Source: Gemmatimonadota bacterium | GTDB lineage: Bacteria > Gemmatimonadota > Gemmatimonadetes > Palauibacterales > Palauibacteraceae | Length of the DNA stretch: 64,000 bases | Assembly: GCA_022825725.1 (NCBI GenBank) | Contig: JAJDWE010000077.1 | Span: 1 to 64,000, forward strand | Reading direction: 5' to 3' | Part shown: one piece after another, positions 1 to 64,000 of the stretch | How the letters are laid out: every line of letters starts with the position of its first letter | How positions within the stretch are numbered: the first letter of the stretch is position 1 | Program-made: the position numbers and the translations under genes | Notes under the pieces: generated by a model | Told to the model about the DNA's origin: nothing | The model's input: only the letters and a program-made list of their open reading frames with translations | Database searches by the model: none

Positions 1-151
1 GCGAGCGCCCGGTCCACGATCTCGCCGCGCTCCACGGCGACGGTGCCGGTCTCGCCATCTTCGCCGTTCCCCGTGTTCGCGACCGCGAAACCGGTGCGCC
101 GAGCCCGCCGATCAGGACCATGCCCCCGAGTATCTTCGTGCCTCGCTTCAT
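1..151 (-). CDS. N-terminus of a membrane-fusion (efflux-adaptor-like) protein, partial and apparently frameshifted
   Basis: Reading leftwards from ATG 151, preceded by GGAGGA, the peptide begins MKRGTKILGGMVLIGGLG, a good membrane anchor. In that frame it then becomes an unlikely Ser/Arg/Pro-rich string. In the frame whose codons begin at positions 2, 5, 8 and so on, bases 1-96 give GFAVANTGNGEDGETGTVAV followed by ERGEIVDRAL. That is the usual start of HlyD/MacA-type periplasmic adaptors of efflux pumps, with the G/C-rich third positions seen in the neighbours. The two halves are one base out of register, so a single indel near bases 95-121 (natural, or an assembly error) is likely. Only about 50 codons are visible, so the family call is an inference. 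Confidence 0.4.
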   Translation of the reverse strand, partial: MKRGTKILGGMVLIGGLGAPVSRSRTRGTAKMARPAPSPWSAARSWTGRS

Positions 152-305
152 CCGAACCCGCACTCCTCCGCCGGGACTGAAACCGGTCGGCCGTCCGCCC
201 TGCCGGCCGCGGAGCGGGGACGGCCCTACGGGTGGGCCTACGGAGGGACCGGCGTTTGGTTTCGTGCGGCGGCGCCCCGACCGGGCGGGATCGACGGACC
301 GCCGG

Positions 306-1889
306 CTAGGGCGTGCGGGACTCGATCCAGCGGGGGGCGCGCGGGATGGGCAGCGGTTGCGGCTGTGCCTCGAGGTAGGTGACGAGCGCCTCCAGGTCCG
401 CGACTTCGAGGGCGTCGATGACTTCGGCTTCGGCGAAGACGGTGTAGCCGCCGCCGCCGCCCGAGATGAAATCGTTGGCGGTGACGACGTACCGGTCCTC
501 GGGCGTGAGCGGCGATCCGTCGTCGAGCGTCACGTCGAGAATCCGCTCGCCGAGGGGCGCCGCCGGGTCGTAGCGGACGGTGATGCCGCTCGCGTGCAGG
601 TCGACATCCCCCTCCCGGGCGGAGTGTTCGAGCGTCCGCAGGAGCTGCGTGCCGGTCATCGTGTGGCGGACGAGCATGTTGTTGAAGGGCTGGAGTTCGA
701 AGAGGTCGGCGAAGGTGACCGGCCCCGCGGGCAGGGAGCGGCGGATGCCGCCGTTGTTCATGAGGGCGACATCGGCCCCGCTCGCGTGTCGCTGCGCGTC
801 GGCCACGATGCGGCCAAGCGGGAAGTCGCCGTCCCGCGGGGCGGAGAGCGCCTCGGGGAGCTCCACGACGACGCGTTCGACGAGGGCCGAGATCTCGGCG
901 CTGTAGGAGGCGACGAGCCGCTCGACGTCCGGGTCCGGCACGACCTCGTCCGCCCACGCCTGCCGAACGCCGAGCCGGTGCGCGCTCACGGCCCCTTCGG
1001 CGCTCCGGTCGATGCGTCCGAGTCCGTACGCCGTCGTGTTCGAGTACGACTGGATGACGGGGACGCCCCGAATCTCCGTCTCCACGCGCGAGTGCGTATG
1101 CCCCGTGACCGCGTAGTCGAAGCGCTCCGTCGTCACGGCCAGCGCGTCCAGGGCCGCGCCCCGGCACGCGGGGTCCGCCGCGGTCCCCGCCGCGCCGACG
1201 GTGCAGAAGGCGCCTTCGTGCATGACCGCGACGACGAAATCCGCGCCGGCCGCCCGCACCTCCGGGATATAGCGGTCGAGCGCATCGGAGATCGGCCGGA
1301 AGTCGAAATCCGCCACGAGCGAGGGGCGGGCGACGACCGGCGTGGACGTCGTCGTCGCGCCGACGAAGCCGACCCGGACACCGTCCCTCTCGACGATCGT
1401 CCACGGCCGGACCCACGCGGGGTGCCGGTCGGTGCCCGTGAGGTAGATGTTCGCGCCGAGCATGGCGAAGTCCGCATCGGCCACGCGCTCCACGAGGACG
1501 TCGACGCCCCAGTCGAACTCGTGGTTCCCGATCGCGGCGGCGTCGTAGCCGATCCCGTTCATCGCTTCGATCGTCGAGCGCCCGTCCGTGAAGTTCGAGA
1601 TCGGCGTGCCCTGCATGATGTCGCCGCCGGAGACGACGAAAAGGGGACACTCGGGCGTCGTGGAGCGCTCCCGGGCCACGTAGCCCGCGAGGGCGGCGGA
1701 CCCGCCGACCGGGCGTCCGTCCGACCAGCTCTGGGCCGCCGGCAGCAGCCGTCCGTGCGTGTCGTTCGTGGAGAAGATCAGCGCGCAGGCCGTCGGGTCC
1801 GCGGGGGCGCACGCCGGGAAGGCGGCGATGCCGGCGCAGAAAAGGGCGGAGAGGGCGGATCTGACGCGGGCGGCGGGACGGCGCGGCAT
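306..1889 (-). CDS. Exported 5'-nucleotidase / 2',3'-cyclic phosphodiesterase family metallophosphoesterase
   Basis: 527 aa. It should hydrolyse nucleoside monophosphates or cyclic nucleotides outside the cytoplasm. An Arg-rich start and hydrophobic stretch end near Cys27, so it is exported and possibly lipidated, although the lipobox (FPAC) is imperfect. Metallophosphatase motifs follow in order: NDTHGRL (D43, H45), GGDIM, GNHEFDWG and GHTHSR. The C-terminal 5'-nucleotidase domain has NNGGIRR and FELQPFNN, which fits UshA/CpdB relatives in content and length. Its ATG shares one base with the purF stop (TGATG), making it the last gene of the purine operon and suggesting a link to nucleotide salvage. 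Exact substrate cannot be read from the sequence. Confidence 0.9.
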   Translation of the reverse strand: MPRRPAARVRSALSALFCAGIAAFPACAPADPTACALIFSTNDTHGRLLPAAQSWSDGRPVGGSAALAGYVARERSTTPECPLFVVSGGDIMQGTPISNFTDGRSTIEAMNGIGYDAAAIGNHEFDWGVDVLVERVADADFAMLGANIYLTGTDRHPAWVRPWTIVERDGVRVGFVGATTTSTPVVARPSLVADFDFRPISDALDRYIPEVRAAGADFVVAVMHEGAFCTVGAAGTAADPACRGAALDALAVTTERFDYAVTGHTHSRVETEIRGVPVIQSYSNTTAYGLGRIDRSAEGAVSAHRLGVRQAWADEVVPDPDVERLVASYSAEISALVERVVVELPEALSAPRDGDFPLGRIVADAQRHASGADVALMNNGGIRRSLPAGPVTFADLFELQPFNNMLVRHTMTGTQLLRTLEHSAREGDVDLHASGITVRYDPAAPLGERILDVTLDDGSPLTPEDRYVVTANDFISGGGGGYTVFAEAEVIDALEVADLEALVTYLEAQPQPLPIPRAPRWIESRTP

Positions 1890-3334
1890 CAGACGGTCTG
1901 CAGCGCCTGCGCCCGGTCCAGGTCCACGAGCGGCGCGGCGTAGTTGCCGGTCCAGCAGGCGTCGCAGAAGGGACCGTGGTCCGCGACCGCGTCGCGCATA
2001 CCTTCCATGCTGAGGTAGCCGAGCGACTCGACTTGCAGGTGCTGCCGGATCTCCTCGACCGTGTGACTGGAGCCGATGAGTTCCTCCTTCGTCGGCATGT
2101 CGATGCCGTAGTAGCAGGGGGAACGCACCGGCGGGGACGCGACCCGGAAATGCACCTCGCTCGCCCCCGAGTCCCGGAGGAGCCGGACGAGGCCGCTGCT
2201 CGTCGTCCCCCGGACGAGCGAATCGTCGACGACGACGATACGCTTGCCGTCGACGAGTTCGCGCACGGGGTTGTACTTCACCCGCACCTTGAAGTCGCGC
2301 CCCGTCTGCGTCGGATGGATGAAGGTCCGGCCCACGTAGTGGTTGCGGATGAGCGCGAGTTCGAACGGGAGGCCGCTGACCTCCGAGTACCCGAGCGCGG
2401 CCGAGTTCGACGAGTCCGGCACCGCGAACACGCAATCGGCATCCGCCGGGTGCTCGCGGGCGAGCTGGCGGCCGAACGCGCGCCGCGCCTCGTCCACGCT
2501 GCACCCCCACACGCGCGAGTCGGGCCGCGCGAAGTACACGAGTTCGAACAGACAGGCGCTGGGCTCGGCGGGAGGCAGCGGCCGCAGCGATTCCACGTGG
2601 CCGTCGCGGACCTTCAGCACTTCGCCCGGTTCCACGTCGCGCACGTAGGCGGCCCCGATGATGTCGAGGGCGCACGTTTCGGAGGCGAAGACGACGGCCT
2701 CGCCCCGCCTGCCCATCACCATCGGCCGGAAGCCGCGCGCATCGCGTGTCGCGTATACCGTGTCGCCGATGCAGAGGAGGAGGGAGAAGGCGCCGACCAG
2801 CTGCGAGAAGGCGTCGTCGATCTTGCCGTCCAGGTCGCGGTGCCGGGAACGGGCGATGAGATGGACGATGACCTCCGAGTCCGCATCCGTCTGGAAGATC
2901 GATCCGTCGCGCGCGAGCGAGCGCTTGAGCTGGTTCGCGTTCGTGAGGTTGCCGTTGTGCGCGAGCGCGAGCGGCTTGTCCTCGTACTGCACGAGGAGCG
3001 GCTGCGCGTTGCGGAGGCTCGATCCCCCCGCCGTCGAATAGCGGACGTGTCCGAGGGAGAGCGACCCCTCGAGGGCGCCGAGCACGTCGTCGTCGAAGAC
3101 GTCCGCCACGAGGCCCATGCCCTTGTGGACCCTCGACATGCCGGATCCGTCGACCGTGACGATCCCGGCGGACTCCTGGCCGCGGTGCTGGAGCGCGTAC
3201 ATGGAGAGAAACGCGAGTTCGGCGGCGGCGTCGGAGCCGCTCACCGCCACGATGCCGCACTCCTCCCGCGGCTTGTCCAGTTCGAACGCTTCGCCTCCCG
3301 CGCCCTGGGCGCCGGTCGTCGGGAGTCTCCTCAT
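1889..3334 (-). CDS. purF: Amidophosphoribosyltransferase
   Basis: 481 aa. First committed step of purine synthesis: PRPP plus glutamine gives phosphoribosylamine. The N-terminal propeptide ends at E25, and Cys26 of CGIVAVSG is the expected class II glutamine amidotransferase nucleophile after processing. The PRPP-binding motif [14 protein letters not shown] is intact. Cysteines in [21 protein letters not shown] and the C-terminal FCDACW match the ligands of the 4Fe-4S-containing Bacillus-type enzyme, so this is probably the Fe-S form. Start ATG 3334 overlaps the purL stop by four bases (ATGA), which decides the start. Confidence 0.97.
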
Positions 3335-5637
3335 GACGTGATTCCCGCCTCCTCGCTCATGCGGCGCGGGATCGCCTCCTCGTAGATCCGCGCCAGCTCG
3401 GCGGCCGGCGGGGCGATCGCGTGGCCGGCGCCGGTCAGCCGGCACGGGCTGTCCGGCCCGCCCACGACGCCGACACGCGCCACGGGCACGCCATGACGCC
3501 GCCCGTGCGCGGCGATCCGCTCGCCTTCGCCGGGCCGGCACGTCAGCACGACGCGAGAGTGCGACTCGCCGAACCAGCGCGCCGCGGCCGAGACGTCCGC
3601 CCCGGCGGGCGCCGCGTCGAGATCGACCGTGCAGCCGAGCGGCCCGCCTTCCGCCCGCACCGCGCACTCCGCAAGCGCGACGGCAAGCCCTCCGTCCGAG
3701 GCATCGTGCGCCGAGGCGAACGCCCCGTCCGCCGCCCCCTCGACGAGAAAGTCGACGAGGGCCGCCGCCTCGTCGAGGTCCAGCGCCGGCGGCAGGCCGG
3801 CGACGAGGCCGTGGCAGGCGGCGAGATACTCGGACCCTCCGATCTCGTCGCGGGTCGTGCCCGCGATCCAGATCTCGTCCCCTTCGCGCCGGAACGCCGA
3901 GGGGACGCGCCGTTCGAGATCCTCGATCACGCCCAGCATGCCGATGACCGGCGTGGGGTAGACCGGCTGGCCGCCCGTCTCGTTGTAGAGCGACACGTTG
4001 CCGCCCGTCACCGGCGTCCCGAGCGCGCGGCACGCCTCTCCCATCCCCTCGACGGCCCCGGCGAGCTGGAAGTACACCTCCGGGCGCAGCGGGCTGCCGA
4101 AGTTCAGGCAGTTCGTCACGGCGAGCGGGCGCGCCCCGGAGCAGGCCACGTTGCGCGCCGCCTCGGCGACCGCCGCCCGGCCCCCGGTGCGCGGGTCGAG
4201 CCAGGTGTGCCGCCCGTTCCCGTCCGTCGAGGCCGCGAGCGCGCGCCCCTCGGCGGGCAGCCGCAGCACCGCCGCGTCGGAGCCCGGTCCCTCGAGCGTG
4301 TTCGTCTGCACCGTGGTGTCGTACTGCTCATGGATCCAGCGCCGCGATGCGATGGACGGCGAGTCGAGCAGCGTCCGCAGCGCCGTGTCCACTTCCTCGT
4401 CCGATCCGAAGGAGCCGTACGCCTCCAGCTCCGCCGCGCGCGCCTCGGCCGTGGCCGGGCTCATGACGCCCTCGCGCACGTACGTCGGACAATCGTCCAC
4501 CAGCGGCTTCACCGGGATCTCGACGCGCACGACGCCGTCCTCGCGCACGCGGAACATCCCGTCATCCGTGACCTGCCCGATCGTTGCCGCCTGCAGGTCC
4601 CAGCGCTCCAGCACCTCGCGCACGGCTTCCTCGTGTTCGGGCTTCGCGACGAGGAGCATCCGCTCCTGCGACTCCGAGAGGAGCATCTCGTAAGGCGTCA
4701 TCCCCTCCTCCCGGACGGGGAGGTACGCCACGTCGATGTCGATCCCGGAGCCCGAGCGCGCCGCCATCTCCGTCCCGCTCGAGGTCAGCCCCGCCGCTCC
4801 CATGTCCTGGATCCCGACGAGGAGGTCCCGCTCGATGAGTTCGAGACTCGCTTCGAGGAGCAGCTTCTCGGTGAACGGATCGCCCACCTGCACCTGCGGC
4901 CGGCTGTCGACCGCCTCCTCGTCGAGTTCCTCCGACGCGAAGGTCGCCCCGTGGATCCCGTCCCGTCCCGTGCGGGCGCCGACCGCCATCACCGGATTGC
5001 CGACGCCCTCCGCCTCGCCCCGGATGAGGCGCTCGAGCGGGAGGACGCCGATGCACATCACGTTGATGAGCGGGTTCCGCTCGTAGGCCGGGTCGAAGAT
5101 CGCCTCGCCCCCCACCGTGGGGACCCCGACGCAGTTGCCGTAGTCTCCGACCCCGCGCACGACCCCGTCGAAGAGATAGCGCGACTGCGGCGAGTCGAGC
5201 GATCCGAAGTGGAGGCTGTCGAAGATGGCGATGGGCCGCGCCCCCATCGTGAACACGTCGCGCAGGATCCCGCCCGACCCCGTCGCCGCGCCCTGGTAGG
5301 GTTCGACGGCCGAGGGATGGTTGTGGGACTCTATCTTGAACGCGACGCCCCAGCCGCCGCCCACGTCGATGACGCCGGCGTTCTCCCCCGGACCCTGGAC
5401 GACGGCGGCGCTCTCCGTGGGCAGCGTGCGGAGCAGGGGCCGCGAGTTCTTGTACCCGCAGTGCTCCGACCACATGGCGCTGAACACGCCGAGTTCGGTG
5501 AAGGTGGGCTCCCGCCCCATGAAACCGAGGATCTGTTCCCACTCCGCTGGACTCAGCCCGTGCTCCGCCACGAGCGCGGCGCTCATCACGGGATCGCCCG
5601 GCCGGGCCTCCACGCGTTCGAGCGAGGTGCGGGTCAT
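3331..5637 (-). CDS. purL: Phosphoribosylformylglycinamidine synthase, large (synthetase) subunit
   Basis: 768 aa, the length of the short PurL that works with separate PurS and PurQ subunits. Uses ATP and PurQ-derived ammonia to convert FGAR to FGAM. Conserved stretches include [54 protein letters not shown] and [11 protein letters not shown]. It lacks the fused C-terminal amidotransferase of the E. coli-type enzyme. Start ATG 5637 overlaps the purQ stop by four bases (ATGA). It sits between purQ and purF in a continuous minus-strand operon. Confidence 0.97.
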
Positions 5638-6422
5638 GACGACACCCCCGCCCCCGCCACCGCGCCGGCCGCGAATTCCGGGGCTTCGGGCGGCGCAGCG
5701 TCGGTTCGGCGGTCGCCCGGGTGGTCCCTCCCCCGGGACACGGCGGCGAGCAGCGACTGGAACACCGCGAGTCCGTCCGTGTTGCCGAGGACGGAGAGCG
5801 AGTGACGTTCCGGGTGCGGCATGAGCCCCAGGATGTTCCCCTCCGCGTTCACGATCCCGGCGATGTTGCGCGCCGAGCCGTTGGGGTTCGCGGCGTCCGT
5901 CGCCTGCCCGCGCCGGTCGACGTAGCGGAACACGACCCGGTTCTCCGCCTCGATTTCGTCGAGCGTCGAGGCTTCCGCGACGAACTGCCCCTCGCCGTGC
6001 GCGATCGGGATGTGGAGCAGGTCCCCCTCGCCGTAGGCCGACGTGAACGGCGTCCCCGCGTTCTCCACGCGGAGCCCGACGTCGTGACAGCGGAAGCGGA
6101 GGTTCCGGTTCCGGACGAGGGCCCCCGGCAGGAGGTGCGCCTCGCACAGCACCTGGAATCCGTTGCAGATCCCGAGCGTGAGCCCGCCGGCGCGCGCGAA
6201 GTCGATCACTTCGCCCATGATCGGGCTGAAGCGGGCGATCGCCCCCGCCCTCAAGTAGTCTCCGTAGGAGAACCCGCCCGGCAGCACGACGACGTCCACG
6301 CCCTCGAGGTCCGTCGACTTGTGCCACAGGTAGGTGGCGCGCTCTCCCAGCCCGTCCGTCACCGCCCGGTACACGTCCGCATCGCAGTTCGAGCCCGGGA
6401 ACCGCACGATCCCTACCTTCAT
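5634..6422 (-). CDS. purQ: Phosphoribosylformylglycinamidine synthase, glutaminase subunit
   Basis: 262 aa class I glutamine amidotransferase supplying ammonia to PurL. Nucleophile Cys86 lies in [13 protein letters not shown], and the His/Glu pair in MPHPERHS. I chose the internal ATG at 6422 ([14 protein letters not shown]) because it matches family N-termini and has GGAGG about 6 bases upstream; an ATG at 6434 would overlap that Shine-Dalgarno. It has roughly 30 extra C-terminal residues rich in Pro, Ala and Gly compared with the usual ~230 aa; these overlap no known domain. Stop overlaps purL start (ATGA). Confidence 0.96.
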
Positions 6423-6461
6423 CCCCACCTCCATCCGTTCACCCCTCCCGCGCGCACGGCT

Positions 6462-6719
6462 TCACCCCTCCCGCACGCGGACGACGTAGTCTTCGATGAT
6501 CGGGTTGGCGATCAGTTGCTCGCACATCTTCTCCGTGGAGGCGACGGCGGCCTCCGGCCCGTCGGCTTCGACCTCGAGACGGATCAGCCGCCCGGCGCGC
6601 ACGGAGTGGACGCCCTCGTACCCCAGGTTCCCGAGCGCACGCCGGATCGTCTCCCCCGCCGGATCGAGGATCCCCTCGCGCGGCGTGACCCGGACATCCA
6701 CGGACCAGACCCGGCTCAT
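6462..6719 (-). CDS. purS: Phosphoribosylformylglycinamidine synthase, PurS subunit
   Basis: 85 aa, the normal PurS length. PurS bridges PurQ and PurL and is needed for ammonia transfer. The sequence keeps the VRVTPREGILDPAGETIRRA core and the C-terminal NPIIEDYVVRV of the family. Start ATG 6719 overlaps the purC stop (ATGA), ruling out the longer upstream frame. A 39-bp gap separates it from purQ. Confidence 0.95.
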   Translation of the reverse strand: MSRVWSVDVRVTPREGILDPAGETIRRALGNLGYEGVHSVRAGRLIRLEVEADGPEAAVASTEKMCEQLIANPIIEDYVVRVREG

Positions 6720-7669
6720 GCGGGCGCCTCGTAGAGTTCGTGGCCCGCGATGCGCCGGAAGGCCTCGAGGTAGCGCTCCGAGGTCGTGCGGATGACTTCC
6801 TCCGGGAGCGCCGGCGCCGGCGGCGTCTTGTCCCACTCGCCGCGCCCCACGATCTCCTGCAGATGGTCGCGCACCGGCTGCTTGTCGAGCGAAGGCTGGT
6901 CACCCCCGATCCGGTACGAATCGGCGGGCCAGAAGCGGGAGGAATCGGGGGTCATCACCTCGTCGATGAGGATGATTCCCCCGTCCGCCCCGCGCCCGAA
7001 CTCGTACTTCGTGTCGGCGAGGATGATGCCGCGCTCGCGGAGCGTGTCGCGGCCCGCGGCGTAGAGCGCGAGGCTGATGTCGCGCAGCTCCGTCGCGAGT
7101 TCCGTCCCCACGATGTCGCACATCTGCGCGAAGGTGATGTTCTCGTCGTGAAGCCCCTGCTCGGCCTTCGTCGAGGGCGAGAAGATCGGCTCCGGGTATT
7201 CCTCCGACTCCCGCAGGCCCTCCGGAAGAGGCTCGCCGGCGAGCGTCCCGTGGCGGCTGTACTCCTTCCAGGCGGAGCCGGAGATGAAGCCGCGCACGAT
7301 GCACTCGACGGGCAGGGGCTGCGCCTTCTCGACCAGCATGGCGCGGTGTCCCAGGCTGTCGGCGATGCCGGCGAGTTCCGGGGCCGCCTCGGCGATGGCC
7401 GCGGGGGCGCTGGCGACGCGGTGGTTGTTCACGATGTCCGTCGTCCGGTCGAACCAGAAGGCGGAGAGCTGGGTGAGGACGGCCCCCTTGTGGGGGATCG
7501 GGTTCGGGATCACGCAGTCGAAGGCGCTGATGCGGTCGCTGGCGACCATCAGGATCCGGTCGTCGAGGTCGTACATCGAGCGCACCTTCCCCTTGCGGAG
7601 AAGCGGCAGCGGCAGGTCGATCTCGTGGAGCGCGGCCGGCGCGTTCGCGCCGAGCGTGGTCTGTGTCAT
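6716..7669 (-). CDS. purC: Phosphoribosylaminoimidazole-succinocarboxamide synthase
   Basis: 317 aa, the long SAICAR synthetase type (about 300 aa, as in yeast Ade1), not the ~240-aa E. coli type. It ligates aspartate to CAIR using ATP. Visible conserved parts are LLRKGKVRSMYDL, MVASDRISAFDCVIPNPIP, VECIVRGFISGSAWKEY and LADTKYEFG. It is the second gene of the operon, 76 bp after purB, and translationally coupled to purS by ATGA. Confidence 0.96.
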   Translation of the reverse strand: MTQTTLGANAPAALHEIDLPLPLLRKGKVRSMYDLDDRILMVASDRISAFDCVIPNPIPHKGAVLTQLSAFWFDRTTDIVNNHRVASAPAAIAEAAPELAGIADSLGHRAMLVEKAQPLPVECIVRGFISGSAWKEYSRHGTLAGEPLPEGLRESEEYPEPIFSPSTKAEQGLHDENITFAQMCDIVGTELATELRDISLALYAAGRDTLRERGIILADTKYEFGRGADGGIILIDEVMTPDSSRFWPADSYRIGGDQPSLDKQPVRDHLQEIVGRGEWDKTPPAPALPEEVIRTTSERYLEAFRRIAGHELYEAPA

Positions 7670-7745
7670 GGTGTCCTTTCGAGTGTCCTTTCGGGGATCA
7701 CGGGTTCGGGTCCGGGTCCGGTCGCGTTCCCGCGGGAGCGCGGCA

Positions 7746-9176
7746 TCATACGCGGACCTCCTCGGCGGGCCGCGGCGCGTCCGCGTCCGCGAACAGCGGG
7801 TCGATCCTTGCGGTCAGGAAGCGCTCCACCTGGCGGGCGGAGCGGCCGACGAGCCGGTGCGGGTCGGCGAGCGCGCGGAGTTCCTCCATGCCGAGACCGA
7901 AAGCGCCATCGGCGGCGATGCGCGTGAAGAAGTCGTTGTCCTCCGCGCCATCGTCGAGACGTTCGCGCGCGGCGAGCGCGTGCCCCCGCACCCGTTCGTG
8001 CAGGTCCTGCCGGTCGCCGCCCCCCCGCACGCCCGCGATGAGGATCTCCTCGGTGACCATGAAGGGGAGGGCCCGGCCCAGCCGGCGCGCGACGACGGCC
8101 GGGTGGACGACGAGCCCCGCGCTCACGTTGCGCGCGAGGATGAGGAGCGCGTCCGCGGACAGGTAGCCTTCGGGGAGCGAGATGCGGCGGTTCGCGGAAT
8201 CGTCGAGCGTGCGCTCGAACCACTGCACGGAGGCGGTCCACGACGCGTCGAGTTCCAGCGTGCAGAGGTGCCGCGCCAGCGCGCAGATCCGCTCGCTCCG
8301 CATGGGGTTGCGCTTGTACGGCATCGCGGAGGAGCCGATCTGGTGCTTCCCGAACGGCTCCTCGATCTCGCCGAACGCCTGCAGGATCCGGATGTCGTGC
8401 CCGAACCGGGCCGTCGAGGCGCCGATGCCGGCGAGCGCCGCGAGCGCCCGGTGGTCGACCTTCCGCGGGTACGTCTGGCCGATCACATCGTACGTGCCGG
8501 CGAAGCCGAAGCGCGCCGCGAGCCGCTCGTTGAGCCGGTCCACTTTCCCGCCGTCCCCGTCGAACAGTTCGAGGAACGTCGCCTCCGTCCCCGTCGTGCC
8601 CCGGGCGCCCCGGAAGCGGAGTTCCGCCCGGACGGCCTCGATCTGCTCGAGGTCGAAGAGGAGGTCCTGGAGCCAGAGGCAGGCGCGCTTGCCGATCGTC
8701 GTCGGCTGGGCCGGCTGGAGGTGCGTGTAGCCGAGCGTCGGCTCGGCGGCCTGTTCGCGGGCGAAGGCCGCGAGGTCCTCGATCGTCCCCAGCAGCCGGT
8801 CGCGCACGATGTCGAGACCCTGCTGGTGCTGGATGAGGCCGTGGTTGTCGCCCACGAAGGCGCTCGTCGCGCCGAGGTGGATGTACTTCCGGGCCTCCGG
8901 GGCGACCTCGCCGAAGTGATGGACGTGCGCCATCACGTCATGGCGGAGGTCGCGCTCGATGACGGCAATCCGGTCGAGGTCGATCTGCTCGCGCGCCGCG
9001 TGCATCGCGACGATGGCGTCGTTGGGAATCTCGACGCCGAGCGCGCGTTCCTCCTCGGCGAGCGCAATCCACAGGTCGCGCCAGACGAGCGCCTGCATGC
9101 GAGGGGAGAAGATCGCCGCCATCTCGCTCGAGGCGTAGCGGTCGATGAGAGGATGTGGGTAGTGACGTTCCGCCAT
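7746..9176 (-). CDS. purB: Adenylosuccinate lyase
   Basis: 476 aa. Removes fumarate from SAICAR and from adenylosuccinate. The fumarase/aspartase signature appears as GSSAMPYKRNPMRSERI, and IHLGATSAFVGDN is the substrate-binding stretch. Length and this motif resemble the longer ADSL-like class more than the ~430-aa bacterial class. I prefer ATG 9176 (MAERHYPHPLIDRYAS), because the extra ten residues from 9206 look non-family. It is the promoter-proximal gene of the purine operon. Confidence 0.95.
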   Translation of the reverse strand: MAERHYPHPLIDRYASSEMAAIFSPRMQALVWRDLWIALAEEERALGVEIPNDAIVAMHAAREQIDLDRIAVIERDLRHDVMAHVHHFGEVAPEARKYIHLGATSAFVGDNHGLIQHQQGLDIVRDRLLGTIEDLAAFAREQAAEPTLGYTHLQPAQPTTIGKRACLWLQDLLFDLEQIEAVRAELRFRGARGTTGTEATFLELFDGDGGKVDRLNERLAARFGFAGTYDVIGQTYPRKVDHRALAALAGIGASTARFGHDIRILQAFGEIEEPFGKHQIGSSAMPYKRNPMRSERICALARHLCTLELDASWTASVQWFERTLDDSANRRISLPEGYLSADALLILARNVSAGLVVHPAVVARRLGRALPFMVTEEILIAGVRGGGDRQDLHERVRGHALAARERLDDGAEDNDFFTRIAADGAFGLGMEELRALADPHRLVGRSARQVERFLTARIDPLFADADAPRPAEEVRV

Positions 9177-9236
9177 CAGGCGCGTAGTCCGGATCCAGCG
9201 GCCCACCCGGGGCGACCTCGGTCGCCGTAAGGTCGC

Positions 9237-9265
9237 AGTCTAGCCTCTCGACGCCTCGCGCAAAA
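9237..9265 (-). promoter_or_regulatory. Candidate promoter of the pur operon
   Basis: On the minus strand TTTTGC (9265-9260) and TAGACT (9242-9237) are separated by 17 bases, about 60 bp ahead of the purB ATG. The -35 match is weak and the -10 is moderate. No purine riboswitch fold is apparent in this 104-bp gap. Confidence 0.3.
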
Positions 9266-9280
9266 GTCCCGGGACGGTCG

Positions 9281-10795
9281 TCAGCGGACGCGGAAGGGCT
9301 GGAGGTATCCGATCTCCGTTCCGCGCGCGATGTAGAGTTGCACCGAACCCTCGCGGGACCGCGCGTAGTACTCGAAGAGTTCGCCCGCATCCTCGGCGGA
9401 GCGCACCTCGTTGCGGTTGATGCTGAGGATGACGTCGCCTTCGCGGAGCCGCGTCCCGCGGGCCTCCTCGCCGACGGAGGCGATGAGCGCGCCGGAGTCG
9501 ACCCGAAGGTTGAGTTCCTGCTGTATCTGCTGCGTGACCGTGATCAGCCGGAGCCCCGCGAGCACCTCGATCCGCTCGGCCCGCCCCGTGGGCACCTCGT
9601 CCAGCCGGAACCGCGCCTGGAGTTCGCTTCCCCCCCGCTGGAAGGTCACGTCCACCGTCGATCCCACGCCGGCGTCCACGAGTCCCACCTGCCAGTCGAG
9701 ATCGTGGTTGATGACGCGCCCGTTGAGCGTCACGATCTCGTCCCCCGCCCGCAGTCCCGCGTCGGCCGCCGGCGTCCCGTCCAGAACCTCGACGACGAGC
9801 GGCCGGCCGAAGACGGACTCGGGGTCGGGCCGGTCGGTGAGCACCTGCAGTCCCGCCCAGGGCCGGCGCACGCGCCCGAACTGGAGGAGTTCCGAGGCCA
9901 CGACGAGCGCCCGGTCGATGGGGATCGCGAAACCCATCCCCTCCGATCCCCCGGAGCGCGAGAAGATCGAACTGTTCACGCCGATGACGTCGCCGTCCGC
10001 GTTCGCCAGCGGCCCGCCCGAGTTGCCCGGGTTGATCGACGCGTCGGTCTGGATCATGTCGGCGTAGAGCACCTCCTGGCCGCCGGGCGCCTGGATGTCG
10101 CGCCCCACGCCGCTGACGACGCCCGAGGTGACGGTCGCCTCGGTGTTGCGCAGGGCGTAGCCCGACGGATTCCCCAGCGCCACCGCGGGCTCCCCGATGA
10201 GGAGATGCGAGGACGTGCCCAGCGGCGCCGCGGGCACCCGGTTGGGAGGGACGCGCACGACGGCGAGGTCGGTGAGTTCGTCGACGCCGACCACCTCGGC
10301 CTCGAACCGCTGTCCGTCGCGGTCCACCACCTCGATGCGGTCCGCCCCGCTCACGACGTGCGCGTTCGTGATGATCGTGCCCGCGTCGTCGATGGCGAAC
10401 CCGGAACCCAGGCCGGCCTCGACGCGGGAACGGCCGCGGCGGTTGAAGAAGCGGTCGAACATGTCCTGCGACTGGACCGTCCGCTCCGTCCGAAGGCTCA
10501 CGACGGAGGGGAGCACCCGGACCGCAGCGATGACCGTGGGCGTCCGGCGCGCCCCCGAGATCTCGGCCGCCGACTGGGGAGCGGTCCGGCGCACGGGGTC
10601 CGCCAGGGAGGTGCGGGCGAACGGGTTGTCGGCCGGCTGGCTCTCCTCCGCCCGCGGAGGCGCGTTCCCCAGCGTGGTGACGACCGCCCCCACGCCGAGG
10701 CCGGCAAAGATCAGGACGACGCCCGCGACGAGCACGCGCGCGGCCGACGCCAGTATTCTCCTGACCCGGTTTCCCTCGTTCATCGACTCCGCCAC
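9281..10795 (-). CDS. HtrA/DegQ-family serine protease with two PDZ domains, membrane-anchored
   Basis: 504 aa from ATG 10795 (an ATG at 10783 is also possible). A hydrophobic segment at about residues 18-40 anchors or exports it, followed by a low-complexity linker. The trypsin-like domain carries the full triad: His146 (TNAHVV), Asp176 (ELTDLAVV) and Ser259 in NPGNSGGPL. PDZ1 spans about 310-390 (GTPAADAGLRAGDEIVTLNG) and PDZ2 about 415-500 (GTRLREGDVILSINR). This is the layout of periplasmic quality-control proteases. It stands alone between the pur operon and truA, all on the minus strand. Confidence 0.93.
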   Translation of the reverse strand: MAESMNEGNRVRRILASAARVLVAGVVLIFAGLGVGAVVTTLGNAPPRAEESQPADNPFARTSLADPVRRTAPQSAAEISGARRTPTVIAAVRVLPSVVSLRTERTVQSQDMFDRFFNRRGRSRVEAGLGSGFAIDDAGTIITNAHVVSGADRIEVVDRDGQRFEAEVVGVDELTDLAVVRVPPNRVPAAPLGTSSHLLIGEPAVALGNPSGYALRNTEATVTSGVVSGVGRDIQAPGGQEVLYADMIQTDASINPGNSGGPLANADGDVIGVNSSIFSRSGGSEGMGFAIPIDRALVVASELLQFGRVRRPWAGLQVLTDRPDPESVFGRPLVVEVLDGTPAADAGLRAGDEIVTLNGRVINHDLDWQVGLVDAGVGSTVDVTFQRGGSELQARFRLDEVPTGRAERIEVLAGLRLITVTQQIQQELNLRVDSGALIASVGEEARGTRLREGDVILSINRNEVRSAEDAGELFEYYARSREGSVQLYIARGTEIGYLQPFRVR

Positions 10796-10851
10796 CTCGG
10801 TTCGCTCATGAGATCCTCACGATAACTGTACGCCAAACGACCCCCGAGGGT

Positions 10852-11670
10852 TCACCCTCGATGCCCGTCGGCCGGGAGCCAGGGGATCCCCGGGCCGGAG
10901 TTCCACTCGCCGCCGTAGCGCACGCCCGTCAGGTAGAGCCCGCCGGGCGGGGCGGGGAAGACCGGTCTCGAGGCGGCTTCTCCCGCCAGCAGCCGCTCGA
11001 AATCCTCGAACGGGCGGCGCCCCGCGGCGATCTCCACGGAAGTCCCCACCAGGTAGCGCACCATGTGGTGGAGGAAGCGGTCGGCGACGATCTCGAAGAA
11101 GACGAAGGGGGGATGGTCGAAGCGCCAGTCGGCGCTCGCGACCCGGCAGCGCGTCCCCCGCTCGGGTTGCCCGGCGCGGGCGAACCGTTCGAACGACCGT
11201 TCCCCCGGGATGGCCGCCGCCAGCCGGGCGAGCGCGTCGCGGTCGAGCGGCCACTTCGGGATCCAGGCGTGGTCGCGCAGGAACGGCCGCCTCCGGCCCC
11301 CTCCCGCGATCACGTATCGGTAACGCCGCCGCTCGGCGTCGAAGCGCGGATGAAAATCATGCGCGGCGTGACTCACCTTCCGGACGGCGACATCGTCGGG
11401 AAGGTTGGCCCCGAGGGCCCGGGCCAGTTCCTCCGGACTCCAGGTGCGGGGCGGGCCGAACGCGATCTCCTGCGCTGTCGCGTGGACCCCGGCGTCGGTG
11501 CGGCCGGCGAGGTCGATTCGGACGGGCCGGTCGAAGAGTTTCCCGAGCGCCTCCTCCACCTCGCGCTGGACGGTGCGCACCCCGGGCTGTAGTTGGGATC
11601 CGTGGAACGAGGTCCCATCGTACTCGATCGTGGCCCGGAAACGGGCCGGCGGGGCCGTGGAATCCGACAT
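10852..11670 (-). CDS. truA: tRNA pseudouridine(38-40) synthase
   Basis: 272 aa, normal TruA length. Converts U38-U40 of the anticodon arm to pseudouridine. The catalytic Asp59 lies in LAGRTDAGVHA, and other family segments are YDGTSFHGSQLQPG, FHPRFDAERRRYRYVI and FLHHMVRYLVG. It is divergent from trpD across about 50 bp and followed 56 bp later by the HtrA-type gene. Confidence 0.96.
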   Translation of the reverse strand: MSDSTAPPARFRATIEYDGTSFHGSQLQPGVRTVQREVEEALGKLFDRPVRIDLAGRTDAGVHATAQEIAFGPPRTWSPEELARALGANLPDDVAVRKVSHAAHDFHPRFDAERRRYRYVIAGGGRRRPFLRDHAWIPKWPLDRDALARLAAAIPGERSFERFARAGQPERGTRCRVASADWRFDHPPFVFFEIVADRFLHHMVRYLVGTSVEIAAGRRPFEDFERLLAGEAASRPVFPAPPGGLYLTGVRYGGEWNSGPGIPWLPADGHRG

Positions 11671-11722
11671 GCGCGAAGATTAGCGACTTCCGGCCGATGA
11701 GGGGAAACCAGGAGGAATCGAG

Positions 11723-12736
11723 GTGACGAACACGATCCGGCGCGTTCTCTCCGGAGAGACCCTGGATGCCGCCAGCGCCGAAGCCACGTTCGACCGCTTC
11801 ATGAGCGGCGAGGCCACGCAGGCGGAGATGGCCGCGCTCCTTGCGGCGCTCCGGATGCGCGGCGCGACGCCCGCCGAGGTCGCCGGCGGCGTCCGGGCGC
11901 TGCGGAAGGCCATGGTCCCGCTTGTCCTGGACGACGACCGCATCATCGACACCTGCGGGACCGGCGGCGGCACCCTGACGACCTTCAACATCTCGACCGC
12001 CGCCGCCATCGTCGCCGCGGCGGGCGGCGTCCGCATCGCGAAGCACGGAAACCGCTCGTTCACCTCGAAGTGCGGCAGCGCCGACGTGCTCGAGATCCTC
12101 GGCGTCCCCATCGAGCTTCCTCCCGAAGACGAGAGGCGGATGTTCGAGGAGGCCGGGTTCGTGTTCATGTTCGCGCCGGCCCACCACCCGGCGATGCGGC
12201 ACGTCGGCCCGGTCCGCGCCGCGCTCGGCGTGACGACGATCATGAACCTGCTCGGACCGCTCGCGAATCCGGCGGGGGTGCGGCGGCAGGTCGTCGGCGT
12301 CGCCCACCCCGATCTTCAGCGCCTCGTCGCCGACACCCTCCTCGAACTCGGCCACGAGCGCGCGCTCGTCGTCCACGGCGAGCCCGGCATGGATGAACTG
12401 AGCCCGCTCGGCCCGACCCGGGTCTTCCGTGTCGAGGACGGGACACTCTCGGAGTTCGAGGTCGCCCCGTCCGACTTCGGCTGGCCGGAGTTCGCGCCCT
12501 CCGATCTGGCGGGAGGCGAACCGGAGGAGAACGCGGAACGAGTCCGTCGCGTCATCGGCGGCCGTGAAGCCGGAGCCGGCCGCGCGGCCGTCGTGCTCAA
12601 CGCGGCCGCCGCCTTCTGGGTCGCCGGCGCCGTGGACACCCTGGAGGCTGGCGTCGCCGCCGCCGAGCAATCCATCGATTCGGGCGCCGCAGAAGCGCAA
12701 GTCCAATCCCTGCAGGCGTTTCGACCGACATCATAA
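11723..12736 (+). CDS. trpD: Anthranilate phosphoribosyltransferase
   Basis: 337 aa. Transfers phosphoribose from PRPP to anthranilate, the second step of tryptophan synthesis. Family motifs: DTCGTGGGTLTTFNIST (PRPP/Mg site), KHGNRSFTSKCGSADVLE and NLLGPLANPAG. The start is GTG 11723, with AGGAGG seven bases upstream. It stands apart from the other trp genes, facing lexA, and no trpE or trpG is in view. Confidence 0.96.
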   Translation: MTNTIRRVLSGETLDAASAEATFDRFMSGEATQAEMAALLAALRMRGATPAEVAGGVRALRKAMVPLVLDDDRIIDTCGTGGGTLTTFNISTAAAIVAAAGGVRIAKHGNRSFTSKCGSADVLEILGVPIELPPEDERRMFEEAGFVFMFAPAHHPAMRHVGPVRAALGVTTIMNLLGPLANPAGVRRQVVGVAHPDLQRLVADTLLELGHERALVVHGEPGMDELSPLGPTRVFRVEDGTLSEFEVAPSDFGWPEFAPSDLAGGEPEENAERVRRVIGGREAGAGRAAVVLNAAAAFWVAGAVDTLEAGVAAAEQSIDSGAAEAQVQSLQAFRPTS

Positions 12737-12752
12737 CGACGGGAACCTCCGC

Positions 12753-12813
12753 CCCGACGGTTTTTGTGGGAGGTGGGTGGCCGTCGGGACGGGAACTCTC
12801 GGGGAGTCGAGAG
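12753..12813. terminator. Hairpins between convergent trpD and lexA (weak terminator candidates)
   Basis: CCCGACGG (12753-12760) can pair with CCGTCGGG (12781-12788), and CTCTCG (12796-12801) with CGAGAG (12808-12813). The only run of T (12761-12765) lies inside the first loop, not after a stem, so this is not a classical intrinsic terminator on either strand. Confidence 0.25.
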
Positions 12814-12854
12814 CGGTCCTCCGTCAACTGCAGTAGCGTTGCTTCGTCCGCGCG

Positions 12855-13463
12855 TCAGTAGCGCCGAATGACTCCGATCACGACGCCCTGGACGGTGACC
12901 TGCGATGGGTGCAGGTACATCGGCGTGAGCGCCGGATTCGCGGGCTGGAGCCGAATCCGGCCGTGCTCCAGGTAGATCTTCTTCATGGTGGCGTTCTCGC
13001 CATCGACGAGCGCGATGACCATTTCGCCGTTGTGCGCCGTCTCCCGCGACTGGACGATGACGTAATCGCCGTCGCGGATCTGTTCGTCGATCATCGAATC
13101 GCCGCGGACCCGCAGCACATAGTGTTCGCTCAGGGAACCCGCGATCATGTCTTCGGGAACGGAGACCGTCTCCTGCTCCTCGATGACCTCTATCGGCTGA
13201 CCCGCCGCCACGTTGCCGTACAGCGGCAGTTCGACCGCGGCGACCTGGAGCTTTCCCTCCACCAGTTCGACGGATCGACTTTCGTTGTAGTTCTTCCGGA
13301 TGTATCCCTTCGCCTGCAGGTTCCCGAGATGTTCGTGCACCGTCGCGAGCGAGCGGTAGCCGAACTCCTCCGCGATCTCCTCGAAGCTCGGGGAGTACCC
13401 GCGGAACCGTATGAAGCCCTCGATGAAGTCGAGCATCTCGCGCTGCCGCTTCGTAAGCGCCAT
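12855..13463 (-). CDS. lexA: LexA repressor (SOS regulator, S24 self-cleaving protease)
   Basis: 202 aa. Represses DNA-damage genes until RecA-stimulated self-cleavage. An N-terminal winged-helix domain (residues 1-65, FEEIAEEFGYRSLATVHEHL) is followed by the peptidase domain. The cleavage site is A87-G88 (NVAAGQ), the nucleophile Ser123 (RGDSMIDE) and the general base Lys161 (ATMKK). Start ATG 13463 is the only sensible one. It is transcribed away from trpC, and the shared upstream region contains phased CCGAAG repeats that could be its own operator. Confidence 0.97.
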   Translation of the reverse strand: MALTKRQREMLDFIEGFIRFRGYSPSFEEIAEEFGYRSLATVHEHLGNLQAKGYIRKNYNESRSVELVEGKLQVAAVELPLYGNVAAGQPIEVIEEQETVSVPEDMIAGSLSEHYVLRVRGDSMIDEQIRDGDYVIVQSRETAHNGEMVIALVDGENATMKKIYLEHGRIRLQPANPALTPMYLHPSQVTVQGVVIGVIRRY

Positions 13464-13522
13464 CGTTTCTCACTCCGCCCGCGCTTCCGCATTGCGTGAC
13501 CCGCCGCGACTGTTGCGGTGGG

Positions 13523-13560
13523 CCGAAGGATTACCGAAGATACCCGAACACGAACCGAAG
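13523..13560. promoter_or_regulatory. Phased direct repeats CCGAAG/C between lexA and trpC
   Basis: CCGAAG occurs at 13523, 13534 and 13555, and CCGAAC at 13544, giving steps of 11, 10 and 11 bp, so all four lie on one face of the helix. They sit 60-97 bp from the lexA ATG and 76-113 bp from the trpC ATG. This looks like an operator array, possibly for LexA itself, but it matches neither the E. coli (CTG-N10-CAG) nor the Gram-positive (GAAC-N4-GTTC) SOS box. Confidence 0.4.
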
Positions 13561-13562
13561 CG

Positions 13563-13629
13563 CAAGCTTCCACGCGAACCCGCGCGACCGCCGGGGTTTT
13601 TGCGGCAGGATACGGACGGTCGCAGCTTG
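13563..13629 (+). promoter_or_regulatory. Nested RNA hairpin in the trpC leader
   Basis: CAAGC (13563-13567) pairs with GCTTG (13625-13629), GCGACCG (13584-13590) with CGGTCGC (13617-13623), and CCGC with GCGG inside. The structure ends seven bases before the trpC ATG, which has no clear Shine-Dalgarno of its own, so it could modulate translation or transcription. Function is inferred only. Confidence 0.3.
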
Positions 13630-13635
13630 GCGCCC

Positions 13636-14484
13636 ATGGCATCCGACACGATTCTCGAAGAGATCCTCGCGGCGAAGCGTGAAGAGGTCGCGCGCCTCCA
13701 GCTGTTCCGGAGCGCGATTCGCGCGCAGGCCGATGAAGCCGCGTCCCCACGTGGTTTCGAGGCGTCTCTGCGCCGACCCGGGGAAGTCGCCGTCGTCGCG
13801 GAGTTCAAGCGCCGCTCACCTTCCGCCGGCGACATCAACCCGTACGCCCAGGCGGCGGGCGTGGCGAGCGTGTACGCCGCCGGGGGGGCGGCCGCGATTT
13901 CGGTCCTCACCGATGAACGCTACTTCGGCGGCTCGCTGGACGATCTGAGGTCGGCGAAGGACGCCGTGGGGGTCCCCGTCCTCCGCAAGGATTTTACGCT
14001 GGATCCCGTCCAGCTGTACGAGGCGCGGGCCGCCGGCGCGGACGCGGTCCTGCTCATCGTCCGCGCGCTCGGCGACGCCCGGCTGCGCGAACTGCTCGAA
14101 CTCTCGACCGAACTCGGCCTCGGGGCGCTCGTGGAGGCGCACGACGAGGAGGAGCTGGGGCGGGCGATCGAAGCCGGGGCCCGGATCGTCGGCGTGAACG
14201 CGCGGGATCTCGCGACCTTCGAGGTGGACCTCGAGCGCTCGCTGAGCCTGATCGAGGAGCTTCCGGCCGATGTCGTGGCCGTGGCGGAGAGCGGGATCCG
14301 GTCCGCGGAGGACGCGGCGGCGGCGGGCTCCGCGGGGGCCGACGCCGTTCTGGTCGGCGGCTGGCTGATGGCGGGCGATCCGGCGGCGGGGGTCGAGGCG
14401 CTCGTCGGCCACCCCCGGCGGCCACGGAGCGGCCGGATGCAGTCGGTCGGCGCGGACGCCGCGGTCGAAGACGGAGCCCCATGA
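13636..14484 (+). CDS. trpC: Indole-3-glycerol phosphate synthase
   Basis: 282 aa TIM barrel closing the indole ring in tryptophan synthesis. Conserved active-site stretches include VVAEFKRRSPSAGDI (catalytic Lys), VPVLRKDFTLDPVQLYEARA, GVNARDLATFEVD and VAVAESGIRS. ATG 13636 (MASDTILEEILAAKREEV) matches family N-termini; the frame stays open upstream but that part is not family-like. The C-terminal ~25 residues are a short tail. The stop overlaps trpF (ATGA). Confidence 0.97.
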   Translation: MASDTILEEILAAKREEVARLQLFRSAIRAQADEAASPRGFEASLRRPGEVAVVAEFKRRSPSAGDINPYAQAAGVASVYAAGGAAAISVLTDERYFGGSLDDLRSAKDAVGVPVLRKDFTLDPVQLYEARAAGADAVLLIVRALGDARLRELLELSTELGLGALVEAHDEEELGRAIEAGARIVGVNARDLATFEVDLERSLSLIEELPADVVAVAESGIRSAEDAAAAGSAGADAVLVGGWLMAGDPAAGVEALVGHPRRPRSGRMQSVGADAAVEDGAP

Positions 14485-15110
14485 GCCGGGTCGGAGTGAA
14501 GATCTGCGGTCTCCGGGAGCCGCGGCACGCGACCGCGACGTCTCGCGCCGGAGCGGACTACGTGGGCGTCGTGTTCGCCGGCCGCGTGAGGGAGGTCACG
14601 GCCGAGGAAGCGGCCGCAGTCGTGGGGGCGCTCGAGGGCGGCACGCGCGCCGTGGGGGTGTTCCTCGACGCGGAACCGGCGGAGATCCTCCGCAAACGGG
14701 ACGTCGCGGGGTTCCACGTCGCCCAGCTCGCCGGCGAGGAGCCGCCCGAAGCCTGTGATCGCCTGCGGGCGGAGGGGATGGATGTGTGGAAGGGCCTCCG
14801 GCCCACGTCGAGCGACGCTCTGGTCCGGGGGTGGGACGAGTACCGGGAAGCGGCGGATGCGATCATCGTCGAGGGGTTCTCGCCGCGAGGACCCGGAGGC
14901 ACCGGGACCGCCTTCCCGTACGAGTGGCTGTCGGAGCTGGCGCGGAACGGGTGTGCGCTCGCGCTCGCGGGCGGGCTGAAGGCGGCGAACGTGGCGCGGG
15001 CGATCCGCGACGTGCGTCCCGACATCGTCGATGTCTCCTCGGGCGTCGAGCGGGCCCCGGGGGAGAAGTCGATCGACCTCATCCTCGAATTCCTCGCCGA
15101 GGCGAAATGA
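14481..15110 (+). CDS. trpF: Phosphoribosylanthranilate isomerase
   Basis: 209 aa. Isomerises phosphoribosylanthranilate to CdRP. The family signature VKICGLRE near the N-terminus contains the catalytic Cys, and the second catalytic Asp corresponds to the VDVSSGVE region that also binds phosphate. ATG 14481 and the stop at 15110 each overlap neighbouring trp genes by four bases, so trpC, trpF and trpB are translated as a coupled unit. Confidence 0.96.
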
Positions 15111-16327
15111 GCAGCCCGGCCCCCGGCTGGTTCGGCGACTTCGGCGGGCAGTTCGTGCCCGAGACGCTGATCCCGGCGCTCGACGAACTCACCGCGGCCT
15201 GGGCCGAGGCCCGCGACGACCCTGCCTTCCGGGAGGCCCTCGAGGCCAGCCTCGCGCACTACGTGGGACGGCCGACGCCGCTCTACCGGGCGCCGCGCCT
15301 GGGGGCGGATCTCGGGCTCGAGCTGTGGCTGAAGCGCGAGGACCTCAACCACACGGGCGCCCACAAGATCAACAACACGATCGGCCAGGCGCTGCTCGCG
15401 AAGCGCATGAACAAGGCCCGCATCATCGCGGAGACCGGCGCGGGCCAGCACGGCGTGGCGACGGCCACCGCCTGCGCGGCGCTCGACTTCGAGTGCGCCG
15501 TCTACATGGGCGAGGAGGACATGCGCCGGCAGGCGCTCAACGTCGAGCGCATGGAGATGCTGGGGGCCGAGGTCATCCCGGTCTCGAGCGGGAGCCGGAC
15601 GCTCAAGGACGCGACGAACGAGGCGATCCGCGACTGGGTCACGAACGTGGACACGACGCATTACATCATCGGCTCCGTCGTGGGCCCCGCGCCCTATCCG
15701 GAACTCGTCCGCGACTTTCAGCGCGTCATCGGCGACGAGACGGTTCGGCAACTCGTGGGATGGGGCGTGCAGCCGGACGCCGTCTTCGCCTGCGTCGGCG
15801 GCGGCTCCAACGCGATCGGCATCTTCACCCCCTTCATCGAGCGCAACCGCGAGGTGCCGGCGGAGGCGCGCGTCGCCCTCGTCGGCGTGGAGGCGGCGGG
15901 GCACGGCGTGGAGACCGGCCGACACTCCGCCTCGCTCACGGCCGGCGAGCCCGGGGTGCTTCACGGCAACTACAGCTACCTGCTCCAGGACGAGGACGGC
16001 CAGGTGATTCCCGCCCATTCCGTGTCCGCCGGACTCGACTATCCCGGCGTCGGCCCGGAACACTCGTGGCTCAAGGAGACGGGACAGGTCCGCTACGAGT
16101 CGGTGACGGACGAGGAGGCCCTCGCCGCCTTCCGGGACCTCTGCCGGCTCGAGGGGCTGATCCCCGCGCTCGAGAGCGCCCACGCGCTGGCGGGGCTGCG
16201 GCGGGAGGCCGCGCGCTGGGAGGGGAGCCGCGTCGTCATCTGTCTCAGCGGGCGGGGCGACAAGGATGTGGAGGAAGTCGCCCGCATCCAGGCGGCCGAC
16301 GGCGACCCCGGCTCGGACGGGCGCTGA
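15107..16327 (+). CDS. trpB: Tryptophan synthase beta chain
   Basis: 406 aa PLP enzyme joining indole and serine. Lys87 in HTGAHKINN carries PLP and falls at the same number as in Salmonella Trp[23 protein letters not shown] and the C-terminal SGRGDKD are standard. Coupled to trpF by ATGA. Its partner trpA is not adjacent but about 5.9 kb downstream; the next gene, two bases after the stop, is the UGA-containing AhpD-like gene. Confidence 0.97.
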
Positions 16328-16329
16328 CC

Positions 16330-16875
16330 GTGGCCTTCATCGACTACCCGGATCCGGCGGGGATCCCCGAGGAGGACCGCGTCGCGGACGACGACAACAT
16401 CATCCGCATTCACGGCGTCCACAACCGCGTCATCCGGCTCCACTACGATCTCTACCGCGAACTCATGTACGGCCCGGGTCCCCTTTCCCGGATTCAGAGG
16501 GAGATGATCGCGGTCGTCGTGTCCGGGCTCAACGCCTGCCGCTACTGAATTGTCCATCACGGAGAGGGTCTCCGTCGCCTGCTCGAGGTCGCCGACGCCA
16601 GCGCTTCCGATGAGGAGAACGAACGCCTCATCGCCGCCCTCGCGACGGACCACGCGACGGCCGAACTGGACGAGGCCGACCGGGCGATGCTCGACTATGC
16701 CGCGCGGCTGACGCTCGCGCCCGGCGCGGAGCACGCAGCCGCGGTCGACGAGCTGAAGGCGCACGGCTTCGATGATCGCGCGATCCACGATATCTGCGCG
16801 GTCACCGCCTACTATGCGTTCGTGAACCGGATCGCCGATGGACTCGGCGTCGAACTCGAAGACGAAGGAGGCTGA
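16330..16875 (+). CDS. Probable selenoprotein: AhpD/carboxymuconolactone-decarboxylase-like peroxidase-related enzyme with in-frame UGA (Sec73)
   Basis: Read from GTG 16330, the frame is interrupted by one TGA at 16546-16548 and then continues to a normal stop at 16875, with clear family homology on both sides. Before it: SRIQREMIAVVVSGLNACRY. After it: IVHHGEGLRRLL and, at the end, YAFVNRIADGLGVELE, typical of the peroxidase-related AhpD-like family. TGA occupies the second position of the redox CxxC, giving Cys70-x-x-[UGA]73-x-x-x-His77. Glu58 lies 12 residues before Cys70, as Glu118 and Cys130 do in mycobacterial AhpD. A 7-bp hairpin starts 11 bases after the UGA. The simplest reading is selenocysteine; a nonsense mutation or a TGC/TGA sequencing error is the alternative. 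It would act as a thiol/selenol peroxidase or reductase. It follows trpB by two bases. Confidence 0.8.
16559..16575 (+). promoter_or_regulatory. Candidate bacterial SECIS hairpin
   Basis: ACGGAGA (16559-16565) pairs perfectly with TCTCCGT (16569-16575), leaving loop GGG (or AGGGT if the last pair opens). The loop is centred 19 bases after the UGA, and bacterial SECIS elements place a G-containing apical loop about that far downstream. The local GGGUCU resembles the AGGUCU loop of E. coli fdhF. SelB binding is inferred. Confidence 0.6.
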
Positions 16876-16880
16876 CGGAA

Positions 16881-17561
16881 GTGGCCATGCTCCCGCCGAC
16901 ACCGCCGCAGCGCCGACCGGGCGTCCCGTCCGTGCCGGCGAATCTCGACCATCTGCTCCTGGGGACCGCCGACCTCGAGAAAGGGGTGGCGTGGGTCGCC
17001 GACCGGCTCGGCGTCGAGGCCGCGTTCGGCGGGCGCCACGCGAACCTCGGCACCGCGAATCACCTCCTCTCGCTCGGGGGCGACGTCTATCTGGAGATTC
17101 TCGGTCCGGATCCCGAAGCACCTCCCCGGGACGAGCCGCTTCCGTTCGGGATCGAGGAACTCGCCGAACCCCGCCTCGTCACGTGGGCGGCCCGCGGGAC
17201 CGACCTCGAGGCGCTCGTCGCGCGTGCGTCGAGCCGCGGCGTGCCGCTCGGACCCGTACGGCCCGGCTCCCGGCTCCGGCCGGACGGCACCGAACTGAGT
17301 TGGGAAATCACGGCCTTCACGACCGTTCTCCACGATGGTCTCGTACCTTTCTTCATCGACTGGGGAACGACGCCGCACCCGGCCCGCGCCACGCCGGCGG
17401 GCGGGCGGCTGATCTCGTTCCGGGCCGAACACCCGGACCCCGCCGCGGTACGATCCACCCTCGAGTCGCTGGACCTGGCGCTCGAAGTGGACGAGGGGCC
17501 GGAGCCCGCGCTCGTCGCGGGAATCGTCACCCCGGGCGGCGACGAAGTGGATTTACGATAA
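16881..17561 (+). CDS. VOC-superfamily (glyoxalase-like domain) protein
   Basis: 226 aa. The first half (LDHLLLGTADLEKGVAWVAD, GRHANLGTANHLLSL, YLEILGP) is the glyoxalase_3-like version of the vicinal-oxygen-chelate fold, and the second half repeats the fold more weakly. No substrate can be assigned. GTG 16881 has AAGGAGG about 10 bases upstream, while an ATG at 16887 is the alternative. It lies 5 bp after the AhpD-like gene and 13 bp before the binding-protein gene, so it is probably cotranscribed with both. Confidence 0.8.
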   Translation: MAMLPPTPPQRRPGVPSVPANLDHLLLGTADLEKGVAWVADRLGVEAAFGGRHANLGTANHLLSLGGDVYLEILGPDPEAPPRDEPLPFGIEELAEPRLVTWAARGTDLEALVARASSRGVPLGPVRPGSRLRPDGTELSWEITAFTTVLHDGLVPFFIDWGTTPHPARATPAGGRLISFRAEHPDPAAVRSTLESLDLALEVDEGPEPALVAGIVTPGGDEVDLR

Positions 17562-17574
17562 CGGAGTTATATCG

Positions 17575-18846
17575 ATGAATCAGAATCATATGAGTCGAGC
17601 GGCCCGGACCCTCCCGGTCCGGAGCGTTCTTGCGGCCCTGCTCGTGGCGGCGGCCGGGTGCGTGGACGACCCGGAGGATCCCACGGGGCCACCGTCGGAC
17701 GACGGGGCGCCGATCACGCTGGCGGCGGCCATGGCCGAGACCGGCCGGCACAGCGCGGAGGGGATCGAAGTCGCGCGCGGGTATCGTCTCGCGGTCGAGA
17801 TCCTCAACGAGAACGGGGGGATTCGCGACCGGCCGGTGCAACTGGAGATCCGTGACGACGGGAGCGACGCCCAGGCGAGCGCGCGCCTGTACGCCGGATT
17901 CATCGCATCCGGCGCCGTCGACGCCCTCCTGGGGCCCTTCAGCAGCCCGATCACGGAAGCCGTCCTCGCCGTCACCGAGGCCGCGGGCGTGCCGACGGTG
18001 GCCCCCATGGCGGCGGCGCCCTCGATCTGGTCGGAACGGCAGCGGCAGTGGAGCATCCAGTTGCTGACGCCGGGACCGACCTACCTGCAGGGTTCCGTGG
18101 AGGTGGCCGTGTTCGGCGGGGCGCAGACCGTGGCGATCGTGTACGAGAACTCCGCGTTTCCGGCATCGGTGGTCGAGGGCGTGCGCGAAGCGGTCCGGCG
18201 CCACGGGCTGGAGATCGTGCTGGACCGGTCCTATGACGTCGGAGCGGCCGACCACGAGGCGATCGCCGCCGCAGCGCGGGACGCCGACGCGGACCTCTTC
18301 ATCGGCGGGGGCTACACCACCGATGCCGCGGGCTTCGCCGCCGCCGCGCCGGCCGTGGGCTACAGGCCGGTCCTCATGAGCCTGCTCCTCGGGCCCGGTC
18401 AGCCGCGGTTCGCCGAAGCGGTGGGACAGGCCGCGCGGTGCGTCGCCGGCAACGCGCCGTGGCATCCGGCCATCCAGACCGCGGGGTTCATCGCGGACAA
18501 CGAGACCTTCGTCCGCCGCTACGAGGCGGCCCACGGCAAGACGCCGGGCTACCACGCGGCGGGCGGCTTCGCCGCCGTCGAACTCATGGCCGAAGGGCTC
18601 GATCAGGCGATCGCCGGGACGGGTGGCCCCGACCGCGCCGCGCTCCGCGACTTCCTGTTCTCGGCCCGAACCGGGACCATCGCGGGTCCGTACGAGGTCG
18701 CCCCCATCGACGACGGGGAGGCCGGAGCCCAGCGCGGGCTCAAGGGGTTGCAGGTCCAGTGGCAGGACGACGGCGCCGGCGGGCTCGCCCTCCGGATCGT
18801 CCACCCCTGGGCCGCCGCCAACGCGGTCCCCTGCTACATGCGCTGA
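17575..18846 (+). CDS. Branched-chain amino-acid/amide ABC transporter-type substrate-binding lipoprotein
   Basis: 423 aa. An N-terminal signal with lipobox AAAGC puts Cys29 at the lipidation site. The mature part is a LivK-like periplasmic binding fold (residues ~45-400: PITLAAAMAETGRHSAEGIE, AVEILNENGGI, LLGPFSSPITEAV, and YHAAGGFAAVELMAEGLDQA near the end). No permease or ATPase gene is within the window, so it is an orphan receptor. It may serve a distant transporter or work as a sensor. It lies 10 bp ahead of arginase, hinting at an amino-acid ligand, but this is inference. Confidence 0.85.
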   Translation: MNQNHMSRAARTLPVRSVLAALLVAAAGCVDDPEDPTGPPSDDGAPITLAAAMAETGRHSAEGIEVARGYRLAVEILNENGGIRDRPVQLEIRDDGSDAQASARLYAGFIASGAVDALLGPFSSPITEAVLAVTEAAGVPTVAPMAAAPSIWSERQRQWSIQLLTPGPTYLQGSVEVAVFGGAQTVAIVYENSAFPASVVEGVREAVRRHGLEIVLDRSYDVGAADHEAIAAAARDADADLFIGGGYTTDAAGFAAAAPAVGYRPVLMSLLLGPGQPRFAEAVGQAARCVAGNAPWHPAIQTAGFIADNETFVRRYEAAHGKTPGYHAAGGFAAVELMAEGLDQAIAGTGGPDRAALRDFLFSARTGTIAGPYEVAPIDDGEAGAQRGLKGLQVQWQDDGAGGLALRIVHPWAAANAVPCYMR

Positions 18847-18856
18847 AGGCGGCCCG

Positions 18857-19753
18857 ATGGACATCGCGCTGATCTCCGTCTCCATCGACCTCGGCGCCGG
18901 ACGCCGGGGCGTGGACATGGGACCCTCCGCTCTGCGCATCGCCGGGATCAGCCGGGAGATCGAAGCCATCGGCCACAGCATCACGGAACTGGGCACCGTG
19001 ACGGCCGGCGGGCTGGAGACCACGGACGCGGGCGAGCACGAGTTGCGCTTCCTTGACGAGATCGTCCACGTCGCGGACGAGACGCAAAAGCTCGTGCGCG
19101 AAGGGCTGGCCCGGGGCTGCACGCCGCTCGTGCTCGGCGGAGACCATTCGCTCTCGATCGGGTCGGTGGCGGCCGTGGCCGACCATTACGGGTACCGGGG
19201 GGCGTCCGTCGGCGTCATCTGGGTGGACGCCCACGCCGACATGAACCTCCCCCACACCACGCCCACCGGGAACATTCACGGCATGCCGCTCGCGGTGCTG
19301 CTGGGACAGGGCGAGCCGCAACTGACCTCCAACCGTACGTGCGTCCTGCCCGAGAACGTGAGCGTCCTGGGCGCGCGGTCGCTGGATGCAGGAGAGAAGC
19401 GGCTCATCCGGGAACTCGGCGTCCGCGTCTTCACGATGTCCGAGATCGACGAACGCGGGGTGGGGGTCTGCATGGACGAGGCCGTGGAGCGCGCCGGCGC
19501 GGGTACGGCCGGGTTTCACCTCTCCTTCGACGTCGACGTGCTCGACCCGCGGATCGCGCCGGGCGTGGGGACACCGGTGCGGGGCGGCCTGACCTACCGC
19601 GAAGGGCACCTCGTGTGCGAGAAGGCGTGGCGCTCCGGAAAGCTACTGAGCCTGGAACTCGTCGAACTCAACCCGGTCCTCGACGACCGCAACCAGACGG
19701 CCGAACTCGGCGTCGGCCTCGTCGCCTCCGCCCTCGGCGCCGCCATCCTCTAG
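18857..19753 (+). CDS. rocF: Arginase
   Basis: 298 aa ureohydrolase splitting arginine to ornithine and urea. The dinuclear Mn site is complete: GGDHSLS, DAHADMN and SFDVDVLDP, and the adjoining APGVGTPVRGGLTYREGH is characteristic of arginases, not agmatinases. The C-terminal ELVELNPVLD supplies the usual Glu. ATG 18857 follows the binding-protein stop by 10 bp. Agmatinase or formiminoglutamase is less likely from the signature. Confidence 0.94.
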   Translation: MDIALISVSIDLGAGRRGVDMGPSALRIAGISREIEAIGHSITELGTVTAGGLETTDAGEHELRFLDEIVHVADETQKLVREGLARGCTPLVLGGDHSLSIGSVAAVADHYGYRGASVGVIWVDAHADMNLPHTTPTGNIHGMPLAVLLGQGEPQLTSNRTCVLPENVSVLGARSLDAGEKRLIRELGVRVFTMSEIDERGVGVCMDEAVERAGAGTAGFHLSFDVDVLDPRIAPGVGTPVRGGLTYREGHLVCEKAWRSGKLLSLELVELNPVLDDRNQTAELGVGLVASALGAAIL

Positions 19754-19786
19754 GTTCTTACCGTGCAATCTCGGAGGAACTCGGAT

Positions 19787-20008
19787 ATGAATGAAATCAA
19801 TGCGCGCGTCCCCCACGCCATGGTCGAAGCCCTGGATGCCGCGGCGGCGACGCTGGGGCGAAGCCGGGCCGATGTCGTTCGCGAGGCCCTGGAGCGATAT
19901 CTGGAAGATTTCGATGACCTGACGGTTGCCGTGAAGCGGCTGCGCGATCCGGGCGATCCCGTTCTCGACTGGGATGAAGTCAGGAGTGACCTGCTCCGTC
20001 TGCGGTAG
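19787..20008 (+). CDS. Ribbon-helix-helix (CopG/ParD-like) protein, orphan antitoxin-like
   Basis: 73 aa. MNEINARVPHAMVEALDAAA gives the beta-strand and helix of an RHH DNA-binding dimer, and LGRSRADVVREALERYLED the second helix. The tail ending VLDWDEVRSDLL resembles antitoxins paired with RelE/ParE toxins. ATG 19787 has GGAGGA nine bases upstream; the GTG at 19763 lacks one. No toxin gene follows: the next frame is an S9 peptidase 102 bp away. It may be a solitary regulator or a remnant of a toxin-antitoxin pair. Confidence 0.75.
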   Translation: MNEINARVPHAMVEALDAAAATLGRSRADVVREALERYLEDFDDLTVAVKRLRDPGDPVLDWDEVRSDLLRLR

Positions 20009-20110
20009 CCCACGTCCCTCGCGCCGCTGGCCGGGTGGCCGCTACTTCGCGGATCTCCGATACTGACAGGTTCGACCCCCGGGCCGGTTACGAAGCCGAA
20101 GGAGTGAAGG

Positions 20111-22180
20111 ATGAAGACGAAGTTCGGAAGCGCTGCCCTGCTGACAGCCATCGCCGCCGGCGCGCTCGCCGCGGACGCGGCGGCCCAGACCCGCCGGCTG
20201 TCGCTCGACCACTACATGGACATGGAGTCCGTCTCCGACCCCCGGATCTCGCCGGACGGATCGAGGATCGTCTACACCCGCGGCTGGGTGGACAAGGTCA
20301 ACGACCGCCGCGAGTCGTCCCTCTTCATGATGAACGCGGACGGCAGCCGGAAGCGGGCGCTCGTCGACGGCGGCGGGGCGCGCTGGTCTCCCGACGGCAC
20401 GCGCATCCTGTTCACGGCGGCGGGCGAGCCGGCCGGGAGCCAGATCTTCGTGCGCTGGATGGACGAGGAAGGCGCGACGAGCCAGGTCACCCGCCTCGAG
20501 AACGGCCCGTCCTCTGCCCGCTGGTCGCCCGACGGCGAGTGGATCGCCTTCACGAGCCGGGTGAACGACCGCGCGGACTTCGCGGGCGTCGATCTCCCCT
20601 CGCGGCCGGACGGAGCGACGTGGACGACCGGGCCGAAGATCGTCGAGCGCGCCGGCTACAAGCGCGACCGCCAGGGATACGTCGACACCGGCTGGACGCA
20701 TGTGTTCGTCGTGCCCGCCGACGGAGGCGCCGCCCGCCAGCTCACGACGGGGGACTGGAACCACGGCGGGATCGCCTGGAGTCCCGACGGCACCGAGATC
20801 TACTTCTCGTCCTATCGTGTTCCCGACTGGGACCGGCCCGAGCACTGGCAGGAGTCGGAGATCTACGCGGTCTCCGTGGCCTCCGGCGAGATTCGCCAAC
20901 TCACGGACCGGCGCGGCTCGGACGCGGGACCCGTTCCCTCGCCGGACGGCCGCCTCATCGCGTACAGCGTGGGCGACGAGCACCGCGACACCTACCGGAA
21001 CGGCAGAATCCACGTCATGAACCGGGACGGGTCGGACTCGCGGCTCATCTCCGGGGACTATGACCGACAGTCGGGCGGCTTCCAGTGGGCACCCGACGGG
21101 AGCGGCCTCTACTTCAACGTGAACCGGGAAGGGTACCGGCAGCTCCACTTCGTCTCCGTCGACGGCGGCGTCACGCAGCTCACGGAGGGGGCGCATCTCT
21201 TCTCCCTCTCCTCCTTCGCGGAGGACGGCACCGCGGTGGGCACGATCTCCACGGACCACGAGCCCGGCGACCTCTACCGGTTCTCCCTCTCGGACCCGGG
21301 CGAGGCCACCCGCCTCACGGAGGTCAACGCGGACGTGCTCCACGGCGTGACCCTCGGCGAGGTGGAGGAGGTCTGGTACGAGTCGACGGACGGTTTCCGG
21401 ATCCAGGGCTGGATCGTGAAGCCGCCGGACTTCGACCCGGACCGCGAGTATCCGCTCATGCTCGCGATCCACGGCGGGCCGCACGCCATGTACAACGGCG
21501 GCTTCAACTTCGCCTTCCAGGAACACGCCTCGAACGACTACGTCGTCCTCTACACGAACCCGCGGGGAAGCACGGGATACGGGACGGCGTTCGCGAACGC
21601 GATCAACCACGACTATCCCGGCGCGGACTTTCCCGACCTCATGGGCGGCGTCGACGAGATGCTGCGGCGCGGCTACGTGGACGGGGACAACCTGTTCGTG
21701 TACGGGTGCTCGGGGGGCGGCATCCTCACCTCGTATATCGTGGGGAACACGGACCGTTTCCGGGCGGCCTCGGCGAACTGTCCGATCGTGAACTGGATGT
21801 CCGCGATGGGGACGTCGGACGCCATCGGCTATCTGCGCACCTTCGAGCAGCCCTTCTGGGAAGATCCGGAGGAGTGGATGGATCGGTCGTCCATCTTCTA
21901 CGTGGGGAACGTGACGACGCCGACGATGCTGATGACGGGGGAGATGGATCTCCGGACGCCCATGGGTCAGACGGAGGAGTTCTACCAGGCGCTTCACTAC
22001 GAGGGCGTGCCGACGGTCATGGTGCGCTTCCAGGGGGAGTGGCACGGCACGAGTTCGCGTCCGTCGAACTTCCTGCGCACGCAGCTCTACCTGAGGAAGT
22101 GGTTCGAGCAGTGGGGGACGCACCGCGCGTCGATCACGACGGAGGATGCGGAGGGCGACGGGGAGAGCGGCGGCTCTTGA
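20111..22180 (+). CDS. Exported S9-family (prolyl oligopeptidase/acylaminoacyl-peptidase-like) serine peptidase
   Basis: 689 aa. A signal peptide (residues 1-25, ending AADAAAQ) implies periplasmic location. Residues ~30-410 form a TolB-like beta-propeller with repeated SPDG blades, and residues ~415-689 an alpha/beta-hydrolase domain. The triad is visible: Ser534 in YGCSGGGIL, Asp613 in TGEMDLRTP and His645 in EWHGTS. IHGGPHAMY is the oxyanion-hole segment. The nucleophile elbow has Cys before Ser (GCSGG) where most have Gly-x-Ser-x-Gly with Gly, Trp or Ala. It should cleave short peptides from outside the cell. Sits just upstream of trpA with no functional link obvious. Confidence 0.93.
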   Translation: MKTKFGSAALLTAIAAGALAADAAAQTRRLSLDHYMDMESVSDPRISPDGSRIVYTRGWVDKVNDRRESSLFMMNADGSRKRALVDGGGARWSPDGTRILFTAAGEPAGSQIFVRWMDEEGATSQVTRLENGPSSARWSPDGEWIAFTSRVNDRADFAGVDLPSRPDGATWTTGPKIVERAGYKRDRQGYVDTGWTHVFVVPADGGAARQLTTGDWNHGGIAWSPDGTEIYFSSYRVPDWDRPEHWQESEIYAVSVASGEIRQLTDRRGSDAGPVPSPDGRLIAYSVGDEHRDTYRNGRIHVMNRDGSDSRLISGDYDRQSGGFQWAPDGSGLYFNVNREGYRQLHFVSVDGGVTQLTEGAHLFSLSSFAEDGTAVGTISTDHEPGDLYRFSLSDPGEATRLTEVNADVLHGVTLGEVEEVWYESTDGFRIQGWIVKPPDFDPDREYPLMLAIHGGPHAMYNGGFNFAFQEHASNDYVVLYTNPRGSTGYGTAFANAINHDYPGADFPDLMGGVDEMLRRGYVDGDNLFVYGCSGGGILTSYIVGNTDRFRAASANCPIVNWMSAMGTSDAIGYLRTFEQPFWEDPEEWMDRSSIFYVGNVTTPTMLMTGEMDLRTPMGQTEEFYQALHYEGVPTVMVRFQGEWHGTSSRPSNFLRTQLYLRKWFEQWGTHRASITTEDAEGDGESGGS

Positions 22181-22203
22181 CCCTGCCGGGCGGGGTGGTG
22201 GGC

Positions 22204-22992
22204 ATGCGTACGCGGATCGGGGATGCGTTCGGCGAGCGCACGGCGTTCATCCCCTTTCTGTCCAGCGGCTTCCCCCGGCCGGCGGACACGCCGCGGCTGC
22301 TGGAGCGGCTGGCGGCGGACGGCGCGGACATCATCGAACTGGGGATTCCGTTCAGCGATCCGCTCGCGGACGGACCGACGATCCAGGCCGCGAGCTGGCG
22401 CGCGCTGGAGGCGGGGGTCACGGTCGAGTCGGCGCTCGATCAGCTGGCGGAGATGTCGGCGGACCTTCCGCCGGTCGTCGTCTTCTCCTACCTGAATCCG
22501 ATTCTTCGCATGGGAGTGGAGCGTTTCCTGGCGCGGGCGGAGGCCGCGGGGGCGGCGGGGCTCCTCGTCACCGACCTGCCCGTGGGCTCGCACCCGGCGC
22601 TGGAGCGGCGGCTGGCCGCCGGCGCGCTCGACCTCATCCCGCTCGCGGCCCCCACCACGCCGGGGGCCCGGCTCGAGACCATCCTCGGTCACGCCTCGGG
22701 GTTCCTGTACTACATCTCCCGCCTCGGCGTGACCGGCGCGCGGAAGGCGCTGGACGCCTCGCTCGAGGACCAGGTGAGAGGGCTCCGGAAGATGGTGCGG
22801 CTGCCGGTGGCCGTGGGGTTCGGGATTTCCACCCCGGAGCAGGCGGCCGAGGTCGCGGGCATGGCGGACGGCGTCGTGGTGGGGTCCGCGCTCATCGCCG
22901 CGCTGGGCCGTGGGGAGGGTGCGTTCGGGGAGCTGTCCGCCGCCCTCGCCGCGGCCGTGCACAAAAACGATTCCTGCAGGGAGGTGGAATGA
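22204..22992 (+). CDS. trpA: Tryptophan synthase alpha chain
   Basis: 262 aa TIM barrel cleaving indole-3-glycerol phosphate to indole. The catalytic Glu is in ADIIELGIPFSDPLADGPTI and the catalytic Asp in GLLVTDLPVG (normally LVADVP). VGFGISTPEQAA binds phosphate. ATG 22204 (MRTRIGDAFGERTAFIPF) fits the family. Separated from trpB by seven genes. The stop overlaps the next gene (ATGATG). Confidence 0.95.
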   Translation: MRTRIGDAFGERTAFIPFLSSGFPRPADTPRLLERLAADGADIIELGIPFSDPLADGPTIQAASWRALEAGVTVESALDQLAEMSADLPPVVVFSYLNPILRMGVERFLARAEAAGAAGLLVTDLPVGSHPALERRLAAGALDLIPLAAPTTPGARLETILGHASGFLYYISRLGVTGARKALDASLEDQVRGLRKMVRLPVAVGFGISTPEQAAEVAGMADGVVVGSALIAALGRGEGAFGELSAALAAAVHKNDSCREVE

Positions 22993-25391
22993 TGACCCGC
23001 TCGCGGCACGTCGTAGTGGTTGCGCTGTTCGCGTGCGCCAGCGTCGGATCGGTGGCGGCGCAGGATGGGTTCGGAGCGGCGGTGTGGGCGGCGGCGGCGG
23101 ACGAGATCCTCGTCCTCAAGCCGGAGTTCGGGCATGGGCCCGCCTCGGTGCTCGTGTTCGAAAGGGACGGGAGCGGCTGGTCGCAGGTCCAGGAGGTGTG
23201 GTCGGCGGGTTCGCTCCTCGGGGAGTCGTTCGGCCGCACCGTGGCGCCGGTGGAGGGCGGGTTCCTCGCGGCGAGCGGGGATCCGCAGGTGATGATCGGC
23301 GCGTACGGGTTCGCGCGCGGGGCGGACGGCGCCTGGGTCGAGTCGGGCGCCCTGCCGCTCCGCGCCGAAGCCGCCGCGGCTCCCGAAGAGATGAGCATGG
23401 GTCGGGTGATGGCGATCCTGCAGCCGCCCGCGCGCGTCGTCGCGGCGGACGGGGATGTGGCGCTCGTCTCGGCGCCGGGCGGGCCGGGCGCCGGCACCGT
23501 GGTTCAAATCTATGCGCGCGGGCCGGACGGTTCGTGGAGCGCCGGGGGCTCGCTCGAGGCGGGAGATTTGCGGGCGAACGCCCGGTACGGAGCGGCAATG
23601 GCGGTGCGCGAGGGGCTGGCGGCGGTCGGGGCGCCGGGGCAGGGAGGTTCGGGCACGGTGTACCTGTTCGTGCGCGGGGCCGACGGGGCGTGGAGCCGCG
23701 AGGCGGCGCTCGATTCGCCCGCGCTGGGCGGGGGCGCCGGGTTGGGTTCCAGCGTCCTCTTCATCGGCGATGACGAACTCGCCGTGGGTGCGCCCGCCGC
23801 CGATGGATCGGTCGGCCGGGTCGTGCTCTTCGCCCGCGGGGCGGGAGGCGATTGGGCCGAGGCGGGGACGCTGCTCCCGGGCGATCAGGGGCCGGGCCAG
23901 CGCTTCGGGACCGCGCTCGCGGCCGCCGGAGACGAACTGATCGTCGGAGCGCCGGGGGCGGAGGACGGCCGGGGCCGGGTCGACGCCTTCACCCGCGCGA
24001 ACGGGAACGGTGAATGGCACGCGGCCCACGCCTTCTCGCCCGAGCGCGCGGCGCTCGTCGCGGGCTTCGGGTCCGCCGTGGCCCTCCGCTCCGGCCTCGC
24101 CGTGATCGGCAGCCCCGCATCCGAGGGGAGCGCGGGGCTCGCGGCCGTTTACGAGGCGGCAGAGGACGGCTCCTGGTCGGGTCCGGTCTGGCTGCGCCCC
24201 GGGATTCCGCCCGCGGCGGTGACGTCGGCGGAGGTGCGCTGCGAAGATGACCGCGCCGCGGGCTTCGACTGCGCGGACGTCGACCTCCAGGCGTACCTCC
24301 CCCTCGCCTCGATCGGCGCCGAACCGGGGGAGCGCGTGAGCGATGCGTGGGGCTGGACGGACCCCGAGACGGGCCGCGAGTACGGCCTCGTCGGGCGCTC
24401 CGGCGGGGCCGCGATCGTCGACGTCACCGACGCCGTGAACCCCGTGTATCTCGGCGTCATCCCCGCGAACCGCAGCGGCGCCCGCGATCTCAAGGTCTAC
24501 GCCGACCACCTCTTCTTCACCGGGGACGGGGCCGGCGCCCACGGCCTCGTCGTCTTCGATCTCACCCGCCTGCGCGACGTGGCGAATCCCCCCGTGGAAT
24601 TCGAGCCCGACCTCCGCTGGGACGGCATCGGGAGCGCCCACAACCTCATCATCGACACCGGCGCGGGGACCGCCTTCACCGTCTCCACGAGCGGGGACGG
24701 GCACACCTGCGGCGGCGGCCTCGTGATGATCGACATCCGCGAGCCGCTCGCGCCCGAGTTCGCCGGCTGCTACACGGACACCGAGGGGCTCATCTTCCAG
24801 GGGCGGACGCACGACGCGCAGTGCCTCGTGTACGACGGGCCCGACGCGGACTACCAGGGCCGGGAGCTGTGCTTCGCGTCGAACGAGACCGCGCTCCGGA
24901 TCGTCGACGTCACGGACAAGTCGAACCCGCGCCCGATCTCGGCCGCGGCGTACCCCGGCGTCGCCTACATCCACCAGGGGTGGCTGAGCGACGACCGGCG
25001 CTACTTCTTCCTCGACGACGAACTCGACGAACTCGTCGGCACGACGGACCGGACGAAGACGATCGTATGGGACGTGACGGATCTCGATGACCCCGTCGTG
25101 ATCGCGGACTACTACGGACCCAACAACGCGACGGATCACAATCTCTACGTGAAGGGCGACCGGATGTACCAGGCCAACTACCAGGCCGGCTTCCGCGTCA
25201 TCGACATCAGCGACCCCGAGAACCTGCGGGAGGTCGGGTATTTTGACACCACGCCGTACGGAGCCGATCCTCCCGGCTTCAACGGGGCGTGGACCGCGTT
25301 CCCCTACTTCGAGAGCGGGACCGTGCTCGTGACGAGCATGCTCGAGGGCGTTTTCCTCCTCAAACCGAGGCGAACCGAACTCGTCCCCTGA
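22989..25391 (+). CDS. Secreted FG-GAP/LVIVD-repeat protein (choice-of-anchor B family)
   Basis: 800 aa with a signal peptide ending GSVAAQ. Residues ~30-420 contain beta-propeller repeats of FG-GAP type (blocks such as GTALAAAGDELIVGAPGAED). Residues ~470-800 carry LVIVD-type blocks (AAIVDVTDAVNPVYLGVI, LRIVDVTDKSNPRPIS, FRVIDISDPENLREVGYF). These proteins are extracellular or cell-surface; their biochemical role is not established. ATG 22989 overlaps the trpA stop, with GGAGG just upstream; ATG 22992 is equally placed. Confidence 0.85.
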   Translation: MMTRSRHVVVVALFACASVGSVAAQDGFGAAVWAAAADEILVLKPEFGHGPASVLVFERDGSGWSQVQEVWSAGSLLGESFGRTVAPVEGGFLAASGDPQVMIGAYGFARGADGAWVESGALPLRAEAAAAPEEMSMGRVMAILQPPARVVAADGDVALVSAPGGPGAGTVVQIYARGPDGSWSAGGSLEAGDLRANARYGAAMAVREGLAAVGAPGQGGSGTVYLFVRGADGAWSREAALDSPALGGGAGLGSSVLFIGDDELAVGAPAADGSVGRVVLFARGAGGDWAEAGTLLPGDQGPGQRFGTALAAAGDELIVGAPGAEDGRGRVDAFTRANGNGEWHAAHAFSPERAALVAGFGSAVALRSGLAVIGSPASEGSAGLAAVYEAAEDGSWSGPVWLRPGIPPAAVTSAEVRCEDDRAAGFDCADVDLQAYLPLASIGAEPGERVSDAWGWTDPETGREYGLVGRSGGAAIVDVTDAVNPVYLGVIPANRSGARDLKVYADHLFFTGDGAGAHGLVVFDLTRLRDVANPPVEFEPDLRWDGIGSAHNLIIDTGAGTAFTVSTSGDGHTCGGGLVMIDIREPLAPEFAGCYTDTEGLIFQGRTHDAQCLVYDGPDADYQGRELCFASNETALRIVDVTDKSNPRPISAAAYPGVAYIHQGWLSDDRRYFFLDDELDELVGTTDRTKTIVWDVTDLDDPVVIADYYGPNNATDHNLYVKGDRMYQANYQAGFRVIDISDPENLREVGYFDTTPYGADPPGFNGAWTAFPYFESGTVLVTSMLEGVFLLKPRRTELVP

Positions 25392-25407
25392 CGGCGGACG
25401 CACTGCG

Positions 25408-25863
25408 ATGGGAGATCGGATGACGGCAGACGGATGCATCGTTCACTGCGGCGGGGACGGCCCGCTCCTCGTTCGGAGTCCGCTGCGCGTGCGCATTGCG
25501 GAGGCGGAAGACGGCATCGAGAAGCCTAAGGCCGCCCTGTGCCGGTGCGGGAAATCCGCGAACAAGCCGTTCTGCGACGGGGCGCACCGCGACATCGAGT
25601 TTCGGGCCTCCGGGCCGATCGACACGACCCGCGCCGTGCCCGGGTCGGAGGCGACGTCCGGGTCGGAGGCCGAAGAAATCGTCGTCACGGCGCACGCGAA
25701 CGGCCCCTTGCACTTCGACGGCGTCGTGGAGCTCAGCGGCGAGGGGCACGATGGGTCCGCGCACTTCCGGCAGCCCTGGATGTGCCGCTGCGGCGCGTCG
25801 AAGAACAAGCCGTTCTGCGACGGATCCCACAAGGAGATCGAATTCCAGGCGGAGGGTCTCTAG
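25408..25863 (+). CDS. CDGSH iron-sulfur protein with two CDGSH domains
   Basis: 151 aa. Two mitoNEET-like 2Fe-2S sites: CRCGKSANKPFCDGAH (about residues 46-61) and CRCGASKNKPFCDGSH (near the C-terminus). Both keep the three Cys and one His ligands. Likely a small redox or Fe-S transfer protein. Start is ATG 25408 or 25420. It is followed 6 bp later by the acyl-CoA oxidase fusion, so it may be its redox partner, which is an inference from spacing. Confidence 0.9.
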   Translation: MGDRMTADGCIVHCGGDGPLLVRSPLRVRIAEAEDGIEKPKAALCRCGKSANKPFCDGAHRDIEFRASGPIDTTRAVPGSEATSGSEAEEIVVTAHANGPLHFDGVVELSGEGHDGSAHFRQPWMCRCGASKNKPFCDGSHKEIEFQAEGL

Positions 25864-25869
25864 CAGCCC

Positions 25870-28170
25870 GTGGCCGAGCCGGGGTTCCTCGCCCTCTACC
25901 CCCTGCTTTACGTCGCGTGGGCCGACGGGGAACTCGCGGCGGAAGAACTGGAAATGCTGCGCGAGCACCTGCGCGAGGCGGGGTTGCGCGAAGGAGCCCT
26001 CGCGGAGTGGCTCGATCCCGACGCTCCACCCTCGGCGGAGCGGCTCATCCACCTCGTCGATGAGGTGCGGCGGCGGGCAGCGGAGGTCTCGCCCGAACGA
26101 AAGCGATCCCTCACGGAACTCGGCATCGCGATCGCGGAAGCCGACGGCGAGCACCCGACGCCCGAGGAGCGCGCGGCCATCCTCCGCATCGAGGAAGCGC
26201 TGGGGCTGGGCGGTCCGGATGCGGTGGCGACGCTCTTCGACCCGGTGCGGCCGATCGCGCCGCTGCCCGACGTCCGGCCCCGGTTCGCCCCCGACGCGAT
26301 GGCGCGCTGCCTCGGCGGTCCGGCGCCGGAGACCCGGCGACGCGTGTGTGCGCTCCTTTCGGACGGGCGGTTCGAGACGGTGGCCGGCCTCTCGACGGCC
26401 GACTACCGGACGCGGGTTTCGGAGTGGTGCAGGGAGCTCGCCGACGAGGGACTCGGGGCGCTCAGCTACCCCGCGGAGTTCGGGGGCGGCGACGATCCCG
26501 CGGGCTTCATCGCCACGTTCGAGACGCTCGCCTACTTCGACCTCAGCCTGCTCACGAAGTTCGGCGTCCAGTTCGGGCTCTTCGGCGGCAGCATCCACCA
26601 ACTCGGGTCGCGGCGACACCACCAAAAATACCTGAGAGACGCGGGGACGCTGGCGCTCCCGGGGTGTTTCGCGATGAGCGAGACGCTGCACGGATCCAAC
26701 GTCTACGACATCCAGACGACGGCGGCCTACGACCCGGGGACGCGGGAGATCGTGGTCCACACCCCGGTGCCGGGGGCGCGCAAGGACTACATCGGGAACG
26801 CGGCGCGGGACGGCCGGCTCGCCACGGTGTTCGCCCAACTGGAGGTGGGCGGGGAAGGGCGCGGCGTGCACGCGATCCTCGTCCCCATCCGCGGCGAAGA
26901 CGGGGAGCCGCTTCCCGGCGTGACCATCGAGGACTGCGGTGAGAAGCTCGGCCTGAACGGCGTGGACAACGGACGCCTCCACTTCGATCGCGTACGCGTG
27001 CCGCGCGGGAACCTCCTCGACCGCTTCGCCTCCATCGACGACGATGGGATCTATCGAAGCCCGATCGCGAGCCCGGCCCGGCGCTTCTTCACCATGCTCG
27101 GCACCCTCGTGAGCGGCCGCGTGGCCGTAGGGAGCGCGGCGCTCAGCGCGACGAAGGTCGCCCTCGCGATCGCGGTCCGGTACGGCGCGCGGCGCCGGCA
27201 GTTCGGTCCGCCCGGCGAGGCCGAGCGTATCCTCCTCGACTATCCCGCACACCAGCGGCGACTGCTCCCGCGCCTCGCCACGACGTACGCCCTCAATTTC
27301 GCCCTCCACGACCTGCAGGCGGAGTACCTGGCCGCGGTCACCGCGGAAGCGGGGGATTTCGACGAACCGGAGACCGGGGGCGGGTCGCGCCGACGGCGCC
27401 TCGAGGCGGCCGCGGCCGGACTCAAGGCCCTGGCCACCTGGCATGCGACGGACACCATCCAGGCATGCCGCGAGTCGTGCGGGGGGCGCGGCTACCTGGC
27501 GCACAACCGCTTCGCCGCGCTCAAGGCGGACAGCGACGTCTTCACGACCTTCGAGGGCGACAACACCGTCCTCATGCAGCTTGTGGCGAAAGACCTCCTC
27601 ACGGGCTTCCGCCAGCAGTTCGGGGATCTCGGGGCGCTCGGGATCGCGCGCTTCGCCGCCGGCCGCGCCCGCCGCGCGATCGCCGAGCGCAACTGGGTGA
27701 TCTCGAGGAAGACGGGCGAAGCGCACCTCCGCGACCCCGGTTTCCACGACACGGTTTTTGACGCCCGCCGCTCGGACCTCGTGCTTTCCCTCGCCCGGCG
27801 GATCCGGCACCGGATCGCGCGCGGGATGACTTCGTTCGATGCCCTCACTGACTGCCAGTATCACGCGCTCACGGCCGCCCGGGCCCATGTCGAGTGCGAG
27901 ATCCTGCGCTCGATGATCGCGGCCGAGCGGCGGACGCCGAGTTCCGGCGTCGCGGAGTGGCTCGAGCGCCTGCGCTCCCTCTATGCGCTCGCCACGATCG
28001 AGCGCGAGGCGGCGTGGTTCCTGGAGCGGGGCTACCTGGATCCGCCCAAGAGCAAGGCCATCCGCCGCACCGTGACCGCGCTCTGCGCCGAGATCCGTCC
28101 CCAGGCCATCCCCCTCGTCGACGCGTTCGACGTCCCCCGATCCTGTCTCGAAGGCTCGATCGGCCTCTGA
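25870..28170 (+). CDS. TerB-like domain fused to an acyl-CoA oxidase/dehydrogenase
   Basis: 766 aa, GTG start. Residues ~8-115 resemble a TerB (tellurite-resistance, all-helical) domain with two acidic AxADGE motifs (D19-E21 and D92-E94) spaced 73 residues apart. The rest is an acyl-CoA oxidase-type flavoprotein: FAMSETLHGSNV binds FAD, RVAVGSAALSATKVALAIA is the helical part, and ESCGGRGYLAHNR is followed by TFEGDNTVLMQL, whose Glu562 matches the catalytic Glu of ACOX enzymes. It should oxidise acyl-CoA to the 2-enoyl-CoA. Fusion to TerB is unusual; its role (metal binding, localisation) is unknown. Confidence 0.85.
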   Translation: MAEPGFLALYPLLYVAWADGELAAEELEMLREHLREAGLREGALAEWLDPDAPPSAERLIHLVDEVRRRAAEVSPERKRSLTELGIAIAEADGEHPTPEERAAILRIEEALGLGGPDAVATLFDPVRPIAPLPDVRPRFAPDAMARCLGGPAPETRRRVCALLSDGRFETVAGLSTADYRTRVSEWCRELADEGLGALSYPAEFGGGDDPAGFIATFETLAYFDLSLLTKFGVQFGLFGGSIHQLGSRRHHQKYLRDAGTLALPGCFAMSETLHGSNVYDIQTTAAYDPGTREIVVHTPVPGARKDYIGNAARDGRLATVFAQLEVGGEGRGVHAILVPIRGEDGEPLPGVTIEDCGEKLGLNGVDNGRLHFDRVRVPRGNLLDRFASIDDDGIYRSPIASPARRFFTMLGTLVSGRVAVGSAALSATKVALAIAVRYGARRRQFGPPGEAERILLDYPAHQRRLLPRLATTYALNFALHDLQAEYLAAVTAEAGDFDEPETGGGSRRRRLEAAAAGLKALATWHATDTIQACRESCGGRGYLAHNRFAALKADSDVFTTFEGDNTVLMQLVAKDLLTGFRQQFGDLGALGIARFAAGRARRAIAERNWVISRKTGEAHLRDPGFHDTVFDARRSDLVLSLARRIRHRIARGMTSFDALTDCQYHALTAARAHVECEILRSMIAAERRTPSSGVAEWLERLRSLYALATIEREAAWFLERGYLDPPKSKAIRRTVTALCAEIRPQAIPLVDAFDVPRSCLEGSIGL

Positions 28171-28233
28171 CGCCGCGACGGCTCGCGCGGCGGCTCGCAC
28201 CGCAACTCCGAACACTCACTCCCGGGAGGCAGC

Positions 28234-28962
28234 ATGACGGAAGCAGATCGACCACCTCCGACCGCGTCACCGTACCAGATCTTCATGCTGGTCTGCTGTG
28301 TGCTCGTGCTCGTGGCTCTCGTCGTGGAGCTCGCGTTGCCGCTGGATCCCGAGATCCTGCGCATCCTTTTCTACGCGGACACGGCCTTCTGCGTCGTCTT
28401 CTTCGCGGACTTCCTCCTCTCCCTCGCGCGGGCGCCGGACCGCAAGCGATACATGCTCACCTGGGGCTGGATCGATCTCCTCTCCAGCCTGCCCGCGATC
28501 ACGGAACTCCGCGCGTTCCGAATCGGGCGCGTGCTGCGAATTCTGAGGTTCCTCCGCGCCGCGCGCGCCGCGAGGGTCGTCGGCTCGTTCTGGATGGGCC
28601 GGCGGGCACAGACCACGGCGCTCGTCGCCGTATCCGTCGCGATCCTGACGGTCGTGGGCGCGAGCATCGCCGTCCTCTATCTCGAGCGGGCGGCGGGGGG
28701 CGAGATCGGCTCGGGGCCGGCCGCGCTGTGGTGGTCCTTCTTCACGGTCATGACGGGCCAGCAGGGCGACCCGTTCCCGGTCACGGCGGCAGGGCGCGCC
28801 ATCGGCCTCGCCCTGATGACGGTCGGCGCGGCGCTCGTCGGGACGCTGACCGCCACGCTGGTGTCCTGGGTGCTCCGGCCACGGGAGGATGCGAAGGATC
28901 GCCAGTTGAACGCGATCCGCGAGGAAGTGGCCGCGATCCGGGCGCTCCTCGAGGCCCGCTGA
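28234..28962 (+). CDS. Six-helix voltage-gated-like ion channel with non-canonical filter
   Basis: 242 aa. Hydrophobic helices at about 13-35 and 45-65 (S1-S2), an S4-like helix at 93-114 with Arg about every third residue (FRIGRVLRILRFLRAARAAR), then S5, pore loop and S6. The pore reads ALWWSFFTVMTGQQGDPFPVT. Aligned with the potassium-channel TVGYGD, the filter here is TGQQGD (residues 174-179). Ion selectivity is therefore unclear. A short C-terminal coiled-coil-like helix (RQLNAIREEVAAIRALLEAR) could oligomerise it. ATG 28234 has GGGAGG upstream. Confidence 0.85.
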   Translation: MTEADRPPPTASPYQIFMLVCCVLVLVALVVELALPLDPEILRILFYADTAFCVVFFADFLLSLARAPDRKRYMLTWGWIDLLSSLPAITELRAFRIGRVLRILRFLRAARAARVVGSFWMGRRAQTTALVAVSVAILTVVGASIAVLYLERAAGGEIGSGPAALWWSFFTVMTGQQGDPFPVTAAGRAIGLALMTVGAALVGTLTATLVSWVLRPREDAKDRQLNAIREEVAAIRALLEAR

Positions 28963-28985
28963 CACGACCCGGGCCCGCCGCGGCT

Positions 28986-29981
28986 TCAGGTCGCTGGGGG
29001 GGTCGGGCGCAGGAGGTGGGCTGCGAGATCGAGGGCGTCGACCGGCCAGTACGCCCTCGGACGCGGTCGCTTGACGCCGGGTCGGCCCGCTTCGGGGCGG
29101 CAGCGGAGGATCGCCGCGGTCCAGCGCGCGGGCACGGCCTCCAGCCCGTGGACAGCGCCCAGGAGCGCTCCGCAGATCGCCGCGTTCGTGTCGGTATCGC
29201 CGCCCCTCATCACGCTGTCGATCACGCCCTCTTCGAGCGATGGAGCGTGCCGCAACTGCCATAGTGCGTTGCGGAGCGCGATCAGGACCCAGCCCATGTG
29301 GGTCATGCAGTCTTCCGGCGGCCCGGCGGCGGCCTCCGCGACGCACGCCCGCACCGGCGGGCAGATCTCCTCCTCGTTCGCCCACATCGCGATCCGCTCG
29401 TACAGGTCGCGCGGCGTCGGGCCGCTGTCGATCGCGTGGGCGAGCGCCATGGCGAAGAGGGCGTTCGCGTCGAGACAGACGCGATGCGGGTGCGTGAGGC
29501 GGGCGTCCTCCCGCGCCCAGCGCGCGACGGCATCGAGTGGATGGCGGGAGCCGAAGATGCCCAGCGGAGCGATGCGCATCAGCGCCCCGTTGGCCTGGCT
29601 CTCGCGGCGCGGATTTCCGAGCAGGCCGTCGCGGATCGTCAGGCCGCAGTCGAACGGGTCCGAGTCGAGCCACTCGCGGTAGGCGCGGTTCGCCGCCTCC
29701 GGGTCGTAGGTGCCGCGAGCGATCAGCGTGCGCGCCAGCGCGAGGGCCATCTCGGAGTCGTCCGTCGGCTGTCCCGCCAGCGTGTCGAACGTCCCCCCGT
29801 CCCGGAGATCGCGGACCCCTTCGGGATGGAGGCGGCGGATGTCCTCTGACGACTGGAACTCGACGAGGCTGCCGAGCGAATCGCCGGCGATCTGGCCCAT
29901 GAGGCAGCCGAGGGCGCGGTCGAGCTTCGGGTCCCGGTCGCGGGACGTTCCCGCAGGAACGTCGGCCGCCGTCGCGCTCAT
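28986..29981 (-). CDS. ADP-ribosylglycohydrolase (DraG/ARH family)
   Basis: 331 aa. Removes ADP-ribose from modified proteins or nucleic acids using two Mg ions. Family features: LMGQIAGDSLGSLVEF at the N-terminus, QPTDDSEMALALA, which holds the first metal ligands, and the C-terminal GGDTDTNAAICGALLGA with the remaining Asp and Thr ligands. Target unknown; no DraT-like transferase is in the window. Its ATG overlaps the rqcH stop (ATGA), so it is translationally coupled to a ribosome-rescue factor. Confidence 0.92.
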   Translation of the reverse strand: MSATAADVPAGTSRDRDPKLDRALGCLMGQIAGDSLGSLVEFQSSEDIRRLHPEGVRDLRDGGTFDTLAGQPTDDSEMALALARTLIARGTYDPEAANRAYREWLDSDPFDCGLTIRDGLLGNPRRESQANGALMRIAPLGIFGSRHPLDAVARWAREDARLTHPHRVCLDANALFAMALAHAIDSGPTPRDLYERIAMWANEEEICPPVRACVAEAAAGPPEDCMTHMGWVLIALRNALWQLRHAPSLEEGVIDSVMRGGDTDTNAAICGALLGAVHGLEAVPARWTAAILRCRPEAGRPGVKRPRPRAYWPVDALDLAAHLLRPTPPAT

Positions 29982-31747
29982 GCTTCCTCCGTGCGCCGGG
30001 CCATCGCCTTCACGAGGTCCGAATCCGGTTCGACGAAGATCGTCTGCACGCGGTCCGGGGTCACCGTGCCCGGCGGGGATTTCCGCGGCTTGCGGACGTA
30101 CTTGCGGCGGGTCCAGACGACCGGGGCCGTTCGGTTGTGGCGCGCGCCGCTGTGGACCGCCGCCACCGTCGCGGCCTCGAGCAGGTCGCGGCGCGGCGGA
30201 TTCTCGTTCCTTCGGCCCCAGCGCAGGATGACGTGCGCGCCCGAGGCCTGAGAGGCGTGCAGCCAGATGTCGTCCGGCGCGGAATGGCGGAAGGTGAGGT
30301 CATCATTGTCGCGGGCGCCGCGTCCGACCCGGATCTCCAGCCCGCCCGACGACCGGAGCCGCGTGTAGGGTGTCCGGAGTTCCGGGCCGCCCGCCCGGGT
30401 CCGGCCCGCGCGCGTGCGCACCGGCTTCCCCCCGGCCGCGGCCCACAGGGCGTCCGACGGGCCGGACTCGGCGAGCCGCTCGAGGTGGGCGTCGAACTCG
30501 GCCGCACGCTCCCGGGCCGCCGCGATCGCGCCGGGCAGCCGCTCCAGCGCGCGCTCCCGGCGCCGGGCCTCGTCGAAGAAGGCCTCCGCGTTGGCGACGA
30601 CGTCACGGGCGGGGTCGAGCGCGATCTCGCGCGGAGCGCCGTCGAAGTCCGGCAGCGTCACGGCGGACGCGCCCTTCGGCACCTCGTCCTTGCGCGCGAG
30701 GAGGATCTGGCCGAGGAGCCGGGGCTCGTCCGGTGGACCGGCCGCGTCCAGCTGCCGCTCGAGCGCGGCGGCCCGGCGCCGGTGCCGCTTCCGGCGGCCG
30801 CGGAGGCGCTTCCGGATCTGCGCGGCTTCGTCTCCGTCGTCGTCGTCGGTGGCGGCCGCGGGAAGGGCCCGGAGGGCGGGGGCGGGGCCGCCGCCGGGGG
30901 CGAGCAGTTGCGCGGCCGCGTTCAGCAGTCCGGCGGCGGACCCGCTGCCGGCCCCGACGGGGTGCGGATAGGGCTGGGGGCCCCACGGGCGGTCGAGCAC
31001 GAAGGCCGGCCGGGGCGGCGTGCCCGGCACATCGGACGCGGCCGGGCCGCGCGAAGGCGCCGCCGCGAGCGCGTGGAGGGCCAGGTATCGCGTGTACGCC
31101 TCCGCCGGATCGGAGCCGGCCAGGATCCAGTCGACGTTGAGCGCGCTCGTCCACGCCCACGTCCGCAGCACGGCCTGTCGGCGGTCCGCCTCGTCTCCGG
31201 CCGGCACGGCAGCCCATTCCGCCTCCGATGGCGGAGCGGCAACGGCTCGCCGCGCGGACGAAGGCGGCTCGTAGGAGGCCCCGCGACGCAGCGAACGGTC
31301 GCCCGCATCCCGCGCGAGCAGCGCCGCCTCGATTCGCCACTCCGGGCGCTCATCCCCGTCGGGCTCCGTCCGGCGGCAATGCACGGCGTTCCAGCGGCGT
31401 GACTGGAGTTCGATCGCCAGCATCTCCCACGGACGCCCGGCCCGGTCCCCGAACGTCAGGAGGAGGGCACGCTCGTCCGCCGGCGCCCGCGCATCCACGA
31501 GCGACAGCCGTCCGGTCGGCAGCGCCTTCCCCTCCACCCCCGAGGCCGGCGCATCGGCGCCGAGTTCCAGGATGTGCCCGTGCAGCGGGTGCAGCATCGC
31601 CACGAGCCGCGACCCGTCCTCGAAGGCGAGTTCCACGGCGCGCCGCCCCGATGCCATGCGGAGGCCGGCGATGCGGACGCCCCGCCAGCGATCGAGGATC
31701 TCGCGGGCAAGGGCCCGGGCGAGGAGGGAGTCGTATCGAATGCCCAT
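29978..31747 (-). CDS. rqcH: NFACT-family protein RqcH (Rqc2 homologue)
   Basis: 589 aa from ATG 31747 (MGIRYDSLLARALAREI); a longer frame starts at 31783. RqcH recruits tRNA-Ala to stalled 50S subunits and adds alanine tails. An NFACT-N domain (residues ~1-190) is followed by a coiled-coil/HhH middle rich in Arg and Glu (KRLRGRRKRHRRRAAALERQ) and an NFACT-R domain (~465-575: GRGARDNDDLTFRHS, DIWLHASQASGAHVIL). Pro/Ala-rich inserts lengthen the middle. Formerly annotated as fibronectin-binding protein. Confidence 0.88.
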   Translation of the reverse strand: MGIRYDSLLARALAREILDRWRGVRIAGLRMASGRRAVELAFEDGSRLVAMLHPLHGHILELGADAPASGVEGKALPTGRLSLVDARAPADERALLLTFGDRAGRPWEMLAIELQSRRWNAVHCRRTEPDGDERPEWRIEAALLARDAGDRSLRRGASYEPPSSARRAVAAPPSEAEWAAVPAGDEADRRQAVLRTWAWTSALNVDWILAGSDPAEAYTRYLALHALAAAPSRGPAASDVPGTPPRPAFVLDRPWGPQPYPHPVGAGSGSAAGLLNAAAQLLAPGGGPAPALRALPAAATDDDDGDEAAQIRKRLRGRRKRHRRRAAALERQLDAAGPPDEPRLLGQILLARKDEVPKGASAVTLPDFDGAPREIALDPARDVVANAEAFFDEARRRERALERLPGAIAAARERAAEFDAHLERLAESGPSDALWAAAGGKPVRTRAGRTRAGGPELRTPYTRLRSSGGLEIRVGRGARDNDDLTFRHSAPDDIWLHASQASGAHVILRWGRRNENPPRRDLLEAATVAAVHSGARHNRTAPVVWTRRKYVRKPRKSPPGTVTPDRVQTIFVEPDSDLVKAMARRTEEA

Positions 31748-31808
31748 TGCGACTATATTCGGGGCCCCGCGCGATCCCGACAAACTCCGCGACCGAGACG
31801 AACCTCAC

Positions 31809-32411
31809 GTGGACCAGCTTCACCCGATCATCCACGCGGCCGGCACCGAGCAACGCCCCCCCGACTGGGCCGTCATGAGCCCTGCACGCATCAGCCACGC
31901 CAGGCGGGTCGGCACGTTGATGGGGGAGTGGGCGGCCGCCCGCGGGCACGACGAGAGGACGCGGATCCGCTGGCGCGCCACGGGCCTCCTGCACGACGCG
32001 CTCAAGGAAGAAGCCCTCGAAGCCCTGCGTCCCCTCGTCGACGGATCTGAAGCATGGCCCGACCCGCTCCTCCACGGTCCGGCATGCGCGAACCGGCTCC
32101 GCGCGACCGGGGTCGATGACGAGCCGCTCCTGCGAGCCATCGCCTTTCACACGACCGGACACCGGGATCTCGACGCCTTGGGACAGGCCCTCTACATGGC
32201 CGACTTCCTGGAGCCGGGCCGCCTCGCCCTGGGCCAGGAGCGTGCCGACCTGCGGGGCCGTCTGCCCGGCGACTGGCACGCCGTCCTCATCGACGTCGCG
32301 ACCGCGAAGATCGGCATCCTCATCGACGGTTTCATCCCCCTTTCCCCCGCGACCGCCGGGTTCTGGGAGGTGATCACCGCGCCGGTTTTTCGCGAATCGG
32401 GAAACGGTTGA
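31809..32411 (+). CDS. yqeK: HD-domain hydrolase, YqeK-like (diadenosine tetraphosphate hydrolase)
   Basis: About 200 aa. HD metal ligands: H in ARISHARRV, HD in LLHDALKEE, and His in IAFHTTGH; the C-terminal YMADFLEPGR matches the YLADYIEPNR-type block of YqeK, a symmetrical Ap4A hydrolase. Start is uncertain: GTG 31809 gives the normal distance to the first His, while ATG 31875 would place that His at residue 7; neither has a good Shine-Dalgarno. Divergent from rqcH. Confidence 0.8.
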   Translation: MDQLHPIIHAAGTEQRPPDWAVMSPARISHARRVGTLMGEWAAARGHDERTRIRWRATGLLHDALKEEALEALRPLVDGSEAWPDPLLHGPACANRLRATGVDDEPLLRAIAFHTTGHRDLDALGQALYMADFLEPGRLALGQERADLRGRLPGDWHAVLIDVATAKIGILIDGFIPLSPATAGFWEVITAPVFRESGNG

Positions 32412-32506
32412 TTAGATTGCGGAGGATATGCAGCCGGGGGAGGTGAGGCAGGGAGGCGACCGAGCACGGTCGACGGGTGGATGGGAGGACGACGGGAGGC
32501 GACAAA

Positions 32507-33118
32507 GTGCTTTCGAGGTCCAGACGACGGTCCAGGCGGGAGACGCGACGAGGTCCCGAGGGTCGTGCCCCCTATCGCAGGCGGCAGGGTTCCTTCCGAC
32601 GAGTGGCTTCCGCATTCCGGGGACTGATCACGACGGCGGTTCTCATCGGCGCCGGCGCCTTCATCGGTCTCTTCTGGGAGGAATGGAAGGTCGTGCGGCT
32701 CGCGATTCTGGCCGGATCCGTACCGGCCGCGACCGCGGAGACCGTGTCCGGGGGCGCGGCGGAGGGCGGTGCCGCGGCGACGGGTTCCGCGACGATTTCC
32801 GGGTCGGGGGACCTGACGGATCGGATCAAGGTCGAAGTCCTCAACGGGGCGGGAGAGCGCGGGCTCGCGCGTCAGTTCGCCGACCGGCTCCGGCTCCTCG
32901 GTTTCGATGTCGTCGCGACCGGGAACGCCGACCACTTCGACCACGAGGTCACGCACGTTCTGGATCGATCGGGCCGCCTCGGCGCCGCGCTGACCGTTGC
33001 CCGCGAGCTGAGCGCGGACTCGCTGGCCGTCGCCATCGATCCCGAACTCTTCCTCGATGCGAGCGTGGTGGTGGGGAGCGACTGGTCCGGCCTGCTCAGC
33101 AATCTCGGAAAAGACTAG
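32507..33118 (+). CDS. LytR C-terminal-domain protein, single-pass membrane
   Basis: 203 aa. A very basic N-terminus (SRSRRRSRRETRRGP) precedes one membrane helix (about residues 40-60), then an Ala/Gly-rich linker and a LytR_C domain (IKVEVLNGAGERGLARQFAD, LGFDVVATGNADHF). The domain faces the periplasm and is linked with cell-wall assembly, but its activity is not defined. GTG 32507 has GGGAGG seven bases upstream; GTG 32477 would add ten residues. Likely cotranscribed with yqeK, a neighbour arrangement seen elsewhere. Confidence 0.82.
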   Translation: MLSRSRRRSRRETRRGPEGRAPYRRRQGSFRRVASAFRGLITTAVLIGAGAFIGLFWEEWKVVRLAILAGSVPAATAETVSGGAAEGGAAATGSATISGSGDLTDRIKVEVLNGAGERGLARQFADRLRLLGFDVVATGNADHFDHEVTHVLDRSGRLGAALTVARELSADSLAVAIDPELFLDASVVVGSDWSGLLSNLGKD

Positions 33119-33143
33119 CCGCCGCGGCTGCCAGGACCCGGCA

Positions 33144-34214
33144 CTAGCTTTCCCGCGACAGCCGCAACTGCCCGCACGCGGCGGCGATGTCCCGTCCCCG
33201 CGGCCTTCTCACGGCGTTGCCCACCCCTCGCGCGGCGAGCGCCTCCGAAAAACGCGCGATCCCCTCGGCCGAACTCGGGCCCCACTCCGGACGCGAGGGG
33301 ATGGGGTTGAAGGGGATGAGATTCACGAAGCAGATGAGCCCGCGCGCGAGCTTCGCCAGCGACTCCGCCAGCGCCGGGTCGTCGTTCACCCCCCGGATGA
33401 GCGTGTACTCGAAGCTGATGCGCCGGTTCTTGTAGCTCTGATACGTGCGAAGGGCGTCGAACAGATCCGGCAGCGGGTAGCGCTTCTCGATCGGCATGAG
33501 TTCCAGCCGCAGTTCGTGGGACGGCGCGTGCAGCGAGACGGCGAGTTCGAACGGCTCCGGCCGCCGGGCGAGTTCCAGGATCCCGGGGATGAGCCCCACC
33601 GTCGACACGGTGATGCGGCGCGCCCCGAGGCCGAACCCTCCGTGCAGGGACGCGAGCGATCCGATGACCCCGTCGAGGTTCGCCAGCGGTTCTCCCATCC
33701 CCATGTACACGACGTTGGAGATCGGACCGGACGCCGGCCGCCCCAGCTCCTCGCGCGCCACGCGCAGGGAGTCGCGGTACTGCGCCACGATCTCGGCCGC
33801 CCGCAACTGGCGCCGGAATCCGAAGGCGCCGGTGGCGCAGAAACGGCACGCGAGGGCGCAGCCGGCCTGCGACGATAGACAGAGCGTGAGGCGGTCGCGC
33901 GTCGGGATGAGGACGGACTCGACCCGCTCGCCGTCCTCGAGCCGCCACAGGTGCTTCACCGTCCCGTCCTTCGAGCGGGCGACGTAGTCCGCTTCGATCG
34001 GGGTGAGGGAGAAGGCCGCGTCCAGCGCTTCCCGGAGGCCGGCGGGGAGGTTCGTCATCTCGTCGAAGGCACGCGCGCCCCGCTCCCAGATCCACTTCTC
34101 GACCTGCCGCGCCCGGTAGGCCGGCTCTCCGCGCGCGGCGAAGAACGCCGCCAGCCGCTCCCGCCCGCCGTCTCCAGACTCCGCGAGCAGTTCCGCTCGT
34201 GTGCTTTCCGTCAT
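33144..34214 (-). CDS. rlmN: 23S rRNA (adenine2503-C2)/tRNA methyltransferase RlmN
   Basis: 356 aa radical-SAM enzyme. The Cx3Cx2C cluster motif is Cys119, Cys123 and Cys126 (GCALACRFC). VVYMGMGEPLANLD is the GGEP-like SAM segment, and the mechanistic C-terminal Cys lies in RGRDIAAACGQL. The full set separates it from Cfr only by overall similarity; its housekeeping position favours RlmN. Divergent from aspS. Confidence 0.96.
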   Translation of the reverse strand: MTESTRAELLAESGDGGRERLAAFFAARGEPAYRARQVEKWIWERGARAFDEMTNLPAGLREALDAAFSLTPIEADYVARSKDGTVKHLWRLEDGERVESVLIPTRDRLTLCLSSQAGCALACRFCATGAFGFRRQLRAAEIVAQYRDSLRVAREELGRPASGPISNVVYMGMGEPLANLDGVIGSLASLHGGFGLGARRITVSTVGLIPGILELARRPEPFELAVSLHAPSHELRLELMPIEKRYPLPDLFDALRTYQSYKNRRISFEYTLIRGVNDDPALAESLAKLARGLICFVNLIPFNPIPSRPEWGPSSAEGIARFSEALAARGVGNAVRRPRGRDIAAACGQLRLSRES

Positions 34215-34224
34215 CCCCCGCTTC

Positions 34225-34254
34225 TTGCTGGCGCTGCCGAAAATCGGCTATCTT
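34225..34254 (+). promoter_or_regulatory. Candidate aspS promoter
   Basis: TTGCTG (34225-34230) and TATCTT (34249-34254) with an 18-base spacer, upstream of aspS in the rlmN-aspS divergent gap. Reasonable sigma-70-like match; not tested. Confidence 0.4.
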
Positions 34255-34274
34255 CCACGGCGTTCCGCACTTCT

Positions 34275-34293
34275 CAGAACCGGTTCAGAACCG
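34275..34293 (+). promoter_or_regulatory. 11-bp-spaced CAGAACCG repeats in the aspS leader
   Basis: CAGAACCG at 34275 and again at 34286, exactly one helical turn apart; between them GAACCGGTTC (34277-34286) is a perfect palindrome. They lie about 20 bp downstream of the candidate -10, where a bound repressor would block transcription. The core GAACCG also occurs at 13552 next to lexA. Confidence 0.3.
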
Positions 34294-34373
34294 ATTCCCT
34301 TACGCCGCGAGTTCTCCTGACCAAACTATCGCTACCGACCGAACGGCGTGAGCCGGCCTCCCTCGAGACCGCC

Positions 34374-36151
34374 TTGCGCGACGCCGGCTGCGGGCAGGTC
34401 GAGGCCTCGTGGTCCGGACGCGAAGTCCGGGTCATCGGGTGGGTACACCGCCGTCGCGACCTCGGAGGACTTTTCTTCGTCGATCTGCGCGACCGGACCG
34501 GCCTGCTCCAGCTGTCTTTCGGCCCGGAGTGGTCGGACGCCGCCGGCCTCGAGCTCGTGGCGGAGCTGAACCCGGAGGATGTCGTGCAGGCGACGGGCGT
34601 CGTCGCGCCGCGCCCCGAGCCGAACCCCGACATGCTCACGGGCGAGATCGAGATCCGCGTGTCGAGTCTTCGGCGGGTCTCCGTCTCCGACCCGCTCCCG
34701 ATCCTCGTCTATCAGCCTCCGGACGAAGAGTTGCCCTCGGAGGAGCTTCGCCTCCGCCACCGCATCCTCGACCTGCGCCGTCCCGAGATGCAGCGCAACC
34801 TGAGGCTGCGGCACGTGGCGACGAACGCGGTGCGCGCCTCGCTCACCGAACAGGGCTTCATCGAGATCGAGACTCCGCTCCTCACCCGGCAGACGCCGGA
34901 GGGGGCGCGGGACTATCTCGTCCCCAGCCGGGTGCACCAGGGTCAATTCTTCGCCCTCCCGCAGTCGCCCCAGCTCTACAAGCAGCTTCTGATGTGCGGC
35001 GGCTTCGACCGCTACTTCCAGATCGCAAAATGTCTCCGGGACGAAGACCTGCGGGCGGATCGCCAGCCGGAGTTCACGCAGATCGACGTGGAGATGGCGT
35101 TCGTCGAGCAGGACGACGTCTTCCGCGCCGCCGAGAGGATGTTCGCGCGCATCTGGCGCGACGGGCTCGATCGGGACCTTCCCGTGCCCTTCAGGCGCCT
35201 GCCCCACGCCGAGGCGATGGAGCGCTACGGCACGGACAAGCCGGACCTCCGCATCCCGTGGGAGATACGGGATTTCACGGACGCGCTCACCGGCATCGGC
35301 TTCGGCATCTTCGACGGCGCCGCACGAGCCGGCGGACGCGTCCGGGGGCTCGTCCTTCCGGGGGGCGCGACGCTCTCCCGCTCGCGGATCGCCCACTACG
35401 ACAAGCTCGCGCAGGAGGCCGGCGCGAAGGGCGCCCTGTGGCTGAAGCGCACGGCGGACGGCTGGTCCGGTCCGCCCGCGAAAGTCGTCGGCGAGGAGGT
35501 CGCGGGCATGCTCGAGGCGGAGTTCGGGGTGGGGGAGGGCGATCTCGTCTTCTTCGTCGCCGGCCTCGACGCGGAGAGTGCGCCCGCCCTCGACCGGCTG
35601 CGGCGCGCGGCGGCGCGGGAACTCGGCGCCGTGGACGAGAACGGCGAAGCGTGGCTCTGGATCACGGAGTTCCCCCTCTACCACCGGGATCCCGACACCG
35701 GCCTTCCCGTTCCGGCCCAGCACGCCTTCACGATGCCGGCGGACCCCGATCCCGAGCATCTGCGCGAAGATCCGCTCTCCGTGAACGCGGTCGCGTACGA
35801 CATCGTCTACAACGGGATCGAGTTCGCCAGCGGGAGCATCCGCTGTCACCTCCCCGAGGTTCAGCGCGTCATCCTCGAGGCGACGGGGCTCACGCCCGAG
35901 GAGGTCGAGGCGCGCTTCGGTTTCCTGCTCGAGGCGTTCCGCTACGGTGTCCCGCCGCACGGAGGGTTCGCGGTCGGCATGGACCGCGTGGTGGCCGAGA
36001 TGGTCGGCTGCGCGTCGATCCGGGACGTCATCGCGTTCCCGAAGACCGCCGCGGCCCGGGGCCTGCTCGAGCGATCGCCTTCATCCGTGACTCCGGCTGA
36101 ACTCGAGGAACTCGGGATCTCCGTGACGGGAGGGACCGGAAGGAGCGGAAC

Positions 36152-36155
<4 letters not shown>
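34374..36155 (+). CDS. aspS: Aspartyl-tRNA synthetase
   Basis: 593 aa from TTG 34374. OB-fold anticodon domain (GWVHRRRDLGGLFFVDLRDR), class II core with motif 2 region (DEDLRADRQPEFTQIDVE), bacterial GAD insertion (about residues 285-430) and motif 3 (GVPPHGGFAVGMDR). No ATG or GTG exists near the N-terminus in this frame. TTG 34374 places CGQ and GWV at residues 6 and 22, the same as in E. coli AspRS (590 aa), which decided the choice; CTG 34317 is an alternative. No clear Shine-Dalgarno precedes it. First gene of the aspS-phoH-pgpH-ybeY run. Confidence 0.94.
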
Positions 36156-37119
<964 letters not shown>

Positions 37120-37123
<4 letters not shown>

Positions 37124-39597
37124 GTTTTCTGGGCCGCTTCCGAGACTACCTGCGTCCCGTGAACCGGCCGCCGGCCGGCGGCCGCCGGGACGCGTGGGTC
37201 CACCACGGATTCCGGGCCGGCATGGTCGCCGTCATCGCGCTCGCCGTCCCCCTCATGTTCCCGCAGCTCACGCCGAGCGGATTCGACGGCATCGACCCCG
37301 GGAGCGTCGCCCGGCAGACGATCAACGCCGACTTCGATTTCGACGTGCCCAAGGACCCGGACCGCCTCGCGGAGGAGCAGGACGAGGCGGAGGCCGGCGT
37401 GACGCCGAGGCTGCGCTTCGAACCCGCGCGCGCGGACAGCAGCATCGAGCGTGTGAACGCCCTCTTCGCCCGGCTCGATTCCATCATCCCGGCCGCGGAG
37501 GCGCGAGTCTCGGAGGAAGGACTCCCGGCGGCGGCCGGCGCCGCGGTCGTCCGCGACGAGGTCCGGCGGGTCGCGGGGGGGATCGGGGTCGACCTCTCGG
37601 CCGAGGCGGTGATCGACTCGCTCCAGGTCGACTATCTCCTCGACGAGGCGTCGCGCGCCGAGCTGCGCGACGAACTGGCGGCGGCCTTCGAGGGGCTGCG
37701 CGAGGGCGTGATCCGCGGGAGCGAACTCGAGGACATCAGCGCCGCGAACGTCGTCGCGCGCGAGGGGCCATCCGGCGACGACCGCGTGCGCGCCGTCGCG
37801 GATCTCGTCCGGCTCGGCGACTTCACGCGGGCGGCCCGGGAGGGGGTCGGAGACCGGCTGCCGCCCGGAGGCGCGGCGCTCTTCCAGCAACTCCTTCTCG
37901 TGGCGCAGCCGACGCTGCGCATCGACCAGGACGCGACGCGACAGGCGCGGGAACAGGCCCGGGCCGCGATCCCGCAGGTCGAGGGCTTCGTGCTCGAGGG
38001 AGAGCGCATCATCACCGAGAATACGGTGGTGACGGAGGAGGAATACCGCCGACTCCTCGCCTACCAGGCCCAGATCCTGGAGCGGGGAGGGACGCGCACG
38101 ACGTCGAACTTCCTCCGCAACCTGGGCATGGTCCTCCTCGTCGTGAGCATGCTCGGGATACTCGTCTTCGCGACCTTCCGCTTTCGCCGCGACGTCTACG
38201 AGGACCTCCCCAGCTTCACCGTGCTGCTCGGGCTCGTCGTCATCGTGATGGCGTCGGCCGGCGCCGTAGCCGCCGCGCAGGGTTCGCCCGCGCTCGTGCC
38301 GATCGCGCTGGCCGGCTTCCTCGCCGCGGCGCTGTTCGACAGCCTCCTGGGCCTCGTCGTCGTCTCGACGATCGCCGGGATCCTCATGGGTCAGCCCTAC
38401 TTCTCGGGGCTCGCGGCCCCCATGGTCACCGTGGCGGGCGGGGTCACGGCGGCCTTCGCGGTCCACACGATCCGCACGCGTTCGCAGAGCTGGGTTCTCG
38501 TCGCGCTGATCACCGCGGCGTACGTGGGGGCCGGCCTCCTGCTCGTCCTCACGGGCCACTTCGCGCTGGGCGAGATGGGAACCACCGCGGCGCTCGGGTT
38601 CCTCAACGCCACCGTGTGCACGGGACTCGGCGTCGGCATCGGCCTCCCGCTGCTCGAGACTTTCACGGGACGGACGACGGAGGCGTCGCTGCTCGAACTC
38701 TCCGACATGAACCGGCCGCTCCTGAGGCGGCTGGCGCGCGAGGCGCCCGGCACGTACGCCCACTCGATCAACGTGGCGAACCTCGTCGAGGCCGCCTGCG
38801 AGGCGATCGGGGCCGACTCCCTGCAGGGCCGCGTGGGGGTCTACTATCACGACATCGGGAAGCTCGAGCGTCCGCAGTATTTCATCGAGAACCAGCCGCG
38901 GGGGCTGAACCCGCACGACCGTCTCACTCCGTGGCAGAGCGCCGAGATCCTGCGCGACCACGTGCGCCACGGGCTGGTCATGGCGGAGGAAGCGCGTCTG
39001 CCCGAGATCGTGAAGGATTTCATTCGCGAGCACCACGGGACGCAACTCATCCGCTACTTCCTCGAGAAGGCGCGCCGGGACGGCGTCGCGGAGGTGGATC
39101 CGAGCGACTTCGCCTACCCCGGCCCGAAGCCGCAGAGTAGGGAAACAGGCGTCGCGATGCTGGCCGACGCGGTGGAGGCCGCGTCGCGCGTCCTCTCGAA
39201 CCCGAGTCCCGAGCGCATCCGGGCCCTGATCGACCGCCTCGTGCAGGACCGAATCGACTACGGCGAACTGGACGACTGCCCGCTCACGTACCGCGACCTC
39301 CGCATCGTCAAGCGGGAGTTCGCGCACGTCCTCACGGGGCTCTATCACCACCGCATCGACTATCCGCAACCGGCGGCGCCCGGCGAGGCGTCCGGCGATG
39401 CGGGTGAGACGCCGGCCGGGGAGGAGTCGGAGACGAGCGGCGTGGAGGCGGCGGCGACCGCGGGGGCGGAAGGGGCGTCGGCGCCGATCGACCTCGAGCA
39501 GACCGCGCAGGGCGACACCGGCCCGATCCCTGCCCTGGATTCGCTCCCGGAGCCGGCCGAGGAGCCGGAAGGAGTCGCCAGCGGGCGGACGGATTGA
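37120..39597 (+). CDS. pgpH: 7TM-HD membrane phosphohydrolase, PgpH (cyclic-di-AMP phosphodiesterase)
   Basis: 825 aa. One N-terminal membrane helix (about 30-48), an extracytoplasmic 7TMR-HDED domain (about 50-310), a cluster of about seven membrane helices (about 325-510) and a cytoplasmic HD domain with His577-Asp578 (YYHDIGK) plus DHVRHGLVMAE and REHHGTQLIRYF. Family members hydrolyse c-di-AMP to pApA. The acidic, Ala/Gly-rich C-terminal tail of ~60 residues is lineage-specific. TTG 37120 overlaps the phoH stop (TTGA). Order phoH-pgpH-ybeY is conserved in many bacteria. Confidence 0.92.
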
Positions 39598-40112
39598 CCG
39601 ACCCCGTGCTGCCCGTGATCCGCATCGATTTCGCCTCCGGCGAAGAGGAAGTCCGGCACGGTCCCTCCGAGGCGGAGGTGAGGGAGGCCGCGCTGGCGGC
39701 CCTCGGCACGGGACGCGCAGGGCCGGCCGGGGAGGCCGACGCGGGCGACGGCGCGGGCGACACCGCGGGCGAGGGCGTCGAGCTTTCCGTCACCTTTCTC
39801 ACGGCGGAGTCCATGCGCGCGCTGAACCGGGACTACCACGGGGTCGATGACCTCACGGACGTGCTCGCCTTCGGGCTCGGCGAGGACCCGCTCGTCGGCG
39901 ACATCTACATCTCCCCGGACGCCGCGGAGGCGTCGGCGCGCGAACTGGGGCTCGATCCGGGCGAGGAGATCCTGCGCCTCGTCATCCACGGCATCCTTCA
40001 TCTGCTCGGACACGACCATCCGGAAGGCGAGGCGCGCTATGCCTCTCCGATGTTCGAACTGCAGGAACGGCTGCTGGCGCGCCTGCTGGCCGAGTTCCGT
40101 GGCCGCGCGTAG
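39594..40112 (+). CDS. ybeY: Endoribonuclease/rRNA maturation factor YbeY
   Basis: 172 aa. The zinc site HGILHLLGHDH is intact, and MRALNRDYHGVDDLTDVLAF is the family core. Needed for 16S rRNA 3'-end maturation and ribosome quality control. It has an extra Gly/Ala/Asp-rich loop at about 40-60. TTG 39594 overlaps the pgpH stop (TTGA), the third coupled TTG in a row. Confidence 0.94.
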   Translation: MTDPVLPVIRIDFASGEEEVRHGPSEAEVREAALAALGTGRAGPAGEADAGDGAGDTAGEGVELSVTFLTAESMRALNRDYHGVDDLTDVLAFGLGEDPLVGDIYISPDAAEASARELGLDPGEEILRLVIHGILHLLGHDHPEGEARYASPMFELQERLLARLLAEFRGRA

Positions 40113-40191
40113 CATTCCCCGTCTTCCGAGGTCTTCCCGAAGGCCCTGATCCACGAACCGCCCGCCTCCGCGGGCCGGCTCCCGAGCGAGC

Positions 40192-41553
40192 ATGCACGAG
40201 AATCCGGAAGAGCAGCGCCGGCTCCTGATCGAGGAGATCCGCGTCCGCCTCGAGGCGGACGACATGGACGCGCTCTTCGCGTTCGTGGAACCGCTGCATC
40301 CAAGCGACATGGCGGATGTGCTCGAGCACGTCGAGGAGGCCGAGCGCATGGCCCTCCTCGAACTCATCCCGGCCGCCCTCGCCTCGGACGCCCTCGCCGA
40401 AATGGAGGAGGAGGAGAAGCCGGGGGAACTGCTCGCGAGCATGGAGCCGGAGCGGATCGCCGAGATCGTCGAGGAACTCGCCGACGACGACGCGGCCGAC
40501 CTCATCGGCGAACTCGACCCGGAGGAGCAGGCCCGCGTCTTCGAGTCGGTGCCGGACGAGGAGGAGCGGGAGATCCGGCAACTGCTCGAGTATCCGGAGG
40601 AGTCCGCGGGCGGGATCATGACCCGCGAGCTGTGCGCGGTGGACTCCGAGGCGACGGCGGCCGCGGCGATCGAGGCGCTTCGGGCGCAGGCGGAGGAGAG
40701 CGAAGACCTCTACACCGTGTTCGTCGTCGGGCGGCGCGGGCGGCTGCGCGGCGTCGTCACGCTGCCCGACCTCGTGCTCGCGGCGCCGGATACGCGCATC
40801 TCCGACCTGCTCGAGGAGCCCCCGGCCGTGGTTTCGGTGGATCTCGACCAGGAGGAGGTGGGGAGGATCCTGTCCCGCTACAACCTCGCCGCGATCGGGG
40901 TCGTCGACGACGAGGACCGGCTGGTGGGACAGATCACCTTCGACGACGTGATCGATGTCGTCGAGGCCGAGGTCACCGAAGACATCCTGCGCTTCGCCGC
41001 GGTGTCGGACGAGGAGCAGTTGCGCGGGACGACGGTCGGCGCGATCCAGAGCCGGCTGCCGTGGCTCGCGGTGAACGCGTTGACTCTGGCGGTCGCCGCG
41101 GTCGCTGTGTGGCTGTACCGCGGGACGATCGAACAGCTCGCGATCCTCGCGGCCGTGATGCCGGTCATCGCGGGGCTGGGCGGCAACGCGGGAACGCAGG
41201 CGCTCGCGGTCACGATCCGCCGCATCGCGATCGCCGACGAACTGCCGGGAGAGCGCTGGTCCGCCGTCGTGAAGGAACTCGTCGTGGGCCTGGTGAACGG
41301 GGTCGCGATCGGGCTGCTCGTAGCGCTCTTTTCGCTGCTGCTCCCGAATACCGGGGCGATCTTCGGACTCGTCGTGATGATCGCCACGTGGGCGAACCTC
41401 GCCGTCGCCTCCGCGCTCGGTGCGTTCTTCCCGATCCTGCTCGAGCGCTTCGGCGCGGACCCTGCGGTCGCCTCGTCGGTCTTCGTCACGACCTTCACGG
41501 ACCTCATCGGGTTCGTTCTGCTGCTCGCGCTCGCGACCCGGTTCCTCCTGTGA
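40192..41553 (+). CDS. mgtE: Magnesium transporter MgtE
   Basis: 453 aa. Acidic N domain of helical repeats (residues 1-130), two CBS domains (about 135-255) and five membrane helices (about 280-453). The conserved ion-path segment is MPVIAGLGGNAGTQALAVTIRR. CBS and N domains gate the channel by cytosolic Mg. Nothing resembling an Mg riboswitch is seen in the 79-bp upstream gap. Confidence 0.95.
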   Translation: MHENPEEQRRLLIEEIRVRLEADDMDALFAFVEPLHPSDMADVLEHVEEAERMALLELIPAALASDALAEMEEEEKPGELLASMEPERIAEIVEELADDDAADLIGELDPEEQARVFESVPDEEEREIRQLLEYPEESAGGIMTRELCAVDSEATAAAAIEALRAQAEESEDLYTVFVVGRRGRLRGVVTLPDLVLAAPDTRISDLLEEPPAVVSVDLDQEEVGRILSRYNLAAIGVVDDEDRLVGQITFDDVIDVVEAEVTEDILRFAAVSDEEQLRGTTVGAIQSRLPWLAVNALTLAVAAVAVWLYRGTIEQLAILAAVMPVIAGLGGNAGTQALAVTIRRIAIADELPGERWSAVVKELVVGLVNGVAIGLLVALFSLLLPNTGAIFGLVVMIATWANLAVASALGAFFPILLERFGADPAVASSVFVTTFTDLIGFVLLLALATRFLL

Positions 41554-41569
41554 GGGCGGGGGACGCGGG

Positions 41570-42565
41570 GTGAGTCCGGCGTTCGATCCGGAGCGGCTCG
41601 CCGGGCGCATCGCGGGCGGCGAGCCGCTGGCGCTGGCCCGGGGGATCTCGCACGTCGAGAACGAGAGCGACGGATTCGAGGCGCTTCTCGAGCGGCTGGA
41701 TGGTCGCACCGGACGCGCGCGTCGCATCGGCATCACGGGACCGCCCGGCGCCGGCAAGTCGACGCTCACGGCGGCACTTACGCGCCATTACCTCAACCAG
41801 TCACTCAAGGTCGGGATCGTCGCCGTGGACCCGACGAGTCCGTTCACCGGCGGGGCCCTGCTCGGCGACCGCATCCGAATGGGCGAACTCTCGACCGAGC
41901 CCGGCGTCTTCATCCGCTCGATGGCGAGCCGCGGATCGCTCGGCGGTCTCGCGACCGCGACGCGGGAAGCCGCCGACCTCATGGACGCCGCCGGCTACGA
42001 CCGCGTGATCCTGGAGACGCTCGGCGTCGGCCAGGCGGAACTCGATATCGCCGTCTCCGCCGACACGACCGCCGTCGTCCTCGTCCCGGAATCGGGAGAC
42101 GGGGTACAGGCGATGAAGGCCGGGCTCATGGAGGTGGCGGACCTCTTCGTCATCAACAAGTCGGACCGGCCCGGTGCGGACCGGCTGGAGAAGGAGATCG
42201 CGATCATCATGTCGATCCGCTTCGCGAACCGCCCCGCGTCCGGGGCGGGCGGCGACGCGGACGGCGAGGCCGACGATGTGTGGCGCATGCCGATCATGCA
42301 GACGGTCGCCTCGGAGGCCCGGGGGATCGAGGAGTTCGCGGCGCACCTGGACCGGCACTTCGACTGGCTCCGGTCGACGGGGAAGCTCGAGGCCCACCGG
42401 CGGACCGCCCGCCTCCGCCGGGCACACGACGCCCTCCTCCGCCGCGCCGGCCGCGACGCGCAGCGGATCTGGCGCCGCGCCTCCCCCGAAACGCTGGATT
42501 CCGGAGCTTCCCCCTACGCGATCGCGCGCCGGCTGTACGAGGAGTTCCGGGAGACGCTACCTTGA
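41570..42565 (+). CDS. meaB: MeaB/ArgK-type GTPase, acyl-CoA mutase chaperone
   Basis: 331 aa from GTG 41570. G3E-type P-loop GITGPPGAGKST with Lys63, VAVDPTSPFTGGALLGDRIR and NKSD for guanine recognition. Loads cobalamin into, and protects, B12-dependent acyl-CoA mutases. The next gene, 51 bp downstream, is such a mutase. The insert SGAGGDADGEAD before the last third is variable. In relatives (IcmF) this GTPase is fused to isobutyryl-CoA mutase, which fits the mutase specificity read below. Confidence 0.92.
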   Translation: MSPAFDPERLAGRIAGGEPLALARGISHVENESDGFEALLERLDGRTGRARRIGITGPPGAGKSTLTAALTRHYLNQSLKVGIVAVDPTSPFTGGALLGDRIRMGELSTEPGVFIRSMASRGSLGGLATATREAADLMDAAGYDRVILETLGVGQAELDIAVSADTTAVVLVPESGDGVQAMKAGLMEVADLFVINKSDRPGADRLEKEIAIIMSIRFANRPASGAGGDADGEADDVWRMPIMQTVASEARGIEEFAAHLDRHFDWLRSTGKLEAHRRTARLRRAHDALLRRAGRDAQRIWRRASPETLDSGASPYAIARRLYEEFRETLP

Positions 42566-42616
42566 AAGGCGAGGAACGCGGGCGGCACTGATGAGCGGGA
42601 CGATACAGGACGGGGC

Positions 42617-44284
42617 ATGAGCAAGCACGGCGCGCTGAGCGATCAACTCGAGCTGTGGGAGGCGGTTTTCCGCCAGGCGCCGCAGCGCGACGACACCAGC
42701 TTCCGGAGCATCTCCGGGCGGGAGGTCAAGCCGCTCTACACCCCGCTCGACGCCGGCGACACCGGCCCGGGCGGCTACCTGGACCGGCTCGGCACGCCGG
42801 GCGAGTTCCCGTTCACGCGCGGCCCGTACCATTCGATGTACCGGACGAAGCTGTGGACGATGCGGCTCTTCTCCGGCTTCGCCACCGCGCACGAGACGAA
42901 CGAGCGCTACAAGTACCTCCTCCGTCGCGGACAGACCGGACTCTCCGTCGCCTTCGACTTCCCCACCCTCATGGGGTACGACTCCGACGACCGCCGCTCC
43001 GAGGGAGAAGTGGGGAAGTGCGGCGTCGCGATCTCGAGCCTCGCCGACATGGAGGCGCTCTTCGACGGGATCCCGCTCGACAAGGTCTCCGTGTCGATGA
43101 CGATCAACGGGCCCGCGCTCATGCTGTACGCCTTCCTCCTCGTGACGGCGGAGAACCAGGGCGTGCCGCTCGACCGGGTCCGCGGGACGATCCAGAACGA
43201 CATCCTCAAGGAGTACCAGGCGCAGCACGCGTGGATCTTCCCGCCCGAGCCCGCGCTCAAGATCATCGCCGACATCTTCGAGTGGTCGGCCGACGCGGCT
43301 CCGCGCTTCAACACGATCTCGATTTCCGGCTACCACATCCGGGAGGCGGGGGCCACCGCCGCGCAGGAACTCGCCTACACGCTCAAGAACGGCTTCACCT
43401 ACGTGGAGCGGGGGATCGAACGCGGGCTCGACGTGGACAGCTTCGCGCCGCGGCTCTCCTTCTTCTGGGACGTGCACAACGACTTCTTCGAGGAGATCGC
43501 GAAGTTCCGCGCGGGCCGCCGCATCTGGGCCCGGCACATGCGTGACGTGTACGGGGCCCGCGATCCCCGGAGCCTGAGACTGCGGACGCACGCGCAGACG
43601 GCCGGCGTCTCCCTCACGGCGCAGCAGCCGCACAACAACATCGTGCGGGTCGCGTACCAGGCGATGGCGGCGGCGCTCGGCGGCACGCAGTCGCTGCACA
43701 CGAACGCGATGGACGAGACGCTCGCGCTCCCCACGGAGGAGGCGGCGAAGATCGCCCTCCGCACGCAGCAGATCCTCGCCTACGAGACCGGCGTCCCCAA
43801 CACGATCGATCCCCTCGCGGGTTCCTACTACGTCGAGTCGCTCACGGACGAACTCGAGGCGGAGGCCGAGGAGATCTTCCGCGAGATCGACGACATCGGC
43901 GGGGTCGTGTACGGGATCGAGTCCGGCTACTTCCAGGCGCAGATCGCGGCTTCGGCGCGCCGGTTCCAGGATGAGGTGGAGAAGGGGACGCAGACGATCG
44001 TGGGCGTGAACCGGTTCGAGGACGCGGAGGAGCCCCCGATCGAGATTCTGAGGATCGGTGAGGAGGCGGCCGCGAAGCAGGAGGCGCGGCTGGCGGATCT
44101 CCGCGCGCGACGCGATTCCGGCGCCGTCGAGCGCGCGCTCGAGACGCTGGGGCGGGCCGCGCGCGAGGACGAGAACCTGCTGCCGCCTCTGCTCGACGCG
44201 GTGCGGGCCTACGCGACGCTGGGCGAGATCCGGATCGTGCTCGAGAAGGTGTACGGACGCTTCAAGGAGCCCGTGGCCTTCTAG
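42617..44284 (+). CDS. icmA: B12-dependent acyl-CoA mutase large subunit, isobutyryl-CoA mutase-type residues
   Basis: 555 aa TIM-barrel substrate domain without the cobalamin-binding domain, so it needs a separate small subunit, which is not in the window. Strong family blocks: FPFTRGPYHSMY, GTIQNDILKEY, SGYHIREAGATAAQELAYTL, GGTQSLHTNAMDE. The two residues that define methylmalonyl-CoA mutase (P. shermanii Tyr89 and Arg207) align with Phe85 (RLFSGF) and Gln203 (YQAQHAW). They are 118 residues apart, as are Phe80/Gln198 of isobutyryl-CoA mutase. So the substrate is probably isobutyryl/n-butyryl-CoA or another acyl-CoA without a free carboxylate. An automatic label of methylmalonyl-CoA mutase would probably mislead. 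Confidence 0.85.
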   Translation: MSKHGALSDQLELWEAVFRQAPQRDDTSFRSISGREVKPLYTPLDAGDTGPGGYLDRLGTPGEFPFTRGPYHSMYRTKLWTMRLFSGFATAHETNERYKYLLRRGQTGLSVAFDFPTLMGYDSDDRRSEGEVGKCGVAISSLADMEALFDGIPLDKVSVSMTINGPALMLYAFLLVTAENQGVPLDRVRGTIQNDILKEYQAQHAWIFPPEPALKIIADIFEWSADAAPRFNTISISGYHIREAGATAAQELAYTLKNGFTYVERGIERGLDVDSFAPRLSFFWDVHNDFFEEIAKFRAGRRIWARHMRDVYGARDPRSLRLRTHAQTAGVSLTAQQPHNNIVRVAYQAMAAALGGTQSLHTNAMDETLALPTEEAAKIALRTQQILAYETGVPNTIDPLAGSYYVESLTDELEAEAEEIFREIDDIGGVVYGIESGYFQAQIAASARRFQDEVEKGTQTIVGVNRFEDAEEPPIEILRIGEEAAAKQEARLADLRARRDSGAVERALETLGRAAREDENLLPPLLDAVRAYATLGEIRIVLEKVYGRFKEPVAF

Positions 44285-44306
44285 CCGCCGCGCCTCCCGC
44301 CCTCCG

Positions 44307-45308
44307 ATGCCCAAGCGACGAGACCCCGCCGCCGGGACCTCCGACGAGACCTTCTTCGGGCTATCCGCACTGCACGGAGGGCCGCCGCGGGTGCCCGGGA
44401 GGGGCGACCTCGATTTCTCCCGGGCCGTGCTCGACCAGTTGTACCGCTACCGGCCGAAGCGCGAGGCCATCGCCTATCCGCTGTGGCTCCTGACGGGTGT
44501 CTTCGGCGGCCATCGCTTCTATCTCGACCGTCCCGGAACGGGCCTCCTCATGTTCCTCACCCTCGGCGGTGCGGGGCTGTGGTGGCTCGCGGACGTGCTG
44601 CTGATCCCGCGAATGGTGCGGAAATTCAACGAAGACCAGGTACGGCGGCAGTTCCTGGGCCAGCCGCCCCGCCAGCTCGCCTTCATGCCGGCCAAGGGGG
44701 AGACGCTCCCGCCGGAGCCGTACTGGGCCGCCAAGCGGCGGACGCGCGTCCGCCTGGTGGCCGACACCGTCGTGATGATGGTCGCGGCCGGGTCGCTGGG
44801 CGCCTTCGCGAGGGGGACCGGCGTCTACGAGCCGATCATGGCGGTGGTTGCGCTCATCGCGATCACGCTGCTGGGAACCCGCTGGGACGCGCTCTCCAGA
44901 CTGCCCGTGCTGCGGGGGTTCGACCGGTGGGCGCACCGTCTGCGACTCTTCTACTACACGAACGATCCCGGCGGGGCCGTGTCGCTCGCCTTCCGCCAGG
45001 TGCTCGCGCTGTTCGCCCTGTTTCGCCGCCGCCGGCGTGCCGAGGCCAGGCTCTATCTGCAGTTCGGCGTCTGGTTCACGATCATCTTCACCGTCTTCGA
45101 CCTCATCGAAGCCGGCATCGGCGGGCCCGGAGGCTTCAACCCCGGTTCCCTCATGCTGGACTACGTCCAGACATTCTTCGCCACCTACGCCTTCGCGGCT
45201 CCGATCGGGGCCGTCCTCAACAAACACATCCTCCTGCAGCGCAGCGACCGGGTGATTTGGGTGCTCAGCGGCGTTGCGGTAGTCTTCATCGCAACGAGTC
45301 TCTTCTGA
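44307..45308 (+). CDS. TM2-domain multi-pass membrane protein
   Basis: 333 aa. Residues ~50-105 are a TM2 domain (AYPLWLLTGVFGGHRFYLDR then GLLMFLTLGGAGLWWLADV), two helices joined by a tight turn. Four or so further hydrophobic helices follow (about 150-195, 250-275, 290-330). Function unknown. ATG 44307 lies 22 bp after the mutase stop on the same strand. Confidence 0.8.
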   Translation: MPKRRDPAAGTSDETFFGLSALHGGPPRVPGRGDLDFSRAVLDQLYRYRPKREAIAYPLWLLTGVFGGHRFYLDRPGTGLLMFLTLGGAGLWWLADVLLIPRMVRKFNEDQVRRQFLGQPPRQLAFMPAKGETLPPEPYWAAKRRTRVRLVADTVVMMVAAGSLGAFARGTGVYEPIMAVVALIAITLLGTRWDALSRLPVLRGFDRWAHRLRLFYYTNDPGGAVSLAFRQVLALFALFRRRRRAEARLYLQFGVWFTIIFTVFDLIEAGIGGPGGFNPGSLMLDYVQTFFATYAFAAPIGAVLNKHILLQRSDRVIWVLSGVAVVFIATSLF

Positions 45309-45323
45309 AAGGTCGGTTTCCAC

Positions 45324-45980
45324 ATGCGCAGAATCGTCGCCTCGCTCCTTCCCCTGCTGGTCGCCGCCCCGTTGATGGCACAAACGACGCTCGGACTTCG
45401 GGGCGGGGTGAGCCGGGCCACCGTCTCGGACGTGCCGGGAGCCTCGGACCAGGACCCTCGGCAGGGTGTGGTCGCGGGGCTCGACATCGCGTTTCCGCTC
45501 GCAAGCACGGCCGAACTTCGGATCGGGGGAGCGTATGCCCAGAAGGGTACGAGCAGCTCTTCCGTGGACCTCGCGTCGGAAGGCTTCGCCGGCGTCGGGT
45601 CGACCACCGTGGAGGCGGACTGGGTGCAGGCGTCGGCGCTGGCGCGCTTCGGAACGCCGCGAAACGGCGGAATGTCCATCGGTCTGTTGGTCGGCCCGTG
45701 GGCAGCCTCTCTCCTTTCCTGCGACGCGACCCTCAGTGTGCACGTTGGCGGACTGGGATCGGTGAGCGAATCGGCATCGTGCGACGATGCGACGAAATCG
45801 ATCGACTACGGCATCGCGGCGGGCGCCGGTCTGGAGATGGCGGTTTCCGACGGCCTGCGGCTGGGTGTCGACCTGATCTACTCTTTGGGACTCGTGAACA
45901 TCGACGATACGTCGATGGATGACATCAAGACCCGGCACCTGGCGCTTCAGGCCGGAATCGTGATCCCGTTCGGAAGCTGA
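45324..45980 (+). CDS. Outer-membrane beta-barrel protein (paralogue 1)
   Basis: 218 aa. A signal peptide ending PLMAQ is followed by alternating strands typical of an 8-strand PorT/OmpA-like barrel (TTLGLRGGVSRATVS, VVAGLDIAFPLA, LRIGGAYAQKG, LALQAGIVIPFG). It is clearly related to the genes at 54243 and 55935. A Cys pair (LLSC and SASC) brackets a 19-residue predicted surface loop. Function unknown; probably structural or a small porin. No gene partner is evident. Confidence 0.78.
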   Translation: MRRIVASLLPLLVAAPLMAQTTLGLRGGVSRATVSDVPGASDQDPRQGVVAGLDIAFPLASTAELRIGGAYAQKGTSSSSVDLASEGFAGVGSTTVEADWVQASALARFGTPRNGGMSIGLLVGPWAASLLSCDATLSVHVGGLGSVSESASCDDATKSIDYGIAAGAGLEMAVSDGLRLGVDLIYSLGLVNIDDTSMDDIKTRHLALQAGIVIPFGS

Positions 45981-46022
45981 CGGCGACTTCCCGCCGTAAC
46001 CCGCCGGAGCTTCCCCGCGCGT

Positions 46023-49000
46023 TCAGGGGACGAGTGCGCGGGGGGGCTCCAGCAGGTCCTCGAGGCGGAAGATCTCGCCGTCCTTGAGCACGATGCGGGC
46101 GCGGCGGAGATCCTCGATGTCCTCCAGCGGGTTGCCCTCGACGATGAGGATGTCGGCGAGCGCGCCGGCCTCCAGCGTTCCGATCTCTCCTTCCATGGCG
46201 AGCGCCTCGGCGGCCACCGACGTGGCCGTGCGCAGGGCTTCGACTTCCGTGAGGCCGCCCCAAACGTAGTTCTCGACCTCGGCGATGAGGGCGGCGCCGT
46301 ATGGGATGATGGGGGAGTCGGTGCCCGCCACCACCTTGCCTCCGCCGCGCACGACGCGGGTTACGGTGCGGCCGGCGTCGGCGAGGAGCTCGTCGATGCC
46401 GCCGGCCCGGCCCCTCGTGAGGGCGCGTGTGGTCATGGCTTCGGCCATCCCCTCGGGGAACACGGCCTGGAAGCGGGCGTCGGTCGTCCACGACGGGTCG
46501 TCGCCGACGGACTTCCACCAGCCGCCCATGAGGGCCATCGTCGGCGTGATCGTCATGCCGGAGGCGGCAAGGAGCTGGATCACGTCGTCGTACGTCCGGT
46601 ACATCGCCGTCACCTTCGGCGAATAGCCGCGGCGGCTTGTGCCCGAGATGTGTTCGACATGGTCCTGGCCGTGTGCGACGGCGGGATAGATCTCGTGACT
46701 CGCCACCGGAATCCCGATCCCGTGCGCGAACTCGATGATGCGGCGCTGGATGAGGTCCGGCATGCGGACGTAGGTCTTGATGAGGGAATAGCCCACGTGC
46801 TCGGCGCGGTCCAGCTCCAGTTCGAGGTTCCCGTTGGGGCCGAGGGAGCCGGCGCCCGAGTAGTAGATCCGGTTGCCGTCCATCGTGCGGCCGGTGGCGA
46901 ACTCCCGCGGTCCGATGCGGCGGCCCGAGTCGATGGACTCCCGGCGCTCGGCGATCTCGTAGGGGTCGGAGGTGGGATCGCGGATCGTCGTCACCCCGTA
47001 GGCGAGAAAGGCGCGGCCCAGCGCCTCGCCCATCCCGTAGCCCATGTGCGAGTGCATGTCGACGAGGCCGGGGAGGACGGTGTGCTCGCCCGCGTCCACG
47101 ACCTCGCCCCCCGCGTCGGCGACCGCAGCGAGGCGTGCGTCGCTGTGCGGGACGACGGAGACGATCCGGTTGCCCTCGACGATAATGTCCATGTCGCGGG
47201 AGATGTCGTCCGAGACGCCGTCCCACACGCGCGCCGCGTGTATGACCACGGCACCCTCCCGCGCGGGGCGTTGCCACTCCAGCCGCAGCGGAATCTCCTC
47301 GGATCGGCCGTCGTCGAGGTGGTAGCGGCGAAGGCCGCGTGTCGACTGATAGACGATGGACCGCGAGTCGCCCGTCCACGAGATCGCGTCGGCGTGGTGG
47401 TTGGAGAGACGTACCGGCGGCCCGCTGGGCGCGCCCTCCGCGTCGACCTCGACCATCCACAGCACGCCTTCGCTGGCGTAGGCCATGCGCCGCCCGTCCG
47501 GCGACCACACCGGCCCGTCGAGCGCCCGCACGCCCATGTTCTCGTGATCGGCCGCCGTGACCCGGCGCGTCTCGCCCCCGTCCAGCGGCTGCAGGAGGAT
47601 CTCGTTGCGCCCCTCCCGGAAGCGCGACGAGTACTGGGAGAGGACGGACATCGCGATCGTCCGCCCATCCGGGGAGAACGACGGCCGGCTGGGGGCGAAG
47701 AGATCGTTGCGGATCGTGGTGAGTTCGCCCGTCGCGAGGTCCACGACCTGCACAGCGGCCTGCAGTCCCATGACCGAGGTGAAGACGATCCGGTCCCCGG
47801 CGGGGGAGAACACGGGGCCCACCTCGCCGCCCGGCGCGGTGGTGGCGCGCGTCTCGACGCCGGTGGCCATGTCGCGCACCCAGATGTCGAGCGAGCCCGC
47901 CCGGTCCGAGGCGTAGGCAAGCCGCGATCCGTCGCGCGACCACGCCGGCATCAGGTCGACGAAGGGGTCGTCCGTGAGCCGCCGGGGCGTCGCGCCGCCC
48001 GCGGCGACGTCGAGTAGCCACAGGTCGCCGAGCGCGGTGAAGGCGATGTGGCGACCGTCGGGGGAGACCGCCGGGGCGACGATCCCCTGCACGGGCTGCG
48101 GTTCTCCCGCCTCGAACGAACGCCGCGCGCGCTCGTAGTCGCGCCGCGTAAACGCGAACGTGGCCTCGAAGGGGATGTCCGCCCCCTGCGCGCCGTCCGC
48201 CGACACGCGCCGGATGCGGCCGTCGCCGGTGTAGGCGATCTCCACGGCGCCCGTCCCGTCCCCCATCCGGCCTCCCATCCACATGGGACGGAAGGGGAAG
48301 ACGTCCGCCCCCGCTTCGGTGAGGCGCGTCGGCGTGGCAGCGTCCCCGCCTCCGCCCGCGTCGGCGTCGGCTACCCAGAGGCCGGTCTGGCCCTGGACGA
48401 CGGCCGAGTACGCGATCCGGCTTCCGTCCGGGCTCCACGCCGGCGAAATCGCGCCCGCGTTCCGCGCCACGATCCGGGTCGAGCCGCCGCTCTCGCGGAC
48501 GATGATCGCCCCCAGGCCGCGGTCCGAGGCGTAGGCCAGGGATTCGCCATCGGGCGACCACTGCGGCGTGAACTCGTGCGTGGGCGCGTCGGTGACCCGC
48601 TGGAGACGGCCGCCGGTGGGCTCCCCGGAGACGTCCAGCGTCCAGATGTCGTAGTTGCCGGAACGATCCGACGCGAAGACGATCGCGCCGCCATCGGGAG
48701 AGTAGGCCGGCTCCCGCTCGTCGTAGGGACCGAAGGTGTGCTGCACCGGGTCGGAGCCGTCGGGCGCGATCGACCAGATGTGCCAGCGCCCGTCCCGAAA
48801 CGACTGGAAGACGATCCGGCTCCCGTCCGGCGCCCACTGCGGCTGCCGCGCGTCGTAGTACATGTCCGTGATCGCGCGCGCCTCGCCGCCGCCCGCGTCC
48901 ATCACCCACAGCGTCCCCTGGAGGTCAAGCACCATCTGGCTGCCGTCCGGGGAGACGGCCGCCGCCATGTTCGTTCCCTCGGACACCGTGACGCGGACCT

Positions 49001-49145
49001 CCCGATCCTGCGCCTGCGCCGCCGCAGGCAGGAGCCCCGGCGCTACAGGCAGGACGCCCAGCACTGCGGGCAGGAGACACCGCGCCGTCAGGGAGGCAGG
49101 CGCGCTGAACGAACGACGGCTGCGGGGGACCGATACCTGGGACAT
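46023..49145 (-). CDS. Exported beta-propeller (PD40) amidohydrolase
   Basis: 1040 aa. A signal peptide ends AAAQAQ. Residues ~45-640 hold about ten TolB/PD40 blades with WSPDGSRIAY-like motifs. The last ~380 residues are an amidohydrolase: HxH in PGLVDMHSHMGYG near residue 695, further ligands in VASHEIYPA and VEHISG, and Asp in AGTDSPIIPYG. Substrate unknown; relatives are often called imidazolonepropionase-like or Xaa-Pro dipeptidases. I start at ATG 49145 because the frame continues upstream without a signal peptide. It stands alone. Confidence 0.88.
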   Translation of the reverse strand: MSQVSVPRSRRSFSAPASLTARCLLPAVLGVLPVAPGLLPAAAQAQDREVRVTVSEGTNMAAAVSPDGSQMVLDLQGTLWVMDAGGGEARAITDMYYDARQPQWAPDGSRIVFQSFRDGRWHIWSIAPDGSDPVQHTFGPYDEREPAYSPDGGAIVFASDRSGNYDIWTLDVSGEPTGGRLQRVTDAPTHEFTPQWSPDGESLAYASDRGLGAIIVRESGGSTRIVARNAGAISPAWSPDGSRIAYSAVVQGQTGLWVADADAGGGGDAATPTRLTEAGADVFPFRPMWMGGRMGDGTGAVEIAYTGDGRIRRVSADGAQGADIPFEATFAFTRRDYERARRSFEAGEPQPVQGIVAPAVSPDGRHIAFTALGDLWLLDVAAGGATPRRLTDDPFVDLMPAWSRDGSRLAYASDRAGSLDIWVRDMATGVETRATTAPGGEVGPVFSPAGDRIVFTSVMGLQAAVQVVDLATGELTTIRNDLFAPSRPSFSPDGRTIAMSVLSQYSSRFREGRNEILLQPLDGGETRRVTAADHENMGVRALDGPVWSPDGRRMAYASEGVLWMVEVDAEGAPSGPPVRLSNHHADAISWTGDSRSIVYQSTRGLRRYHLDDGRSEEIPLRLEWQRPAREGAVVIHAARVWDGVSDDISRDMDIIVEGNRIVSVVPHSDARLAAVADAGGEVVDAGEHTVLPGLVDMHSHMGYGMGEALGRAFLAYGVTTIRDPTSDPYEIAERRESIDSGRRIGPREFATGRTMDGNRIYYSGAGSLGPNGNLELELDRAEHVGYSLIKTYVRMPDLIQRRIIEFAHGIGIPVASHEIYPAVAHGQDHVEHISGTSRRGYSPKVTAMYRTYDDVIQLLAASGMTITPTMALMGGWWKSVGDDPSWTTDARFQAVFPEGMAEAMTTRALTRGRAGGIDELLADAGRTVTRVVRGGGKVVAGTDSPIIPYGAALIAEVENYVWGGLTEVEALRTATSVAAEALAMEGEIGTLEAGALADILIVEGNPLEDIEDLRRARIVLKDGEIFRLEDLLEPPRALVP

Positions 49146-49219
49146 GGGGTCAGCTCCGTTCTGTCGGCGATGGCGTGAAGGATGATACGCCACGCGCATC
49201 ACCCCCCGGCAAGACCCCG

Positions 49220-49570
49220 TCAGTTGCGGCGGTAGTGGCGCATGCGCGCGGCGTAGGCGAAGCCGTAGAAGTATCTGCGCAGGCCGTCCGCCGAGCCGGG
49301 GGGGACATCCGGGTCGAAGAAGAGGCGGCAGAACTCCTCGCGGGCCCGCAGGATCTCCCGGCAGCGGTGGCCGTGCCAGCGGGGGTCCGCGGCCGTCAGG
49401 TCGAACAGTTCGAGCGCCCGCGCGAGGGCGCCCTCGAACCGGCTCTCCCGCCCGGCCTCGTGTGCGCGAATCGCGCGCTCCACCTCGCTGCCGATGTTCC
49501 CGAGCTGTTCGACCAGATCGAGCCGGGCCCATCCGCCCTCGGCGGCCTGCCTGTGAAGGGGACGTCCCAT
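49220..49570 (-). CDS. Conserved small helical protein of unknown function, paired with DUF5674
   Basis: 116 aa, almost wholly helical. LVEQLGNIGSEVERAIRAHE, LARALELFDLTAADPRW and REEFCRLFF ... YFYGFAYAARMRHYRRN are blocks I have seen as a conserved uncharacterised family, but I cannot name it. It follows the DUF5674 gene by 22 bp on the same strand, so the two probably form a two-gene unit. No catalytic motif is evident; a four-helix HEPN-like fold is possible but the RxxxxH motif is absent. Confidence 0.65.
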   Translation of the reverse strand: MGRPLHRQAAEGGWARLDLVEQLGNIGSEVERAIRAHEAGRESRFEGALARALELFDLTAADPRWHGHRCREILRAREEFCRLFFDPDVPPGSADGLRRYFYGFAYAARMRHYRRN

Positions 49571-49592
49571 TACTCGCCCGCCCGCCTGGCCA

Positions 49593-49946
49593 TTACTCCG
49601 CGGGGACCAGGGAGTCGACCAGCGCGCGAATGCGCTCGCGCGTCCGCTCGTCGTCCACGCCGCGCGAGCGGTTCCCCTGCCCGGGCCGAATGTTGATCAT
49701 CGAGTCGAACTCGAGCCAGTCCGGTCCTTCTTCATCCAGATAGAGGTTGATCCCCCAGAGATCCTTCTGGCTGGAGCCGTGTTCGATGAGCAGCGCCTCA
49801 TCATCGGCGTGCAGGTCACCGCCAACGGCCATCGAGCCCCGTGCCAGGTCGACCACCGCCTTGATCCAGTCGCCGAACTGGTCCTCGGCCATTCGCGCGA
49901 GATCGGCGCGGGAGATGGGTTGGGAGATAATGCGTCCCGCCGTCAA
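49593..49946 (-). CDS. DUF5674-family protein
   Basis: 117 aa. The segments DQFGDWIKAVVDLARGSMAV, GGDLHADDEALLIEHGS, DLWGINLY and EFDSMINIRPGQGNRSRGV match this uncharacterised family closely. I start at TTG 49946 (then TAGRIISQPISRADLARMAE), which reproduces the family N-terminus and has GGGGAG nine bases ahead; the upstream extension to 50030 is not family-like. Function unknown. Confidence 0.78.
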   Translation of the reverse strand: MTAGRIISQPISRADLARMAEDQFGDWIKAVVDLARGSMAVGGDLHADDEALLIEHGSSQKDLWGINLYLDEEGPDWLEFDSMINIRPGQGNRSRGVDDERTRERIRALVDSLVPAE

Positions 49947-50057
49947 ACCGTCGTCTCCCCGGGAAAGTGTAAGCGGAGAAAGTGTGAACGCTGGGGAAGG
50001 CAACGTAACCGGCGTCACCGCGAACCGCACAGCGGGTCTTGACGGGCCGTCGCTACG

Positions 50058-51935
50058 CTAGCGGCCGAGCGCCGTCCCGCCGCGGCGGGGGTCCGACCAG
50101 GCTGTCCACGATCCGTCCGGCATCGCCATGATCAGCTGCAGGTCGCCCGACATGCCGCCCGTGAAGTAGGCGTCGGGCGGGCCGGGATCGCGCTCGAGGA
50201 CGGTGTGTCCCAGCGCCTCCAGGGCGCTCGCCGTGGCCCCTCCAAGTCCTCCGTATTCGTGGAAGACGAGGTCTGGGAGGTGCTGGTGGTGCACCCGCGG
50301 GGCGTGGACCGCCTGCACGACGTTCATCCCGTGGTCGACGACGTTGAAGATGGACTGCAGCACCGTCGTGATAATCGTGGCGCCGCCGGGGGTTCCGGTC
50401 ACGAGGAAGAGGTTGCCGTCCGCGTCCTCGACGATCGTCGGGCTCATCGCCGACAGCATGCGCTTGCCGGGGCCGATCGCGTTCCGCTCGCCCTGCACGA
50501 GGCCGAACTGGTTCGGCGTGCCGGGTTTCGAGGCGAAGTCGTCCATCGTGTTGTTGAGGAAGAACCCCGCCCCATCCACGACGACCTTGCCGCCGTACCA
50601 CGAGTTGATGCTCGTCGTGACCGCCACCGCGTTCCCCTCCGCGTCGACGACGGCGTAGTGCGTCGTGTGGCTCTCATCCAGGAACGCGTCGATCCCGGGG
50701 TTGATCTCGGAGGATGGCGTCGCCCGCTCCGTCGAGATCGTCGCCGCGCGCCGGTCCGCGTAGGCCTCCGAGAGGAACTCGTCGACGGGAAGCTCGACGA
50801 AGTCCGGGTCCGCGAGGTACTCGTTGCGGTCGGCGTAGGCGCGCCGGAAGGCTTCGGCCATCACGTGAATCGTCTCGGGGCTGTTCCAGCCCATGGCCCC
50901 CAGGTCCCAGCGTTCCAGGACGTTGGCGATCGCCGCCATGGTGAGGCCGCCCGAGGACGGCGGCGGCATCGAATGCACCGTGTAGCCGCGGTAGTCGAAG
51001 GCGACCGGGTCGCGCCACACCGTTTCGTAGCGGTCGAGGTCCTCCAACGTGATGATGCCGCCGCCGCGCTCCATCTCCTCCACGATCAGGGCGGCGGTCT
51101 CCCCGCGGTAGAAGTCGTCGGGCCCCTCGTCGCGGAGGCGCGTGAGGACGGCGGCGAGATCCGGCTGCGAGAAGGTGTCGCCGATGCCGGGGACGGCGTC
51201 GCCGGGGAGGAAGATGCGCGCGCTGTGCGGGAAGGCGCGGATCCCCTCCTGCGCCGCGTCGAGCGTGGACACGAGCCGCGTCGTGACCTCGAACCCGTTC
51301 GCGAGGTCGATGGAGGGCTGCACGATGTCGGCCCAGGGAAGGCTGCCGAAACGCCGGTGCGCCTCCCACAGTCCGGAGACGGTCCCGGGCACGCCCGCCG
51401 CGAGGTGTCCCAGCACGGAGAGGTCGGTCACGTTCCCGTCCTCGTCGAGGTACATGTCCCGCGTGGCGGCGAGCGGCGCCTTCTCCCGGTGGTCCTGCGC
51501 GGAGACGGTGCCGTCGGCGAGGCGGACCATCATGAACCCGCCCCCGCCCAGGTTGCCGGCCTCCGGGTTCACCACGGCGAGCGCGAGTCCCGTGGCGACC
51601 GCCGCGTCCACCGCGTTGCCGCCCGCCGCGAGGATCTCCACGCCGACGCGCGACGCGAACTCGTCCGTCGAGGCGACCATGCCTTCGGTGGCCGTCACGG
51701 GCGTGTCCTCGGCGGAGAACGGCCAGCCCTGCGGGAAGGCGCCGCCCGCCTCGACGAAGGTGCTGGCTGCGCCGGTGGCCGCACCGGTCTCGGCGCCGGC
51801 CCCGGTGTCGCCCGGCCGGCAGCCGCCGAAGACCAGCGGGAATGCGAGGGCGGCGACGAGCGGAAGCGGGGCTCGGCGGTGGCGGAACGTCGGCCGACCT
51901 GGCCGCGTGGAATTTATGCGCTGTGCATCGTGCAT
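50058..51935 (-). CDS. ggt: Gamma-glutamyltransferase (glutathione hydrolase), lipoprotein
   Basis: 625 aa. A signal with lipobox VFGGC (Cys39) is followed by an N-terminal nucleophile hydrolase. The autoprocessing and catalytic Thr is Thr424 in ESHTTHYAVVD; GNLGGGGFMMVRLADG, DHREKAP, PPPSSGG and PNNT-like FLNNTMDDF are family marks. It transfers or hydrolyses gamma-glutamyl groups of glutathione in the periplasm. ATG 51935 has GGGAG upstream; ATG 51968 would lengthen the signal. Divergent from the ligase gene. Confidence 0.93.
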   Translation of the reverse strand: MHDAQRINSTRPGRPTFRHRRAPLPLVAALAFPLVFGGCRPGDTGAGAETGAATGAASTFVEAGGAFPQGWPFSAEDTPVTATEGMVASTDEFASRVGVEILAAGGNAVDAAVATGLALAVVNPEAGNLGGGGFMMVRLADGTVSAQDHREKAPLAATRDMYLDEDGNVTDLSVLGHLAAGVPGTVSGLWEAHRRFGSLPWADIVQPSIDLANGFEVTTRLVSTLDAAQEGIRAFPHSARIFLPGDAVPGIGDTFSQPDLAAVLTRLRDEGPDDFYRGETAALIVEEMERGGGIITLEDLDRYETVWRDPVAFDYRGYTVHSMPPPSSGGLTMAAIANVLERWDLGAMGWNSPETIHVMAEAFRRAYADRNEYLADPDFVELPVDEFLSEAYADRRAATISTERATPSSEINPGIDAFLDESHTTHYAVVDAEGNAVAVTTSINSWYGGKVVVDGAGFFLNNTMDDFASKPGTPNQFGLVQGERNAIGPGKRMLSAMSPTIVEDADGNLFLVTGTPGGATIITTVLQSIFNVVDHGMNVVQAVHAPRVHHQHLPDLVFHEYGGLGGATASALEALGHTVLERDPGPPDAYFTGGMSGDLQLIMAMPDGSWTAWSDPRRGGTALGR

Positions 51936-52082
51936 CTGAGGTGACTCCCGGGGGTTGGGTTTTGCCACGGGCTTCCAGGCGTGAGGGGGCTATTCTGCCC
52001 CTCGGCCTGACCGGCCGGCAAGCGCCCGAGTAGATTGCCGCGCGACGTATGCGGCGCGCCGAAGTGCAATCGTGTTTACCAT

Positions 52083-52095
52083 TTGGTCCGACCAA
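52083..52095. promoter_or_regulatory. Palindromic operator resembling FadR/GntR sites
   Basis: TTGGTC-C-GACCAA, a perfect inverted repeat with core TGGTCCGACCA, which fits the TGGT-N3-ACCA shape bound by FadR-like GntR regulators. It lies 65 bp before the acyl-CoA ligase ATG in the 224-bp gap shared with ggt. The regulator is not in the window. Confidence 0.5.
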
Positions 52096-52159
52096 GTGTG
52101 AAGTACGATTGCCAAATGCGGCCAACGCGGCGAGGAGAGGATGCCCAAAGAGAGTTCCG

Positions 52160-53764
52160 ATGACGGTCACTGAGCCGGATCATGGCTCGTCCACGTCCCG
52201 CCTCCGGTACGGGGAGCCGTTCAACGCGGCCTTCTGGTACATCGACCGGCATGTGGCTGAGGGACGGGGCGACAAGGTCGCCATCGAGCAGGCCGGGACG
52301 CGGGTCACCTACGGCGAACTGGCGCGGCGGGTCGGGCAGACCGGGAACGCGCTCCTCGGGCTCGGGCTCGCGCCGGGCGACCGCATGCTGATGGTCGTCA
52401 AGGACTGCCCCGAGTTCTTCCATTTCTTCTGGGGGGCGATCAAGGCGGGGATCGTGCCTGTGCCGGTGAGCTACCTCGTGCGGGCGAAGGATCTCGCGTT
52501 CATCATCGCCGACTCGGAGTGCGGGGCCGTCGTCTATTCTCCGGCGTTCGCGGCGGAGGTCGTGCCGGGGCTGGCGGCGGCGCGGACGGGAGCCCGCGGT
52601 CTCGCGCTCCAGGCGGAGGGCGGGGTGCTCAACGACGTCAACGCGGCTTCCGCGGAGCTGGACGCGGCGCCGGCGCGTCCCGACGACATCGCGTTCTGGC
52701 TCTACTCCTCGGGCACCACGGGCCGTCCCAAGGGAGTGCCGCACCGCCACCGGGACATGCCCGCCACCTGCGAGCACTACGCGGTGGGGATCCTCGGGCT
52801 GGGCGAGGAGGACCGCTGCTATTCCGCGGCGAAACTCTTCTTCGCGTACGGGCTCGGGAACGCGATGACTTTCCCGCTGTGGGTGGGAGGCACCGCGATC
52901 CTCGACGCGCGGCGTCCGACCCCCGCGACGACGTTCGAGACGATCGAGACGCTGCGTCCGACGGCGTACTTCGGGGTGCCGACGCTGTACGCGGCCCAGT
53001 TGCAAGCGCTGGACCAGGCAGGAGCGGCCGCGCCCGATCTGAGTTCGCTCAGGCTCTGCGTGTCCGCGGGCGAGGCGCTGCCTCCGGACCTCTTCCGCCG
53101 CTGGAAGGCCGCCACCGGTCTCGAGATCCTCGACGGGATCGGCTCCACCGAGGCGCTCCACATCTTCATCTCCAACGCGCCGGGCCACGTGAAGCCCGGG
53201 AGCACCGGCCGCGTCGTCCCCGGCTACGAGGCGCGGGTCATGAACGAGGATGGGACGGAGGCGGATCCCGGCGAAGCCGGACAACTCGAGATCCGCGGCG
53301 ACTCGACGACCCCCGGCTACTGGAACCGTCCGGAACTGGAGGGACGGACGATCGTCGACGGCTGGCTCCGCACGGGAGACCAGTACGTGCGCGACGCGGA
53401 AGGCTGGTTCCACTACCAGGGCCGCGCCGACGACATGATCAAGGTGGGCGGGATCTGGTGCTCTCCCTTCGACATCGAGGCCCGACTCATGGAACATCCG
53501 TCGGTGCTGGAGGCTGCGGTCGTGGGCCGCGAGGACGACCACGGCCTCGTGAAGCCGGAGGCGCACGTCGTGCTCTCTGAGCCGCTCCGGGAGACGGCGG
53601 GCGCGCCGTCCGCCGCCGACGCGCTGACGGCGGAACTCGTCGCGCATTGCAAGGAGGGTCTCCCGCGCTACATGTATCCGCGCTGGATCCGGTTCGTCGC
53701 CGAACTCCCGAAGACGGCGACCGGGAAGATCCAGCGGTTCCGACTCCGCCCGTCATCCCTTTGA
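52160..53764 (+). CDS. Benzoate-CoA ligase-family acyl/aryl-CoA synthetase
   Basis: 534 aa ANL-superfamily enzyme. Phosphate-binding loop YSSGTTGRPKG, A5 motif GIGSTEALHIF, hinge YQGRADDMIKVGGIW, catalytic Lys in PKTATGKIQRF. The segment KLFFAYGLGNAMTFPLWVGG is typical of benzoate/4-hydroxybenzoate-CoA ligases. It activates an aromatic or related acid with ATP and CoA. No ring-degradation genes are nearby, so the substrate is uncertain. ATG 52160 fits the family. The FadR-like site upstream suggests acyl-CoA-responsive control. Confidence 0.86.
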   Translation: MTVTEPDHGSSTSRLRYGEPFNAAFWYIDRHVAEGRGDKVAIEQAGTRVTYGELARRVGQTGNALLGLGLAPGDRMLMVVKDCPEFFHFFWGAIKAGIVPVPVSYLVRAKDLAFIIADSECGAVVYSPAFAAEVVPGLAAARTGARGLALQAEGGVLNDVNAASAELDAAPARPDDIAFWLYSSGTTGRPKGVPHRHRDMPATCEHYAVGILGLGEEDRCYSAAKLFFAYGLGNAMTFPLWVGGTAILDARRPTPATTFETIETLRPTAYFGVPTLYAAQLQALDQAGAAAPDLSSLRLCVSAGEALPPDLFRRWKAATGLEILDGIGSTEALHIFISNAPGHVKPGSTGRVVPGYEARVMNEDGTEADPGEAGQLEIRGDSTTPGYWNRPELEGRTIVDGWLRTGDQYVRDAEGWFHYQGRADDMIKVGGIWCSPFDIEARLMEHPSVLEAAVVGREDDHGLVKPEAHVVLSEPLRETAGAPSAADALTAELVAHCKEGLPRYMYPRWIRFVAELPKTATGKIQRFRLRPSSL

Positions 53765-53841
53765 CGGTGACCCGGCCGACGGATCCGTCGTCAACAGGTT
53801 GGGAGCCCGCCCGACCGGACCACCTCCAATGAGGAGAAGTC

Positions 53842-54246
53842 ATGTTCGAACGTCGTCGCGTCGCGGTCGTCGCGGTGCTCGCGGGCGCCCTGCTCTGGAG
53901 CGGGTGTTCGATGCTTTTCATGCGAAGACCGCCCAAGGGCGAGGGACCGGTGGCGCTGGGCGACTGCACCCGCAGCCTCGCCGCGCCGATCATCGATAGC
54001 GTCGTCGGACTGGTCAACGTCGGAGTGGCGGCGGGGATCTGGGGAGACGCGCGCGAGGCGTTCGATTCTGATGACGACTACGACGATTACCGCTTCTACA
54101 CCGGCCTCTCGTCGGGCATGTACGCCGTCTCCGCGATCCACGGTTTCAGGTGGAGCGAGGATTGTCGGAGCCGCAACACGCTGAGCGAGCACGCGATCCG
54201 CGACCATCTCCGCGTCCTGGCGGAGCAGCAACGGGGCGACCGCTGA
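53842..54246 (+). CDS. Small putative lipoprotein, unknown function
   Basis: 134 aa. Basic start, hydrophobic stretch and a Cys22 in LLWSGC suggest a lipoprotein, though Trp at -3 is unusual. The rest has a hydrophobic patch (PIIDSVVGLVNVGVAAGI) and an acidic DSDDDYDDYRFY. I do not recognise the family. ATG 53842 has GAGGAG seven bases upstream. The stop overlaps the next gene's probable start (CTGA). A 12-bp palindrome (53778-53789) lies between it and the ligase gene. Confidence 0.7.
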   Translation: MFERRRVAVVAVLAGALLWSGCSMLFMRRPPKGEGPVALGDCTRSLAAPIIDSVVGLVNVGVAAGIWGDAREAFDSDDDYDDYRFYTGLSSGMYAVSAIHGFRWSEDCRSRNTLSEHAIRDHLRVLAEQQRGDR

Positions 54247-54947
54247 AGAAGGCGCTTGCCTCGGCGCTGTTCATCGCCCTGGCCGCCGCGCCGCTTGCGG
54301 GTCAGATGACCGTCGGCCTGAGGGGCGGCATCGGCAACGCGACGCTGTCCCGGGACATGCCGCGACCGGAACAGGCCGAAGAAAGGGGATCCCGATTCGG
54401 GGTCGTGTCGGGGATCGACGTGGGGGTTCCTCTGGGCGGCGCCGTGGATCTGCGCGTCGGCATGGGGCTGGCCCAGAAGGGTGGCGGCACGGACACGCCC
54501 TCGTCGGTCACCGCGAGCAGGGCGTTCGTCGATGCGACCACCGAACTGGACTACCTGCAATTGTCCGCACTCTTCCGCGCGAGCGCCGACGCCGAGCGGG
54601 GGCTGCTCAACGTCGGCGTCCTCGCCGGGCCCTACATGGCCGTCAACCTTTCGTGCGGCATCGCGCTGACGACGTACTTTCCTCCGCCCGGATCGGGGGA
54701 GTATCGGTCCTTCAGCGAGCGGCTGCCTTCGAGAACCGAAGCGTCATGCGACGGAGACGACGGCGCCGACTTCGGGACCGCCGACTTCGGACTGGCCTTT
54801 GGGACGGCGGTCGAAGTAAGGCTCGGCGATTCGATTGGTCTGGCCTTCGATGTGATCTACGCCATCGGTCTTACCGGTATTGACGACGACGGAACCAGGA
54901 ACCGTCACCTGACCCTGCAGAGCGGGCTGGTGTTCGCGATCGGTTGA
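54243..54947 (+). CDS. Outer-membrane beta-barrel protein (paralogue 2), probable CTG start
   Basis: About 234 aa. The signal peptide begins right at KKALASALFIALAAAPLAGQ, and no ATG, GTG or TTG lies just ahead of it in frame. CTG 54243 overlaps the preceding stop (CTGA). A GTG at 54150 would put 31 residues ahead of the signal. The barrel is close to paralogues at 45324 and 55935 (MTVGLRGGIGNATLS, VVSGIDVGVPLGGAVDLRVG, LAQKGG, LDYLQLSALFR, VGVLAGPYMAVNLSC). Two Cys (NLSC and EASC) bracket a 30-residue loop. Confidence 0.75.
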   Translation: MKKALASALFIALAAAPLAGQMTVGLRGGIGNATLSRDMPRPEQAEERGSRFGVVSGIDVGVPLGGAVDLRVGMGLAQKGGGTDTPSSVTASRAFVDATTELDYLQLSALFRASADAERGLLNVGVLAGPYMAVNLSCGIALTTYFPPPGSGEYRSFSERLPSRTEASCDGDDGADFGTADFGLAFGTAVEVRLGDSIGLAFDVIYAIGLTGIDDDGTRNRHLTLQSGLVFAIG

Positions 54948-54965
54948 GGGTCAGGCGCTCGCGGG

Positions 54966-55814
54966 TCAGCCGTTCGCTCGCCGCTCCAGCACGCAGTACC
55001 GGTACAGCTTGAGCGTCTCGCGCCAATCCTCCGGGTACTCCGCCACCATCTGACCCAGCCCGTACTCCTCCGCCAGTTCCGCGAACGTCCCCGATTCGGC
55101 GACCTCGAACGGCGTCTCCTTCTCGAACACCGTCAGGTCCGGGAAGCCCGTGGGGAACGAGGCGTTCATCGCCCGCTCCACCCCCTCGAGCCGCTTGAGG
55201 TCCTCGTCCGTGTCGAACTCGCGGCGCTGCAGGTCCACCGAGAAGTAGTCGAAGGCGATCCGGACCGACGACATCGCGCCCGCGAGCCGGTTCAGGAACG
55301 GCATGATGCTCTCCGGGGGCAGGTACATCGTGTTGCCCTCCCAGACCATCAGCGTGGGCGCCGCCGGGTCGAACCCGAGGGCGGCCAGATCGCCCGGGAT
55401 GTCCGCCTCCAGGTAGTTGGCGAAGAGCGACGGCGGCTGCTCGACCCCGTTCTCCGACAGGACATGGTTCTTGAACTCGAGGACCGCCTTCTGGTCCACC
55501 TCGAAGAAGGCCGCGCCCGCGTTCCGGTAGTGATGCGCGCGCATGTCGAAGCCGCCCCCGAGCAGCACGACCTGGCGCGCTCCGTCGGCGATCCCCCGCT
55601 CCACGAACCGGTTGAAGTAGCGTGTGCGGAACCGGACCATCGTCGTCGATGGCGGGAACGCCGCGTCCAGTTGCCGGGCGGCCGTGCGCGCGCGGTCGTT
55701 CGAAAACCACGGGGCGTAGGGATCGTTGAAGAGCGGACGCGGCTTTTCGGGCTCCAGGGCCCGGATGGACGCGATGACGAAGGCGGTCGCACCGATTTCG
55801 TTGATATCGATCAT
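54966..55814 (-). CDS. Class I SAM-dependent methyltransferase (LCM/TIGR00027-like)
   Basis: 282 aa. The SAM-binding motif VVLLGGGFDMRAHHY, FFEVDQKAVLEFK and LMVWEGNTMYLP match the leucine carboxyl methyltransferase-like family, whose members methylate small molecules or protein carboxylates. The substrate is unknown. ATG 55814 (MIDINEIGATAFVIASIRA) is family-like; the frame continues upstream but into the divergent promoter region. Confidence 0.85.
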   Translation of the reverse strand: MIDINEIGATAFVIASIRALEPEKPRPLFNDPYAPWFSNDRARTAARQLDAAFPPSTTMVRFRTRYFNRFVERGIADGARQVVLLGGGFDMRAHHYRNAGAAFFEVDQKAVLEFKNHVLSENGVEQPPSLFANYLEADIPGDLAALGFDPAAPTLMVWEGNTMYLPPESIMPFLNRLAGAMSSVRIAFDYFSVDLQRREFDTDEDLKRLEGVERAMNASFPTGFPDLTVFEKETPFEVAESGTFAELAEEYGLGQMVAEYPEDWRETLKLYRYCVLERRANG

Positions 55815-55854
55815 GGGTCGAGAGAACCTGGGATGTGTAAGAGTGAAGGATGCG

Positions 55855-55887
55855 GTCGAGGCGGACCTCGACAGCCCGGAGTATAGT
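55855..55887 (+). promoter_or_regulatory. Candidate promoter with an operator-like inverted repeat upstream of barrel paralogue 3
   Basis: GTCGAGG (55855-55861) and CCTCGAC (55866-55872) form a perfect inverted repeat around CGGA. TATAGT at 55882-55887 is a good -10; the expected -35 position falls inside the repeat and has no TTGACA-like sequence, so an activator or repressor probably binds there. Confidence 0.35.
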
Positions 55888-55934
55888 ACGAAGTGAGGAG
55901 GATACCTCAAGGCATTCGCATGGAGGGAGACGCC

Positions 55935-56702
55935 ATGTCCGCAGGACGTTTTTCCGCGCAAGCCGCCATCCACGCCGTGGCCCTGGTCCTCGCGCTGGCC
56001 GCCGCGCCGCTCGCCGCGCAGATGACCATCGGCGTGCGGGCCGGAGTCGGTCCCGCGAGCCTGTCCGGGGCCGACCTGGAGACCCGGGGCGCCGCCGCGT
56101 TCGACGAACCGAGAGATGGGATCGTGGCGGGGGTCGACGCGGGGATCCCGCTGAGCGGCGGGCTCGGCGTGCGCATCGGCCTGGGGCTGGCCCAGAAGGG
56201 CGGCGCCGTGAAAGTGCCGCCGTCGATCACGGCGAGCCGGTTGCTCAACGAGTCGACGGCCGAGATCGACTACCTGCAGTTCTCCGCGCTCTTTCGCGCG
56301 GGCACCGCCACCGAAGAGGGGCGTCTCAACTTCGGCTTTCTCGCCGGGCCCTACGTGGCCTTCAACCTCTCGTGCCAGGTGGCCGTGACCTCCGTCGATC
56401 CCGGGCCCCTCCGTCCCGAGGTCCCTCCGGGCATTCCCAACCGCGTGGGGCGGACCGGGGGTGCGGGGCGGACGTCGAGCGCACAGGACACCGAGGTGGC
56501 CTGCGGGGAGGGCGGCGTGAGCGAGGTCAAGTCAACCGACTTCGGACTCGCCCTCGGCGGAGGGTTCCAGGTGAGACTGACGGATTCGCTCGACCTGGCG
56601 TTCGACCTGATCTACGCCCGGGGCCTCTCCGAAATCGACGCCGACGGGAAGAAGACAAACCACGTCGTCCTCCAGGGCGGCCTCGTGTTCGCCATCGGCT
56701 GA
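55935..56702 (+). CDS. Outer-membrane beta-barrel protein (paralogue 3)
   Basis: 255 aa. ATG 55935 (MSAGRFSAQAAIHAVALVL) has GGAGGGAGA upstream, and a signal peptide ends PLAAQ. Same barrel blocks as at 45324 and 54243: MTIGVRAGVGPASLS, IVAGVDAGIPLSGGLGVRIG, LAQKGG, IDYLQFSALFR, FGFLAGPYVAFNLSC. Its Cys-bracketed loop (NLSC to EVAC) is 42 residues, rich in Pro, Gly and Arg, the longest of the three. Function unknown. Confidence 0.78.
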   Translation: MSAGRFSAQAAIHAVALVLALAAAPLAAQMTIGVRAGVGPASLSGADLETRGAAAFDEPRDGIVAGVDAGIPLSGGLGVRIGLGLAQKGGAVKVPPSITASRLLNESTAEIDYLQFSALFRAGTATEEGRLNFGFLAGPYVAFNLSCQVAVTSVDPGPLRPEVPPGIPNRVGRTGGAGRTSSAQDTEVACGEGGVSEVKSTDFGLALGGGFQVRLTDSLDLAFDLIYARGLSEIDADGKKTNHVVLQGGLVFAIG

Positions 56703-56718
56703 GCCCGCATCGCCAGGG

Positions 56719-57033
56719 TCACCGCCTGACGACGACCACGTACTCCCGTTCGATCACCCGGTGGAACCGCTGGGGCAGCCTCGCCCAGTTCCTCGCCTCG
56801 ACGAGGAACGGGATCGTGGATTCCCGCACCGCCTCTTCGAAGTCCAGCAGTTGGTCGGCGGGGATATCCTCGAGCCCCGGCCCGCGCAGCACGAGATCGA
56901 GGTCGCTTCCCTCGTGGCCGAGGCCGCTCACGCGGCTGCCGTACGCCCACACCTCGACATCCGGCAGGTACTCCCGGAGAAGCGCTTCGAGCACGCGCCG
57001 GTGCCTTGCGGACAGGTTCATACGGTCAGACAT
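56719..57033 (-). CDS. mntA: MntA-like minimal nucleotidyltransferase (type VII antitoxin)
   Basis: 104 aa. The GS-x10-DxD motif is exact: Gly32-Ser33 to Asp44-x-Asp46 (YGSRVSGLGHEGSDLDLVLR). In characterised HepT-MntA pairs this protein AMPylates the HEPN toxin and so neutralises it. ATG 57033 lies inside the end of the hepT frame (8-bp overlap); ATG 57021 is an alternative. It ends 16 bp from a convergent barrel gene. Confidence 0.85.
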   Translation of the reverse strand: MSDRMNLSARHRRVLEALLREYLPDVEVWAYGSRVSGLGHEGSDLDLVLRGPGLEDIPADQLLDFEEAVRESTIPFLVEARNWARLPQRFHRVIEREYVVVVRR

Positions 57034-57472
57034 CGTCCGTCCGGTCGATCATGTCGGCGAGCGCCGTGGCGTCGACGATGAAATCCGGCAACAGCTTCAG
57101 CGTGGCCTCCGCGAAGTCCTCGCCGTAGTCGTGCGCCGTTTCGTTACGGTTGTCCCGGTAGTGCAGCCAACGTTCGACCGCTTCGCAGTCCACGAGGTCG
57201 TGGCGGGCCGCGTGACGGAACAGATCCTTGAAGTGCAGGCGGTCCGCCTGGCGGTTGCTGGCGAACCACGCGGCGAGCCGCTTCCGCAGCAACTTTCCGC
57301 TCTGCTCGAGTACGAGTTCGAACTCCTTGACGCAGGCGGCGCGGTAGATGTCGTACATGACATCGTCGCGGTCCTCCTGCGTTTCGATTCCCACCACCGC
57401 CCGCTCCAGCGAAGCGATGCGCCGCCGCAGGAACGTGGTGTCGATGCTCACTGTCTTCGCTGTCGTCGGCAC
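57026..57472 (-). CDS. hepT: HepT-like HEPN protein (type VII toxin)
   Basis: 148 aa all-helical protein of the HEPN/nucleotidyltransferase-substrate-binding class. It carries Rx4HxY: Arg109, His114 and Tyr116 in RNETAHDY, the RNase site and AMPylated Tyr of HepT toxins. GTG 57472 has GAGGA eight bases ahead. It precedes and overlaps mntA, the usual order. Overall similarity (KEFELVLEQSGKLLRKRLAA) is nearer the HI0074-like substrate-binding subfamily, so a non-toxin role remains possible. Confidence 0.82.
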   Translation of the reverse strand: MPTTAKTVSIDTTFLRRRIASLERAVVGIETQEDRDDVMYDIYRAACVKEFELVLEQSGKLLRKRLAAWFASNRQADRLHFKDLFRHAARHDLVDCEAVERWLHYRDNRNETAHDYGEDFAEATLKLLPDFIVDATALADMIDRTDDV

Positions 57473-57481
57473 GGGGGTTCC

Positions 57482-58042
57482 TCAGGGCCAGAGCCAGCCG
57501 AAGGCGCCGCCGGTCACGAGTCCGTAGACGAGGCCGTCGAACATGCTGCGGGCCGTGGCCGGCCAGCCCTGGAAGGTCCAGATCGCGTCCTGGGCGTGCG
57601 CGAGCGCGTATCCCATCGCCGCAGCGACCGACGTGATCTTGAAGACCTGCATGTACTCCGCGCCCGGCCCGAGCGCGAGGCCGGCGACGTAGGCCGTGAG
57701 CAGACCCACCACGAGGCAGTAGACGAACCACTGCACGAGCTGGCTCCCCCGCATCAGGGGATGGCCGGCGGGCAGCACCGTCATGAAGGCGACCGGGCCG
57801 CGCCTCACCTTCTCCTGGAACGCCTCGCTCCTCAGGACCTCGTGGGACGCCGCGTGCGGGACGGAGTAGGTCCCGCCGGGGATGTCGAAGCCGCGCAGGG
57901 CGTCCATCACGCCGTCCTCGTCCGGGAGCGCCCGGTAGTCGTGCCGGTGGTAGTTGAGGACCATGTGGATGACGCAGCTCGCGACGAACACGAGCACGCC
58001 CGAGACCAGGATGGGAAGCCAGAGACTGAAAACCGAAACCAT
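57482..58042 (-). CDS. Uncharacterised four-helix membrane protein
   Basis: 186 aa. Helix at 5-28 (LWLPILVSGVLVFVASCVIH), a soluble middle part (HDYRALPDEDGVMDALRGFD, GTYSVPHAASHEV), then about three helices (104-125, 130-148, 160-186). No motif I can name. It lies 13 bp after the next small membrane gene and 9 bp before hepT, all on one strand, so a shared transcript is likely. Confidence 0.7.
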   Translation of the reverse strand: MVSVFSLWLPILVSGVLVFVASCVIHMVLNYHRHDYRALPDEDGVMDALRGFDIPGGTYSVPHAASHEVLRSEAFQEKVRRGPVAFMTVLPAGHPLMRGSQLVQWFVYCLVVGLLTAYVAGLALGPGAEYMQVFKITSVAAAMGYALAHAQDAIWTFQGWPATARSMFDGLVYGLVTGGAFGWLWP

Positions 58043-58055
58043 GGATTTGCTCCCT

Positions 58056-58376
58056 TCAGGCGTTGGGGCCGTCTTCCAGCAAGTTTTGGAGGAGCCACAG
58101 GCAGGCGACGCACAGCAGGACGCCGGCGAGCGCCGTGTAGCGTCCCCAGCCCGGCCCGTACCAGGCCAGCACGCCGCCCAGCAGCGCCCCCGCGACGCAG
58201 CCGCCGAACGCGATCCGATACCATCTCGGCCAATGCTTCGGCCGGAACCTGTCGGACCATCTGCCCATGGCGCTCACGCCTTCCGTGGCGAACTTCTCCG
58301 GCCAGCCGTCCCTGGAGAGATCGGGCGCCGTGTCGGGATCAAAACCATCGGCCGTCGCGCTGTCGTTCTCGTTCAT
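58056..58376 (-). CDS. Small two-helix membrane protein of unknown function
   Basis: 106 aa from ATG 58376 (MNENDSATADGFDP), with GGGGA about 8 bases upstream; a longer frame to 58418 is less likely. The N-terminal 65 residues are soluble and the rest has two helices (IAFGGCVAGALLGGVLAWYG and ALAGVLLCVACLWLL). It leads a minus-strand unit with the four-helix protein and hepT-mntA. Confidence 0.65.
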   Translation of the reverse strand: MNENDSATADGFDPDTAPDLSRDGWPEKFATEGVSAMGRWSDRFRPKHWPRWYRIAFGGCVAGALLGGVLAWYGPGWGRYTALAGVLLCVACLWLLQNLLEDGPNA

Positions 58377-58470
58377 TGACCGTCCCCGCGCGTTTCGGTT
58401 TCGTTGAAGTCCGTTCACGATGAATGTTGCTACAGAAATTTAGCCAAGAACGTTCCCGAGCGGAGAGCAC

Positions 58471-59508
58471 GTGTACACAACCTGCATCTTCTGCAAGAGA
58501 CCCCTCCCCTCGAACGATGTAGTGGAGGAGTTCCCGGTCGGGCGTCGGCTCGCGTTCGACCCGGCGAAGGGGCGGCTGTGGGTGGTGTGCAGGAGGTGCC
58601 GCCGGTGGAACCTGACGCCGCTCGAGGAGCGCTGGGAGGCGATCGAGACGTGCGAGCGGATCTTCCGCGACACGCCCATGCGCGCCTCGACCGACAACAT
58701 CGGGATCGCGCGCCACCGGGAAGGGCTGGACCTGGTCAGGATCGGGGCGCCGCCGCGGGGCGAATTCGCGGCCTGGAGGTACGGCACCCGATTCGGGATA
58801 CGGAGATGGCGCGCCGGTCTTGGGGCCTTCGCCGGCGGTGCGGCCATATCTGCGGCGATGCAGCTCTCGTTACCGGTCGTCGGCACGTTGGGGTTCGCCG
58901 CCGTGTGGCCGTATGTGGCGTGGACCCACCTCCGCCCGGTCGCCAAGGTTCGGGTCGGCGGAAGGGCTGGCGCAGACGGCCCCGTTTCCCCCGAGAGCGT
59001 CGCGAAGTTCAGACACCTCGACGTCAGGTCGATTCGCATGCTGCCCGACGCCGGCGCCCCGGGCTTCGGCGTGGAGATCAACCGGGGACTGCGAAGAGCC
59101 TGGTTCGAAGGCGAGGACGCCCGTCGTGTGGCCGCCGCCATCGTTCCCTTCGTGAATCATCGGGGCGGGGGCCGCAACGTTGTGCGGCGCGCCGTAAATG
59201 AAATCGAATCCAGCGGCCACCCCAGCCGGTTCCTCACCGACGTGGCCAGCAGACAACACCCCGGGTTGACGGGCCGGACCGGCTACGTCCGCGCCATGCC
59301 GACACCCCTGCAGCTCGCTCTGGAGATGTCTCTCCACGAGGAACAGGAACGTCGCGCTCTGGAAGGCGAACTGTGGATCCTCGAACAGGCGTGGAGAGAG
59401 GCGGAGGAGATCGCGGCCATCGCCGACAGGCTCCTCCTTCCGGCCCACACCGACGAGTTCTTCGAACGACACGGAAGACCTGAGGAGGACGGCGGGCAGA
59501 CGGTCTGA
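58471..59508 (+). CDS. Conserved zinc-ribbon protein with membrane segment, unknown function
   Basis: 345 aa, GTG start with GGAGAG upstream. Four Cys (5, 8, 40, 43; CIFC and CRRC) make a zinc ribbon. Residues ~115-150 are hydrophobic (two short helices), and the middle has VEINRGLRRAWFEGEDARR. The C-terminal 60 residues form a long acidic helix (LEMSLHEEQERRALEGELWI). I recognise the overall pattern as a conserved family of unknown role. Divergent from the membrane-protein/hepT-mntA unit. Confidence 0.72.
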   Translation: MYTTCIFCKRPLPSNDVVEEFPVGRRLAFDPAKGRLWVVCRRCRRWNLTPLEERWEAIETCERIFRDTPMRASTDNIGIARHREGLDLVRIGAPPRGEFAAWRYGTRFGIRRWRAGLGAFAGGAAISAAMQLSLPVVGTLGFAAVWPYVAWTHLRPVAKVRVGGRAGADGPVSPESVAKFRHLDVRSIRMLPDAGAPGFGVEINRGLRRAWFEGEDARRVAAAIVPFVNHRGGGRNVVRRAVNEIESSGHPSRFLTDVASRQHPGLTGRTGYVRAMPTPLQLALEMSLHEEQERRALEGELWILEQAWREAEEIAAIADRLLLPAHTDEFFERHGRPEEDGGQTV

Positions 59509-59510
59509 CA

Positions 59511-59532
59511 ACCGCCCACCGGTCAGGGCGGT
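59511..59532 (+). terminator. Hairpin after the zinc-ribbon gene
   Basis: ACCGCCC (59511-59517) pairs with GGGCGGT (59526-59532) across an 8-base loop, starting two bases after the stop codon. No T-run follows, so it is only a weak terminator candidate. Confidence 0.35.
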
Positions 59533-59595
59533 GTCTCGACGCCGACTCGATGCGGCCCACCCGCCACGAGGATCCTCTTCCCGCCGGCCACCTCC

Positions 59596-59766
59596 ATGCT
59601 CTATGGTGGAAGGAGGTTCACGTTCCTCGCCGCCCTTGGCACGGTCATCCTGATCGTGCTCGAGGATGTCGGCGTCCCGATCCCGGAAGAGGTCGTCGTA
59701 CCTCTGGTGGCGTACATCGTCGCCCAGGGACTCGCCGACATCGGGAAAGAGCGCGCCAAGGCGTAG
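59596..59766 (+). CDS. Short membrane peptide, unknown
   Basis: 56 codons: MLYGGRRFTFLAALGTVILI then a Val-rich segment ending ADIGKERAKA. A GGRR start and one or two hydrophobic helices resemble small holin-like or phage-derived membrane proteins. The Shine-Dalgarno is poor and a hairpin follows (59795-59813). Codon third positions are G/C-rich like real genes. It could be a small gene or chance; nothing else phage-like is near. Confidence 0.45.
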   Translation: MLYGGRRFTFLAALGTVILIVLEDVGVPIPEEVVVPLVAYIVAQGLADIGKERAKA

Positions 59767-59794
59767 CAGGGACGCGCCTAACGGCGTTCCTGAC

Positions 59795-59813
59795 CCTTCG
59801 TCGGTGACGAAGG
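59795..59813 (+). terminator. Strong hairpin, possible terminator
   Basis: CCTTCGTC (59795-59802) and GACGAAGG (59806-59813) form a perfect 8-bp stem with a 3-base loop, followed by AGTAATT. It lies 28 bp after the short membrane ORF. The T-content after it is low. Confidence 0.4.
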
Positions 59814-59902
59814 AGTAATTCCGCGCCGGATCCGGTCGTCCACCGGTGTGTACCAGCGTCGAAACGGTCACACACCTGATTCGATGCGGAGGGCCGAGTT
59901 CA

Positions 59903-60490
59903 ATGCAGCGCCGCAATCCCGCTGGTCCACGGCGGCGGGTCCATCAGAGGCGCATCCCTGTGATCTGCCTGCTGCTGAGCATTCCGGCGGTCGAGGCCTG
60001 CGGCAGTCTCCTGGGTGTTTTCCGGGACGCTTCCCTGGCGGTGACGGTGGGAACGGGCCGGTCAAACGGCCTGGATGACCCGAACGGGCTGGCGAATCTC
60101 GAGGTCGAGGTCGAGACGGGCGGCCGTGGAGTCGGGCAGCGGGTGTTCACCGCAGAGGACCTGCCGAGCGCCCCCTTCGAGGTGCCCGAGTCCGGCGGCA
60201 TCGAAATCGGGCTGCGGCTTCGGCTCGAAGGTCGGGTCGTGTCCGAGGGCCGCGCGAGATGGGATCTCGAGCCCGATGTCGAGTGGGAAGCCGAGATCGA
60301 ACGTGCCCCGTTTCCGCTGAACGCGCTGGTCGACAACGTCACCGGCCCCAACCCGATCCGGTGCGCGTGGTTCTGGTGCTACGAAGTCTGGCGGTTCGAG
60401 ATCGACGCCGATGCCCGCAACTACGAGGACGAGGCCTTGTGGCTCACCATCTGGCGCGTCCACCCCGATGAGTGCGCAGACGTGTGTTAG
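59903..60490 (+). CDS. Hypothetical exported protein
   Basis: 195 aa from ATG 59903, with GGAGG about 11 bases ahead. Basic N-terminus, hydrophobic IPVICLLLSIPAVEAC and Cys33 suggest a secreted or lipoprotein, though Glu at -2 is wrong for a standard lipobox. The mature part is beta-rich and acidic (LANLEVEVETGG, IEIGLRLRLEGRVV, WDLEPDVEWEAEIE) with two CxxxC-like Cys (CAWFWC) and a C-terminal CADVC. Family not recognised. Confidence 0.65.
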   Translation: MQRRNPAGPRRRVHQRRIPVICLLLSIPAVEACGSLLGVFRDASLAVTVGTGRSNGLDDPNGLANLEVEVETGGRGVGQRVFTAEDLPSAPFEVPESGGIEIGLRLRLEGRVVSEGRARWDLEPDVEWEAEIERAPFPLNALVDNVTGPNPIRCAWFWCYEVWRFEIDADARNYEDEALWLTIWRVHPDECADVC

Positions 60491-60621
60491 GAGTGACCCG
60501 GGTTCCCGCTCGCCCCCGCATCGCTGTCTCGACCGGCCCGGGTGATGGCGGATGACCCAGCTGCGGCTAGATTGAACCGTTCGTTGGCGGCCGTGGATCC
60601 AGACAGCCCTGGAGGCGGAAG

Positions 60622-60819
60622 ATGAAATACCGGGTGGCGCTTCAAGAGTCCGAAGAGGGATTCTCCGTCTGGGTTCCAGGCCTTCCGGGTTGTGCGTCCC
60701 AGGGGACGACGGAGGAGGAAGCCCTCGCTAACATCGCGGATGCCGTCCGCGAGTACCTGGACGTAGCGGTCGAGAATGCCGCCGGCATGGTGATCCGTGA
60801 GATCGAAGTTGCCGTATAG
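60622..60819 (+). CDS. hicB: HicB-family antitoxin
   Basis: 65 aa, the short HicB form: MKYRVALQESEEGFSVWVPG and LPGCASQGTTEEEALANI make the RNase H-like partial fold that blocks HicA. No DNA-binding C-terminal domain, so autorepression would need another factor. GGAGG lies six bases before the ATG. hicB precedes hicA by 3 bp. Confidence 0.9.
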   Translation: MKYRVALQESEEGFSVWVPGLPGCASQGTTEEEALANIADAVREYLDVAVENAAGMVIREIEVAV

Positions 60820-60822
60820 ACC

Positions 60823-61035
60823 GTGCCGAGGATTCCCGGTGTCAACCACCTCCGGGCGGTGCGCGCGCTTGAGAAAGCAGGCTTCCGCATCGCTCGCCAA
60901 GGAAAGCACATCGTGCTGACCGACGGTGAACGTATCCTTACGGTTCCCCGCAACAATCCGGTCAATGCGTTCACGATGGGCCGGATCGTCCAGGACGCCG
61001 GCCTGACGGAACCGGAATTCAAGGAACTCCTCTGA
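60823..61035 (+). CDS. hicA: HicA-family mRNA interferase toxin
   Basis: 70 aa, GTG start. dsRBD-like fold; the catalytic His lies in RQGKHIVLT, and VPRNNPVNAFTMGRIVQDAG is the family C-terminal block. HicA cleaves mRNA independently of translation until bound by HicB. The order antitoxin-toxin is the less classical but common one. Confidence 0.9.
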   Translation: MPRIPGVNHLRAVRALEKAGFRIARQGKHIVLTDGERILTVPRNNPVNAFTMGRIVQDAGLTEPEFKELL

Positions 61036-61123
61036 CGCACCCCGTGGAGGGGATACCATCCTCCTCCTCGTGCGGCCGCTGTGGCTGAAGAACCTCCACA
61101 CGGTGAACGGGTAGAGGCTTGTC

Positions 61124-61807
61124 ATGAACAATTCCCTCCGTGCCCTTTCGCGCTCGCCGCTCGTGAGGATGGAGAGGGTTGGGTCCGTGGTGGTGGGACT
61201 CGCCCTTTTGGCGGCCGTCATGCCGGGGCCGGCCGTGGGGCAGGGCTGCTCGTTTGCGATGGCGCTGGGCGTCGCGGTTCCGACGGGCGGCGTGCCGGAC
61301 CCGGGCCGGGGAGAAGTGAGACTGTCGGCCGGGCAGACCGGGCGTCTTGGGCTCGAGTGCGGTTCGAAGTCCATCCGGCTCGGAGTCGACCTGGAGAGTA
61401 CCGCCCTTGCTGCGCAGCCTGCCGCCACATTCGGCTACGGCGTGAGCCTGCTGGGCTTGGTGGGTCGGTTCGGGGTCGACTTCCCGCTCACGGATGACGA
61501 CAACGCGCCGTGGGTGGGAGTGGGCGGCCATGCGGGATTCATGGTGCCTGGCGAGCGGGCGAGGTCGTTCGACGCCATCCTCCATCTTGAGAGGCAGGTC
61601 GACTTCGGTCGGCTCGGGAAGGTGGCCGGCGGGAGTGTGCGCTTCGGCGTCCCTCTGTCGTCGCCCTGGGCCATCATCTTCGACCTCGCCGTGAGGGCGA
61701 ACACTCTTTCCACCATCGAACCGGGCGCCAAGTGGACTCCGGCATATCGCGGACATGAACGACTGATGACCTTCCCGGTCTCCGTCGGGGTACGGTTGAT
61801 CCTGTGA
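61124..61807 (+). CDS. Outer-membrane beta-barrel-like protein (tandem pair, first)
   Basis: 227 aa. Signal peptide ending PAVGQG, then strands such as CSFAMALGVAVPTGG, LGLECGSKSIRLGVDLE, WVGVGGHAGFMV and FPVSVGVRLIL. Two Cys (GQGC and LECG) are shared with the next gene and probably form a disulfide. It is a different family from the barrels at 45324, 54243 and 55935. Coupled to the next gene by GTGA. Confidence 0.7.
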   Translation: MNNSLRALSRSPLVRMERVGSVVVGLALLAAVMPGPAVGQGCSFAMALGVAVPTGGVPDPGRGEVRLSAGQTGRLGLECGSKSIRLGVDLESTALAAQPAATFGYGVSLLGLVGRFGVDFPLTDDDNAPWVGVGGHAGFMVPGERARSFDAILHLERQVDFGRLGKVAGGSVRFGVPLSSPWAIIFDLAVRANTLSTIEPGAKWTPAYRGHERLMTFPVSVGVRLIL

Positions 61808-62364
61808 AGCGGAGGCTCGGGTTCGTAACCGGATTTCTGGCGGTGGCGGTGGCGAGTATTCCGCCCGGCGCGGCCGCGCAGACGTGTACCCTTTCCGCGA
61901 CGACAGGGATGGCCGTTCCCACTCACGGAATGGACTCGCCGCTGTTCATCGGGGAGCACTACGGCCTTGGCTTCGCATGCGGGTCGACGTCCACACGCAT
62001 GGGGCTGGACGTCGAGGCGTATGTCCTCAGCTACTACAGCCATCAGTTGTGGTCGACCTCGGGTGGAGTCGACATCTCGGGCCTCCTTGGTCGCGTGGAA
62101 CGCGAATTCGCGCTCGGGAACGGCCCCCGCGCGCCGTGGATTGTGGTCAGCGGACGGGTGGGGCGAATGGAGTTCAGGTCCGGAGGATCCCGCCACACCG
62201 GGGTTGCAGCGGGCGCCGGTGTACGATTCGGCCTCCGGTTCGCCCGACCCTGGTCGGTCCTTCTCCATCTGGGCATAAGAACAAACCGCGTTCCCCGGGA
62301 GACGGGGGGAATCCAACTGGTGACCGCGCTTCCGATGGGTGTCGGCGTGCGGTTCAACCCTTGA
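61804..62364 (+). CDS. Outer-membrane beta-barrel-like protein (tandem pair, second)
   Basis: 186 aa, GTG 61804 overlapping the previous stop. Signal peptide ending GAAAQT, then CTLSATTGMAVPTHG, GLGFACGSTSTRMGLDVE and LPMGVGVRFNP, clearly paralogous to the first copy, with the same Cys pair. Probably arose by tandem duplication. Function unknown. Confidence 0.7.
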   Translation: MKRRLGFVTGFLAVAVASIPPGAAAQTCTLSATTGMAVPTHGMDSPLFIGEHYGLGFACGSTSTRMGLDVEAYVLSYYSHQLWSTSGGVDISGLLGRVEREFALGNGPRAPWIVVSGRVGRMEFRSGGSRHTGVAAGAGVRFGLRFARPWSVLLHLGIRTNRVPRETGGIQLVTALPMGVGVRFNP

Positions 62365-62383
62365 CCCAAACCAGACTCCGTAC

Positions 62384-64000
62384 ATGACTGAACCGTCCAG
62401 CGATCGATTGCGGGAGGAGCTTGATTTCCTCCAGCCGTTCTTCTTGGGGCCCGCGGGGGAGAACGACCGCTGGCTCGAGGAGCTGATCGTCGAGTTCGTG
62501 CGCGATCACGCCTTCTGGCGGCGCAACTTCCGCCCGGAGGACGGGCACCGGATCACGGCGGCGGCCTCCTACCGGCCGGACTTCCTGCAGGCGAAGGCGC
62601 GCACCCGGCAGGCGCTGATCCGGCTGTCGGGAGAGCTGAAGCAGTCCGTTCCCATCTTCCACCCGCGATACGTGGGGCACATGAGTACGGATTTGCTCAT
62701 CCCCGGGCTCGTGGCGCGGATCCTCACCACCCTCTACAACCCGAACAACGTGAGCGAGGAGGCGGCGCCGGTCACGCTCACACATGAACTGCGCGCGGGC
62801 CGGGACCTCGCCGCCATGTTCGGCTTCAACGTCGACCCCTCCGTCCAGCCCTGCGCCTGGGGCCACCTGACGTCGGGCGGCACCGTGGCCAACTACGAGG
62901 CGCTCTGGAACTTCCGCGCGGTGAAGTTCTACGGCGTCGCCCTGCAGGAGGGGGTGAAGCGGGCGGAACTCGAGACCGGACCCGTGGGACCGCTCGGGAA
63001 GGCGTTGGCGGAGTACAGCCAGTGGGAACTCGTCAACCTGAGCATCGGCCAGACGATCGGTCTGCGGCGCGAGGTCGCGGAGGCGGTGCGCGAGCGGGAT
63101 CCGGCGGCCTTCCCGCGGCTCAGACGGGCTGTGCGGGGCGAGCGCCTCGAGACGCTCGGGATCCAGGAGTTCTTCGCCCGGCACCCGGAGCTGCGTCCGC
63201 CGAGGGTGCTCGTTGCGGCTTCCGCGCACTACTCCTGGGAGAAGGGGATGAAGGTGATGGGTCTGGGAACCGCGCAGCTCGTCAAGGTCGCGGTGGACGA
63301 CCACATGCGCCTCGACCCGGACGACCTGGAGACATGCCTGGCGGAGGCCTTCGAGAGCCGCACGCCGGTGCTCGGCGTCGTCGGCGTGCTCGGCACGACG
63401 GAGTTCGGCACGATCGATCCGATCCACGAGATCGTCGCGGCGCGGCGGCGCTGGAACGAGCGCGGCGCCGACTTCTTCGTCCACGTGGACGCGGCCTGGG
63501 GCGGGTACCTCGCGAGCGTCTTCCGGGACCCCGACGGCGGCTTCCTCTCGCCCGAGAAGATCCGGAAGGGGTTCAAGTACTTCCCCTCGGACCTCGTCTA
63601 CCGGGCGTTCACCTCCGTGAGGCATGCCGACTCGGTGACGATCGATCCCCACAAGCTCGGGTTCCTGCCCTACGCGGCGGGGGCGTTCGTCGCGCGCAAC
63701 CGCGAGATCGTGGATTTCATCACGCAGCAGGCCGCCTACGTCTTCGACCTGGGCGACGTCGAAGACGAGGTCCCGCGCGAGCAACAGCTCAGGAACCTGG
63801 GACAGTACATCCTGGAGGGCTCGAAACCGGGGGCGGCGGCCGCCTCGGTGGCGGTGGCGCACGAAGTCCTGCCGCTCCACAGCGAGGGCCTGGGGCGCGT
63901 CCTGCGCCACACGATCCGGGCCTGCGAGTACTTCTACGAATCGGCCCGGGAAGCCGCCGGGCGGCTGGAAGACCGCGTGCGGCTCATCGTGCCCTTCGAG
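62384..64000 (+). CDS. Group II PLP-dependent decarboxylase (aromatic-L-amino-acid/glutamate decarboxylase-like), 3' end cut off
   Basis: 539 codons are open to the window edge. TDLLIPGLVARILTTLYNPN, GHLTSGGTVANYEALWNFRA, SAHYSWEKGMKVMGLG and FVHVDAAWGGYLAS are family blocks. PLP-binding Lys is in TIDPHKLGFLPYAAGAF. The layout resembles bacterial tyrosine decarboxylase-like enzymes, but substrate cannot be fixed. ATG 62384 lies 19 bp after the barrel gene; no clear Shine-Dalgarno. Confidence 0.88.
   Translation, partial: MTEPSSDRLREELDFLQPFFLGPAGENDRWLEELIVEFVRDHAFWRRNFRPEDGHRITAAASYRPDFLQAKARTRQALIRLSGELKQSVPIFHPRYVGHMSTDLLIPGLVARILTTLYNPNNVSEEAAPVTLTHELRAGRDLAAMFGFNVDPSVQPCAWGHLTSGGTVANYEALWNFRAVKFYGVALQEGVKRAELETGPVGPLGKALAEYSQWELVNLSIGQTIGLRREVAEAVRERDPAAFPRLRRAVRGERLETLGIQEFFARHPELRPPRVLVAASAHYSWEKGMKVMGLGTAQLVKVAVDDHMRLDPDDLETCLAEAFESRTPVLGVVGVLGTTEFGTIDPIHEIVAARRRWNERGADFFVHVDAAWGGYLASVFRDPDGGFLSPEKIRKGFKYFPSDLVYRAFTSVRHADSVTIDPHKLGFLPYAAGAFVARNREIVDFITQQAAYVFDLGDVEDEVPREQQLRNLGQYILEGSKPGAAAASVAVAHEVLPLHSEGLGRVLRHTIRACEYFYESAREAAGRLEDRVRLIVPFE

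Follow-up and report, generated by a model that had tools for sequence, protein, structure and literature searches.

A Predicted AhpD-Like Selenoprotein with a CxxU Motif Encoded directly behind trpB in a Gemmatimonadota Bacterium

Results

The Locus and Its Neighborhood

The window, that is, the whole stretch of 64,000 nucleotides analyzed here, which probably belongs to a member of Candidatus Palauibacter (Gemmatimonadota), carries a gene with the features of an AhpD-like selenoprotein in a run of trp genes (Table 1). The gene consists of one frame of 181 codons that contains a sole internal TGA, at residue 73, and is closed by a terminal TGA at positions 16873-16875.

Table 1. Coordinates of the predicted selenoprotein gene, its key codons, and its neighbors in the window
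Feature	Coordinates	Strand	Remarks
trpF	14481..15110	+	same gene run
trpB	15107..16327	+	2 nt upstream of the predicted selenoprotein gene
Predicted AhpD-like selenoprotein gene (TIGR01926, peroxidase-related)	16330..16875	+	GTG start, 181 residues, predicted Sec at 73, TGA stop
Glu58 codon, putative proton-relay Glu, equivalent of Glu118 in M. tuberculosis AhpD	16501..16503	+	invariant column
Cys70 codon (TGC), opens the CxxU motif	16537..16539	+	
Predicted Sec codon UGA, residue 73, at the second Cys position of CxxC	16546..16548	+	
His77 codon, putative proton-relay His, equivalent of His137 in M. tuberculosis AhpD	16558..16560	+	
Bacterial-SECIS-like hairpin	16559..16575	+	ACGGAGA/TCTCCGT 7-bp stem, GGG loop, -9.0 kcal/mol alone
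Glyoxalase_3/VOC-like gene	16881..17561	+	directly downstream; conserved alongside the selenoprotein gene through most of the genus

A preliminary description of this locus had placed the gene directly after trpB. That placement stands, and the order trpC-trpF-trpB-selenoprotein-VOC is retained through most of the genus, with the trpB linkage persisting to 61% identity of the selenoprotein. The description needs refinement in that the linkage is genus-specific: around homologues outside the genus, no trp gene was found within the flank of 1.5-4 kb examined, and the ORFs around 11 such loci include no constant neighbor of the selenoprotein gene. The trpB linkage is real and is confined to the genus Candidatus Palauibacter. 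Given the gap of only two nucleotides, the gene is probably co-expressed with trpB.

Family Membership and Predicted Fold

The translated product matches the TIGR01926 profile with 113 bits (cut-off 81.8, E 1.3e-32) over residues 22-178, a stretch that spans the TGA, and it displays the residue pattern of that family, a CxxU motif with a Glu upstream and a His downstream. A Pfam CMD match above cut-off (residues 42-114) likewise crosses the TGA. Two related profiles are matched below their cut-offs: TIGR00777, which describes AhpD sensu stricto, reaches 11.8 bits against 191.95, in a weak match (E 0.15) of residues 53-83 onto model positions 113-143, and NF041238, the profile of an AhpD-related (seleno)protein, reaches 50.2 bits against 175. 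The alignments with the crystal structure chains 2pfx, 3c1l, and 6k40 begin at about residue 16-23 and end at residue 172-179, with a Cys in place of the TGA residue in all three alignments inspected; the crystal structures 2oyo and 2prr also align across most of the length of the protein.

The redox center and proton relay of M. tuberculosis AhpD comprise Glu118, Cys130, His132, Cys133, and His137, and the corresponding pattern in PA0269 is Glu36, Cys48, Tyr50, Cys51, and His55 (PMC3141380). Residues E58, C70, Y72, U73, and H77 of the present protein stand at a constant offset of 60 from those of the M. tuberculosis enzyme, and their spacing is also that of PA0269. The earlier claims that one frame bears family similarity on both sides of the TGA, that this TGA falls on the second Cys of CxxC, and that Glu58, Cys70, and His77 are correctly spaced are all confirmed by these alignments. 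An AlphaFold model, calculated from an input of nine sequences, is all-helical, with a mean pLDDT of 78 and unsure N and C termini, and superimposes on 2pfx, 3c1l, and 6k40 with TM scores of 0.70-0.73. In this model, U73 lies within helix 71-88, which follows the Glu58-bearing helix 54-67. The model therefore predicts an all-helical fold of the CMD/AhpD type.

Coding Constraint around the UGA Codon

In the genus comparison, changes at third codon positions make up 202 of 291 before the TGA and 323 of 578 after it. This excess on both sides indicates that the region beyond the UGA is translated and under selection, if less strictly than the region ahead of it. Homologues carry either UGA or Cys at position 73, and other in-frame stops occur in them at residues 179-180 only, which is the natural C terminus; the additional TAA at residue 180 of one genus homologue (G034), for example, is its natural end. 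The preliminary description had suggested inspecting residue 73 and looking for further disruptions in relatives, and both checks came out in favor of a selenoprotein.

Selenocysteine Machinery and Genetic Code

The genome (3.49 Mb, 97.7% complete) contains selA, selB, selC, and selD, the set expected of a bacterium that makes selenoproteins, in agreement with the earlier proposal that the organism uses Sec. The tRNA-Sec gene is found at C4:157673-157764 with 79.4 bits and is confirmed by ARAGORN, which reads a UCA anticodon; selB (368 bits) is also on C4, and selA (502 bits) is on C59. The selD gene (G000:C2:15298-16224 (-), L051, 372 bits) contains one in-frame TGA and reads GAGUACK there, the known Sec position of SelD, and so is itself a selenoprotein gene. 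TGA also terminates both trpB and the selenoprotein gene, so UGA has not been reassigned genome-wide.

The same genome encodes a second AhpD-like selenoprotein gene, L048 (G000:C79:28752-29195 (-), TIGR01926 123 bits), with the motif CFYUTEAHGEDLR and, behind the TGA, a GGAG...CTCC hairpin of its own. A gene of this type is present in most of the genus.

Distribution of Sec and Cys Forms

Homologues are present in 27 of 35 family genomes, and TGA occupies the residue-73 codon in every close homologue within the genus (16 genomes, 63-99% identity), a recurrence that excludes chance. Across the phylum sample, 127 of 298 genomes gave a match, and nearly all of those listed have a single TGA. Beyond Gemmatimonadota, a scan of named GTDB genomes gave UGA forms in Acidobacteriota, Calditrichota, Krumholzibacteriota, Planctomycetota, and Chloroflexota, which brings the number of phyla to at least six, and in one MAG labelled Alphaproteobacteria. 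The named genomes also yielded Cys forms, from phyla that include Bacteroidota, Spirochaetota, and Pseudomonadota, and 27 distinct Cys forms have Cys at residue 73, aligned to the UGA. A plasmid search returned homologues of less than 60% identity only.

The distribution of the forms follows that of the Sec trait. Among 100 TGA-form genomes of the phylum sample, taken from the listed matches with the TGA position read individually for part of them, 92 pass the strict threshold for tRNA-Sec, and the remaining 8 have selA above cut-off. All 8 Cys-only genomes in the sample are without selA. We used selA as the criterion for the trait because some Cys-only genomes score about 47-50 bits with the tRNA-Sec model, close to the Rfam cut-off of 47 and not far from the 42 bits that non-Sec tRNAs reach elsewhere in the organism's own genome. 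With tRNA-Sec above cut-off in 215 of 298 phylum genomes, the Sec trait is common in Gemmatimonadota.

In a tree of 85 rows, the distribution of Sec and Cys requires two changes. One Cys form (L057 of genome G167, and L106), with the sequence CRYCLLHHGG, is nested among Sec forms, has a decayed hairpin, and comes from a genome without selA; judged from these features, it is a natural Sec-to-Cys replacement, as expected with loss of the trait. A divergent homologue, L043 (G005, 1501-1914), has GGAPU in place of CxxU, an apparent Sec without a partner Cys.

A Candidate SECIS Hairpin

The published model of the bacterial SECIS calls for a loop of 3-9 nt, a stem of 4-16 bp, a G in the first two loop positions, a distance of 16-37 nt from the UGA, and a minimum free energy of at most -7.5 kcal/mol (PMC13188914). 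The hairpin in the window begins 10 nt past the UGA, with 17 nt from the UGA to the loop, overlaps the codons of residues 77-82, and agrees with this model in loop, stem, G, distance, and energy. Compared with shuffled sequences, it is not unusually stable (z of -1.2 for 27 nt and +0.2 for 40 nt), and the 61 nt around the UGA fold to a different minimum with no excess stability. As folding energy alone is not significant, the argument for a SECIS rests on how Sec forms compare with Cys forms and on the codons chosen.

Of 63 distinct Sec forms, 53 preserve all five core pairs, which none of the 27 Cys forms does; among forms with the same HH residues, the counts are 51 of 53 versus 0 of 27. In a dozen sequences, the innermost pair is C-G instead of A-U. 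Arg82 is encoded by CGT in 49 of 63 Sec forms, compared with 13 of 275 Arg codons (5%) in nine window genes, and Gly78 is encoded by GGC in 0 of 53, compared with 179 of 351 Gly codons (51%) in those genes. Binomial p-values on codon choice overstate independence, since the sequences are related; the effect spans several phyla. By these counts, the stem is built from codons that the GC-rich genome avoids.

About 10 more distant Sec forms of the HAHDLR type (L037-L042 and L083-L085; CxYUxxxxHAHD) have kept the UGA and lack this exact stem, and a SECIS in these genes must differ in place or shape.

Discussion

Selenocysteine Incorporation and Its Alternatives

Incorporation of Sec at residue 73 by the SelB/hairpin mechanism is almost certain, an estimate that concerns incorporation and leaves the enzymatic role aside, and the assignment is as secure as sequence allows. 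In the proposed mechanism, SelB and Sec-tRNA(UCA) would read the UGA of residue 73 as selenocysteine, and the hairpin, which is located inside the coding region just past the UGA, would serve as the bacterial SECIS and is presumably what SelB binds.

A sequencing or assembly error, or a fresh nonsense mutation that makes a pseudogene, typically looks like this gene, with one in-frame stop and no other damage. Such an origin is scarcely credible here. Independent assemblies, which stand in for read support, show the TGA at this codon in 16 genomes of the genus, and it is found there in other phyla too; the gene is free of other disruptions, and its changes fall mainly at third codon positions both before and after the TGA, the C-terminal half being only mildly relaxed. 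The frame would also be open if UGA were read throughout the genome as, for example, Trp or Gly. The likelihood of such a code is negligible: trpB and the selenoprotein gene end in TGA, the Sec machinery is complete, and the homologue residue aligned to the UGA is Cys rather than Trp or Gly. The UGA could, finally, be a true stop with low, regulatory, or accidental read-through, making the N-terminal 72-residue fragment the main product. Sec insertion is rarely fully efficient, and the modest energy of the hairpin points the same way, yet residue 73, His77, and the C-terminal helices, all at or after the UGA, are conserved, and in the Cys forms, which read on past this point, the UGA and the hairpin are absent together. 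We regard a true stop as highly improbable.

Possible Roles of the Protein

In a selenoprotein of this kind, the redox center would be C70-x-x-U73 with a Glu58/His77 proton relay, and the selenolate would act as a fast nucleophile of low pKa. By analogy, the protein quite likely serves as a selenol/thiol peroxidase or as a disulfide-exchange adaptor of a peroxiredoxin system; reduction of hydroperoxide or AhpC is suggested by homology to solved relatives of which the closest are mostly uncharacterized. In one case, a Sec form from Pyrinomonadaceae (Acidobacteriota; L109), the gene is directly preceded by a Pyr_redox/Lpd-type reductase gene, and an AhpC/TSA gene follows downstream on the opposite strand, a neighborhood that fits an AhpD-type electron chain.

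Chemistry other than peroxide reduction, for instance reductive dehalogenation or a different thiol reaction on the CMD fold like that of the debrominase Bmp8, would be compatible with the Sec mechanism and competes only with the role just described. Bmp8 (6ohi and 6ohj) is among the fold matches, with a TM of about 0.6 and E of about 0.01, and is a weak sequence match (E 0.68). Halogenated metabolites abound in sponges and corals, from which several genus relatives were obtained. Nonetheless, peroxidase-related proteins match far more closely, the residues of the AhpD relay are intact, and the L109 neighborhood fits a peroxiredoxin system, which makes such chemistry unlikely here. A literature search on Bmp8 returned unrelated papers only.

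The position within the trp operon may reflect just a lineage-specific insertion that borrowed the operon's promoter. It is very unlikely that the Palauibacter protein was recruited to the operon for a task coupled to indole or tryptophan metabolism; were it so, the protein might, for example, protect tryptophan synthase or reduce oxidized or halogenated indole, a role that would be new for selenoproteins with the CMD/AhpD fold.

Significance

As the preliminary description stated, AhpD-like selenoproteins with CxxU exist in metagenomes. The family already figures in published catalogues of bacterial selenoproteins: its members were reported in 2005 (Zhang et al., PMC1088965) and again in 2008 (PMC2398784), and TIGR01926 is catalogued as an AhpD-like selenoprotein family in a 2026 review (PMC13188914). 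With the family catalogued since 2005, the gene is a new example of modest novelty. Searches of titles and abstracts found neither Sec use in Gemmatimonadota nor a purified AhpD-type selenoprotein, an absence that is not proof. As far as the searched literature shows, the wide use of Sec among Gemmatimonadota, the link to trp genes, and the comparison between Sec forms and Cys forms are new. The gene is one more solid case of Sec use for this phylum, from a group that is mostly sponge- and coral-associated, and it allows Sec forms to be compared cleanly with natural Cys forms, among them the nested L057/L106 form. Ordinary annotation would truncate such genes at the UGA.

Comparison with Known Systems

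The AhpD-like selenoproteins of TIGR01926 (PMC1088965) belong to the same NCBIfam family and share the CxxU motif and a bacterial SECIS just downstream. The present gene differs from the catalogued members in its Palauibacter lineage (Gemmatimonadota), its HHGEGLRR-type active-site helix, and its conserved position behind trpB. The CFYUT protein of NF041238 ("hypothetical protein 1", Sargasso Sea) has a related CMD domain and CxxU, but the match is below threshold and covers only the C-terminal part, positions 217-338, of a model of 357 positions. The best matches in both sequence and fold, 2pfx, 3c1l, and 6k40, are Cys forms and mostly uncharacterized. PA0269, which shares the Glu, Cys, Tyr, Cys, His pattern, is also a Cys form, and its reduction of H2O2 is weak (PMC3141380). 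M. tuberculosis AhpD has its redox-center and relay residues at constant spacing with those of the selenoprotein, but contains Cys rather than Sec, is a weak overall fold match, and carries the motif elsewhere in the chain (PMC3141380).
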